This document shows, piece by piece, positions 1 through 36,196 of a stretch of DNA of 36,196 nt. The position numbers and the translations under genes are program-made. This DNA comes from a virus. The stretch spans positions 1-36,196 of the IMG/VR virus record IMGVR_UViG_3300044971_002261. One strand, given 5' to 3'. The notes under the pieces are model-generated. The model saw only the letters and a list, made by a program, of their open reading frames with translations. It ran no database searches and had not been told where the DNA came from. Numbering within the stretch: position 1 is the first letter of the stretch; every line of letters begins with the position of its first letter.

Positions 1-147
1 CCTTGCCTGCCGCTCGCTCGATCTCGGCGCACCGATCCTGCACGGCGTGGATCTCGTCCTTGAGCTGCGGCTGCTGCTCCCACATGATGCGCGGGTGTCT
101 CGAGATGCGAGCGCCGTCGAGGATGTCGCCGTTGAGCACGATTATGC
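1..147. repeat. Left copy of a near-identical terminal direct repeat
   Basis: Bases 1-147 align to 36050-36196 at a constant offset of 36049. About ten mismatches are seen, four of them consecutive at 100-103; 104-147 is identical to 36153-36196. Both copies code the same stretch of the phosphoesterase in the same frame, and most changes are synonymous. This is what the overlapping ends of a circular assembly with strain variation would look like, rather than a functional exact terminal repeat. Confidence 0.85.
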
Positions 148-511
148 GAGGTTTTAGCGATTTAGCGAGCCGGCAGAATGCCTCGTGGGCGACGGTGACG
201 ACTCCGGGCCAGTAGTGGCAATCGGAGGCCACCAGCACCACGCCGTCCGCGACGGTGTCGTGCATCTCGCCCTCGTACCGCTCGGCGCGCTCGGCGGCGA
301 GGGCGTTGGCGCGGCGGCCGGCTGCGCTACGGTCGCTTGCGCCGCGGATCGGGTTCATGGCCTCGAGCGCCATGCCGTACTTCGACTCCATCGAGCGGCG
401 GCGGCTGTAGACGCTGCGCAGGTTGATGTCGAGTGCCTTGGAGACTGCCGAAGCCTTCTTGAGTCTCTGCCACGCGGCGATGAACTCCTGATCTGACGCA
501 GTGAGCGGCAT
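1..511 (-). CDS. Metallophosphoesterase with N-terminal helix-turn-helix, 5' part (partial at window start)
   Basis: ATG at 509-511; the frame runs off base 1 after 170 codons. Residues about 10-50 look like a helix-turn-helix (VSKALDINLRSVYSRRRSM), followed by a charged linker and the start of a calcineurin-like phosphoesterase fold: D97-x-H99 in VASDCHYWPG and the metal ligand N127-G-D129 in IVLNGDILDG. The missing C-terminal half, with GNHD and HGHLH motifs, is at 35565-36196; joining at residue 122 gives a 331-residue protein. The family hydrolyses phosphoesters using two metal ions; the substrate is unknown. It lies downstream of the lysis genes in a leftward operon. An HTH fused to a phosphoesterase suggests DNA-associated action, but this is inference. 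Confidence 0.85.
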   Translation of the reverse strand, partial: MPLTASDQEFIAAWQRLKKASAVSKALDINLRSVYSRRRSMESKYGMALEAMNPIRGASDRSAAGRRANALAAERAERYEGEMHDTVADGVVLVASDCHYWPGVVTVAHEAFCRLAKSLKPRIIVLNGDILDGARISRHPRIMWEQQPQLKDEIHAVQDRCAEIERAAGK

Positions 512-517
512 GGTGCC

Positions 518-865
518 TCAGCGGTTGCGGAAAGAGCTTAGAGCCTGATGCAACAGGCTGCCGAAGTTGTCCACGAAGACCTCGTCGGCGTAGAGCTTGT
601 GATCCATCTGGCCGAGCACTGCGTGCACGAACTCATGGCAGAAGGTCTGCTGAATGGCGGTGTCGGGCTGGTCGCTGCGCACGTCGATTCGGTGCAGCTT
701 CGGGTCGTACAGGCCGAGCGCGCCCTTCGTGTGCGGCCAGCGCGAGAGCGGCAGGATGCGGACGGTGATTTCGTGCCCGTGCATCTTGAATCGGCGCGGG
801 ATGCCGAGGCGGCGGTACCGGTCCCGGGCACCGCCGCCTCTATCCTTGCGGGTTGCCCCGCTCAC
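518..865 (-). CDS. Small HExxH metallopeptidase-like protein
   Basis: 115 residues from a GTG at 863-865. Residues about 76-82 read CHEFVHAVL, the HExxH zinc-binding signature of gluzincin/SprT/ImmA-like peptidases, with acidic residues (YADEVFVDNFG) downstream that could supply a third ligand. The N-terminus is short and basic. It sits between the holin and the metallophosphoesterase in the lysis cluster; the stop of the holin is 3 bases upstream. Small phage proteins of this kind are often annotated as metal-dependent hydrolases of unknown role. A lysis or host-protein cleavage role is inference from position only. Confidence 0.7.
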   Translation of the reverse strand: MSGATRKDRGGGARDRYRRLGIPRRFKMHGHEITVRILPLSRWPHTKGALGLYDPKLHRIDVRSDQPDTAIQQTFCHEFVHAVLGQMDHKLYADEVFVDNFGSLLHQALSSFRNR

Positions 866-868
866 GGC

Positions 869-1036
869 TCAGTCCTTCTTCTTCGACACCACGGACCAGA
901 CGGCCGTGGCGAGGGTGGCGAGCGCGCCACCGATTGCGGCGACGGTGTTGGCGTCGACGAGGCCCTTGCCGACGAAGTAGCCGCCGACGGCCGCCACGAG
1001 GGCGCGGATGATGCCTGCGATCTGTTCTGCGGTCAT
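869..1036 (-). CDS. Holin-like two-helix membrane protein
   Basis: 55 residues from ATG 1034-1036, preceded by a good ribosome site (AGGAG, about 7 bases upstream); an in-frame upstream extension to 1135 lacks such a site. Two hydrophobic segments, roughly residues 7-25 (IIRALVAAVGGYFVGKGLV) and 30-48 (TVAAIGGALATLATAVWSVVS), are followed by the charged tail KKKD, the usual design of small holins. It lies directly after the endolysin in the same direction. Holins open the inner membrane at a timed moment so that endolysin reaches the wall. Confidence 0.75.
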   Translation of the reverse strand: MTAEQIAGIIRALVAAVGGYFVGKGLVDANTVAAIGGALATLATAVWSVVSKKKD

Positions 1037-1047
1037 GTCTCTCTCTC

Positions 1048-1548
1048 CTAGGCTTCGTGAATTGATGGCGGCGCGCCGTTGGAAGCCAGCAGCGGGAGCG
1101 TCGTGGAGGCCGGTGGGGCCGTGTTTGAGGGCCAACGGTAGCCCAGAACCCGGGCGGGGTCAAAAGGGGCCACGTTGACGGAGTTGCCTTGATTCCCGCC
1201 GAGCACCATCAGCCGCCCGCGTTCGTCGCGGCCGACGAGGAAGCCGACATGGCCCGCGCCGGGCCGCTTTGGGCCGCCGTTGAAGACGACGACGCAGCCC
1301 GGGACAGGGCTGCAGGGCACCCCCCAGTCGAGCCACGCGCGCGCGCGGTACCAGTGCTTCGGGAGGCTGTGCCCACCCTGGCGGAACATGGCCGCGACGA
1401 AGACCCCGCACCAGGGCGTCTCGTCATCGCCCCACCACGCCCGCAGCTCGCGGAGCCACCGGGCAAGGGTCGGGGCGGTCTTGACGCCGGGGATCTCGCG
1501 CAAGCCGATGTAGTGGCGTGCGCTCTGCACCCAGTACGGCTCGATCAC
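1048..1548 (-). CDS. Endolysin, TIGR02594-type peptidoglycan hydrolase
   Basis: 166 residues from GTG 1546-1548, overlapping the upstream stop by GTGA. It has the hallmarks of the TIGR02594 family (CHAP/NlpC-like fold): a helix ending LREIPGVK, DDETPWCGVFVAAMF with the candidate catalytic Cys, ARAWLDWG, GCVVVF, GHVGFLVG with the His, and LGGNQGNSV near the end. It cleaves peptidoglycan during lysis. No signal peptide is seen, so export depends on the neighbouring holin. A longer frame extends to 1782, but that extra part is a shadow of the next gene. Confidence 0.88.
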   Translation of the reverse strand: MIEPYWVQSARHYIGLREIPGVKTAPTLARWLRELRAWWGDDETPWCGVFVAAMFRQGGHSLPKHWYRARAWLDWGVPCSPVPGCVVVFNGGPKRPGAGHVGFLVGRDERGRLMVLGGNQGNSVNVAPFDPARVLGYRWPSNTAPPASTTLPLLASNGAPPSIHEA

Positions 1549-1754
1549 GGGAAGAACACCAGCTTGGTGAGGATGCCCGCCATGCCGGCGATGAGCCCGA
1601 AGCCGACCCGGCTGACGACGGTGCTGAACCGATCCAAATCCTCGCGGATGCCGCGGTACCGCTCGGCGCAGACGGCCTCGTGCGATGCGAACTTGATCTC
1701 TAGCTCGCGCAAGCGGCGATCGTGGGTTTCGCTGGGGGATCTCATATCGGTCAT
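1545..1754 (-). CDS. XhlA-like coiled-coil/membrane-anchor protein (possible holin accessory)
   Basis: 69 residues. Residues about 10-45 are charged and heptad-like (RRLRELEIKFASHEAV...REDLDRFSTVV), followed by one C-terminal hydrophobic helix (VGFGLIAGMAGILTKLVFF) and a terminal Pro. This layout matches XhlA/haemolysin-type phage membrane proteins that lie beside endolysins. Its ATG overlaps the tail-tip stop (ATGA) and its stop overlaps the endolysin start, so translation is probably coupled. A second holin or an antiholin is possible. Confidence 0.65.
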   Translation of the reverse strand: MTDMRSPSETHDRRLRELEIKFASHEAVCAERYRGIREDLDRFSTVVSRVGFGLIAGMAGILTKLVFFP

Positions 1755-4189
1755 GGCGGGGCGCCCTCTGCCGGGTTTTCAAGGGTGATGGAGACGTCGG
1801 CGGTCGCCGTCAGCGCCGTCGGCGTCGTGGAATCGGTAACCGTGCAGCGGTAGGTCGCGGCGGCAAATTCGCCTTCGCTGAGTCCGCTGGTCGAAAAGGT
1901 CGTGGTCGCGGCTGTCGGGCTCGTCACGGTGAGGGTGTCGCCGCCCTGCTTCGTCCACGAGTAGCTGTAGGGTGACGTTCCGCCAGAGGGAGTGACGGTG
2001 GTGCTGTTGCTCGTGATGGTGCCGCTGTCGCCGGTTTTATAGAGGGTCGCCGGAGATGCGCTTGCCAGCATCGATTCTCGGCGGATTGATACCGCTACAT
2101 CGATGGTCTTCACGGCAGGCGTGCCAGCCGAATCGGTCACGGTGCATCGGAAGGTCGCGTCGTAGGTAGTTCCCGACACGAGCGTCGATCCGGTGAAGGT
2201 CGAAGCCGCAGCCGCCGGGGAGTTGGCCGAAATGAGCGTCGATCCCGAAATGCGCGTCCAGGCATAGGTATATGGCGCAGTGCCGCCGGTAGCCGTGACG
2301 GTAGCGGTGGCGGTCGTAATCGAGGCGGCCGTGTCAGTTTTCTGCAGCGAGGACGGCGACACCGACACGGTGAGGCTGCCCGGGATGCTGTCGGCCGCTG
2401 CGCCGATGCCGACGCTCGGCGGTTCGGTGGTGGAACGGATACCGGCCGGCGTCACGACGGAGACCCAGTAATAGCGGGTCGTGAGGTCGTTCTTGCCGAT
2501 GACCGTCGAGGTCGAGTTGCCGCGCCAGATGCGGGTCGCGCTCGAGAACGGGGTGGAGCTCGTGTGCTCGTGCAGCTCGTAGACCTGATCGGGCGCGAAC
2601 TGCGGCGAGGGCCCCCAGGTGAAGACGATGGCCGACTGGATGCCCTTTGCGGTAAGCGCGGTGGGCGGCTGCGGAGTGTAGTCGGCCGGGGTCGGGGTGC
2701 TGATGTTGCCGGGGTCGGTGTAGTCGCTCAAAAGCGGGTCGTTCCAGTCGGCGGAGGTTTCCTCGCGGATGGACAATTCGACGAAGCCGCTGGGATCGAA
2801 CGACCAGCCTTCGCAGCGCACGGTCTTGGACGCCCAGCCGAGCTCGGGGATGGTGACGGTGCCGGTCTCAAAGGGGCGGATGCCGTAGGCCGACATATTG
2901 CAGCGCAGCGTCGCTGCCTGCACGAGCCGCGAGCGGCGGTTGAGCAGAATGGCGTGGCGCTGCGCCTCATACTCGTTGGTCGTTGCCGCAAAGTTGGTGT
3001 CGAGCCACGCCTGCTCGCCGTCCGAGGCGACGTAAGACTGATTCACGACGCCTTGGAATTCGACCTTTTGCCAGTTGCGCGCCGGGTTCACGAAGCTGCC
3101 GCGGACGCTGTTGTATCGCTGGTTATAGGGCAAGGCGGTCGTGAGCTTCACCCCGCCGTCGACCAGATCGTCGACGCCGATGGTAAATGACGGGGTCCGC
3201 CAAGCGCCGGCGTACATCCGCCAGAGGCCGCCGCTGTAGTAGCAGACGCCAGCCATAGCCTGAGCCAGCGCCTCGATGTTGTCCTCGAAGCGGTCGGTGG
3301 CGTCGAGCACGACGTTGCAGGTGTATCGCTTCTGAGTGGCGGGGCCGGGGATGTTTACCAGCTCGTCGCAGATGTCTGCCGCCTCAGCAACCAGCGCCCA
3401 GTCGATGCGGTCCGTGTCTTCGCCGAGACCGAGGCGCGTGCTGATGAGGTAATCGGCAAGGCAGAGCGCGGGATTGGTGCTGTAGGCGTAGGTTGCGGGG
3501 GTGTCCACGCGATGCGTGCCAGATCCGCCCGGGCGCGTTGAATCCAATCGCGGGTCGTATACCTTCTTTCCCTGCACCAAGATGGTCAGCTCAGGGCGGC
3601 CGGTGCGGTAGACCTCCTCGTCGTATTGGAAGGTCATGGCGACGTAGGCGACGCCCTGGCCGCGATGGTTGACCGTCCAGCGCGACGGGAATGCCGTCGT
3701 CAGCTTGAAGTCGACGGTCTGCGCGTCGGTTCCCGCATAACGACGCACCCATGCCTTGTTGGCATAGCGCGCGGTGGTGATCTTGCCATCGTCCGCAGTG
3801 CCGGTAACGGCCGTGATGGTGCCGACAGATTCGCGGTTGAAGTAGACCGTGCCCAGCTGCTGACACTCGTGCCCTGCCACCACGGCGACCTGATGGAGGA
3901 AGTCGTTGGTGTTGCCCGACGTCAAGGGCGGGATGGCGTTCATTCCCGACACCAGCATCTCGCCATAGACGATGCGGCGCGGCTCGAGCGTGCCGGAATA
4001 CTCCACATCTTGCGGCTGGCGGCTGATTTTTGGTTTGCCGATGAGCATCATCGCCGCTTTGGCAAGCGCGATATTGATCAGCGCCTTGATGGCGAATTTC
4101 TTGACCGCCGCCCAGAATGCAGCTTTGGCGGCAGCGGCAGCGGCGGCCTTGGCGGAGGCGGCGACGACGAGCGGAAGGGCTTGGGGCAT
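1751..4189 (-). CDS. Tail-tip attachment protein (lambda J / GTA megatron-like) with Ig-like C-terminal repeats
   Basis: 812 residues. An Ala-rich amphipathic N-terminus (about 1-50) leads into the conserved tip core (GEMLVSGMNAIPP, VVAGHECQQLGTVYFN, YRTGRPELTILVQGKKVYDPR, YSTNPALCLADYLIS), typical of COG4733 proteins that form the central spike and recognise the host. Residues about 515-600 resemble a fibronectin III module. Two tandem Ig/PKD-like repeats follow (about 608-705 and 710-803), each with GG(T)xPYxYxWT and a YRCTVTDS-type strand. It is shorter than lambda J (1132). It is the last tail gene, just before lysis. The repeats probably contact the cell surface (inference). Confidence 0.88.
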   Translation of the reverse strand: MPQALPLVVAASAKAAAAAAAKAAFWAAVKKFAIKALINIALAKAAMMLIGKPKISRQPQDVEYSGTLEPRRIVYGEMLVSGMNAIPPLTSGNTNDFLHQVAVVAGHECQQLGTVYFNRESVGTITAVTGTADDGKITTARYANKAWVRRYAGTDAQTVDFKLTTAFPSRWTVNHRGQGVAYVAMTFQYDEEVYRTGRPELTILVQGKKVYDPRLDSTRPGGSGTHRVDTPATYAYSTNPALCLADYLISTRLGLGEDTDRIDWALVAEAADICDELVNIPGPATQKRYTCNVVLDATDRFEDNIEALAQAMAGVCYYSGGLWRMYAGAWRTPSFTIGVDDLVDGGVKLTTALPYNQRYNSVRGSFVNPARNWQKVEFQGVVNQSYVASDGEQAWLDTNFAATTNEYEAQRHAILLNRRSRLVQAATLRCNMSAYGIRPFETGTVTIPELGWASKTVRCEGWSFDPSGFVELSIREETSADWNDPLLSDYTDPGNISTPTPADYTPQPPTALTAKGIQSAIVFTWGPSPQFAPDQVYELHEHTSSTPFSSATRIWRGNSTSTVIGKNDLTTRYYWVSVVTPAGIRSTTEPPSVGIGAAADSIPGSLTVSVSPSSLQKTDTAASITTATATVTATGGTAPYTYAWTRISGSTLISANSPAAAASTFTGSTLVSGTTYDATFRCTVTDSAGTPAVKTIDVAVSIRRESMLASASPATLYKTGDSGTITSNSTTVTPSGGTSPYSYSWTKQGGDTLTVTSPTAATTTFSTSGLSEGEFAAATYRCTVTDSTTPTALTATADVSITLENPAEGAPP

Positions 4190-4190
4190 C

Positions 4191-4586
4191 TTAGACGCTC
4201 CAGAATGCGGCGACGTTCGCGCGCGGGTAGCGCGTGAGGCCGGTGGCGGACATCACAAGCGCGCCGTCACCGACCCAGATTCCGGCGGCGAGGCCGTGCG
4301 GGGTTTCGATGGCCACGATGTCGCCGCGCGCGGGGCGGCCGTGTTGGGCTAGGCCCCAGAAAACGGAGACGGCAGGGATGAGGCCGCCAACCTGCTCGAG
4401 GTGCGCGGCGGCGCTGCCGTCCCCGCACGAAAGACCGTCGACCTCGGCGGCCGTGCTGCGCCCGGTCATGGCATCGGCAACGCGAAAGGCGAAATGGCAG
4501 CAGTTGTCCGTCTGCCAGTCGAAGGCGACGCTCTGGTGCGCATCAAGGGTGCGCCACATCCGCTCGTGCCAGTCGTGCAGTCTCAT
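4191..4586 (-). CDS. NlpC/P60-like tail peptidase (DUF6950-type)
   Basis: 131 residues from ATG 4584-4586, which overlaps the upstream stop (ATGA). The sequence F-DWQTDNCCHFAFRVADAMTGR holds a candidate catalytic Cys, and GDIVAIETPHGLAAGIWVGDGALVMS provides the second motif of the papain-like fold, although the canonical His is weak. It occupies the gene-transfer-agent g14 / lambda K slot between the hub-like protein and the tip protein. There, NlpC/P60 proteins cut peptidoglycan during DNA entry or help assemble the tip. Confidence 0.75.
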   Translation of the reverse strand: MRLHDWHERMWRTLDAHQSVAFDWQTDNCCHFAFRVADAMTGRSTAAEVDGLSCGDGSAAAHLEQVGGLIPAVSVFWGLAQHGRPARGDIVAIETPHGLAAGIWVGDGALVMSATGLTRYPRANVAAFWSV

Positions 4587-5272
4587 ACCTTGCTCGTGAT
4601 GGTTGAGCCGCCCGGCCTGGTAAAGCCTCCGCCGAAGCCGACATCTCGCTGGCCCCACTTGCCGACGAAGCCCTCGATGGTGTGCGTGAGGTTGAAGAAG
4701 TCGTCGAACGGAAAAACCTGTTTCTGATCGGCGTCGGTGTAGCGGGCGACGCGCGGCTCGCGGCGCAGCCGGTGCTCGCAGGTCATGGACACCGTCGCCT
4801 CGCCTTTGCTGAGGGTAACCGACTGCTGATTGATGCGCCCTTCCCAGATTACCTCGGGGGTAGCCACGAGCTTACCGCTTACGGCATTGAAAAAGCCGAT
4901 GTACACCGTGACGGTGCGGTTCTGGTAGGGCTGAGACAGCGCCGGCGTCAGGAGCGACGCATCCGCGCCGGACAGCGTAAGGGTGATCTGGCGGGCGATG
5001 ACCTCGACGTTTTCTTCCACTGAGTCGATGGTGCCGAGCTCGCCGACGCCGAGAAAAGGCAGGATGTTTGATTCGGTGGTGAGGAGGTCGTTGTCCTCGG
5101 CGAGCAGGTTGTCGCCGTCTTCCTGCAGCAGGTACTCAACGAAGCGGATTTCGCCGACGCCGTCATGCACGCGAATCGGACCGGAGTCGTAATTGATCTC
5201 GACCATCACGACCATTGTGATGGAGTCCTTGTCCACCTCGGCGGCGTTCAAGGCCTCGACGATGCGGCTCAC
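4583..5272 (-). CDS. Tail hub-like protein (DUF2163 / lambda L position)
   Basis: 229 residues. The C-terminal half (IWEGRINQQSVTLSKGEATVSMTCEHRLRREPRVARYTDADQ...) has the pattern of phage tail hub proteins in the DUF2163 group. An acidic repetitive insert at about residues 48-70 (LLQEDGDNLLAEDNDLLTTE) looks like a modular insertion; a related motif ends the head-tail joiner at 8924-9328. Order tape measure, distal tail, this gene, peptidase, tip matches the GTA plan. I could not see the four-Cys cluster that some family members use for iron-sulfur binding. Confidence 0.65.
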   Translation of the reverse strand: MSRIVEALNAAEVDKDSITMVVMVEINYDSGPIRVHDGVGEIRFVEYLLQEDGDNLLAEDNDLLTTESNILPFLGVGELGTIDSVEENVEVIARQITLTLSGADASLLTPALSQPYQNRTVTVYIGFFNAVSGKLVATPEVIWEGRINQQSVTLSKGEATVSMTCEHRLRREPRVARYTDADQKQVFPFDDFFNLTHTIEGFVGKWGQRDVGFGGGFTRPGGSTITSKV

Positions 5273-6279
5273 GACCCGAGATCCTCGATTAGGGTCAATT
5301 CGATGTCGCTGATGATGCCCGGCGTGGTGCGCCAGCCGACCGACTCATCGGACAGCAGGAAGCGCCCCATCGGGTTGCGGAAGATGACCGGGGCGTTGTC
5401 GGCGGGGGAGTTGCGCAGCCCGGGCTCGAAGAGGGCGTAGGCGGTGCCGGTCGAGTCGGTGTTGAGGTCGGCCGTCAGCCGCTTCAGCTCGCCGCCGACC
5501 TCCATCCAGTCACCCGCGCGCAGGAGCCCCGCAGACGACACAGGAAGGCCGTCAATCAGCAGGGCGCTGCCAGTCTGGCTGCCGCCCGCCACGAGCCCAC
5601 AGCGCGCCACAGACGCATGAGAGAGGAACTGGAAATTACCAGCCGCCCGGCCGGAGATGAGGTCGTAAAAGCTGACGTGGGAGGTCGTACCCGAGGCCGT
5701 GAAGGTCTCGACGATGCGCCCGGCCGAAGTGATGGCGGTGCCGTTGAGGAGGCCGGTCGCGCCCTGGCTCGTTCCGGCGGTGGCCTTGAGGTTGACGTTA
5801 CCGCGGCCGGCGCTGACAAGCGCGCGGACGGCGTAGGGCGTCGAGGCCGCCGTGGTCAGGCCGGACTGGAAGGCGTACCGATCGGCGGTGACGCCGGTGC
5901 GGGTCAGGCGCAGCCCCAAGTGAGAGTCGGCCGAGAGCACCATCTCGGCATTGTCCGACGACCAGCCGGTGGTCGCGGCGATGGCTGCATTGTTGGACAG
6001 CAGCTCGGCATTTGCGAGGCTGCCGGCCTGCTGGTGGGCGGGATCGGTCAGCCAGAGGCGATTCGACCGCCCGCGCATGGCAGCCAGCAGCGCAAGCAAC
6101 CGATGCCGGCGGGTAGGAGAGGGCGCGCGAAAGAGCAGCCGGCAGCCCCAGCGGTTACCGGGGCGGCTGACCGTGCGGACGGCACCGGAAAGGGCGGACG
6201 AGAAGACAGCCGTGTTGTCGAGGATTTGCCAGTTCACCTCGGCGGCTACAAGATCCGGCGGCAGCACATAGTCGGTCAT
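5269..6279 (-). CDS. Distal-tail-like minor tail protein with beta-rich insertion
   Basis: 336 residues. The N-terminus (VLPPDLVAAEVNWQILDNTAVFSSALSGAVRTVSRPGNRWGCRLLF) and C-terminus (LLRAGDWMEVGGELKRLTADLN...FRNPMGRFLLS) are typical of phage minor tail proteins placed just after the tape measure. The middle (about 95-235; TGWSSDNAEMVLSADSHLGLRLT...) resembles a carbohydrate-binding jelly-roll inserted in the scaffold. It is coupled to its neighbours by 4-base overlaps on both sides. The role as ring at the tube end plus possible sugar binding is inferred from position. Confidence 0.65.
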   Translation of the reverse strand: MTDYVLPPDLVAAEVNWQILDNTAVFSSALSGAVRTVSRPGNRWGCRLLFRAPSPTRRHRLLALLAAMRGRSNRLWLTDPAHQQAGSLANAELLSNNAAIAATTGWSSDNAEMVLSADSHLGLRLTRTGVTADRYAFQSGLTTAASTPYAVRALVSAGRGNVNLKATAGTSQGATGLLNGTAITSAGRIVETFTASGTTSHVSFYDLISGRAAGNFQFLSHASVARCGLVAGGSQTGSALLIDGLPVSSAGLLRAGDWMEVGGELKRLTADLNTDSTGTAYALFEPGLRNSPADNAPVIFRNPMGRFLLSDESVGWRTTPGIISDIELTLIEDLGS

Positions 6280-7574
6280 GCGCGTATCCCGTAACGACGA
6301 TCAAGCTCGTCGAAGATGCGCCGGTTGTTGTCTGCCAGAATGTCCGGCAGGGCCTGCGCCAGCTCCATTGTCGCACCCCGGGCGTCGATGTTGTAGACCG
6401 GGGAAACGGTCGTGCCGCTCATTTTGTGGTTGGGGACGATGCTGCCGCCGGTGGAGGGCACGAAGAGCTCAGGGCCGCGCTCGCCGACGAGGTAGGGGCT
6501 ATTCCCGGTGACGGGGCCACCGTTCGCCCGCGCCTGCAGCCCTTGGGCGGCGGCGTTGGCGATGTTGGCCACCATGCCCGTGCCGCCGGTGAACAGGTTG
6601 AAGAAACTGAGCAGTAGCTGCCGAGCCATCAGGTCAGCCAGCATCCGGCGCAGGATGTTGACGAAGCCGCGCGCCATCCCCTTCAAACCCTGCTCGAACG
6701 GGTCAAAGAGGAAGTCCGCGAATACGCCTTGCATCTGCCTGGCGGCCTCGGCGGCGAATTCGGCAAGGGGGCCAGTCTGGGGGCGCAGGCGGGCGTCGAG
6801 GCCGGCGACGAGGCTATCGGCCAGACCCTCGCCGAACTCTTGGAAGGTTGGTTCGATGTCCTCCATCGTCATCATCGCCCAGCGGTCGATATCCTCCTTC
6901 GTCTTCTTGGCGCGCTCCCGAGGAGATGAGGTGGTTTTCTTCTTCTTCGGATCGTCGGGCTCCTTCGCCATCGCCAGCGCACGCTCGGCTTCGATCTGCT
7001 GGTTTACGATGGCAAGGGCTTGCCGCAGATAGGCGATGCGGTTTTTTTCTTCTTGGTTGAGCGTTTTGGCGGCATCGATCATGCGCGCGCGTTCGAGCGG
7101 GCTCAAATCCATGCCGCCGCCCGGCACCACCCCGGTCGACGCACGAGAGGCTGCCGCAATTTCTTGCTCGAGAAGTGCGCGCTGGCCGGCAAGACCGCTA
7201 GCCTCGATTGCACCCAGTTTGACCAGCTCGTTGCGGGTGTACTGGATGAACGACGATACCTTCTGCAGCGCCTTGGTGAACCCGGTGATCAGCGCGCCCG
7301 AAAGCGCGTTGGCGGCTTCGACCAAAGCCGGGTCGCGCAGGGTCTTGGACAGCTCGTCGAGCGCCTTGCGACCCTCGTCGGTCTTCTTCGCCGCCTCGGT
7401 CAGCTTGCCGAACGCCGACACCAACACGCCGCCAGTGAGCAGGCCGAAGGCGAGGTTGATCGCCTTGCCCGTCACCTTGGCCGTCTTCTCGATGGTCTTC
7501 AGCGAGGTCGTGGCCGAGCGAATCGCCGCTTGCGTCTTGTCGACTGCGGTTATCTGGACTTCTGTCTTTGCCAC
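6276..7574 (-). CDS. Tape measure protein
   Basis: 432 residues. The N-terminus (VQITAVDKTQAAIRSATTSLKTIEKTAKVTGKAI) is the classic tape-measure start, followed by hydrophobic segments (LAFGLLTGGVLVSAFG), a long charged helical middle with a KKKKTTSSPRERAKK linker, and a C-terminal FVNILRRMLADLMARQLLLSFFNLF helix. It ends in the common phage motif ANGGPVTGNSPYLVGERGPELFVPSTGG. It sets tail length; at about 1.5 angstrom per residue a tail near 65 nm is expected, short for a siphovirus. Its start lies inside the end of the frameshifted chaperone frame, as in lambda. Confidence 0.9.
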   Translation of the reverse strand: MAKTEVQITAVDKTQAAIRSATTSLKTIEKTAKVTGKAINLAFGLLTGGVLVSAFGKLTEAAKKTDEGRKALDELSKTLRDPALVEAANALSGALITGFTKALQKVSSFIQYTRNELVKLGAIEASGLAGQRALLEQEIAAASRASTGVVPGGGMDLSPLERARMIDAAKTLNQEEKNRIAYLRQALAIVNQQIEAERALAMAKEPDDPKKKKTTSSPRERAKKTKEDIDRWAMMTMEDIEPTFQEFGEGLADSLVAGLDARLRPQTGPLAEFAAEAARQMQGVFADFLFDPFEQGLKGMARGFVNILRRMLADLMARQLLLSFFNLFTGGTGMVANIANAAAQGLQARANGGPVTGNSPYLVGERGPELFVPSTGGSIVPNHKMSGTTVSPVYNIDARGATMELAQALPDILADNNRRIFDELDRRYGIRA

Positions 7575-8073
7575 GATGCCTCCTGATCGTCGTGCTCCAT
7601 CTTGGCGGCTGCCAAGAGGTGCACGAAGTCGCGCTCGGTCATGTTGAAGATGTCGTCAGGCAGGACACCCATTCGGAGCGATAGCGCGTAGACCGCCCGA
7701 AGGTAGGTGTCCTCTTTCAGTTTTTTTCGGCGTCCTCGATGTTCACCCCGCCGGTGTTCATCTCGGTGACGATGCGAACGAGCACGTCAGGATCGTACTC
7801 GTTCATCAGGTCTTTGCGCTCGACGCGGCCGAAGAGCTTGGCCCCGTGCTTGTCGCGCGCGCGCACCTGCACCGTCACCGCCATCGCCTCGAGGTCGAGG
7901 ATGGTCTTGTCCCCGTCCTGCTTGGCGAAAAGGAAGATCTCCCGGCGCTCGGCGAGGGTCATGTCCGGCCAGTAGTAGACCGAGATGCCCCACTCCGGCA
8001 CCGGGATTTCGACCAGCGTGTCGACCGAGCGCCGCTCCTGGAACTGCGCCCGCGCTGCCGCTTTCCAGTCCAT
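7550..8073 (-). CDS. Tail assembly chaperone, -1 frameshift product (G-T type fusion)
   Basis: Ribosomes that slip back one base at A_AAA_AAC (7726-7720) pass the stop at 7717-7719 and continue from 7720 for 56 more codons to TAA at 7550-7552. The product has 174 residues; coding is 8073-7720 then 7720-7550. The extension reads LKEDTYLRAVYALSLRMGVLPDD then MTERDFVHLLAAAKMEHDD, a helical domain like those of gpT-type extensions that bind the tape measure. The extension overlaps the tape measure start by 25 bases. It has no start of its own with a ribosome site, which supports expression by frameshift. Confidence 0.85.
7717..8073 (-). CDS. Tail assembly chaperone, short form (gpG-like)
   Basis: 118 residues ending NIEDAEKN. 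It contains a mixed alpha/beta domain with VEIPVPEWGISVYYWPDMTLAERREIFLFAK, a pattern common in siphovirus tail chaperones between the tube and the tape measure. Its ATG overlaps the tube stop by one base (TGATG). The last codons lie on the slippery run. In lambda the short form is made in large excess over the fusion, and both keep the tape measure soluble while the tube polymerises; the same is inferred here. Confidence 0.85.
   Translation of the reverse strand: MDWKAAARAQFQERRSVDTLVEIPVPEWGISVYYWPDMTLAERREIFLFAKQDGDKTILDLEAMAVTVQVRARDKHGAKLFGRVERKDLMNEYDPDVLVRIVTEMNTGGVNIEDAEKN
7720..7726 (-). promoter_or_regulatory. Programmed -1 frameshift slippery heptamer A_AAA_AAC
   Basis: On the minus strand GCC GAA AAA AAC TGA ends the short chaperone: seven A then C, giving A_AAA_AAC, one of the strongest known -1 slip sites in bacteria, with the zero-frame stop directly after it. 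The -1 frame stays open for 56 codons and runs into the tape measure start. I did not confirm a downstream pseudoknot. Confidence 0.88.
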
Positions 8074-8465
8074 CAGGAGGTCGCGACCGTGAGAGCGCCG
8101 TTGCCGAGGAAGTTAAACGTGATCTCGGTGATGGCACCGCGCTGCACGTTGCGGGTGATCTCCGTGATGAGCGCGTTGCCGCTGTAGCGGGTCGCACCCG
8201 CGCCGACGCCCTCGGGGGCGAGCACGAGCGAAACGTTCGCGCCCGGCACGAGGGCCACCTGACCGCTGGTGTCGGTCTCATCCCAGAACGCCGTGACCGA
8301 CCCCGTCCACGACTTGATCGCCGTGACGTTGTAGGTCTTGTCAAGGTCGCTCAGGGTGGTGTCCTCGGCGTACTCGGCCGATGCCGTGAAGCTGAAGCCC
8401 GTGACCTCGGCGACGGTGTTGGTGCCGACGCGGACGAGGCCTTCGCTGCCGTGATGGTTCGCCAT
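8073..8465 (-). CDS. Major tail tube protein
   Basis: 130 residues from ATG 8463-8465 with GGAGA upstream. Composition and strands (VGTNTVAEVTGFSFTASAEYAEDTTLSDLDKTYNV, SWTGSVTAFWDETD, ITEITRNVQRGAITEITFNFLGNGAL) match the beta-sandwich tube proteins of long-tailed phages, including the expected loop and C-terminal beta strand. It lies between the tail terminator and the chaperones, the standard slot. It polymerises around the tape measure to form the tail tube. Confidence 0.85.
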   Translation of the reverse strand: MANHHGSEGLVRVGTNTVAEVTGFSFTASAEYAEDTTLSDLDKTYNVTAIKSWTGSVTAFWDETDTSGQVALVPGANVSLVLAPEGVGAGATRYSGNALITEITRNVQRGAITEITFNFLGNGALTVATS

Positions 8466-8483
8466 TTCGATTGTCTCCTGTGG

Positions 8484-8927
8484 TTACTCTACGACCGACC
8501 CGGCATCGGTCTCGCTGGTCATGTAAAGGGTCCGGTACACCATGCGCGCCGCCCCGATCGGAGCGTCGCCGTCAAAACTCATCGTCAGCGCCGTGTCGGT
8601 CAGCTGGCAGTCCTTCACCAACCCGCCGAGCGTGTGGTCAGCCCCGATGGCGTTCTCGACATTGGCGCAGAGGTTGTCGAGACGGTCGTCCAGGTGCCGC
8701 GTGTCGCGCGAGACCACCTCGATCACGAGCTGCAGCTCGCGATGGTAGGTGCGCGGGTAGGTGAGCGTCGTGCCGGTCACGCTCTCGGAGTTGGCGTAGA
8801 CCAGCGCCGCAGCCAGCACGTCCGCCGGCAGGGGGTGCACCCGCGACGCAGAGACCGTCTGGGCGACCTCGGCCGCCTCAAGGATCTGCACGACCCGGTC
8901 GCGGATGGTGCGGCGGGCGTGGCTCAC
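8484..8927 (-). CDS. Tail terminator protein (gpU-like)
   Basis: 147 residues from GTG 8925-8927, coupled by GTGA to the head-tail joiner. It has an alpha-beta pattern with a first helix (TIRDRVVQILEAAEVAQTVSASRV), strands (RELQLVIEVVSR) and a helix (HLDDRLDNLCANVENAIG), as in gpU-like terminators that cap the tail tube and meet the head connector. Position immediately before the tube gene supports this. Sequence similarity in the family is low, so the name rests on pattern plus order. Confidence 0.7.
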   Translation of the reverse strand: MSHARRTIRDRVVQILEAAEVAQTVSASRVHPLPADVLAAALVYANSESVTGTTLTYPRTYHRELQLVIEVVSRDTRHLDDRLDNLCANVENAIGADHTLGGLVKDCQLTDTALTMSFDGDAPIGAARMVYRTLYMTSETDAGSVVE

Positions 8928-9328
8928 GCGGCCTCCTGCAGGAGGTACATATTCGACTCGGTGACGAGGTTGTCGCCGGCCTCGGTCTCGATGTTCGCGG
9001 GCTCGTCGAAGTCGAGGTCGAGGTCAACCTCGATGCGCAGCACCGTCATCCCGGTGCCGTCGGGCTGGAAGCCTCGCACGGTGTAGCCGCGGCCGTCGAT
9101 GAAGAGCGCGTCGCCGTGCCCGACCCGGCAGGGCATCGAGGCCGTCGAGACGGTGAACGTCGGCAGGCTGGATTCGACGTCAGCATCGGCCACGCCGACG
9201 GCCACGAAGGGTGCGTCGAAGATGCCGATGATGTCGTACACCCGGCCGGCGCGCCGGTACCGCGCGCGGCTGCCCCAGTCGGACAGCGACAGCATCGACA
9301 GCCGGTCGGCTTCGGTCTCAACGGCCAT
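8924..9328 (-). CDS. Head-tail joining protein (gpFII / Phage_attach-like)
   Basis: 134 residues. The segment YDIIGIFDAPFVAVGVADADVESSLPTFTVSTASM...GHGDALFIDGRGYTVRGFQPDGTGMTVLRIEVDL follows the small beta-barrel pattern of lambda gpFII-type joiners. The C-terminal 28 residues (EPANIETEAGDNLVTESNMYLLQEAA) add an acidic tail related to the insert in the hub-like protein at 4583-5272. It sits between capsid-side genes and the tail terminator. The ATG is good; its upstream neighbour is the methyltransferase, whose stop overlaps it. Confidence 0.65.
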   Translation of the reverse strand: MAVETEADRLSMLSLSDWGSRARYRRAGRVYDIIGIFDAPFVAVGVADADVESSLPTFTVSTASMPCRVGHGDALFIDGRGYTVRGFQPDGTGMTVLRIEVDLDLDFDEPANIETEAGDNLVTESNMYLLQEAA

Positions 9329-9863
9329 AGGTCACCCGCCACATCTCGGAGGTGGAAGTCTTGCCGACCCACTCGACGCGGCCGGAAAGGGTCGTCTTGA
9401 AGAGGTGCTGCCACTCGTGATACGGCCGCGCCGCGGGGTGCATCTCGACCCCGTTCCACTTCGAAGAGTAATCGGCGGCGGCCAAGAGCAGCGTCTTCGC
9501 CGTCACCCGCTCGAGCTCCAAGAGCCCAGGCACGATGTCGACCTCGAGCAGATGCTCCAGCACGTCGATGCAGGTGACGTGGTCGAACTGGCCATCCTTG
9601 AACGGCAGCGCGTGGATCTGCCCCTCGACGACGTTGCCGCCGCAGAGCTCGGGCACCGCTTCGGCACCCATCACCGGGGAAAGACCGAGGCGATCAGCCT
9701 CGCGCAGCAGCTCGCCGCGGCCGCAGCCGACGTCGAGGAATGACCCCTTGAGGCCGTAGAGCGCAGCCGTCACCGGCCGCAGACGCTCGTCGTAGCAGCG
9801 GTAATTGGCATCCGTCGTGTAGACGTGCCGGTATTTGGCGATTTCAGCGAGCCGGGCGTCCAC
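9318..9863 (-). CDS. Class I SAM-dependent methyltransferase
   Basis: 181 residues from GTG 9861-9863. Motif I is SFLDVGCGRGELLREADRLG (about 40-59), followed by an acidic MGAEA strand end, PFKDGQFDHVTCIDVLEHL (motif IV region, about 87-105) and PGLLELERVTAKTLLLAAADYSSKW. This is the Rossmann fold of small-molecule or protein methyltransferases; no DNA-methylase DPPY/NPPF motif is visible. It is embedded in the head-tail module, which is unusual. Together with the gene at 10034-10561 it may modify a virion protein or a surface sugar (inference). Substrate unknown. Confidence 0.8.
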   Translation of the reverse strand: MDARLAEIAKYRHVYTTDANYRCYDERLRPVTAALYGLKGSFLDVGCGRGELLREADRLGLSPVMGAEAVPELCGGNVVEGQIHALPFKDGQFDHVTCIDVLEHLLEVDIVPGLLELERVTAKTLLLAAADYSSKWNGVEMHPAARPYHEWQHLFKTTLSGRVEWVGKTSTSEMWRVTYGR

Positions 9864-10044
9864 GCTTCACCTTGGCCGCGTCGGCCGCCGGTTCTGCAGC
9901 CGCCACCACCTCGGGCTCGGCGTATGGCTTGGCGAAGCCGCGCATCACCATCCAGCCGGCGAAGTTGGCGTCGACCGAATACACCCGGCCGACCTCGAGC
10001 GAGGTGCCGCGATAGGCTCGGCCGCGAAGGATCTCAATTTTCAT
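9844..10044 (-). CDS. Small conserved phage protein of the head-tail region
   Basis: 66 residues. A compact N-terminal part (MKIEILRGRAYRGTSLEVGRVYSVDANFAGWMVMRGFAKPY) is followed by an Ala/Glu-rich and then basic tail (KVKRGRPAR). Short proteins of this style are common next to capsid and connector genes in proteobacterial siphophages, but no function is known to me. The ATG lies inside the end of the upstream gene and the stop lies inside the methyltransferase start, so expression is coupled. Confidence 0.65.
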   Translation of the reverse strand: MKIEILRGRAYRGTSLEVGRVYSVDANFAGWMVMRGFAKPYAEPEVVAAAEPAADAAKVKRGRPAR

Positions 10045-10561
10045 AGGAGCGGAACACCTTGGTCAGATACCCAGACGGCGCGGAGACAATCTCCGGCCGC
10101 GCCATATAATCGCGCACTTGCTGCCACGCCGTCGAGGCCGTCACCCCGAGCTCGAGGCCGCGGAAGCCCGGCGGGCTGTGCCAATACCGGCGCGATTCCG
10201 TGTACGCATCGCAGCCGCAGACGATGATCTCGTCGCAGCCCAGGAAGTCCGCAATCCAGACCGCCGTGCCACCGCTAAAGCCGAAGTCGGGGACGATGCC
10301 CGACCAGATGTCGGCGAGATCCTTGTGGTGGGTCACGAGCGGGATGCCGTGACCCTGCAGGATCGGCGCAATCTCGCGGTCCTGGAAGACGATGTAGTCG
10401 AGGCTGAGAAGCAAAGCGTGCTGGTTCACACCGATCCAGAGACCGGTGGCACCGACCCGCGGACGCACCGCACGCAGGTCGCTTAAAAGGGTGGGGCCGC
10501 CACCAAGGACGACTGCTCGTCGCCCCTGATGACGGCCCCTGATCGCCGCGAGGTCGATCAC
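10034..10561 (-). CDS. MptE-like / DUF115-type Rossmann protein
   Basis: 175 residues from GTG 10559-10561, two bases after the capsid stop. RRAVVLGGGPTLLSDLRAV is the nucleotide-binding start of the MptE-like (DUF115) and sialyltransferase-related group, followed by GVNQHALLLSLDYIVFQD, VPDFGFSGGTAVWIADFLGCDEIIVCGCDAY and a C-terminal GYLTKVFR. Members include pterin pyrophosphokinases and glycosyltransferase-associated proteins. With the neighbouring methyltransferase it could form a modification pair. An upstream extension to 10705 is a shadow of the capsid gene. Confidence 0.65.
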   Translation of the reverse strand: MIDLAAIRGRHQGRRAVVLGGGPTLLSDLRAVRPRVGATGLWIGVNQHALLLSLDYIVFQDREIAPILQGHGIPLVTHHKDLADIWSGIVPDFGFSGGTAVWIADFLGCDEIIVCGCDAYTESRRYWHSPPGFRGLELGVTASTAWQQVRDYMARPEIVSAPSGYLTKVFRSYEN

Positions 10562-10563
10562 GC

Positions 10564-11847
10564 TCAGGTCGTGATGATCTCGTTGCACTCCGCGAACGAC
10601 TCGGGGTACCGGACCGCGAAGTCGCAGTCGTGGAACGCCGTGACGCGCACGGTGGCCGCGTTCGAGCCGGTGTACGGGTCGACCAGCAGGTCGATGCCGC
10701 TCCACTGCCCGATGAGCAGGTCGCTCCAGACGCCGAAGATCAGCGCCGAGAGGTTCGTGCCCGTGCCCTTCGTCAGGTTCGACGGGACCTGCTGCGACAC
10801 CACCAGACGCTCGCCGTAGAGGTTGTCGAACGGCGGCTGGAGGATGAAGTTGCCTTCGATGCCCGAGGTCTGACGCGGGGTGCGCGCCAGGCGGCTCTTG
10901 ACCTGCGCGTTCGTGAGGAACGCGGCAGCGCCCGTGCGGGCGTTGTCGATCTCCACCTCACGCACGAGGTCGACCACCATCTGCCAGGTCGGGACCGCGC
11001 CGTTGGTGGCGAGGGTGACCGAGCCGATGCCGGACGTGTTGAGCACGCCGGTCGGGCGGTTGGTGCCCGAGCCGGAGATCGCGGCGTTGTCCATCGCGAC
11101 CGCGATCGTGGTCGCAAGGTCGTTGCGGATCAGCGTCTCGATGTCGAGCGAGGACTGCAGCATCAAGCGGCGGCTGAAGTCGACGTAACCCGCAAGGGTC
11201 TTCGGCGACAGCGTGACCTGGCCGAAGCTCGGGGTGTTCGTCGACTCCGACGGGGCGCTGTTCTCGGCGACCCAGGCGACGCTCGACGGAGCCGTCTTCT
11301 TCGGGATGGCGACGTTGCCCTGGAGGCCCGTGAGGAAGGTCGCGCCGAGCTCGTTGAGCACCATGCGGGAGCGGAGCACGTCGATGAACGACCCGGCGAG
11401 CAGGTCGGTCGCGACGAGGTTGCCGCCCTTCGCGGTACCCGTGCCGGTGCCCGTCAGGATGTCGCGCTTCATCAGCACGTCCATCGGGACCGTGATGCCG
11501 CGCGAGACGCGGCCTTCCTTGGCGGCAGCCGCCTCGGAAGCCTCGAACTCGAAGCGGGCGGCGGCGACGGCCGCCTTGTCGGTCGGGTTCGCCATCGCGC
11601 GGATCGCCCGCACGAAGCTGAACTGACCCTTCTCCTTCTCGGTCATGCCGATCTCGGCGGTGGCGAGCGGCTTGCTGCCCACCTTGTCGAGAAGGGCACC
11701 GCGGAACTGCTCGAGGCTCGCACCGTCACGCACGGCGGTCTCGGCGAAGTCGCGCTGGTTGTGGCGCGTGCCGAGCTCGAGGATGGCCGAGACGCGGCTG
11801 CGCTCGGCGGCGGCCGGGTCGGCCGCGGGGACGTTCTGATCGGACAT
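10564..11847 (-). CDS. Major capsid protein, internal-start product of the fusion gene
   Basis: An in-frame ATG at 11845-11847 (residue 245 of the fusion, MSDQNVPAAD) is preceded by AAGGAG at 11857-11862 with a 9-base spacer, a near-ideal ribosome site in the middle of a gene. The product is 427 residues: delta domain plus HK97 capsid, close to a free-standing capsid precursor. It would let the phage make many capsid subunits and few protease fusions, as lambda does with C and Nu3. The alternative is that all capsid comes from cleavage of the fusion. Confidence 0.65.
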   Translation of the reverse strand: MSDQNVPAADPAAAERSRVSAILELGTRHNQRDFAETAVRDGASLEQFRGALLDKVGSKPLATAEIGMTEKEKGQFSFVRAIRAMANPTDKAAVAAARFEFEASEAAAAKEGRVSRGITVPMDVLMKRDILTGTGTGTAKGGNLVATDLLAGSFIDVLRSRMVLNELGATFLTGLQGNVAIPKKTAPSSVAWVAENSAPSESTNTPSFGQVTLSPKTLAGYVDFSRRLMLQSSLDIETLIRNDLATTIAVAMDNAAISGSGTNRPTGVLNTSGIGSVTLATNGAVPTWQMVVDLVREVEIDNARTGAAAFLTNAQVKSRLARTPRQTSGIEGNFILQPPFDNLYGERLVVSQQVPSNLTKGTGTNLSALIFGVWSDLLIGQWSGIDLLVDPYTGSNAATVRVTAFHDCDFAVRYPESFAECNEIITT

Positions 11848-12579
11848 GGTCTTGGACTCCTTGGGGGAAGTGGTGGAGATCGTGGATGCTTCCAGCGCGC
11901 GCCCGACGCCGACGCTCATGTCGGCGGGTATGGACACGATGCTGATTTCGAGCGGCGTCCAGCTCGTCGCGCGGTAGACCTCCCGGCCATCCCGCACACC
12001 GTCCAGAACCATCTCGTCGATGATGTAACCGACGGACACCGACGAGCGGATACCGTCCTTCACATCAGCCAGGATTTCCTCGGCTCGCGCGGTTTTCCCA
12101 AACCGCACGACGGCCCGGGCCACCCGGTCCGCTCCGAGGGAGATCGATTCGACCACGCCGATCTGCTCGGTCGGGTCATGTTCGAGCAGCAGCGGGGCGC
12201 GCCCGCTGCCGATGAAGCTTGCGTTGAGGGCGCGCGCGGTGTGGTCGAGCACCTCGATGCCCCAGCCGCGGTCGACCTCGGCCTCGCTGCTGAAGGCCAG
12301 CGCCACCCGGCGCACATCGGCGTCGGAGGGCTGCAGCTCGATGGTGCCGGTGCGGAACATCCGCGCGGACGGACCCTTGCGCACGCCCTCAGCGGGGATG
12401 GCGGGCTCGGCCTCGGCGCTCCGCTCGGCTTCAGCCTCCTCGGCGGCAGGCGCGTCCGGCGCGGCCTCCTCGGCCACGTCCTCGCTCTCCTGCTCTGCGC
12501 TCTCCTTCGAGAAGACGATGGTCACGGTGGACTCGTCCTCGGTCATGGAGATGATGCTGCGTTTTTCGATGGTGTCCAT
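10564..12579 (-). CDS. Fused prohead protease-major capsid protein (HK97 fold)
   Basis: 671 residues from ATG 12577-12579 with AGGAG upstream (a longer frame starts at 12618 but lacks a site). Residues 13-70 are acidic and low complexity. Residues about 75-225 are a U35-type prohead protease: H134 in LLLEHD, S182 in SSVSVGY, and E211 in PLEISIVSIPA. From residue 245 a helical delta-like segment (RVSAILELGTRHNQRDFAETAVRDG) leads into the HK97-fold capsid (TDLLAGSFIDVLRSRMVLNELGAT, SFGQVTLSPKTLAGYVDFSRRLMLQ, AISGSGTNRPTGVLN, LLIGQWSGIDLLVDPYT). The protease presumably cuts the scaffold during maturation. Confidence 0.93.
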   Translation of the reverse strand: MDTIEKRSIISMTEDESTVTIVFSKESAEQESEDVAEEAAPDAPAAEEAEAERSAEAEPAIPAEGVRKGPSARMFRTGTIELQPSDADVRRVALAFSSEAEVDRGWGIEVLDHTARALNASFIGSGRAPLLLEHDPTEQIGVVESISLGADRVARAVVRFGKTARAEEILADVKDGIRSSVSVGYIIDEMVLDGVRDGREVYRATSWTPLEISIVSIPADMSVGVGRALEASTISTTSPKESKTMSDQNVPAADPAAAERSRVSAILELGTRHNQRDFAETAVRDGASLEQFRGALLDKVGSKPLATAEIGMTEKEKGQFSFVRAIRAMANPTDKAAVAAARFEFEASEAAAAKEGRVSRGITVPMDVLMKRDILTGTGTGTAKGGNLVATDLLAGSFIDVLRSRMVLNELGATFLTGLQGNVAIPKKTAPSSVAWVAENSAPSESTNTPSFGQVTLSPKTLAGYVDFSRRLMLQSSLDIETLIRNDLATTIAVAMDNAAISGSGTNRPTGVLNTSGIGSVTLATNGAVPTWQMVVDLVREVEIDNARTGAAAFLTNAQVKSRLARTPRQTSGIEGNFILQPPFDNLYGERLVVSQQVPSNLTKGTGTNLSALIFGVWSDLLIGQWSGIDLLVDPYTGSNAATVRVTAFHDCDFAVRYPESFAECNEIITT
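11857..11862 (-). promoter_or_regulatory. Internal Shine-Dalgarno site inside the protease-capsid gene
   Basis: AAGGAG on the minus strand, nine bases before the in-frame ATG 11845-11847. It marks the boundary between the protease and capsid domains, exactly where a separate gene would start in unfused relatives. Confidence 0.65.
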
Positions 12580-12634
12580 CTTGCCGCTCCTTCTATCGGG
12601 GCAGTTTGGAAAATGCAAAACATTCCCGGCCGGG

Positions 12635-12826
12635 CTACTTCCAGGTGCCGGAAACCTTGATGAACGGGGTGGCGACCTTCCACGTCCCGGCGACCTTGAT
12701 GTGGGTCGTGGCCTCCTTCCAGGTGCCCGAGACCTTGATCCAGAGCTTCGACGCCGTCGCGGCGAGGAAATCCCACGCCGACGTCGAGAACGCCGAGGTG
12801 GAGAAAGCGGAAGACGAGAAACTCAC
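12635..12826 (-). CDS. Small protein with three IKVSGTWK-type repeats
   Basis: 63 residues. The N-terminal part is a Ser/Ala/Phe-rich stretch (SSSAFSTSAFSTSAWDF); residues about 29-63 hold three repeats of about 14 residues: IKVSGTWKEATT, IKVAGTWKVATP, IKVSGTWK. Such GTWK repeats occur in small phage structural proteins, but no function is known to me. The start overlaps the upstream stop (ATGA), and the capsid fusion begins about 55 bases downstream. A beta-rich decoration or tail-associated peptide is possible. Confidence 0.65.
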   Translation of the reverse strand: MSFSSSAFSTSAFSTSAWDFLAATASKLWIKVSGTWKEATTHIKVAGTWKVATPFIKVSGTWK

Positions 12827-13182
12827 GGCGTGCCGCGCCAGAGGTCGCCAGACGCGCCGGCACCGTAGACGGTAGCCGAGTTCATCTTCATCACGTTGAC
12901 GAGCAGCTCGGCCTCGACGACGAGCTCGCGCAGGTCGATGGGGTCAGCGCCAGAGGCCGTTGCTCGCAGCACCAGATCGCCGAGCGTGTCAGTGTGCGAG
13001 CTCGTGAGCGCGATGTTGTACCACCCGTTGCCGCGCTCGGTGACGGTCGGCGAGATGCTCGAGAAGGCCGCGCCGTTCTTGGAAAGCGACACCGAAAGCG
13101 TCGCCCCGGCAAGGCCGGTGACGTGGTCGGTCGAGTCGGTCAGGAAGACCATCAGATTGCGTGCGGTGCTCTGCTTGACCAT
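12823..13182 (-). CDS. Beta-rich phage structural protein, unknown function
   Basis: 119 residues. TARNLMVFLTDSTDHVTGLAGATLSVSLSKNGAAFSSISPTVTERGNGWYNIALTSSHTDTLGDLVLRATA resembles an Ig-like or BppU-like domain; a similar layout occurs in the gene at 17105-17449. The C-terminal 45 residues are helical and end GASGDLWRGTP. It lies within the accessory block between capsid and portal. A decoration or fibre-anchoring role is plausible but unproven. Confidence 0.65.
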   Translation of the reverse strand: MVKQSTARNLMVFLTDSTDHVTGLAGATLSVSLSKNGAAFSSISPTVTERGNGWYNIALTSSHTDTLGDLVLRATASGADPIDLRELVVEAELLVNVMKMNSATVYGAGASGDLWRGTP

Positions 13183-13185
13183 GCG

Positions 13186-14454
13186 TTACATCCTGTTGAC
13201 GACGCGGGACTTCGAGTAGGTGTTGCCGCCGCTCGGTGCGGCCGGGGGCGGGTAGTAGAGGATCGTCGCCTCGATGTCGTAATTGTGAAACGTCGACGAC
13301 GCCCCAAGCAGCGGGAACTCGCCCGTCGCGGAGGTTCGACCAGACACCAGCGCCAAGCCTTGACCAGGCTTGACCACGATGCCCGAGCCCGATGCGGCTT
13401 GAAACATCAGGCATTCGTCCATCGTCGAGGACTGGAACCCGATGGCGTTGCTGATGCCGACGTCGGGAAAGACGTTCGTGTAGGTCTTTCGGCTGAACAC
13501 CGCGGCGTTGAGGTTGACGCGCAACCACGCCGCAACGCTAGCGCCTGCGCCGGCGAATTCGTTTCCATGCGAGGTGTAGTAGTCCGACTGCCATTCGCCC
13601 GGCAAGCGAATCTGCAACGGCCCGCTCGTTACCTTTAGGCTACTCGGAGCGGTCTTCGACGTGTCGGGGCTTATAGGCGTGACGGCATCGCCGTCAAGCG
13701 CGATACCGTCCATCCGGCAAAGGCGCAGCGGCGGCGTAAGGGTCGCCTCGCCGTCCATCGGCAAGAACATCAATTTGACCGCGAGCGTAACGCCCGAGCC
13801 GCTTCCGTTCATGATGGCGTACAGCGCCCCGCCGATCGTACGGTCGGTGCCGACATCGGTCGAGCGGCAGACGTAGGTCGCGCCCGTCGCCGTGTTCGTG
13901 ACCACCGCCGAGACGATCATCGAATGCGGCAGGCCGAACACCTCCTGGACGAGTGCGATGCCCTCGCCGGCGCGGAGGATGATGGGCTCTACGTCCACGC
14001 TCTCTCCGCCGCGCCAAACATCCGAGAAGTGCGACTTCTGGTGCGTGACTAGGGAGCCGCCGTAGGTGCGGCTGCCCAAGCCTGTCGCCGTCTGCGTCGA
14101 AAAGTTCGGCGTGTCGTTGATGCGCCGGAACAGCGCCGTCGTGGTCACGCTGTTCGGGTTGTTGACCACCGTCACCTGCGAAGGCAGCGCGGAGTCTGCC
14201 GTGTCCATCCTGATCGGCGTGACCGTATCGCCGCCCGTGACGGCGCTCACGCGATACAGGCCGAAAAGACCAGAGCGGCCGGTCGCGGTAGCGCCAGAGG
14301 AAAACGCAGACGACGGCGCAGCCGGAGACACGCGCAACGACACCACCTCGAAGTAGGCGCGCTCGTCGGTCGCCGTGTTCTCGATGGCGAGCAGCGCGTC
14401 CTCGAGCGGCCGCACGTCCACCGCGTTCATCCGCAGGTAGTAGGTTTCAGGCAT
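13186..14454 (-). CDS. Two-domain beta-rich structural protein (tandem internal duplication)
   Basis: 422 residues. Two halves share a pattern: about 70-165 has GGDTVTPIRMDTADSALPSQVTV...VEPIILRAGEGIALVQ, and about 255-390 has DGDAVTPISPDTSKTAPSSLKVT...GIVVKPGQGLALVSG. The protein at 14639-15160 carries one copy of the same unit (GGTAVTPVKHDTNSSALNANT...VEPVVCRATQGLQLFH). This implies duplication of a roughly 170-residue beta domain. The role is unknown; position and composition suggest a virion surface protein. It is preceded by the small zinc-ribbon gene with a short overlap. Confidence 0.7.
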   Translation of the reverse strand: MPETYYLRMNAVDVRPLEDALLAIENTATDERAYFEVVSLRVSPAAPSSAFSSGATATGRSGLFGLYRVSAVTGGDTVTPIRMDTADSALPSQVTVVNNPNSVTTTALFRRINDTPNFSTQTATGLGSRTYGGSLVTHQKSHFSDVWRGGESVDVEPIILRAGEGIALVQEVFGLPHSMIVSAVVTNTATGATYVCRSTDVGTDRTIGGALYAIMNGSGSGVTLAVKLMFLPMDGEATLTPPLRLCRMDGIALDGDAVTPISPDTSKTAPSSLKVTSGPLQIRLPGEWQSDYYTSHGNEFAGAGASVAAWLRVNLNAAVFSRKTYTNVFPDVGISNAIGFQSSTMDECLMFQAASGSGIVVKPGQGLALVSGRTSATGEFPLLGASSTFHNYDIEATILYYPPPAAPSGGNTYSKSRVVNRM

Positions 14455-14635
14455 CGGGCGGGGTCTCCGTCACGACCTCGAAGCGCGTGTAGCGCCCTTG
14501 CACCTTGCACGATGGGCAGGTGATCGGCGGGGAATACCCGCCGACCCCGCCGTTCAAGTCGTGCGAGATGCGGTCGGCGAGCTCCTGCTCGACCTCCCAC
14601 TCATGGCCGCAGGTCTTGTGCCGCAGCGTCGCCAT
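14447..14635 (-). CDS. Small zinc-ribbon-like protein
   Basis: 62 residues. HKTCGHEWEVE supplies Cys/His and ITCPSCKVQGRY a CxxC knuckle, a minimal zinc-ribbon arrangement, followed by an acidic tail. It lies between two paralogous beta-rich structural genes. A structural zinc site or nucleic acid contact is possible; function unknown. Confidence 0.6.
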   Translation of the reverse strand: MATLRHKTCGHEWEVEQELADRISHDLNGGVGGYSPPITCPSCKVQGRYTRFEVVTETPPDA

Positions 14636-14638
14636 GAA

Positions 14639-15160
14639 TCACGACGCCGCGTCGGTGAACTCGATCTCGAGGTCAGCCGTACCGACCGCACTAGAGCCGC
14701 TGTGGAACAGCTGCAGACCCTGCGTGGCGCGGCAGACAACCGGCTCGACGTTGGTGTCACCGTAGCCGGCATTCCAGATCTCGGCGAACGGGATTAGCGT
14801 CAGCCAGTTGGCCTGCGTGGTACCGCCGACGATGGGCTCTTCGTTGACGAACAGGAACCGGCGGAAGATATCCGAGCCGGTCGTGGTCTGGTTGGTGCCG
14901 CAGGTCGTGTTCGCATTGAGGGCGCTGCTGTTGGTGTCATGCTTGACCGGGGTCACCGCCGTGCCGCCAGACGCCGCCGTAATACGGCGCACCTGCGCGG
15001 TCGTGAGAACACCCGTCACCGCCGTGGTTCCATTATTGAACCAGTAGCAGCGGTACACGCGGATGATGCGCGCCGAGCCGGTGCCGTTGAACACGTTGAG
15101 CATATCTTTGCTCGACGCGTAGGCGATAGCGCCGCCAGTTGCTCTCCAAGTCTCAGCCAT
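14639..15160 (-). CDS. Single-domain beta-rich structural protein, paralogue of the 13186-14454 gene
   Basis: 173 residues. The region RRITAASGGTAVTPVKHDTNSSALNANTTCGTNQTTTGSDIFRRFLFVNEEPIVGG and NVEPVVCRATQGLQLFHSGSSAVGTADLEIEFTD aligns by eye with both halves of the 422-residue neighbour. The N-terminus (WRATGGAIAYASSKDMLNVFNGTGSARIIRVYRCYWFNN) is a strand-rich cap. It is probably a virion protein; a decoration or receptor-binding role is inference. Confidence 0.7.
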   Translation of the reverse strand: MAETWRATGGAIAYASSKDMLNVFNGTGSARIIRVYRCYWFNNGTTAVTGVLTTAQVRRITAASGGTAVTPVKHDTNSSALNANTTCGTNQTTTGSDIFRRFLFVNEEPIVGGTTQANWLTLIPFAEIWNAGYGDTNVEPVVCRATQGLQLFHSGSSAVGTADLEIEFTDAAS

Positions 15161-15162
15161 TG

Positions 15163-15462
15163 TCAGACTCCTGTGATGATCTTGCCCGAGCCTTTGGTGG
15201 CTCGGAATATTTCGATTTCACCGCTGCCGTCCATCTGCGGCCCGGCGGCCCACTGCTTCACCTTGCCCTCGTTGAGGGCTTTCACGCTCGCGTCCAGGTC
15301 ATCGCGCGTGTCGCCGGGGGTGAGCCCTGTCCGCCGCGCCGCCTGTATCTTGAGCATGAAATCCACGCACCTCTTGACCACCCAGTCGGGCACTGGCGAC
15401 TCCACGCGGAGAAGCCAAGAGCCGAGAGCCGGTCGCCATTCCATCGCAGGTTGCTTGACCAT
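15163..15462 (-). CDS. Conserved hypothetical protein
   Basis: 99 residues from ATG 15460-15462, five bases after the fibre stop; a TTG at 15469-15471 would add three residues. It contains MEWRPALGSWLLRVESPVPDWVVKRCVDFMLKIQAARRTG and a helical middle (DDLDASVKALNEGKVKQWAAGPQMDGSGEIEIFR). No family recognised. It lies in the accessory block, co-directional with structural genes. Confidence 0.55.
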   Translation of the reverse strand: MVKQPAMEWRPALGSWLLRVESPVPDWVVKRCVDFMLKIQAARRTGLTPGDTRDDLDASVKALNEGKVKQWAAGPQMDGSGEIEIFRATKGSGKIITGV

Positions 15463-15467
15463 AGGGC

Positions 15468-17108
15468 TCAAGTGTACTGCAGGTAGATGTCGCCGTCCGA
15501 CCCACCCGAAGGCGCGGCCGTGCCGGAGGTGATGGTCTTCTGCGCCGTCAGGTTCGACCGCGCCGTCGCCGCATCCGTCGCGCCGGTGCCGCCATTGGCG
15601 ACGGCCACCGTGCCCGTGACGTTCGCCGCGGTGCCGGTCGTATTCTGGTTCAGCGTCGGGATGTCAGACGCCACCAGCGCGCGGAAGCTCGGCGTGCCCG
15701 CAGATCCCGATGGCGCAGCGTAGACGAAGGCCTGGGACTGCGAGCCGAACGGGGCGAGGAAATCCGTGCCGGCCACCGCAGCCGAGAAGGCGCTGGTGCC
15801 GTTGCCCTTGACGATGCCCGTGAGCGTGGTCGCACCCGTGCCACCGTTGCCGACGGCAAGAGTGCCGGCAATCGTGATGGTGCCCGCGCCGGTGACGGGG
15901 CCGCCCGAGGTCGTGAGGCCCGTGGTGCCGCCCGACACGTCGACCGAGGTCACCGTGCCCGAGCCGCCACCCGTCGCCGTCAGCGTGCCGCCAGAGAGCG
16001 AGAGACCCGAGCCGACCGTGATCTGCTCGATGGCCCCGGTGCTCGCCGTTGTGCGGCCCAAAAGCCGCGCCGTCGTCATCGTGAAGCCCGAGCTCGTCAC
16101 CGCGCCCGAGGTCGCAACCGTCACCGACGAGTCAGCGTTCGTGACCGTGATGCCGGCACCGCCCGCGATGGTGGCGTCCTTCCACAGGCCGGCGGTGGCG
16201 TCGTAGGACAGCACCGCACCCGCGCCCGGGCTCGTGATGAGCACGTCGTGCAGCTCGCCGAGCTCGTAGCCGTTCTGGATTCGGACGTAAAGCTGGCCGT
16301 TTCCGGGGTTCGCGCGCTCGACCACGCCGACGTAGACGAGATGGTTCGGGGCGACCGGCTTGGTCGCCGTCGTCGTGCCAGCCGTTGCGCCCAGGTAGAG
16401 CGTGTCGCCCGCCGTGAACGCGCCGAGGTTGAGCCCGTCGAGCACGCCTTGGCAGCGAATCAGGCCGTTCTGGCCGGCGGCGATCGACTCAGCGACGACG
16501 CCGATGGTCTTGGCAGAGGTGGCGTCCCCGGTGTTGGCGGCGCGCTTCACCGAGGCGCGATCGCCGGTCGCTGAGAACAGGTAGACGACCTCGCCCTTGC
16601 TCAGGCTGGTCGCCTCGGCGTTGTGCACCAGCGCGTCGATGGTCTGCCCGAGCTGCGACTCGACGTTGCCGCCGACCATCCCGAGGCGAGCCGTGCCGTT
16701 CGCCGAGTCCCACCGCAACCGGCCAACCGCCGCCGAGGTCGTCGCGCCGGTGTCGAAGGTGATGAAGTCGGGCGAGGCGATGCCGCCCGTCACGCCGGTC
16801 ATGCTCGTGATGTCGCTGTTCGCGCCGGAGACGGCCGCAGAGAGGTTCCCGCGCGCGGTGGCGGCATCCGTCGCCCCCGTGCCGCCAGAGGCCACAGCGA
16901 GCGTCCCTGCGAGCGTCAGCGTGCCTGCGCCCGTCACCGGGCCGCCGCTGAAGGTCAGGCCGGTCGTGCCGCCCGAGGCGTCGACCGACGTGACCGTACC
17001 GGCACCGGCACCCGCAGGAGCGGGGCCCGGCGCGCGGACAATGACCGTCGTCGCGGTTTCCTCGACCACGACCGTCTGGAGCGACTCGTCGATGAGCACC
17101 TGCGTCAC
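15468..17108 (-). CDS. Tail-fibre-like repeat protein between portal and capsid genes
   Basis: 546 residues from GTG 17106-17108, overlapping the upstream stop by GTGA. Two long repeats of GTVTSVDxSGGTTGLT-xSGGPVTGAGT-AGTLAVxxGGTGAT occur at about residues 38-90 and 392-440, with a third partial GGTGATDAATARSNL near 505. The middle (LVHNAEATSLSKGEVVYLFSATGDRASVKRAANTGDATSAKTIGVVAESI) is a domain seen in many phage fibres. The C-terminus ends in SDGDIYLQYT. Such repeats form trimeric beta fibres. Its place upstream of the capsid, not in the tail module, is unusual and suggests a head-, neck- or collar-attached fibre (inference). Confidence 0.78.
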   Translation of the reverse strand: MTQVLIDESLQTVVVEETATTVIVRAPGPAPAGAGAGTVTSVDASGGTTGLTFSGGPVTGAGTLTLAGTLAVASGGTGATDAATARGNLSAAVSGANSDITSMTGVTGGIASPDFITFDTGATTSAAVGRLRWDSANGTARLGMVGGNVESQLGQTIDALVHNAEATSLSKGEVVYLFSATGDRASVKRAANTGDATSAKTIGVVAESIAAGQNGLIRCQGVLDGLNLGAFTAGDTLYLGATAGTTTATKPVAPNHLVYVGVVERANPGNGQLYVRIQNGYELGELHDVLITSPGAGAVLSYDATAGLWKDATIAGGAGITVTNADSSVTVATSGAVTSSGFTMTTARLLGRTTASTGAIEQITVGSGLSLSGGTLTATGGGSGTVTSVDVSGGTTGLTTSGGPVTGAGTITIAGTLAVGNGGTGATTLTGIVKGNGTSAFSAAVAGTDFLAPFGSQSQAFVYAAPSGSAGTPSFRALVASDIPTLNQNTTGTAANVTGTVAVANGGTGATDAATARSNLTAQKTITSGTAAPSGGSDGDIYLQYT

Positions 17109-17449
17109 CGCGTCACCTCCGCATCCACCGCGAAGCAGCCCTGCAAGAGCCGCGTCACGGTCGCACCGTTCACCAGCTCGATGTCGTACACCCACTCGCC
17201 CGCCGCGATCGCCGCCGTCTGGGTGGCGGTCGCCGTCAGTGTGACCGTGCCGGCCGAGCCGCCCAAGGCGATCCCGCCGTTCTCGGTCGTGAGGTTGAGC
17301 AGCACCGTGCCCGACTCGGCCGTCTCACGCACTTGCATTCGCGCCGTGTAGCCGGAGAGGTTCACGGCCACGCCGTCGGAGCCCTGGTAGGTCACCATGC
17401 GCGAGAAGGTCGCCCCCTGCTCGCAGGCGAAATCGTAGCGGCCGGCCAT
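17105..17449 (-). CDS. BppU-N-like small structural protein
   Basis: 114 residues from ATG 17447-17449 (TGATG with the portal stop). GRYDFACEQGATFSRMVTYQGSDGVAVNLSGYTARMQVRETAESGTVLLNLTTENGGIAL resembles the N-terminal beta domain of BppU baseplate proteins and similar phage proteins, and the middle has a strand pattern (GTVTLTATATQTAAIAAGEWVYDIELVNG). It directly precedes the fibre gene and may anchor it to the particle (inference from adjacency). Confidence 0.65.
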   Translation of the reverse strand: MAGRYDFACEQGATFSRMVTYQGSDGVAVNLSGYTARMQVRETAESGTVLLNLTTENGGIALGGSAGTVTLTATATQTAAIAAGEWVYDIELVNGATVTRLLQGCFAVDAEVTR

Positions 17450-18912
17450 CACTCACCCCCCGCCGCCGGGGGCGGCACCGGCACCGGCTGCGCCGGGGCG
17501 TTGCCGGTCAGGTTGATGTCGAACTCGGCGATCATCTCGTCCTCGGCCTGCCGCTCGCGCAAGACGTCCTCGATGTCGAGGCCGCGCTCGGCCAGCGCCT
17601 GGGTGCGGGTCATCAAACCCGCATTGATGGCCGTGATCTGCGCCTCGGCCTCGTTTCGGGGGTCGACCCACTGCCAGCCGCGCGGCACCCACTGGGTCGA
17701 GCGGAATTTGAAGTACTTGGTGGCGGGCAGGTTGAGCACGCCGGCGTCGAGCGCCTGACGCAGCCACCGCTCATAGACCGGCTGGCAGAAGTGCTCGATC
17801 ATCCAGAACTGCACCGTCCGCCAGAAGTCGCGCTCCTCGAGCAGGCCCTGACGGATGGAGCTGTAGCTGACGGCCTCGAGGTCGTTGGCGAGCGAGGTGT
17901 AGGACACCCCGAGGCCCGACGCGATGCCGCGAAGCATGGCCTTCTCGAAGTCGCGGAAGGCCGTGCTCGGGTGCTGCGGGTCGAAGGGCTTGAACTCGAC
18001 GCCCGCCGGCAGCTGCTCGAACGTGCCGGGCTGCAGCTCCATGCGGATGGTGCCGTCGCCGTCCTCGCCGTTGCCCTGGTAGTCGTCGCCCGCCTCGCTC
18101 GTGAAGAAGCCCATCTTCGACGCCGAGATGCGCGCCGCCACGAGCTCGGACTCTTCGTACCCGCCCAGCATTTTCAGCCGGGTCATGGCCGTCGTGGTCC
18201 AAGGCGTGCCGCGCGTCTGACCGATGCGGTCCTGCCGGAAGGCGTGGATCATGCGCTCGGCCGGGATTCGCTGTTCGCGAACCGGCGCGGCGGCCCCGGT
18301 CTGGTAGTCGTCGGGGTGCCGAGTCTTGACGTAGTAGGCGACCGGGCGACCCTCGGGCGTCACCTCGACACCCATGCGGATGAGGTTGCCGTTCGAGAGG
18401 ATGTCGTTCTTGTCCTGGTCGATGAGGTCGGGGTCGATGAACTGAAGCCGGAACCGGTAGGGGTTGGCGTTGTCCTCGACGAAAAGCACGAAGCACTCGC
18501 CATCGCGCACGACCGAGTCCATAAAGACCTTCTGGCAGTCGACCCAGCTGAGGCGGCCATCGACGGTGCAGCTCATCGGCTTGCCCCAGTCGTAGAAGGC
18601 GCGCTCGAGCTGCTGGTTCGCCACCTGGTCGAGGATGCCGTTCGGCTCGCGCGCGCGGACCTGCAGCGTGATGCCCTTCGGACCGACGACGTTGACGGCC
18701 ACGAGGTCGAGATACCGCCGGGCATAGTCGTTGTTCTGCGCGAGGTCGCGCGAGCGCGCCCGCATCGCCTTGAGGGTGTAGCGGATGTCGCTGTCTGCCG
18801 ACTTCGGCAGCGTGAGCCAGTCGGCGAAGAGCCGCCCGGTGTTGGCGGCGTCGAACGCGCGCCGGGGGCGACGGGGCGCGGGCTTGCCGCGGAAGAAGTC
18901 GAGCAGCTTCAC
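17449..18912 (-). CDS. Portal protein, lambda family
   Basis: 487 residues from GTG 18910-18912, overlapping the upstream stop (GTGA). Typical features: RARSRDLAQNNDYARRYLDLVAVNVVGPKGITLQ at about 50-85, VVRDGECFVLFVED at about 130-145, LQFIDPDLIDQDKND, GVEVTPEGRPVAYYV, RIPAERMIHAFRQDRIGQTRGTPW, LARQ-helix region (EKAMLRGIASGLGVSYTSLANDLEAVSYSSIRQGLLEERD) and a Pro-rich C-terminal tail. It forms the dodecameric DNA-entry ring. In lambda-like genomes the protease follows at once; here a block of about 4.8 kb intervenes. Confidence 0.93.
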   Translation of the reverse strand: MKLLDFFRGKPAPRRPRRAFDAANTGRLFADWLTLPKSADSDIRYTLKAMRARSRDLAQNNDYARRYLDLVAVNVVGPKGITLQVRAREPNGILDQVANQQLERAFYDWGKPMSCTVDGRLSWVDCQKVFMDSVVRDGECFVLFVEDNANPYRFRLQFIDPDLIDQDKNDILSNGNLIRMGVEVTPEGRPVAYYVKTRHPDDYQTGAAAPVREQRIPAERMIHAFRQDRIGQTRGTPWTTTAMTRLKMLGGYEESELVAARISASKMGFFTSEAGDDYQGNGEDGDGTIRMELQPGTFEQLPAGVEFKPFDPQHPSTAFRDFEKAMLRGIASGLGVSYTSLANDLEAVSYSSIRQGLLEERDFWRTVQFWMIEHFCQPVYERWLRQALDAGVLNLPATKYFKFRSTQWVPRGWQWVDPRNEAEAQITAINAGLMTRTQALAERGLDIEDVLRERQAEDEMIAEFDINLTGNAPAQPVPVPPPAAGGE

Positions 18913-19496
18913 CGTGTGAACCTCACCCGTATGGTCTGATTCGTGCCGAGGCCTTGGCGCAGCTTCTCGGCCTGCTTCTCGCGGTTGACCTCTGCCTTCA
19001 TGCGGTCGCGCTCGGTCAGAAGATCGGCGCGGTTCCAGCGGCTGAGGCTGCGGCCGGCGACCGAGTACGAGGCCGCCTGAAGGTTGTTCGGGTCCTTGAG
19101 GTAGGCCTCGATGTTGTCGAGGGCAATCTGCGCGAAGCTGCGCGGGTCGTCGGTCGAGGTGGCACGGTTCGCGCCGACCTCGAAGGAGCCGTAGCCCACC
19201 TCCGCGCGTGCGCCGTCGCTCGTGCGAGTGATGAAGGCCGACCACTGATAACGGCCGGGCGCGTAGTCGGCCGTCACCGTCGAGGCCACCTCGACGATAT
19301 AGCCCTCGGTCGTCTCCGAAGCCGTGATGGCGATGCGCTCGCCGGTGCCGTCGCGGCGCGCGACGTACGAGAGCGAGTAGGACGCCGTCGGGTAGTCGCC
19401 CGACAGATCCACCCGCTTCCACGCCCAGCGGTCGCCCGCCTGCAGCCGCGTCGGCTCCGAGGTCGGATAGTTGGCGGTGTCGAAGACGTTAGCCAT
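18909..19496 (-). CDS. Ig-like domain protein with connector-like C-terminus
   Basis: 195 residues. The first 110 residues (RLQAGDRWAWKRVDLSGDYPTASYSLSYVARRDG...GRYQWSAFITRTSDGARAEVGYGSFEV) form an Ig-like beta sandwich common in phages. The rest is helical with AASYSVAGRSLSRWNRADLLTERDRMKAEVNREK and ends in a basic strand (TIRVRFTR), a motif of small head-associated phage proteins in the gpW position. Its location just before the portal fits head completion or joining. This two-part architecture is the main curiosity; exact role unknown. Confidence 0.6.
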   Translation of the reverse strand: MANVFDTANYPTSEPTRLQAGDRWAWKRVDLSGDYPTASYSLSYVARRDGTGERIAITASETTEGYIVEVASTVTADYAPGRYQWSAFITRTSDGARAEVGYGSFEVGANRATSTDDPRSFAQIALDNIEAYLKDPNNLQAASYSVAGRSLSRWNRADLLTERDRMKAEVNREKQAEKLRQGLGTNQTIRVRFTR

Positions 19497-19502
19497 GATT
19501 CC

Positions 19503-19646
19503 TCATGCCGGGGTGTCCGGCGGCAAGAGCGGCTTCACCTGGTCGCGGAGCTTGGCCCAGAGCGGGTATGCACCTTGGCTCGTCGGCACCGCGCCGAGCA
19601 TATTCACGAGCGCGACGGCCTCGTGCAGCTCGACGGTCAGCGTCAC
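19503..19646 (-). CDS. Small conserved-position protein (47 residues)
   Basis: GTG at 19644-19646 overlaps the upstream stop (GTGA); TGA at 19503-19505 is six bases before the next ATG, which has GAGG just upstream. Translation: VTLTVELHEAVALVNMLGAVPTSQGAYPLWAKLRDQV..., a helical protein ending LPPDTPA. Tight packing between two genes with coupled overlaps supports it as real. Function unknown. Confidence 0.55.
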   Translation of the reverse strand: MTLTVELHEAVALVNMLGAVPTSQGAYPLWAKLRDQVKPLLPPDTPA

Positions 19647-19984
19647 TTCGGCTTGTTGGGCTTGGCCTTGCTCGTGTTCCACGGCAGCTCCGGCTTGATG
19701 ATCTTGGGGGACTTGCGCTCGGCGAGCTGCGCGGCGACAGCGGCCTCGGTCGCGTCAGCGCCGACCTTCGCCTTCACCCACTCGATGACCTGCGATTCCT
19801 CGAGATTGGCGAAGGAGCAGAAGCTGCCGGAGACCGGGGCGTCGAGTGCCACCGAGCCGTAGACCTCGGCGGCGTGTTCGCCGTCGACGACGCCGCAGCG
19901 CCAGTGCGCGACCACGACAACATCGGCGAGCTGGCCGCGCTGCAGCTCGACATCGAGCGCGGAGATGGTCCAAATCGGGTTCAT
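19643..19984 (-). CDS. Conserved phage hypothetical protein (DUF7936-like)
   Basis: 113 residues from ATG 19982-19984; the longer frame to 20059 is a shadow of the fibre-like gene. PIWTISALDVELQRGQLADVVVVAHWRCGVVDGEHAAEVYGSVALDAP is a beta-rich domain, then VIEWVKAKVGADATEAAVAAQLAERKSPKIIKPELPW, a pattern shared by many podo- and siphophage proteins of unknown role, and a basic tail (NTSKAKPNKPK). It sits upstream of the connector genes. Confidence 0.65.
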   Translation of the reverse strand: MNPIWTISALDVELQRGQLADVVVVAHWRCGVVDGEHAAEVYGSVALDAPVSGSFCSFANLEESQVIEWVKAKVGADATEAAVAAQLAERKSPKIIKPELPWNTSKAKPNKPK

Positions 19985-19991
19985 GGATGCC

Positions 19992-20909
19992 TCACGCGTT
20001 CGCGATGGTGGTGACGGTGCCGCTGCTGCCGCGATACTTGAGAGCGCCGGACTCGACATAGAGAACGCCGCCGCCCGTGGGGTTTCCGGTCGGCACGGTC
20101 ACGGCGTTGGCGATGCCGATAACGCCGTTAGATGATGTGCCAAATGAGTTGGTGCGCATCCCGAGGTTCCCGCCGATAAGCCGCACGATTGCCGTGTTGT
20201 TCTGGAACAGCGACATTTCGTTGGCTCCGGCGGTGCCGATTTGCAAAGCCGCGCCGCTGTCCGCCGTGATAGATGCAGTGCCCGCCGCAAAGGTGCCGTC
20301 GCCAACGAGAACAGAATTTGTGGAGCCGCCAAGATTGGAAAACCCGTTGACGAACAGTTTGCGCGTAGGCGAACTCGTCCCGATGCCGAGGTTGCCTGCT
20401 TGGTCGAACCGCGCCACTTCGGAAGGCGTGGTCGCCGTGCCGTTTGCAGATACACCAAACACCAATGCGCCGCCGTTGTTGCCCGCAGCGTTCGGGTTCA
20501 AACCCCAAATCGCCGCCGACCGCTCCAAGCCGCCGAAGGTGTTGACAAGCCGGAAGTCCATGCGGGCGATGTTGCTCGCAGAGGCCGCGCTGTCGTTGCT
20601 GATGGTCGCAGCCGTGGTCGCCGTGCCGAAGGTGCCGCGCAATTCCAATTTGCTCGCAGGCGAATTTGTCCCGATGCCGAGGTTCGTGCCGTCAAACACC
20701 AACGCCGTCCCGCTCGTCGCCGCCTTCGACCCGTTGAGGTAGAGGACGCCGTTCGCGGTGCCGCCGTTGAGCGCGCCGTCGACGAGATCCTTCGCCGTGA
20801 CCTTCTTGGTCTCGGTCGCGCTCGTGTCGACGATGGGCACCACGTCGGTCGCCGGGGCGACGTTCGCCGCGGTCAGCGCCGTCAGTGCTGAGATTTTCTT
20901 GTCAGCCAT
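19992..20909 (-). CDS. Second tail-fibre-like protein between TerL and portal
   Basis: 305 residues from ATG 20907-20909 with GAGGTG upstream. The N-terminus (KKISALTALTAANVAPATDVVPIVDTSATETKKVTAKDLVDG) is a common fibre anchor. Then follow repeats of the NLGIGTNSPASKLELRG / NLGIGTSSPTRKLFVNG type and a C-terminal AVTVPTGNPTGGGVLYVESGALKYRGSSGTVTTIANA, as in trimeric phage fibres. No intramolecular chaperone domain is visible. Codon choice looks less GC-rich than in its neighbours, which may reflect recent acquisition. Placement in the packaging module is odd. Confidence 0.75.
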   Translation of the reverse strand: MADKKISALTALTAANVAPATDVVPIVDTSATETKKVTAKDLVDGALNGGTANGVLYLNGSKAATSGTALVFDGTNLGIGTNSPASKLELRGTFGTATTAATISNDSAASASNIARMDFRLVNTFGGLERSAAIWGLNPNAAGNNGGALVFGVSANGTATTPSEVARFDQAGNLGIGTSSPTRKLFVNGFSNLGGSTNSVLVGDGTFAAGTASITADSGAALQIGTAGANEMSLFQNNTAIVRLIGGNLGMRTNSFGTSSNGVIGIANAVTVPTGNPTGGGVLYVESGALKYRGSSGTVTTIANA

Positions 20910-20926
20910 GCATCACCTCGGCGCAT

Positions 20927-22783
20927 TCAGCGCCAACCGTTCATCCACCCGCCACCACCGCCGCCTCGAGGCGGACGACGCAGCGGAACTCGCCGCGGCG
21001 CAACCGGCACCGCTTCGGTCTTGTCCTCGACGACCGGCTCGACCGCAGCGACATCCGCCGCCACCTGATCGCGTCGCGCCGTCAACACGTTCCCACCGCC
21101 GCGACCGACGAAGGCCGCGTAGGCGTACACGAAACAGTCGAGCGCCTCCGTCCGCGCCCCGGCCGACTTCGGCTTGAAGGAGCGCATCCGGCGACCCTGC
21201 ACCACCCGATAAACCATCGTTTCGGCGGTCAGCTGGTCGAAGTACACGTCGTCGACCGAGGCCGGGAAGTGCACATAGCCCGCGCCCGGCTCGACGACTC
21301 GCTTGAGCCGCCCGAAGAGCACGTCCTTTGCCGTGTCGACGCCGACGATGTAGAGCTGCGCCGACGTCTTGCCGGCGCGCCCCGCACGCTTCGGGAACAC
21401 CAGCCGCCCAAAGCCGCCGGCACCCTTCACCGCCCAGATGCGCCGCGCCTTGCGCCGCGCACAGTAGCCGTACACTTGCTGCGTGAAGTGGCCGCCCGAG
21501 TCGACGCACGTCGCCTCGATCAGCATCTGCCGCCCGTCCTCGCGGGACCTCGGCCGATTCAGAAATGCGTCCAGGTCAGCCCACAGCGACTCGCTGCCGG
21601 GATCACCGGGAAGCACTTGATGCTCGACGAGCCACGCCTCCTCGTCGCGCCCCCACGCCCAGACCGACGCCTCGAGGCGATCGTCCTGCACGTCGACGCC
21701 GCAGGTCAGCACCAGCGCGCCGCCGGGCAGCGACTGCGCCGTGTACGGCTCGCGCCGCGCGGCGAGGCCCACCGCCGCAACACCGTCGCCGCGCTCCTCG
21801 AAGGTCTCGCCGAGCGACGTGTTGATCCACGTCTGCAGCGTTTCGGGCAGCTTCTTCGCCTCGAGGAACGCCACCGCCATCTCGCCCCAGGTCGACCACG
21901 GCGAATACAGCTCGCTGATGTGGAAGGATGCGATGCCGCGGCTCTCCCGCGTCGCCCGCCACTCACCCGCCCGCAGCATCTCGGCCTTGTCAGCGTCGCC
22001 GAGCTCGGCACCGCAGGCGACGCACACATAGGCCGCCGCCGCCGGGTCACCGTCCGGCCAGCGTACCTGCGACCAGACGAGGCGCTGCATCTCGCCGCAG
22101 TGCGTGCACGGCACGAAGTACAACCGCTGGTCGCCCGACTCGAAGCCCGCCTCGATGCGGCTCGACCCCTTGATGGTCGGCGTCGATCCCGCCAACACCT
22201 TGCGGTTCCAGAAGGTCGCCGTGCGTTTCTTGCCCAAGCTCACCGGGTCGCCTTCCGTGCCGGCAGAGGCCGGGTAGCGGTCCACCTCGTCGAAGAGCAC
22301 CACGCGAATCGGCCGCGACGCCAGCCCCGCCGGCGAATTCGCACCCGCGACGGTCAGGTGACCGCCGGGGAATTTCTTGTGGAGGAGCGTGTTCCCCGAG
22401 TCCCGCGAGCGCGGGTCGGCGATGAGCTCACTCAGCGCCGGCGTGTCTCGCACCATCGGCGCGAGGCGGTCCTTAGACCAGGCCTCCGCCATCTCGAGCG
22501 TCGGCTGCACCAGCAGCATCGGGGCTTGGTCCTGCGCGACGTGGTAGCCGATGACGTTGTTGAGGATCTCGGTCCAGCCGACCTGCGCCGACTTCATCAC
22601 CCAGATCTCGCGCACCGTGTCGTCCGCGACGGCGTCCATGACCCCGCGCTGGTACGGCGCACGGTCGGTGCGCCAGATGCCGGGCTCGGCCGACGCCTCG
22701 CTACTGAGCCTCCGGTACCGGTCCGCCCACTGCGAAACCGTCAGTTTCGGCGGTGGTGCGAAGAGCCGCATCGTCCGCGCCAT
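20927..22783 (-). CDS. terL: Terminase large subunit (GpA family)
   Basis: 618 residues from ATG 22781-22783 (an alternative ATG is at 22769-22771; longer frames overlap TerS too far). Walker A variant KSAQVGWTE at 64-72, Walker B VVLFDEVD at 161-168, zinc knuckles CTHC (226-229) and CVAC (254-257), and the nuclease start CGVDVQDDRLEAS at about 361-373 all match lambda GpA-type terminases, which make cohesive ends. A Gly/Arg-rich tail ends the protein. It overlaps the TerS frame by 83 bases. Confidence 0.93.
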   Translation of the reverse strand: MARTMRLFAPPPKLTVSQWADRYRRLSSEASAEPGIWRTDRAPYQRGVMDAVADDTVREIWVMKSAQVGWTEILNNVIGYHVAQDQAPMLLVQPTLEMAEAWSKDRLAPMVRDTPALSELIADPRSRDSGNTLLHKKFPGGHLTVAGANSPAGLASRPIRVVLFDEVDRYPASAGTEGDPVSLGKKRTATFWNRKVLAGSTPTIKGSSRIEAGFESGDQRLYFVPCTHCGEMQRLVWSQVRWPDGDPAAAAYVCVACGAELGDADKAEMLRAGEWRATRESRGIASFHISELYSPWSTWGEMAVAFLEAKKLPETLQTWINTSLGETFEERGDGVAAVGLAARREPYTAQSLPGGALVLTCGVDVQDDRLEASVWAWGRDEEAWLVEHQVLPGDPGSESLWADLDAFLNRPRSREDGRQMLIEATCVDSGGHFTQQVYGYCARRKARRIWAVKGAGGFGRLVFPKRAGRAGKTSAQLYIVGVDTAKDVLFGRLKRVVEPGAGYVHFPASVDDVYFDQLTAETMVYRVVQGRRMRSFKPKSAGARTEALDCFVYAYAAFVGRGGGNVLTARRDQVAADVAAVEPVVEDKTEAVPVAPRRVPLRRPPRGGGGGGWMNGWR

Positions 22784-23219
22784 CCTCGCGCGCAAGTTCG
22801 GCGAGAGCGTGGTCGATTTCGTCGGCGATGGCGCGGCTGATGGCATTGGGGTCCGATTGTCGCACAAGCTGCGGGGCGAGCTTCGTGGGCAGCGACAGCA
22901 GCTTCGCGCGCGTCGCCAGGACGATGTCATCCCATCCTTGCGCCGTCTGCTCGATCTCCACCAGCTCGCCGCGGCGCACCCGGTTCTCAGCCTCGACCTT
23001 CTCGGCCTGCGCTGCCGCGAGCCGTTCGCGCTGCGTCGGGTGCGATTCCGCACCACCGGTGCCGAAAGTTCGCTCGGCCCAATACTTCACGATCGCCGGC
23101 CCGGGGTATGATCCGTCACCGTTGCGCGGCGCATCAGCCCAATCGCGCAGCGTTCGCGGCGTCACGCCGAGCAGCGTGGCAGCTTGGATTTGCGAAAGGG
23201 CGGCGATGCCTCGGCTCAA
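22701..23219 (-). CDS. terS: Terminase small subunit (Nu1-like)
   Basis: 172 residues from TTG 23217-23219, with GGAG eight bases upstream. An N-terminal winged HTH (LSQIQAATLLGVTPRTLRDWADAPRNGDGSYPGPAIVKYWAERT) is followed by a helical region (RERLAAAQAEKVEAENRVRRGELVEIEQTAQGWDDIVLATRAKLLSLPTKLAPQL), the arrangement of lambda Nu1 and related small terminases that bind cos DNA and recruit TerL. It directly precedes TerL. Confidence 0.85.
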   Translation of the reverse strand: MSRGIAALSQIQAATLLGVTPRTLRDWADAPRNGDGSYPGPAIVKYWAERTFGTGGAESHPTQRERLAAAQAEKVEAENRVRRGELVEIEQTAQGWDDIVLATRAKLLSLPTKLAPQLVRQSDPNAISRAIADEIDHALAELAREDGADDAALRTTAETDGFAVGGPVPEAQ

Positions 23220-23395
23220 GCGGTCTGCTCCATTCTCGGGAAGGCGGCTAGTGTTTCACTGGCGCTACAATCACACCGGGGTCCGAATTACCCGCATCCC
23301 GCCCTTCCCAGGAGGACCCGTGACCTGTGGCGGGGGCGCCACACCCCCTGTGGCGTCGGCACCACACCCCGGCAGGCCGTGGCGGGGGCGCAACA
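23220..23395 (-). other. Repeat-rich non-coding stretch before terS: candidate cos or TerS-binding site
   Basis: This 176-base gap holds two copies of GTGGCGGGGGCGC (23327-23339 and 23379-23391, plus-strand sense), two of CCACACCCC (23339-23347 and 23362-23370), a perfect hairpin GTGGCG-GGGG-CGCCAC (23327-23342) and an overlapping one CCACA-CCCCC-TGTGG (23339-23353). In lambda the cos site with repeated TerS-binding sites lies just upstream of the terS homologue, and this gap is in the same place. A transcription terminator or a chance result of GC bias are alternatives. Confidence 0.45.
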
Positions 23396-24166
23396 TCAGG
23401 CCGCCGGCCGCATGGTGCGCTCGGCCAGCTCGAAGGCGCGCTCGAAGTTCGGCACCAGCCTGAGCCGCAGCGTCTCGTCGACGATGCGGTAGAACGGCAG
23501 CCGAGGCTTGTATACCGGGGCGCGTTCCACAAACAGAAACACCGGCCGGATCGCCGAGCCGAAGCCGAAGCCGACGCGCTCGTAGATCCCGGGCGGCAGA
23601 TGCTTGGTCCTCGCTCGGCCGGGGTAAGCCGTGAAGTAGCGGCTCGTCCTGCGGTTGCGGCGCTTGGCTGCTCGAGCCTTGCTGGCCGGGGTCTCGCGTG
23701 CCAGCACGTCTCGGCTGGCCTGCAGCTGCGAGAGGATGGCGTTCAGCGTACCCCTCGGCACGTTGCCGTAGGAGTCCAGTCGAGCCGCCCGTGTGGGCAC
23801 GGCGTAGAAGCCCGGGGGCATGACCCCGCTGCGGATGAGCAGCTCCTCGAAGCCCTTGGTACGACGTGCTCCGCCCTCGACCTGGACGGTGATGTAGCGG
23901 TCGGCCGGGACACCCTTGGCCGACTCGTCCTTGAACTTCACGGTCGAGGTAAGCCGGGCCTTCGTCGCGGGCTTCACGAAGAGGCCTGCGAGCGTGTAGG
24001 GCGTCGGGTTGTTGAACACCGAGCGCATCTCGCGCTGGACCCTTGTCTGGCTGTCCTTGGCCGTCTGCGTGAGGGCGAAGGCAGTAGCGAACGGGATCTG
24101 GTCTTTGCGCAGTCCCTCGAGCTTCTGCATGGCTTCGCGCAGGTCGGCGCGGACGTCGTATCGCAT
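23396..24166 (-). CDS. Conserved phage protein upstream of terminase (virion-associated?)
   Basis: 256 residues from ATG 24164-24166. LREAMQKLEGLRKDQIPFATAFALTQTAKDSQTRVQREM is a helical N-terminus, then TPYTLAGLFVKPATKARLTSTVKFKD, VEGGARRTKGFEELLIRSGVMPPGFYAVPTRAARLDSYGNVPRGTLNAILSQLQA, and a basic central stretch (SKARAAKRRNRRTSR). The G-x-R-x-x-K-x-F-E and LDxYGN motifs are shared by a family common in proteobacterial siphophages with no assigned role. It ends with a helix near FERAFELAERTMRPAA. Possibly a tail- or head-completion factor. Confidence 0.65.
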   Translation of the reverse strand: MRYDVRADLREAMQKLEGLRKDQIPFATAFALTQTAKDSQTRVQREMRSVFNNPTPYTLAGLFVKPATKARLTSTVKFKDESAKGVPADRYITVQVEGGARRTKGFEELLIRSGVMPPGFYAVPTRAARLDSYGNVPRGTLNAILSQLQASRDVLARETPASKARAAKRRNRRTSRYFTAYPGRARTKHLPPGIYERVGFGFGSAIRPVFLFVERAPVYKPRLPFYRIVDETLRLRLVPNFERAFELAERTMRPAA

Positions 24167-24244
24167 AGGGCGCGGTCTCCGGCCTAGGTGTGGGACCTGT
24201 GTGTGTGTGCCGTGCCGCGATTCTGTCGCCGGTAGCCCGGCCAC

Positions 24245-24263
24245 TGTGCCGCCTTATGGCACA
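24245..24263 (-). terminator. Perfect 6-bp hairpin at the stop of the Q-like gene
   Basis: TGTGCC (24245-24250), a seven-base loop, and GGCACA (24258-24263) form a perfect dyad that includes the TAA stop of the Q-like gene. No T-run follows, so intrinsic termination would be weak. It may be an attenuator or a protein site. A (TG)6 tract lies nearby at 24198-24209. Confidence 0.35.
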
Positions 24264-24613
24264 CTTTCTGGGCAGGTGCAAGACACCAGCTCGAGGTGAA
24301 CCTGCTGCTCGGCGGTTGCGACCCGGCGCATGAGCGTGCGGCGACTGATGCGCAGGCGTGCGGCCTTGACCTCGAGCGCGGCGCGGCTGAGGTAGAACGT
24401 GACGAGCGGCAAGCGATGCAGCTCGGCGAGGTGAGCGACAATGCGGTCGATTTCGCTCAGGTCTGGCGGCATCTCGCTGAGGTCATCGTGCGCGCGATCG
24501 CCCTCGCCGGCATGGGTGAAGGCGGCCGAGGTCGGGTACCCGGTGCGCGCGCGGCCTCGGCAGTACCGAGCCCACTGCGCGAGCTTCATGCGGGTGAAGG
24601 CGAGCTCGCTCAT
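24254..24613 (-). CDS. Antiterminator Q-like late regulator (HTH)
   Basis: 119 residues from ATG 24611-24613. FTRMKLAQWARYCRGRARTGYPTSAAF at the N-terminus resembles the start of Q-like phage antitermination proteins. SEIDRIVAHLAELHRLPLVTFYLSRAALEVKAARLRISRRTLMRRVATAEQQVHLEL is a two-helix plus HTH region like sigma region 4. It is the last gene before the late (packaging) block, the standard place for a Q protein that lets RNA polymerase read through into late genes. A longer in-frame extension to 25126 is a shadow of the resolvase-like gene. Confidence 0.6.
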   Translation of the reverse strand: MSELAFTRMKLAQWARYCRGRARTGYPTSAAFTHAGEGDRAHDDLSEMPPDLSEIDRIVAHLAELHRLPLVTFYLSRAALEVKAARLRISRRTLMRRVATAEQQVHLELVSCTCPESVP

Positions 24614-24831
24614 CGGTCGAGTCGGCGTGGGCGGGCAGAGGCAAGGCGCTTGACCCCTGACGCGGCGCGATAGCACTCGGCGACGCTGCGGAACTGCTTG
24701 GCCTCGCTGAGGTGCTGCGTCCACCAGGCGTTGAGCGGGACGCTGGCGTTGCGCTCGCCGGTCCAGAAGAAGGCCTCGCGTGAGACGAGCACCCAAGGGC
24801 CTCGGCAGAAATATTCGTCGCGGCTTTTCAT
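24610..24831 (-). CDS. Small hypothetical protein
   Basis: 73 residues from ATG 24829-24831, which overlaps the upstream stop (ATGA); its own stop overlaps the Q-like ATG. Aromatic-rich N-terminus (SRDEYFCRGPWVLVSREAFFWTGERNASVPLNAWWTQHL), helix, then a basic tail (GVKRLASARPRRLDR). No family recognised. Coupled translation places it with resolvase-like and Q-like genes. Confidence 0.55.
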   Translation of the reverse strand: MKSRDEYFCRGPWVLVSREAFFWTGERNASVPLNAWWTQHLSEAKQFRSVAECYRAASGVKRLASARPRRLDR

Positions 24832-25166
24832 GGCTCCATCGGTGCCTCGCTGATCTCGCCACGGATGAGCGGAAGCGCGTCGCTGAGGCGCATGACCACG
24901 AGCCATTCCTTGCCATCGCCGCGGCAGGCCACGACGGGGATGTCGTGCGGCCCTGCAGCCTTGACGCACTGCTCGACCCACTCGTGGACCGCGATGCCCT
25001 TGCGGCGCTTGACCTCCCAGGTGAAGGGTCCGGTCTGGGTGAGGTCGTAGCCTCCGTCGCGCGCCTGACCAAGCTTGCGTTGGACGCAGATGCCGAGCTC
25101 GGCGCTGAGGATCTGCGCGAGTTCACGCTCGCCGGCTGCGCCCTTTCGTCGCTGCGATGCGCCCAT
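24828..25166 (-). CDS. PD-(D/E)xK Holliday-junction-resolvase-like nuclease
   Basis: 112 residues. GERELAQILSAELGICVQRKLGQARDGGYDLTQTGPFTWEVKRRKGIAVHEWVEQCVKAA carries the E, GGYDL and EVK elements of the PD-(D/E)xK fold as in small archaeal Hjc-type and phage resolvases. The likely role is resolving branched DNA before packaging. It overlaps the next gene by ATGA and the previous by one base. A generic endonuclease is the alternative. Confidence 0.7.
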   Translation of the reverse strand: MGASQRRKGAAGERELAQILSAELGICVQRKLGQARDGGYDLTQTGPFTWEVKRRKGIAVHEWVEQCVKAAGPHDIPVVACRGDGKEWLVVMRLSDALPLIRGEISEAPMEP

Positions 25167-25444
25167 CAGGTCATGGCCTCCTGTCTGCCTTGGTCGATGC
25201 CCTCGCAGAGGGCGCGGATGACGTCACGCTTCACCCGGTTGCGTTCGCGGTTGTAGCGCATCCGCTCGGCTGCGACTGGCCGCAGCTTCGCATGGTTCGC
25301 GCGGTAGTAGGCCGCATGGTACTCGGTGCGCTTCTCGCTGTGGACGTGATAGCGGCACTTCTTCCCCGCGACCGACTCCACGCCGCAGACCGGGCAGAGC
25401 CTGATCGGCTTCTCGCCGATGCCACGGTCGACGCGCCAGTTCAT
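25166..25444 (-). CDS. Small zinc-finger protein, HNH-like spacing
   Basis: 92 residues. RLCPVCGVESVAGKKCRYHVHSEKRTEYHAAYYRANHAKLRPVAAERMRYNRERNRVKRDVIRALCEG has a CxxC pair, a Cys and several His, reminiscent of zinc-finger or degraded HNH proteins, followed by a strongly basic region. A catalytic HNH triad is not clear. It is embedded in the replication and recombination block, overlapping neighbours by a few bases. Confidence 0.6.
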   Translation of the reverse strand: MNWRVDRGIGEKPIRLCPVCGVESVAGKKCRYHVHSEKRTEYHAAYYRANHAKLRPVAAERMRYNRERNRVKRDVIRALCEGIDQGRQEAMT

Positions 25445-25566
25445 CGGGCGAGCGCCTCGATGCCGCGCGCGACGATGAGCGCCGTGCCGCCGATGACGCC
25501 GACGACGATGCCGATGCTCGCGCAGAGCACGAGCAGGCTCGCCCAGCTGCGGATGATCTTGAGCAT
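25441..25566 (-). CDS. Single-pass membrane peptide, 41 residues
   Basis: ATG 25564-25566 overlaps the SSB-like stop (TGATG) and TGA 25441-25443 overlaps the next ATG. Translation: a short basic start (LKIIRSW), one long hydrophobic helix (ASLLVLCASIGIVVGVIGG...) and a cytosolic-type end (ARGIEALAR). Perfect packing between two coupled genes argues that it is real. Function unknown; candidates are a membrane-targeting or small toxic peptide. Confidence 0.6.
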   Translation of the reverse strand: MLKIIRSWASLLVLCASIGIVVGVIGGTALIVARGIEALAR

Positions 25567-25829
25567 CAGAACGGGATCTCGTCGTTGAACTCGTCGGTCG
25601 AGGTCTGCGCCGGCTTGGCTGCAGCGGGAGCGGCGTCCTTCGGCTTCACGCGCAGGGACAGGAACTTCGAGCCCGGGGTCTTGGCGTTCGGGCCTGCGGT
25701 CTTGATCCAGCCGTCGAGCCAGTACTCGACGCCGCCGACGTTGATGGAGCCGCGGTAGTCGGCGTGGGTGTCCTTCTCCTTGCGCTCGTTGCGGCCGAGG
25801 GTTCCGGTGTTGGTGTTGTCGTAGCTCAT
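25566..25829 (-). CDS. Minimal single-stranded-DNA-binding-like protein
   Basis: 87 residues from ATG 25827-25829; longer frames are shadows. The core DTHADYRGSINVGGVEYWLDGWIKTAGPNAKTPGSKFLSLRVKPKD looks like a short OB-fold. The extreme C-terminus DEFNDEIPF copies the acidic tip of bacterial SSB (DDDIPF) that docks partner proteins. It is about half the size of E. coli SSB. It lies beside the primase-helicase gene. DNA binding is inferred. Confidence 0.65.
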   Translation of the reverse strand: MSYDNTNTGTLGRNERKEKDTHADYRGSINVGGVEYWLDGWIKTAGPNAKTPGSKFLSLRVKPKDAAPAAAKPAQTSTDEFNDEIPF

Positions 25830-26032
25830 GGGGTCTCCTTGGGGGGTGTGGACGCCTTGCCGGCGATCCGGTGGGTAGTGCCGTCGGCTTCGGTGACCTC
25901 GAGGGCGGTCATCTTGGCCGATGGGAATCTGGTCTTGGCCTGGTCGAGGAACTCGAGGGTGCCGGGTGACAGTCGCCGCAGCAGGGCGCGCACCCGTTCC
26001 CGTCGCTCCTCGGGGGTGGGGGTCTTGGTCAT
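25826..26032 (-). CDS. Small helical hypothetical protein
   Basis: 68 residues from ATG 26030-26032. TPEERRERVRALLRRLSPGTLEFLDQAKTRFPSAKMTALEVTEADGTTHRIAGKA is a helix pair plus short strands. Its stop overlaps the SSB-like ATG (ATGA). It is the first gene after the inverted repeat cluster at 26053-26231. No family recognised; a replication accessory is conceivable from position. Confidence 0.55.
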   Translation of the reverse strand: MTKTPTPEERRERVRALLRRLSPGTLEFLDQAKTRFPSAKMTALEVTEADGTTHRIAGKASTPPKETP

Positions 26033-26052
26033 GCTGCCCCCCGTCCATGAGG

Positions 26053-26231
26053 GCGCACAACCGCACCCCGACCCGTCAGGGAGGGGGTCGGTTGTCGCGA
26101 CCGAGGTGCACAACCGTTCCCCCTGCACAACGGTTGCAGTAGGGGGGGGTTATAGGGGGGGGAACGATGTGTGCACGGTTGTGCACCGTTGTGCGCCTTT
26201 TCGGGCATCCGTTGTGCGAACCGTTGTGCGC
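26053..26231. repeat. Inverted cluster of seven CCGTTGTGC repeats around G8-TTATA-G8
   Basis: Three copies in one orientation (GCGCACAACCG 26053-26063, GTGCACAACCGTT 26106-26118, TGCACAACGGTTGCA 26124-26138) face four in the other (ACGGTTGTGCAC 26175-26186, ACCGTTGTGCGC 26185-26196, TCCGTTGTGCGA 26208-26219, ACCGTTGTGCGC 26220-26231). Between them, at 26142-26162, are two runs of eight G separated by TTATA. The cluster abuts the stop of the primase-helicase gene. This looks like iterons of a replication origin or multiple operator sites. The G runs could form a quadruplex. Confidence 0.75.
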
Positions 26232-28292
26232 TCATCGGGGGGTATCCTCGGCCACCACGAGACCGAATTTCGGGGTCCGGTTGGCGTGCTTGCCGACCAC
26301 GTCCCGTGCCACCCGACCGGACTGCTGGAGGCGGTAGAGGGCGTCGGTCAGGGCGGGGGTGTCGGTGCGCTTCGCCATCTTCCGATCGACCATGATGCGG
26401 GGCAGGAAGGCCGGGTTGCGTTTCTCGTCGGAGGTGCTGATGCCGGCCTTGGCGAGCTGCTGGATGGCATCGAGGACCAGCATCTCCGCCCGCCCCGGGT
26501 GCATGGAACGCTCCAGGACGGCCTTGGGGGCGTCCACGGCGAAGGTGTGCCGGATAGGGTCGTACCGCAGCTGGACGGCGTCCAGGGCGCTGTAATTCGA
26601 TTTCCGGCGGGCAAGGTGCCGGATGTTGGGGTCGGGCTCGCCCTGCTCGTCGTCCTTGGCGTCGGGCAGGTTGCGGCCGAAGTACCACCGGGATCTGACG
26701 GCGGCCTCCCAGGCGGTGCTGCCGGCCCACTCGGAGCCCTCACTCTTGGCGGGGTGGCCAAGGAGGACGATGGCGGTCGGCCGGTAGCGGTTGCACGCGC
26801 CGGCGACGAGGTTGACGAAGGTGGTGACGTGGTGGCGCTCGTTCTCGTTGCCGCCGAAGAGGCGCGCGATGTTGTCGAGGACGATGACTTCTGCACCGTA
26901 GTCCGCCACCTGCTCGGCGAGCTCGTCGATGAGCTTGGTGGGCTGGATGGTGCCGAAGACCGTTTCGACGAGCGTGCACGAGCGGCCGGCGAAGGACTCG
27001 ATTATCAGGTCGTCGTAGGCTGTCAGGTCCGTGCCCATCACCTCGGCGATGTTCATCTGCCTGCGCCAGACCTCGTCGTGATCGTCCTCGCCCGCCCAGA
27101 CGAGCACCTTGCGCGCCTTCGGGATCGGCTCGATGAAGGGCGTGCCGGTCGCGATGTGCGAGGCGATCTGCTGGGCGAGGAGCGACTTGCCGACGCCACC
27201 GGGGCCGGCGAGCAAGGTGACGTAGCCGCAGCCGAGCCAGTGCGGGATGACCCAGTCGCGCTCGGGCGGGGTCTGGAAGTGCAGCGCCTTCCAGTCGAGC
27301 GGCTTGCGCTCGGGCTGGGTGGTGCTGAACTCGACGGCGTAGCCGGGCGGCTCGTCGGGTTCGGCGTTGGTATCGAGCCACGGTGGCGGCTCGTCTGCCG
27401 GGGCATCTTCGGGAATGGCGTAGGCGTTGCGGGTGGCGCGGGTGTCGCCGAACTTCTGCCAGGCGCTGCGTGCGATGCCGGGGACGCGCGCGCGCAGGTC
27501 GATGCCGTCGGCGTTGTACGAGTTGCCGTCCGCGAAGAGCGCATCGAGGGCGGCTGCGATGTCATCCTCGGCCATGCCGCGCGCGGCCCAGCGGGCCGAG
27601 AGCTTGAGCATCGCCTGGTAGCGGTCCTCGCCGCGCTCGAATGCGGCGCGCAGCTGCGTGTCGGTCGTAAGGTCGCGACGGGTCTCGCCGCTGCTCGTCG
27701 CTGAGGTATGGAACAGCGGCTCGATGTGCAGGGCTTGGTCGATGCAGCGGCCGTCGGTGCTTTCCGTCTCGTAGGCGACGCCGCGGACCCGCCCGATATA
27801 GAACGACTGCGAAAGCGTGAACGACTCGCGCGAGGCCACGCCTCCGAGGATGCGGTTCGCGCGCCCGACAAGGGCTTCGCGTTCGCCTGGGACTGCGGGA
27901 TCGAGGAGCGGCAGCAGCACGCGCCAGCGCGGGGCCTCGGGCTTGTGGCTGGGGCTGGTGTAGAGCACTGCGCGGACGTTCGCGGCGCGCAGCTTCGCGG
28001 CGGCGAGTGCGAGCGGCATCTGCTCGCCGTCGTAGTCGACCTCGACGCCATAGATCCGCTTCACGTTCGCGGCGTGGCGGATGCTGCCCTTGTCGCTGAT
28101 TGTGTCGCCGTACTCGGCCATCGAGATGAGCGGACACGCCTTCTTGTCGATGTAGGTCGGGGCACCGACCACGCGCGCGACGAAGTCCGACCATGCCACA
28201 TCGGCGCGCTCGGTCTTATCGACCGGGTAGACCGAGTCGAAGATCGTATAGGTGACGAGCAGCTCTTGCGGCGCGGACTCCACGGCGGTCAC
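26232..28292 (-). CDS. Primase-helicase fusion: AEP-like primase plus RepA/DnaB-like ATPase
   Basis: 686 residues from GTG 28290-28292 (GTGA coupling). The N-terminal part has primase-polymerase features: VEVDYD (83-88), YTSPSHKPEAPRWR (111-124) and SLSQSFYIGRVRG-like segment near 160-171. A PriCT-like helical region (RWAARGMAEDDIAAALDALFADG) precedes the ATPase: Walker A GPGGVGKS 363-370, Walker B EVIVLDN 468-474, and LLGHPAK sensor near 510-516. A winged-helix-like C-terminus ends it. The pair can prime and unwind DNA, so the phage likely starts its own replication. Confidence 0.85.
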   Translation of the reverse strand: MTAVESAPQELLVTYTIFDSVYPVDKTERADVAWSDFVARVVGAPTYIDKKACPLISMAEYGDTISDKGSIRHAANVKRIYGVEVDYDGEQMPLALAAAKLRAANVRAVLYTSPSHKPEAPRWRVLLPLLDPAVPGEREALVGRANRILGGVASRESFTLSQSFYIGRVRGVAYETESTDGRCIDQALHIEPLFHTSATSSGETRRDLTTDTQLRAAFERGEDRYQAMLKLSARWAARGMAEDDIAAALDALFADGNSYNADGIDLRARVPGIARSAWQKFGDTRATRNAYAIPEDAPADEPPPWLDTNAEPDEPPGYAVEFSTTQPERKPLDWKALHFQTPPERDWVIPHWLGCGYVTLLAGPGGVGKSLLAQQIASHIATGTPFIEPIPKARKVLVWAGEDDHDEVWRRQMNIAEVMGTDLTAYDDLIIESFAGRSCTLVETVFGTIQPTKLIDELAEQVADYGAEVIVLDNIARLFGGNENERHHVTTFVNLVAGACNRYRPTAIVLLGHPAKSEGSEWAGSTAWEAAVRSRWYFGRNLPDAKDDEQGEPDPNIRHLARRKSNYSALDAVQLRYDPIRHTFAVDAPKAVLERSMHPGRAEMLVLDAIQQLAKAGISTSDEKRNPAFLPRIMVDRKMAKRTDTPALTDALYRLQQSGRVARDVVGKHANRTPKFGLVVAEDTPR

Positions 28293-28477
28293 ACGAGCCC
28301 CTTCTGGGTCTCGATGGCGCGGATCTGCGCGGGCGTGCGCAGGGCGTTGCGCTTCGCGACGAGCTCCTGCAGGCGGCGCAGCCAGCGGCGTGCGCTGTCG
28401 ATATGGCCTTGGCGTTCCGCCTGGGCGATGCGGTGGGATGCGTCGTCGATCATGATGTCGAGAGCGGTGCGGCTCAT
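28289..28477 (-). CDS. Small helical protein upstream of the helicase
   Basis: 62 residues from ATG 28475-28477. SRTALDIMIDDASHRIAQAERQGHIDSARRWLRRLQELVAKRNALRTPAQIRAIETQKG is almost entirely helical and charged, likely a coiled coil. It overlaps the regulator stop (ATGA) and the helicase start (GTGA), so it belongs to the leftward early operon. Function unknown. Confidence 0.6.
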   Translation of the reverse strand: MSRTALDIMIDDASHRIAQAERQGHIDSARRWLRRLQELVAKRNALRTPAQIRAIETQKGLV

Positions 28478-28677
28478 TTTCTGACCCTCCGGTGCTTTCT
28501 GCTGGTGCGTTGGTAGAGTGCGTCGAGCTTGAGTGCGGCGGTGCCGCGCGGTTCCTTTGAACGTCCGGCCTCGAGGTCGCAGACGGACTGCGGGGTGAGG
28601 CCGATATTGCGCCCGATTTCGGCGAGCGTGAAGCCCATCGTGCGGAGGGCGCTGATCTTGTCCTGCCAGATGCTCAT
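28474..28677 (-). CDS. Cro/C1-type HTH regulator with leaderless start
   Basis: 67 residues from ATG 28675-28677. LRTMGFTLAEIGRNIGLTPQSVCDLEAGRSKEPRGTAALKLDALYQ is a classical lambda-repressor-like HTH with TLAEIGRNIGLTPQSVCDLEAG as helices 2-3, and a basic tail (RTSRKHRRVRK). There is no Shine-Dalgarno: GCCGCCCC precedes the ATG. The leftward promoter places transcription start within about 3 bases of the ATG, so the mRNA is leaderless, like lambda cI from PRM. It likely controls the divergent promoters through the repeated sites at 28716-28732 and 28784-28800. Confidence 0.8.
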   Translation of the reverse strand: MSIWQDKISALRTMGFTLAEIGRNIGLTPQSVCDLEAGRSKEPRGTAALKLDALYQRTSRKHRRVRK

Positions 28678-28685
28678 GGGGCGGC

Positions 28686-28715
28686 ACGGTAGCCGAGACG
28701 GTCGCCGGGTGTCAA
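28686..28715 (-). promoter_or_regulatory. Leftward sigma70 promoter (TTGACA-N18-TACCGT)
   Basis: On the minus strand a perfect -35 TTGACA (28715-28710), an 18-base spacer and -10 TACCGT (28691-28686) lie 8 bases from the regulator ATG. It would serve the regulator and the replication genes beyond it. The first operator-like repeat touches its -35. Confidence 0.75.
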
Positions 28716-28732
28716 TCGGTGCTCCGTAGTGT
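28716..28732. promoter_or_regulatory. Operator-like repeat, copy 1
   Basis: TCGGTGCTCCGTAGTGT. It matches copy 2 (28784-28800) at 14 of 17 positions and abuts the -35 of the leftward promoter. It is a candidate binding site for the 67-residue HTH regulator. The core GCTCCGTAG recurs inverted at 31831-31839. Confidence 0.6.
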
Positions 28733-28771
28733 CCGCAGGGTGGTCGCCGGAGAAAATCTGCTGTTTAGGGG

Positions 28772-28800
28772 TTGACGGGGTATTCGGCGCTCCGTAAGGT
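28772..28800 (+). promoter_or_regulatory. Rightward sigma70 promoter (TTGACG-N17-TAAGGT)
   Basis: -35 TTGACG at 28772-28777, 17-base spacer, -10 TAAGGT at 28795-28800. The first gene starts at 28846 with GGAGG at 28835-28839. It drives the rightward block of small genes. The second operator-like repeat overlaps its spacer and -10. Confidence 0.75.
28784..28800. promoter_or_regulatory. Operator-like repeat, copy 2
   Basis: TCGGCGCTCCGTAAGGT, same orientation as copy 1 and 68 bases away. It overlaps the spacer and -10 of the rightward promoter, where a bound protein would block it. Confidence 0.6.
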
Positions 28801-28845
28801 ATGCCCATCCCCGGCGCGGTGTCGGGGCTCTGTTGGAGGACAGAC

Positions 28846-29040
28846 ATGAACATTCGCACTTCGACCGACGGTCAGTTCGCCGAGCTCATTGGCGTCGATG
28901 CCACCGATCACGACGCGCGCGTCATGCGCGGGATGCTGATGGAGCTCGGCTTCGAGGAGACCTCCGAGGTTCCCGACCACCTTTGGAACGACCTGTTGAT
29001 TGCGGTCGCCGAGGCGACTGCCGCCCAGGTGGCCGCATGA
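28846..29040 (+). CDS. First gene of the rightward early block, small acidic protein
   Basis: 64 residues from ATG 28846-28848 with GGAGG seven bases upstream. NIRTSTDGQFAELIGVDATDHDARVMRGMLMELGFEETSEVPDHLWNDLLIAVAEATAAQVAA is acidic and helical. Being first after the strong promoter, it may be a host-takeover or anti-defence protein (inference from position). Its stop overlaps the next ATG (ATGA). Confidence 0.65.
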   Translation: MNIRTSTDGQFAELIGVDATDHDARVMRGMLMELGFEETSEVPDHLWNDLLIAVAEATAAQVAA

Positions 29041-29537
29041 GCCGCCTCCTCATCATGGCCTGCTCGGCCACGAAGTCCTCGCAGGCGCTGCCGGTGCCGG
29101 CCGTTGAGCGCTACGTCGGGCCGGTGTGGCAGACCCTCAAGGCTGCGGACCCGACTGGCGAGCTGGCGCACGTCACCGTGCTGTCTGCCGAGCACGGCTG
29201 GATCGCCGGCTCCGCTCCCATCTGCCGGTACAACCGGAAGATGGACAACGTGCGCGGCCGTGAGCTCATCGCGCGCGGCGTGACGCCCGAGACGCTGGCG
29301 ATGCTCGTCGAGGCCACGAGCTGCGGCCGGCGGCCGTTCTCCGAGGTCTGCATCGTCGGCGGCCACTACTATCAGGCGGTCGCGCGCGAGCTGCTGCAGC
29401 TGACCATTAACCACAGCGGCAACGCGTTCTTCACCACCGACGTCCGCGTCGTCGAGATCTGCGACCAGATCGGCTACATGCGCCAGCAGCTGCGCGCGTG
29501 GCTCGAGCAAGGCCAGTTGCAGCAGGTGGCCGCATGA
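29037..29537 (+). CDS. DUF6884-like protein
   Basis: 166 residues from ATG 29037-29039. LLIMACSATKSSQALPVPAVERYVGPVWQTLKAAD...VTVLSAEHGWIAGSAPICRYNRKMDNVRG follows the pattern of DUF6884 proteins: a Cys/Lys start, a Y-x-G-P step, LSAxxG and a Tyr-basic pair. A second half SEVCIVGGHYYQAVARELLQ... completes an alpha/beta fold. The family is widespread in phages and mobile elements; I know no established reaction, though resemblance to nucleobase-modifying enzymes has been noted. It is in the early block. Confidence 0.6.
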   Translation: MSRLLIMACSATKSSQALPVPAVERYVGPVWQTLKAADPTGELAHVTVLSAEHGWIAGSAPICRYNRKMDNVRGRELIARGVTPETLAMLVEATSCGRRPFSEVCIVGGHYYQAVARELLQLTINHSGNAFFTTDVRVVEICDQIGYMRQQLRAWLEQGQLQQVAA

Positions 29538-29740
29538 GCGCCCTCGACATCGTCTACGTCGCCGTGGTGACGCTCGGCATGGCGCTCTTTTTCGGCGGCA
29601 TCGTCGTCTGGATGTTCACGCGCCCGGCTCCGTGGAAGTGGCAGACCGACAAGCGTGAGCGGCTGCCGGAGCCCCGCGGCCGCGCGCGGATCTACCGCGC
29701 CGACCCGCCGTCGGTGTCGCGCTGGGGGAGCACCCGATGA
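29534..29740 (+). CDS. Single-helix membrane protein
   Basis: 68 residues from ATG 29534-29536 (ATGA coupling). SALDIVYVAVVTLGMALFFGGIVVWMFT is one transmembrane helix; the cytosolic part is basic (RPAPWKWQTDKRERLPEPRGRARIYRAD). Early-expressed, so it may affect the host envelope or exclude other phages. No family recognised. Confidence 0.6.
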   Translation: MSALDIVYVAVVTLGMALFFGGIVVWMFTRPAPWKWQTDKRERLPEPRGRARIYRADPPSVSRWGSTR

Positions 29741-29952
29741 GCGGCGTGGAACCGGCCACGGAACCGGCCACGGACCCTGATCCGATGCTTTCCATTAAGC
29801 CCGGCTACGAGCTGCGGGTCTGGGTGGACTTCGACGGCGACCTCGTGCTCGCGCAGCAGCACAGCGAGGGCGAGTCGCGCGTGTACCTCGCGCCGCATCA
29901 GGTGCCCACCCTCGCCCAGTTTCTTAACCCGGTGAAGGAGGCCACGCCGTGA
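29737..29952 (+). CDS. Small hypothetical protein
   Basis: 71 residues, ATGA-coupled to the previous gene. A duplicated EPATEPATD start is followed by a strand-rich domain (MLSIKPGYELRVWVDFDGDLVLAQQHSEGESRVYLAPHQVPTLAQFLNPV). No family recognised. Confidence 0.55.
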   Translation: MSGVEPATEPATDPDPMLSIKPGYELRVWVDFDGDLVLAQQHSEGESRVYLAPHQVPTLAQFLNPVKEATP

Positions 29953-30164
29953 CCGATCCCATCGACCGCTTCTACGAGAACCTGTCGCTCGCCGTCGGCA
30001 TCGACCGCGACACGCTGCCGGGGCTGCGGGTGACGGCACCTACCGACGTCCGCCTGGTCGGCGTCACCGTCGGCGAGCTCGCGCACGCGCTTCGGTTCTC
30101 CGGCCTCATCATCACGAGCACCGGCGACGGTGTGCAGATCCGCAAGCAGGGGGACAACGTATGA
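29949..30164 (+). CDS. Small hypothetical protein
   Basis: 71 residues from GTG 29949-29951, overlapping the previous stop. DPIDRFYENLSLAVGIDRDTLPGLRVTAPTDVRLVGVTVGELAHALRFSGLIITSTGDGVQIRKQG mixes helices and strands. Its stop overlaps the nuclease ATG. Unknown function. Confidence 0.55.
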   Translation: MTDPIDRFYENLSLAVGIDRDTLPGLRVTAPTDVRLVGVTVGELAHALRFSGLIITSTGDGVQIRKQGDNV

Positions 30165-30997
30165 CCGCCGAGACCGACTACCGCGCCGTCAAGGCCATCA
30201 ACATCAGCGGCCTCAAGTACCTGCGGCACTCGCCGTCGATGTACCAGTACCGGCTTCAGCACGCGCAGGAGTCCGACTCGATGGCGTTCGGCACGCTCGC
30301 GCACCTGCTGACCTTGGAGCCGCACCGCTTCGAGCGGGATGTGGCGGTCTGGACGAGCCGCACCGAGGCGGGGTCGATGTCGCCGCGCCGTGGCAAGGCT
30401 TGGGACGCCTTCGTCGAGGCGAATGCCGGTCGCATGATCGTGACCGAGAACGATTACCTCGACGCCTCGGTTTTGGCGGCTGCGGTGCGGGCGAACCCGG
30501 CGGCGATGCGGTACCTCGTGGACGGCGTGGCTGAGGTCGCGATGTACTGGGAATGGCCGGTCGGACCGTGCAAGGGTCGCCTCGATTTCGTGACCCGCGT
30601 GGACGGCAAGACCGTCATCGTCGGGCTCAAGACCGCCCGCGACTGCCGGCCCATCCAGTTCAGCTCGCAGGCCTTTAAGCTGGGCTATCACCTGCAGTGG
30701 GCGTGGTACCAGGACGGCTACGAGTTCCAGCACGGCGAATACCCGCGCATGGTCGAGATCGTGGTCGACAGCAGCGAGCCGCATCACGTCGTCGTGTACG
30801 ACATCCCCGACGAGGTGCTGGAGTACGGGCGGCAGGAGTACCAGGCGTTGCTCGAGACGCTGCAGCACTGCCGCGAGACCGGCGAGTGGCCGGGCCCCGC
30901 GCGCGGCGAGGTAACTTTCACGCTGCCGACGTGGGTCTGGCGGCAGGACGAGAACGACATCACGAGCCTCGGGCTCGAGGAGGGCGACGATGAGTGA
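30161..30997 (+). CDS. RecE/Cas4-type PD-(D/E)xK exonuclease, key acidic residue replaced
   Basis: 278 residues from ATG 30161-30163. AINISGLKYLRHSPSMYQYRL, MAFGTLAHLLTLEP (H48), CKGRLDFVTRV (D142), TVIVGLKTARD (K157) and QAFKLGYHLQWAWYQ (Q179, Y183) match the RecE/DUF3799 nuclease family that resects double-stranded DNA for annealing. In relatives the DxK motif reads DLKT; here it is G155-L-K157-T, codon GGG at 30623-30625. The usual metal-binding Asp is thus missing, so activity is uncertain. The C-terminal part is acidic. Its gene overlaps the partner gene by 8 bases. Confidence 0.75.
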   Translation: MTAETDYRAVKAINISGLKYLRHSPSMYQYRLQHAQESDSMAFGTLAHLLTLEPHRFERDVAVWTSRTEAGSMSPRRGKAWDAFVEANAGRMIVTENDYLDASVLAAAVRANPAAMRYLVDGVAEVAMYWEWPVGPCKGRLDFVTRVDGKTVIVGLKTARDCRPIQFSSQAFKLGYHLQWAWYQDGYEFQHGEYPRMVEIVVDSSEPHHVVVYDIPDEVLEYGRQEYQALLETLQHCRETGEWPGPARGEVTFTLPTWVWRQDENDITSLGLEEGDDE

Positions 30998-31412
30998 CAA
31001 CGACAAGATGCCGAAGCCGACGGTTTTTGACCAGCTCTACCCCGGCCGGTTCATCAAGGCGGGCGAGCTGCTCGGGAAGAAGGTCACGCTGACCATCGCC
31101 GAGGTGAACATGGAGAAGCTCGTGGGCGACGACGGGCAGAAGAAGGCCAAGGCCATCATCACCTTCAAGGAGACCGAGAAGGGCTTGGTGATGTGCAAGA
31201 CCAACGGCCTTTGCCTGCGCGAGATGTTCGGCACGGTGCTCGCCGACTGGGTGGGGAAGCGGGTGACCATCTTCCCCGACACTTGGAACGGCGAGCCCGC
31301 CATCCGCATCTGGGGGTCGCCCGACATCGAGCGGGATCTGTCGGTGACGGTGACTTTGCCGCGCCGCAAGCCGTTCGCCCGGGCGCTCAAGAAGGTCGAG
31401 GTGGCGGCGTGA
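30990..31412 (+). CDS. Recombination-partner protein, OB-fold/annealing candidate
   Basis: 140 residues from ATG 30990-30992. MPKPTVFDQLYPGRFIKAGELLGKKVTLTIAEVNMEKLVGDDGQKKAKAIITFKETEKGLVMCKTNGLCLREMFG...KRVTIFPDTWNGEPAIRIWGSPDIERDLSVTV is strand-rich, a family that often follows RecE-like nuclease genes in proteobacterial phages. It may bind or anneal single-stranded DNA (inference from gene pairing); no enzymatic motif is visible. Confidence 0.65.
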   Translation: MSDNDKMPKPTVFDQLYPGRFIKAGELLGKKVTLTIAEVNMEKLVGDDGQKKAKAIITFKETEKGLVMCKTNGLCLREMFGTVLADWVGKRVTIFPDTWNGEPAIRIWGSPDIERDLSVTVTLPRRKPFARALKKVEVAA

Positions 31413-31633
31413 GCGCCCCCTCGGACAACGTGCGCGAAGAGATCTTGAAGCTCGCGCGCAAGCCGCGTGAGGAGCAGGTCGACCTGCTGATCAAGGCGGC
31501 GCAGGTTCGTGCGCAGCTGGTCGGGCAGGATGAGGCGTTTCGCGACGCCATGCTTCATGCCTGGGACTTCGGCGGTCTGGCGGCGATCCAGAAGTTTCTG
31601 GACACGCGGCCGGTGACGGAGGCGCTGCAGTGA
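31409..31633 (+). CDS. Small helical hypothetical protein
   Basis: 74 residues from GTG 31409-31411, overlapping the previous stop. SDNVREEILKLARKPREEQVDLLIKAAQVRAQLVGQDEAFRDAMLHAWDFGGLAAIQKFLD is helical and charged. Possibly a third member of the recombination unit; no family recognised. Confidence 0.6.
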   Translation: MSAPSDNVREEILKLARKPREEQVDLLIKAAQVRAQLVGQDEAFRDAMLHAWDFGGLAAIQKFLDTRPVTEALQ

Positions 31634-31740
31634 TCGACCTCAGCATCCTGATGGGTTTGGTAAGCGCGTTGTCGGAGATTTTCGCGCTCTTCGCCTTGGT
31701 CGTCGCGCTCGCCTTGGCGGCGCGCTGGCTGATGAAGTGA
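31630..31740 (+). CDS. Membrane peptide, 36 residues
   Basis: GTG 31630-31632 overlaps the previous stop (GTGA); TGA at 31738-31740. The translation IDLSILMGLVSALSEIFALFALVVALALAARWLMK is nearly all hydrophobic with a basic end, one transmembrane helix. Real by coupling; function unknown. Confidence 0.55.
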   Translation: MIDLSILMGLVSALSEIFALFALVVALALAARWLMK

Positions 31741-31751
31741 CCCTCCCCCGA

Positions 31752-31792
31752 GCCTGGCGGGAAAGTGCCGCGGCGTCGGCCCGCGACCAGGC
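31752..31792 (+). terminator. Stem-loop after the recombination operon
   Basis: GCCTGG (31752-31757) pairs with CCAGGC (31787-31792), with inner pairs CGGG/CCCG and GCCG/CGGC. It lies just after the stop at 31740 in a 127-base gap without genes. No T-run, so a Rho-dependent or regulatory structure is as likely as an intrinsic terminator. The same gap carries the inverted operator core CTACGGAGC at 31831-31839. Confidence 0.35.
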
Positions 31793-31867
31793 AGCCGACA
31801 CCTCTACAACATCGAGTCGCGCGATACCCTCTACGGAGCCCGGCCCCGTCGCGACAGCCGGCCTGAC

Positions 31868-32053
31868 ATGAGCGGGAAACTGATGACGATCCAGGCCTAC
31901 CTCGACACCACGACGGTCGAGGTGGAGGTGGACGAGTTCGACAACAGCACCGAAGCCCTGCGCGCCTTCGTGTCGATGCTTCTGGCGGTGGGCTACGCAC
32001 GCGAGTCGGTGGCGAAGTCCCTCGAGGAGGTGGCGCGTGAGCACGCTGTCTGA
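31868..32053 (+). CDS. Small hypothetical protein
   Basis: 61 residues from ATG 31868-31870; an ATG six codons on is an alternative. KLMTIQAYLDTTTVEVEVDEFDNSTEALRAFVSMLLAVGYARESVAKSLEEVAREH is a beta strand pair plus helices. The ribosome site is weak. It overlaps the next gene by 17 bases. Confidence 0.5.
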   Translation: MSGKLMTIQAYLDTTTVEVEVDEFDNSTEALRAFVSMLLAVGYARESVAKSLEEVAREHAV

Positions 32054-32588
32054 TCGCGGCCTGCGCCCGGTCGCGGAGCTCGCCGCCGACCGCCCGCACG
32101 GGCATCGGTTGCGGTACCTCGCCGGGTGCCGGTGCTTCCACTGCCGCCGGTCGAATTCGGACTACGAGCGCGAGCGTGCTGCAGCCAGGGCGGCGGGCGA
32201 CTGGAACGGCATCGTCGATGCCGCCCCGGCGCGGCGGCACCTGAGAGCGCTGGCGCGGCAAGGCGTCGGCAGGCGGATGGTGGCGGCGGCGTCGGACGTG
32301 GCGCTGTCCGTGATTGCCGACGTTCGCGCCGGCCGGAAGCTCAAGATCCGCGCGCGCTCCGAGCGCCGCATCCTCGCGGTCACGCCGGCCTGCCGGGGCG
32401 ACGCGGCGCTCGTGCCGGCGGGGCCGACGTGGGAACGGATCGAGTGGCTGCTCGATGAAGGCTTCACCAAGGGCCGCATCGCGCTCGAGCTCGGGCGCAA
32501 GACGCGGGCGCTGCAGCTGAATCGTGAGTGGGTGACGGCGCGCAACGCCGCTGCCGTCGAGGCATTGGTGCGGAGGTACCAGGCATGA
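32037..32588 (+). CDS. HTH DNA-binding protein with Cys-rich N-terminus
   Basis: 183 residues from GTG 32037-32039. HGHRLRYLAGCRCFHCRRSNSDYERER is a conserved zinc-binding-like start shared with many phage proteins. RRHLRALARQGVGRRMVAAASDVALSVIADVRAGRKLKIRARSERRILAV is a first HTH and TWERIEWLLDEGFTKGRIALELGRKTRALQL a second. It is likely a transcription regulator of the early block. Confidence 0.7.
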   Translation: MSTLSDRGLRPVAELAADRPHGHRLRYLAGCRCFHCRRSNSDYERERAAARAAGDWNGIVDAAPARRHLRALARQGVGRRMVAAASDVALSVIADVRAGRKLKIRARSERRILAVTPACRGDAALVPAGPTWERIEWLLDEGFTKGRIALELGRKTRALQLNREWVTARNAAAVEALVRRYQA

Positions 32589-32848
32589 CCATCGAACTCG
32601 ACGACTGGGATAAGGAATGGCTGGCGCGCCAGCACACGCCGGAGGAATGGCGTCGCGAATGCGAAAGCGCCCTGCTGCGCTGCGCGGCGTACTCGGCGCG
32701 GATCGACCGTCTCGAGGCCGAGCTCGAGCAGCTGCGCGGGCAGCGTGCCGGGTGCAGGTATCCCGCTTGCCTCGACGGCGGCGGGCGGTGCCAGGCGATG
32801 TTTAAGGGCGAGTGTGCGGGACCGAAACAGGAGAGGACGACGATATGA
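32585..32848 (+). CDS. Coiled-coil protein with Cys-rich end
   Basis: 87 residues from ATG 32585-32587. DDWDKEWLARQHTPEEWRRECESALLRCAAYSARIDRLEAELEQLRG is a coiled coil; the end (GCRYPACLDGGGRCQAMFKGECAGPKQ) holds four Cys with zinc-site-like spacing. No family recognised. Confidence 0.6.
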   Translation: MTIELDDWDKEWLARQHTPEEWRRECESALLRCAAYSARIDRLEAELEQLRGQRAGCRYPACLDGGGRCQAMFKGECAGPKQERTTI

Positions 32849-33069
32849 GCACGATCAACGACGGCGGCCCGGCGTTTCCGAGGCACGCGCTAGAAATCAA
32901 GTTGCCGGACGGCAGCGTGGTGCCGAAAGACCCCGGCATGACCCTGCGGGATTGGTTCGCGTCTCAAGCGATGCGCGAAGTTGGCTGGCATTCAGACAAA
33001 GACAAATCCGCAAGGCTTGCATACGAAATTGCCGACGCCATGCTTCGGGCGCGGGAGGTGAAGCCGTGA
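32845..33069 (+). CDS. NDGGPAFP-type small phage protein
   Basis: 74 residues from ATG 32845-32847. STINDGGPAFPRHALE...GMTLRDWFASQAM is a signature of a very widespread phage protein family of unknown function, found among accessory genes in early operons. A helical C-terminus follows (ARLAYEIADAMLRAREV). ATGA overlap with the previous gene. Confidence 0.75.
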   Translation: MSTINDGGPAFPRHALEIKLPDGSVVPKDPGMTLRDWFASQAMREVGWHSDKDKSARLAYEIADAMLRAREVKP

Positions 33070-33293
33070 GTACGCAACCCGAAGCCCTGCGGTTGGCGCA
33101 TTTGCTGACGGTGCTGTGCGACTCCGTTTTTATTGCCGATGCCGCCGCCGAACTGCGCCGCCTGCATGAGGTGAACGCGGAACTGTTGGGGTTGTTGAAG
33201 GAAGTTGCAGCGGAGCCGGATGACGCTTGGAGCGTTGCTCTGCTGAACACCATCCGCGCCGCCATCGCAAAGGCAGAGGGGGTGACGCCGTGA
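33066..33293 (+). CDS. Small helical phage protein
   Basis: 75 residues from GTG 33066-33068. STQPEALRLAHLLTVLCDSVFIADAAAELRRLHEVNAELLGLLKEVAAEPDDAWSVALLNTIRAAIAKAEG resembles the Ead/Ea22-like accessory proteins of lambdoid phages (AAELRRLHEVNAELL motif). Function unknown. Confidence 0.65.
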   Translation: MSTQPEALRLAHLLTVLCDSVFIADAAAELRRLHEVNAELLGLLKEVAAEPDDAWSVALLNTIRAAIAKAEGVTP

Positions 33294-33367
33294 GCGCACT
33301 TGAAAGGCTGCTAGGGTGGGTCTGGCGCAGGTTTATGGCGTGGGCATCGAAGGAGGTGAAGTCGTGA
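33290..33367 (+). CDS. Possible 25-residue peptide
   Basis: GTG 33290-33292 overlaps the previous stop; TGA at 33365-33367 overlaps the next GTG. SALERLLGWVWRRFMAWASKEV is amphipathic. The strong AAGGAGGTGAAG near its end mainly serves the next gene. Real status uncertain. Confidence 0.4.
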   Translation: MSALERLLGWVWRRFMAWASKEVKS

Positions 33368-33531
33368 GCAAGCATTGTCGCGGGTGCCGACACCATCACA
33401 ACGCCGGACACCCAAAAAATTCGCCACTTGCGCGCCGGTACAACGACTGGTGCTGCAAGTTTGGATGTACAGCGAAAGACGCGCTGTCGAGGTGCAAACT
33501 CTGGAACGCGAAAGAGGAGGTGAAGCCGTGA
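33364..33531 (+). CDS. Small Cys/His-rich protein
   Basis: 55 residues from GTG 33364-33366 with AAGGAGG upstream. SKHCRGCRHHHNAGHPKNSPLARRYNDWCCKFGCTAKDALSRCKLW has CxxC, a His run and CCxxxC, a likely zinc-binding fold found in small phage proteins. Role unknown. Confidence 0.6.
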   Translation: MSKHCRGCRHHHNAGHPKNSPLARRYNDWCCKFGCTAKDALSRCKLWNAKEEVKP

Positions 33532-33707
33532 GCGACAACGCCGTTCTGTTTCAGATTTACGCCATGATGCTGATCGGGTTCAGCATCGTGGTCACGATTT
33601 ACTGGTCGCAGAACGAGAAGCGCCCTCCGGGGTGGCTACTTGCGCTGTGGGCGGTGTTCGCGGTGCCGGTGCTGTTCAAGGCGTGGGTCGCGGTGGTGTT
33701 GTCGTGA
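33528..33707 (+). CDS. Two-helix membrane protein
   Basis: 59 residues from GTG 33528-33530. VLFQIYAMMLIGFSIVVTIYW and GWLLALWAVFAVPVLFKAWVAVVL are two transmembrane helices joined by a basic loop (SQNEKRPP). Early-block membrane protein; superinfection exclusion is a guess. Confidence 0.6.
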   Translation: MSDNAVLFQIYAMMLIGFSIVVTIYWSQNEKRPPGWLLALWAVFAVPVLFKAWVAVVLS

Positions 33708-34135
33708 GCGACAACATCACCCTGCCCCGCGCTGTGGTTGAGCAGGTGCGGGAGGCGTTGAAAGAACTCGACTACGCCAGCGAACCGGAGGTGAATCAGA
33801 TAGCCCGCACCGCCCTCGCCGCCCTTGACGCCGCGCTTGAAGCGCAGGAGGACGAGGCTCTGCTGAACGAGCCTGTTGCGATGCGATATGACGGCGACGG
33901 CTACGGCTACCTGTACATCGACTCCGGCAGCGGCAGCGATTGGCAGAGACGACACAAGGACGCCGAGCCGCTCTACCTCGCACCACCGCAGCCGGACGCC
34001 AAGCGGGAGCCTGCGACGGTGGAGCAGGTGATTGCGGCACACGGCCCGTCGTGGGGGCCGTCGGCAACAGCAGATTTTTTCACCGGCTTCCGCGCCGCCG
34101 AGCGGCACCACGGCATCACGAAGGAGGACAAATGA
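33704..34135 (+). CDS. Ead/Ea22-like accessory phage protein
   Basis: 143 residues from GTG 33704-33706. ITLPRAVVEQVREALKELDYAS...ALAALDAALEA is followed by NEPVAMRYDGDGYGYLYID...DAEPLYLAPPQPDAKREPATVEQVIAAHG. The DxEPLYxAPP motif is common in Ead/Ea22 and DUF551-type phage proteins of unknown function. GTGA coupling to the previous gene. Confidence 0.7.
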   Translation: MSDNITLPRAVVEQVREALKELDYASEPEVNQIARTALAALDAALEAQEDEALLNEPVAMRYDGDGYGYLYIDSGSGSDWQRRHKDAEPLYLAPPQPDAKREPATVEQVIAAHGPSWGPSATADFFTGFRAAERHHGITKEDK

Positions 34136-34332
34136 GCGAGCGCATGAGGCTGCTCCGGCTGCTGCGAGAGCGGCACGATCTGCTGCGCGACGTGCGCGAC
34201 GCCCTGCGGCGGCTCGACCCCGCCTGGTGCGTGCTGCACGGCAAGGAGCAGCTGGCCGACGAGGAGCTCGACGACCTTCTCGAGCGCGTAGAAGACACCG
34301 TAGAGGAGAGCGAAGATGCAAACCGTGACTAA
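34132..34332 (+). CDS. Small helical acidic protein
   Basis: 66 residues from ATG 34132-34134. RMRLLRLLRERHDLLRDVRDALRRLDPAWCVLHGKEQLADEELDDLLERVEDTVEESED has a basic amphipathic first half and an acidic second half, probably a helical hairpin. Unknown function. Its end overlaps the next gene by 17 bases. Confidence 0.55.
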   Translation: MSERMRLLRLLRERHDLLRDVRDALRRLDPAWCVLHGKEQLADEELDDLLERVEDTVEESEDANRD

Positions 34333-34651
34333 GTGGTTGGCCGTGGCCGTGCTGATGGTTTCGACGGCGTGGGCGAAAGAGCCGCCGATGATTTTCGGCA
34401 CCATCGAGAATAAGGCGGGCGGGCATATCGTGTTTACGAGCCGCCCCTGCCCGCGTGAGAAGGACAAGCGGTTTGTCTTCATCCGCGACGAGGGCGGCAG
34501 AGTCAGCTCGACCGGCTGTTGGGTCTACAAGGACAAGCTCTTCTGGGTGTTCTGGGCGGATGGGGACGTTTTCACCTACGACCTGGACGCCTTCGAGCCA
34601 TCGCCCGAGTTCGAGGCGCACATGGCCGAGATTGAGGGGGTGCAGTCGTGA
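34316..34651 (+). CDS. Secreted protein with signal peptide
   Basis: 111 residues from ATG 34316-34318 with GAGGAGAG upstream. TKWLAVAVLMVSTAWA-KE is a cleavable signal peptide, AxA site near residue 20. The mature part (MIFGTIENKAGGHIVFTSRPCP...VSSTGCWVYKDKLFWVFWADGDVFTYDLDAF) has two Cys likely forming a periplasmic disulfide. A similar motif occurs in small phage and bacterial periplasmic proteins. A role in the host envelope is inferred. Confidence 0.7.
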   Translation: MQTVTKWLAVAVLMVSTAWAKEPPMIFGTIENKAGGHIVFTSRPCPREKDKRFVFIRDEGGRVSSTGCWVYKDKLFWVFWADGDVFTYDLDAFEPSPEFEAHMAEIEGVQS

Positions 34652-34734
34652 TCTGGGACCGCGTGGCCGAGCTCGCGACCCGCGCTGTGGTCATCTGCGC
34701 GGTTGTGGCGGTGGCGGTCTGGCTGGTGCTGTGA
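34648..34734 (+). CDS. Membrane peptide, 28 residues
   Basis: GTG 34648-34650 overlaps the previous stop; TGA 34732-34734 overlaps the next ATG by one base. IWDRVAELATRAVVICAVVAVAVWLVL is one hydrophobic helix. Supported only by coupling and hydrophobicity. Confidence 0.45.
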   Translation: MIWDRVAELATRAVVICAVVAVAVWLVL

Positions 34735-34850
34735 TGGAGAAGCCGCCCGACTTCGACGGTCTTTTCCGCCTGCTGCGGGACGCCGTCATCGTGGCGCTGG
34801 CGATCCTGCTGCTCGGGGCGCTGGCGGTGGAGCTGCTGACCGGGCGGTGA
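34734..34850 (+). CDS. Membrane peptide, 38 residues
   Basis: ATG 34734-34736 overlaps the previous stop by one base. EKPPDFDGLFRLLRDAVIVALAILLLGALAVELLTGR has one transmembrane helix. It is the last rightward gene and overlaps the C-terminal codons of the leftward Rz1-like gene by 65 bases. A small CCGGG/CCCGG dyad spans its stop (34840-34855). Confidence 0.5.
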   Translation: MEKPPDFDGLFRLLRDAVIVALAILLLGALAVELLTGR

Positions 34851-35100
34851 CCCGGCACTCTCCCAGCGCGCGGACGGCCTCGAGCTTGATGCGGGACTCC
34901 TCGACGCACTCGGTCGCGTCGATGTAAGCCCGGGCGAGGTCGCCGTTCGTGGCGATGTCGCGGTCGGGGACGGCGCAGGGCTCGGTGAGGTTAGCGGGGA
35001 TCGGCGGGCAGGTCTCGACGATGACCCAGCGCGGCGCGCACGCCGTCAGGGATAGGCTGGCGAGCCCAATCAGCAGCAGCCGGGTCGGTCTTGGTGGCAT
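34786..35100 (-). CDS. Rz1: Outer-membrane spanin lipoprotein (Rz1-like)
   Basis: 104 residues from ATG 35098-35100. RLLLIGLASLSLTAC is a lipoprotein signal with lipobox LTAC. The mature part (APRWVIVETCPPIPANLTEPCAVPDRDIATNGDLARAYIDATECVEESRIKLEAV) shows the CPxIPxxLxxPC and TNGDLAxAY features of Rz1-type o-spanins. It starts inside the Rz-like gene in another frame (110-base overlap), the lambda arrangement. It joins inner and outer membranes for the last lysis step. The Pro/Ala-rich C-terminus overlaps the convergent gene. Confidence 0.85.
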   Translation of the reverse strand: MPPRPTRLLLIGLASLSLTACAPRWVIVETCPPIPANLTEPCAVPDRDIATNGDLARAYIDATECVEESRIKLEAVRALGECRVTARSAAPPPAPRAAGSPAPR

Positions 35101-35395
35101 CGTCGAGATCCTCGCGGCGGGCGTTGGAGCGGCGGCGGTTGGCGGTGAGGTCGCGCTCGGCCTGGACGACGACGGGCGCTTGAGCGGCCAGCGCCTCGGC
35201 GAACCGGGCACCGGCCTCGGCGGTCGCGGACTCCCAGCGCGCGCGCTCCTGCGCCACCCCCCGGTCATGCGCCCAGTCATAGGCAAGCCAGAGGCCAGCC
35301 AGGATCAGGACGGAACCGGCCAAATAACCGGCCAGCCAAAGCGCCAGCCGCAGCTGTGGCCGCCCGGGTAACATCAGGGGGAACGTCGGGATCAT
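34991..35395 (-). CDS. Rz: Inner-membrane spanin (Rz-like)
   Basis: 134 residues from ATG 35393-35395. LALWLAGYLAGSVLILAGLWLAYDWAHDRGV is the N-terminal membrane anchor, then a periplasmic coiled coil (AQERARWESATAEAGARFAEALAAQAPVVVQAERDLTANRRRSNARRED). Size and topology match i-spanins. With the Rz1-like lipoprotein it spans the periplasm and fuses membranes in lysis. The gene is separated from holin and endolysin by three genes when the map is closed into a circle. Confidence 0.83.
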   Translation of the reverse strand: MIPTFPLMLPGRPQLRLALWLAGYLAGSVLILAGLWLAYDWAHDRGVAQERARWESATAEAGARFAEALAAQAPVVVQAERDLTANRRRSNARREDLDDATKTDPAAADWARQPIPDGVRAALGHRRDLPADPR

Positions 35396-35589
35396 GGTCG
35401 GCGGTCGTCGTCGGGCTTGAAGCCGGCCCGGTCGCAGCCGGGGCGGTCGGTCTGCCAGCCGTGGTGGACGGCGTGGGCGCACCAGACCCGCGCCTCGGTT
35501 CGGGTGACCTCGGCGGCGTGCCAGCAGACCCGGCAGAGCAGGGTCGTCGCGGGCTCGTCGGCGCTCAGATTGCCTGACCGCGGAACCAT
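35392..35589 (-). CDS. Small zinc-finger-like protein
   Basis: 65 residues from ATG 35587-35589, overlapping the phosphoesterase end by 25 bases; its stop overlaps the Rz ATG (ATGA). TTLLCRVCWHAAEVTRTEARVWCAHAVHHGWQTDRPGCDRAGFKPDDD has CxxC, H, C, HH and C, a zinc-binding layout. Position between phosphoesterase and spanins only suggests co-expression with lysis genes. Confidence 0.6.
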   Translation of the reverse strand: MVPRSGNLSADEPATTLLCRVCWHAAEVTRTEARVWCAHAVHHGWQTDRPGCDRAGFKPDDDRRP

Positions 35590-36196
35590 GCCTGGTCTTT
35601 GTCCACGACAACGAGCTCGGGCGGCAGGAGCCGCCCCTCGCGGAAGGTGAGCACCGCGAAGCCCGATGCCCAGTTGAGCGGGCCGCCTTCGACGTAGGTG
35701 AACTGCGGACCGCCGACGTCGGCCATCGTGCCGGTGTCGACCCCGTAGCGCCGGCCGCGGTAGTCGGCCCAGGGCGTGACCTTGAGCTGGTGGAGGTGGC
35801 CGTGGACGTATGACACGCCCGCCTTGAGGGTGCTGTTGTAGGCGGCATGGATGCCACCGTTCACCGGGCGGTGCCGGATGCAGACCCACCCGTCGGTGCG
35901 GGCGTTCAAGTGCAGCGCCCAGCCCGCCCGCCACCGGGGCAGGAAGTCCAAGAGCGTCGAGCCCGGCATTCCCTCGACCTCGCTCACCCGGCCGCTCAGG
36001 TAGTTCTCGAAGCGGGCGTCGTGGTTGCCGATCGTGCGCACGAGCTTGGCCGAGCCTGCCGCGCGCTCGATCTCGGCGCAGCGGTCCTGCACGGCGTGGA
36101 TCTCGTCCTTCAGCTGCGGCTGCTGTTCCCACATGATCCGCGGGTGTCGGCTGATGCGAGCGCCGTCGAGGATGTCGCCGTTGAGCACGATTATGC
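35565..36196 (-). CDS. Metallophosphoesterase, 3' part (partial at window end)
   Basis: The frame enters at 36196 and ends with TGA at 35565-35567 (209 residues). It carries NGDILDG, TIGNHDARFENY (N179-H-D of the joined protein), CIRHRPVNGG, SYVHGHLHQLK and VDTGTMADVGG, the remaining ligands of a calcineurin-like phosphoesterase. It continues exactly in frame from codon 122 of the gene at 1-511. The GTG at 36186-36188 could mimic a start but is internal. Confidence 0.88.
   Translation of the reverse strand, partial: IIVLNGDILDGARISRHPRIMWEQQPQLKDEIHAVQDRCAEIERAAGSAKLVRTIGNHDARFENYLSGRVSEVEGMPGSTLLDFLPRWRAGWALHLNARTDGWVCIRHRPVNGGIHAAYNSTLKAGVSYVHGHLHQLKVTPWADYRGRRYGVDTGTMADVGGPQFTYVEGGPLNWASGFAVLTFREGRLLPPELVVVDKDQAWFRGQAI
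36050..36196. repeat. Right copy of the near-identical terminal direct repeat
   Basis: It corresponds to 1-147; the last 44 bases (36153-36196) are identical to 104-147. The differences are mostly silent in the shared phosphoesterase frame, as expected from two strains of one population or from an overlap left at the assembly ends. Confidence 0.85.

Follow-up and report, generated by a model that had tools for sequence, protein, structure and literature searches.

AEP primases belong to families with exchangeable helicases (Kazlauskas et al., PMC5862659), and the same authors named origin recognition, without testing it, as a possible role of the C-terminal winged helix in these primase-helicases. 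In PICI origins, two iteron sets flank an AT-rich region, a layout said to be common to no other known bacterial element (PMC6092414). SaPI Rep and SCCmec Cch2 use their C-terminal domains to bind iterons that lie right behind their own genes, and SaPI Rep apparently does so as two hexamers (PMC7581432). For pRN1 and phage BIP-1, which have related proteins, a large stem-loop without iterons has been reported or proposed (PMC4234260).

Here, we analysed a viral DNA stretch of 36,196 nucleotides (hereafter the window), in which a repeat cluster next to a primase-helicase gene had been singled out as a candidate replication origin. The original prediction held that no described origin has this layout. 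This claim fails because SaPI/PICI origins (PMC6092414, PMC7581432) and P4 crr (X51522) have such iterons directly past the 3' end of the initiator gene; the arrangement itself is already known from PICIs and P4. The window encodes the terminase GpA and phage tail genes, and no nucleotide match to a close named phage was obtained. Since the best matches of the terminase are Roseobacter phages, the host is perhaps an alphaproteobacterium. An Exonuclease VIII-like gene (30161-30997, plus strand; phrog_412, E 8e-62) points away from the replication genes. The genes of the replication region are as follows.

26232..28292, minus strand: initiator of 686 aa, with AEP primase, helix bundle, RSF1010-RepA-type helicase and predicted C-terminal winged-helix-like domain
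27723..28292, minus strand: AEP primase domain, residues about 1-190, motifs D86/D88, H116 and D185 (motif definitions from PMC5862659)
26529..27314, minus strand: RepA-type (RecA-fold) helicase domain, residues about 327-588 (profile and structure match)
26244..26501, minus strand: C-terminal domain, residues about 598-683, proposed iteron reader (AF2, word co-variation, FeoC profile match)
25826..26032, minus strand: small conserved gene between the cluster and the SSB-like gene
25566..25829, minus strand: SSB-like gene (phrog_7364, E 8.5e-15)

The primase-helicase gene thus abuts the cluster as first described; the SSB-like gene, said there to follow it, is not its immediate neighbour, as the small gene at 25826-26032 intervenes.

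The initiator carries the AEP motifs (hhhDhD/E, sxH, hD/E), and D86/D88, H116 and D185 are invariant or nearly so in 36 relatives. The His in motif II is compatible with PrimQH or all3500, of the PrimPol-PV1 supergroup. Its helicase domain matches AAA_25 (E 8e-35) and a RepA sequence profile (E 6e-17), and residues 327-587 superpose on RSF1010 RepA (1g8y; Z 23.0, rmsd 3.0, 228 aligned); in the fold comparison of the initiator, helicase matches fill the list of matches. The AEP relatives include helicases of the RepA, VapE, DUF3987 and D5 types. In an AF2 model, the last ~85 residues are arranged as H-H-H-H-E-E with a moderate pLDDT of about 70; folded alone, this domain reached a pLDDT of 54 and the model was discarded. 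A profile built from the relatives' C-termini matches the winged-helix protein FeoC (E 6e-4), and the C-terminus of one relative (L049) matches Pox_D5/RFX. The C-terminal domain of the initiator is therefore predicted to be winged-helix-like.

Seven copies of CSGTTGTGC, all exact, lie within 26055-26229, three of them on the minus strand and the other four on the plus strand, and only one further exact match occurs elsewhere in the 36 kb. Read in gene direction (minus strand), four forward iterons are followed by the centre and then by three reverse iterons, and the cluster starts 3 nt past the primase-helicase stop codon. The description of seven copies, three facing four, around G8-TTATA-G8 is thereby confirmed.

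26221..26229, plus strand: iteron 1 (in gene direction), CCGTTGTGC, exact copy
26209..26217, plus strand: iteron 2, CCGTTGTGC, exact copy
26186..26194, plus strand: iteron 3, CCGTTGTGC, exact copy
26176..26184, plus strand: iteron 4, CGGTTGTGC, exact copy
26142..26162, plus strand: centre G8-TTATA-G8, within a 46-nt spacer
26125..26133, minus strand: iteron 5, facing, CCGTTGTGC, exact copy
26108..26116, minus strand: iteron 6, facing, CGGTTGTGC, exact copy
26089..26097, plus strand: degenerate eighth copy, CGGTTGTCG, two mismatches
26055..26063, minus strand: iteron 7, facing, CGGTTGTGC, exact copy

The maximum 7-mer count by this stop codon is 7, and none of 2000 dinucleotide-preserving shuffles gave a count above 5. 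Compared with the relative L004, the 7-bp iteron cores are unchanged at 49/49 bases, against 138/161 unchanged and 23/161 different at the other positions. An open frame (26029-26235, minus strand, 68 aa) overlaps the helicase stop and spans the iterons. We rejected it as a coding ORF, the differences between the window and L004 (9/10/4 at codon positions 1/2/3) giving no signal of coding constraint.

As the original prediction had asked whether the repeats are lost in close relatives with the same helicase, we looked at L004 and L005 (initiators 89% identical), and both retain all seven iterons, an outcome in favour of the origin. In L006 (initiator 49% identical), the corresponding position is occupied by a similar arrangement whose word is GCACAAATG. 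Counting 7-mers in the 300 nt around each stop codon with a threshold of at least five copies, we found that 21/36 AEP-helicase genes have a cluster at their 3' end, the corresponding count for the other ORF ends of the same loci being 4/1047. The former number becomes 20/36 if L022 is omitted, where the repeat counted is no iteron cluster but an 18-bp tandem lying further downstream. The cluster starts 3 nt past the stop codon in the window, L004, L006, L032, L043 and L048; in most other members its start is near the stop codon. All RepA-type members among the 36 have a cluster (9/9), as do most VapE-type members. Moreover, the 17 further RepA-type loci, found with L035 as query, all have at least four copies and 14 of them at least five. 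Exactly one orientation switch was observed in 13/20 clusters, where 3.1 were expected (P 3e-7). Each lineage has its own repeat word, and distant relatives carry unrelated words at the initiator stop codon, mostly facing: CCACAGT, GGGCCAAT, GGAACAGGT, CCGTGCG, CGTCGCA, TGACGCA, AGGGGGCA, AATGTTGC, GGAACA types, AGTCCCC and GCAGAACA. Given this turnover of words, DnaA boxes were rejected as an identity for the repeats, since boxes would stay alike between relatives. The AEP priming motif GTG (pRN1, NrS-1) was likewise rejected: it is found in the window's word and is missing from many others.

No cluster was found in members with a PriCT_2 or NrS-1 helix bundle among the 36, in agreement with the stem-loop reported or proposed for pRN1 and BIP-1. 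L009, L020, L022, L024, L034 and L036 have a DUF5906 helicase, several of them with a PriCT_2/NrS-1-type helix bundle, and no iteron cluster. In these clusterless DUF5906 relatives, a stem-loop like the one proposed for BIP-1 may serve instead.

Repeats were also seen in other phage genomes. In Wolbachia phage WO (L052), AAG(T/A)TGGCA repeats at 4180-4400 lie right behind a RepA-like ATPase gene, and Rhodoferax phage P26218 (L050) has about nine CTGCTAC copies in facing groups at 2660-3005, intergenic and one small gene behind RepA; both are probable unannotated origins. In Vibrio phage 1.123.O (L053), seven CCGCGAG copies in a single direction (1834-2105) lie upstream of a RepA-like gene, not downstream. 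L029 carries seven CCGGACA copies from 4062, some 1.1 kb beyond a short AEP gene lacking a helicase.

The centre of the cluster deserves a closer look. The G8 runs occupy 26142-26149 and 26155-26162, with TTATA at 26150-26154. The original prediction suggested that melting of the origin could be tied to a quadruplex formed by the two runs, and seven-base runs do occur in L004 and L005. In L006, with 49% initiator identity, CCCCCCTACGTAGTAGGGG stands in their place, and the remaining relatives have unrelated or palindromic centres; neither G-runs nor palindromes are general. Because only the window, L004 and L005 have the paired G-runs, quadruplex-dependent melting is unsupported, and we consider it very improbable. 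By eye, L006, L026, L027 and L028 seemed to share a conserved palindrome at the centre, made of G/C runs around a TA core. This was also rejected: in shuffles, p<0.05 was reached only by L006, L027 and L038, and this test found no central palindrome in the window.

Which part of the initiator reads the word was approached by co-variation in 22 dereplicated RepA-type loci, with the last 110 residues taken as the C-terminus. Word sharing correlated with C-terminal identity when helicase identity was held constant (partial r 0.56, permutation p 0.0002, a guide only because the compared sequences are related), and not positively with helicase identity when the C-terminus was held constant (partial r -0.16). 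Among locus pairs with >75% C-terminal identity, 13/14 share the word, versus 6/344 pairs below 40%; since sharing was scored via shared repeated 6-mers, near-identical words (L070/L078) may score as different in these counts. For example, L096 and L097 have helicases that are 98% identical and C-termini that are 69% identical, with the words GAAGTGCGGG and GAACTTCGGG, respectively. These differ at two positions, and nearly all copies (4650-4830 in both loci) have changed together. Counting against this reading, the window and L006 have a GCACAA core in common despite C-termini that are only 26% identical. Overall, these comparisons indicate that the iteron-binding part is likely the helicase's C-terminus, rather than the N-terminus originally proposed.

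The concerted change of words also bears on whether the repeats have any function. A chance or functionless selfish short repeat would suit the shortness of the words; set against the shuffles, the ORF-end controls, the concerted word changes and the conserved iteron-core bases, its probability is next to nil. A multi-site operator, bound by the initiator or by some other DNA-binding protein and controlling the small gene and SSB or the replication operon, is decidedly unlikely. The cluster does lie upstream of the next genes on the same strand, and initiators that bind iterons frequently autoregulate. An operator nevertheless accounts less readily for the data, since it is the upstream initiator to which the cluster is linked, while the genes downstream of the cluster differ between relatives. 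In addition, the word tracks the initiator's C-terminus, and in L023, L026 and L028 copies extend into the end of the helicase gene. No RNA family, terminator or sigma-70 promoter was found at the cluster, the promoter test being a weak one in a GC-rich genome.

Given that the position, the facing sets, the concerted word change and the co-variation with the C-terminus are as expected for an initiator-bound origin, this reading is favoured. The cluster very probably makes up all or an essential part of the phage's cis-acting replication origin, and the initiator's C-terminal domain would dock on it. The proposal of a candidate origin thus gains strong support from comparative evidence, namely the position at the initiator stop codon in many relatives and the co-variation of word and C-terminus. 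Points against it include the spacer, which unlike that of PICI origins is not AT-rich, and the case of P4, where a similar cluster, crr, is required and yet the origin annotation falls on a second region. Also, GC skew along the window has no clear turning point at the cluster and was uninformative as an origin marker. P4 is also the model for a related alternative, in which the initiator binds a region required in cis while opening and synthesis start at a second site. The facing repeats of P4 crr lie at the same position, and P4 has a separate origin about 4.5 kb away. In the window there is no second cluster of the word, which has one further exact match in the 36 kb; the contig may be incomplete, and a second site could therefore be missing from it. 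We regard this arrangement as unlikely, though the least so of the alternatives.

On the preferred reading of an initiator-bound origin, the C-terminal winged-helix-like domain would dock on the double-stranded iterons. SaPI Rep offers an analogy for the next step, in which a pair of helicase rings would be loaded head to head by the two groups that face each other. The ring, of RepA type, would then open the spacer, the fused AEP primase would lay the first primers on the exposed strands, and SSB would coat these strands. More broadly, we lean slightly towards the view that AEP-helicase phages have one origin plan, with facing iterons at the initiator stop and at least four exchangeable helicase classes, in which winged helix and word form a co-evolving specificity pair and the RepA class is a one-polypeptide version of the three-protein system of RSF1010. 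If this is true, a natural recognition code could be read from the pairs of winged helix and word in many phages. Because of the co-variation between word and domain, origin recognition by the winged helix is directly testable, and natural pairs such as L096/L097 are a ready specificity experiment. For such phages, an origin-finding rule from sequence would be to inspect the stop codon of the primase-helicase gene.

Relative to the open-licence literature, the new elements are the identification of this origin plan in the RepA and VapE phage classes, the centre that is not AT-rich, and the co-variation of word and domain. Contrary to the statement that the PICI layout is confined to these elements (PMC6092414), much the same arrangement occurs in tailed phages, whose helicases are unrelated. 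As in SaPI/PICI, the iterons lie immediately 3' of the initiator gene (here the first copy is 3 nt after the stop) and form two sets (here four facing three); the Rep C-terminal domain reads the iterons there, and co-variation supports C-terminal reading here. The differences are that their flanked region is AT-rich, whereas the 46-nt spacer of the window has a GC content of 0.63 (local 0.67) with TTATA as its sole AT stretch; that they are satellite islands, and the window belongs to a tailed phage with terminase GpA and tail genes; and that their helicase is SF3/D5 or DUF927, in contrast to an AEP primase fused to a RecA-fold RepA-type helicase.

P4 alpha is similarly a fused primase-helicase-winged helix initiator, and crr, found 46 nt 3' of the alpha gene, carries 8-bp type 1 repeats in facing order (X51522). 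However, its primase is of the TOPRIM type (PMC4234260), a second cluster is annotated as the origin, and crr is a duplicated 120-bp unit. ORF904 of pRN1 also combines AEP primase, helicase and winged helix, with an origin just downstream of the gene (PMC4234260), but its helicase is SF3. The NrS-1 primase-polymerase is a phage AEP protein with a helicase and a sequence-specific start (PMC8718748); it reads an 8-nt single-stranded template motif, and facing iterons were not found described for it in the open-licence literature. PrimPol-PV1 AEP proteins have swappable RepA, VirE, DUF3987 or D5 helicases and a C-terminal winged helix, a plan matched by the present initiator and its relatives, with the winged helix predicted. 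Finally, RSF1010 shares a RepA-type helicase (the closest solved structure among the matches listed), a primase and an iteron reader (PMC4234260). The hairpins ssiA/ssiB of its oriV were not identified in the window, and its RepA, RepB' and RepC are three separate proteins, whereas here these functions are apparently united in one polypeptide.
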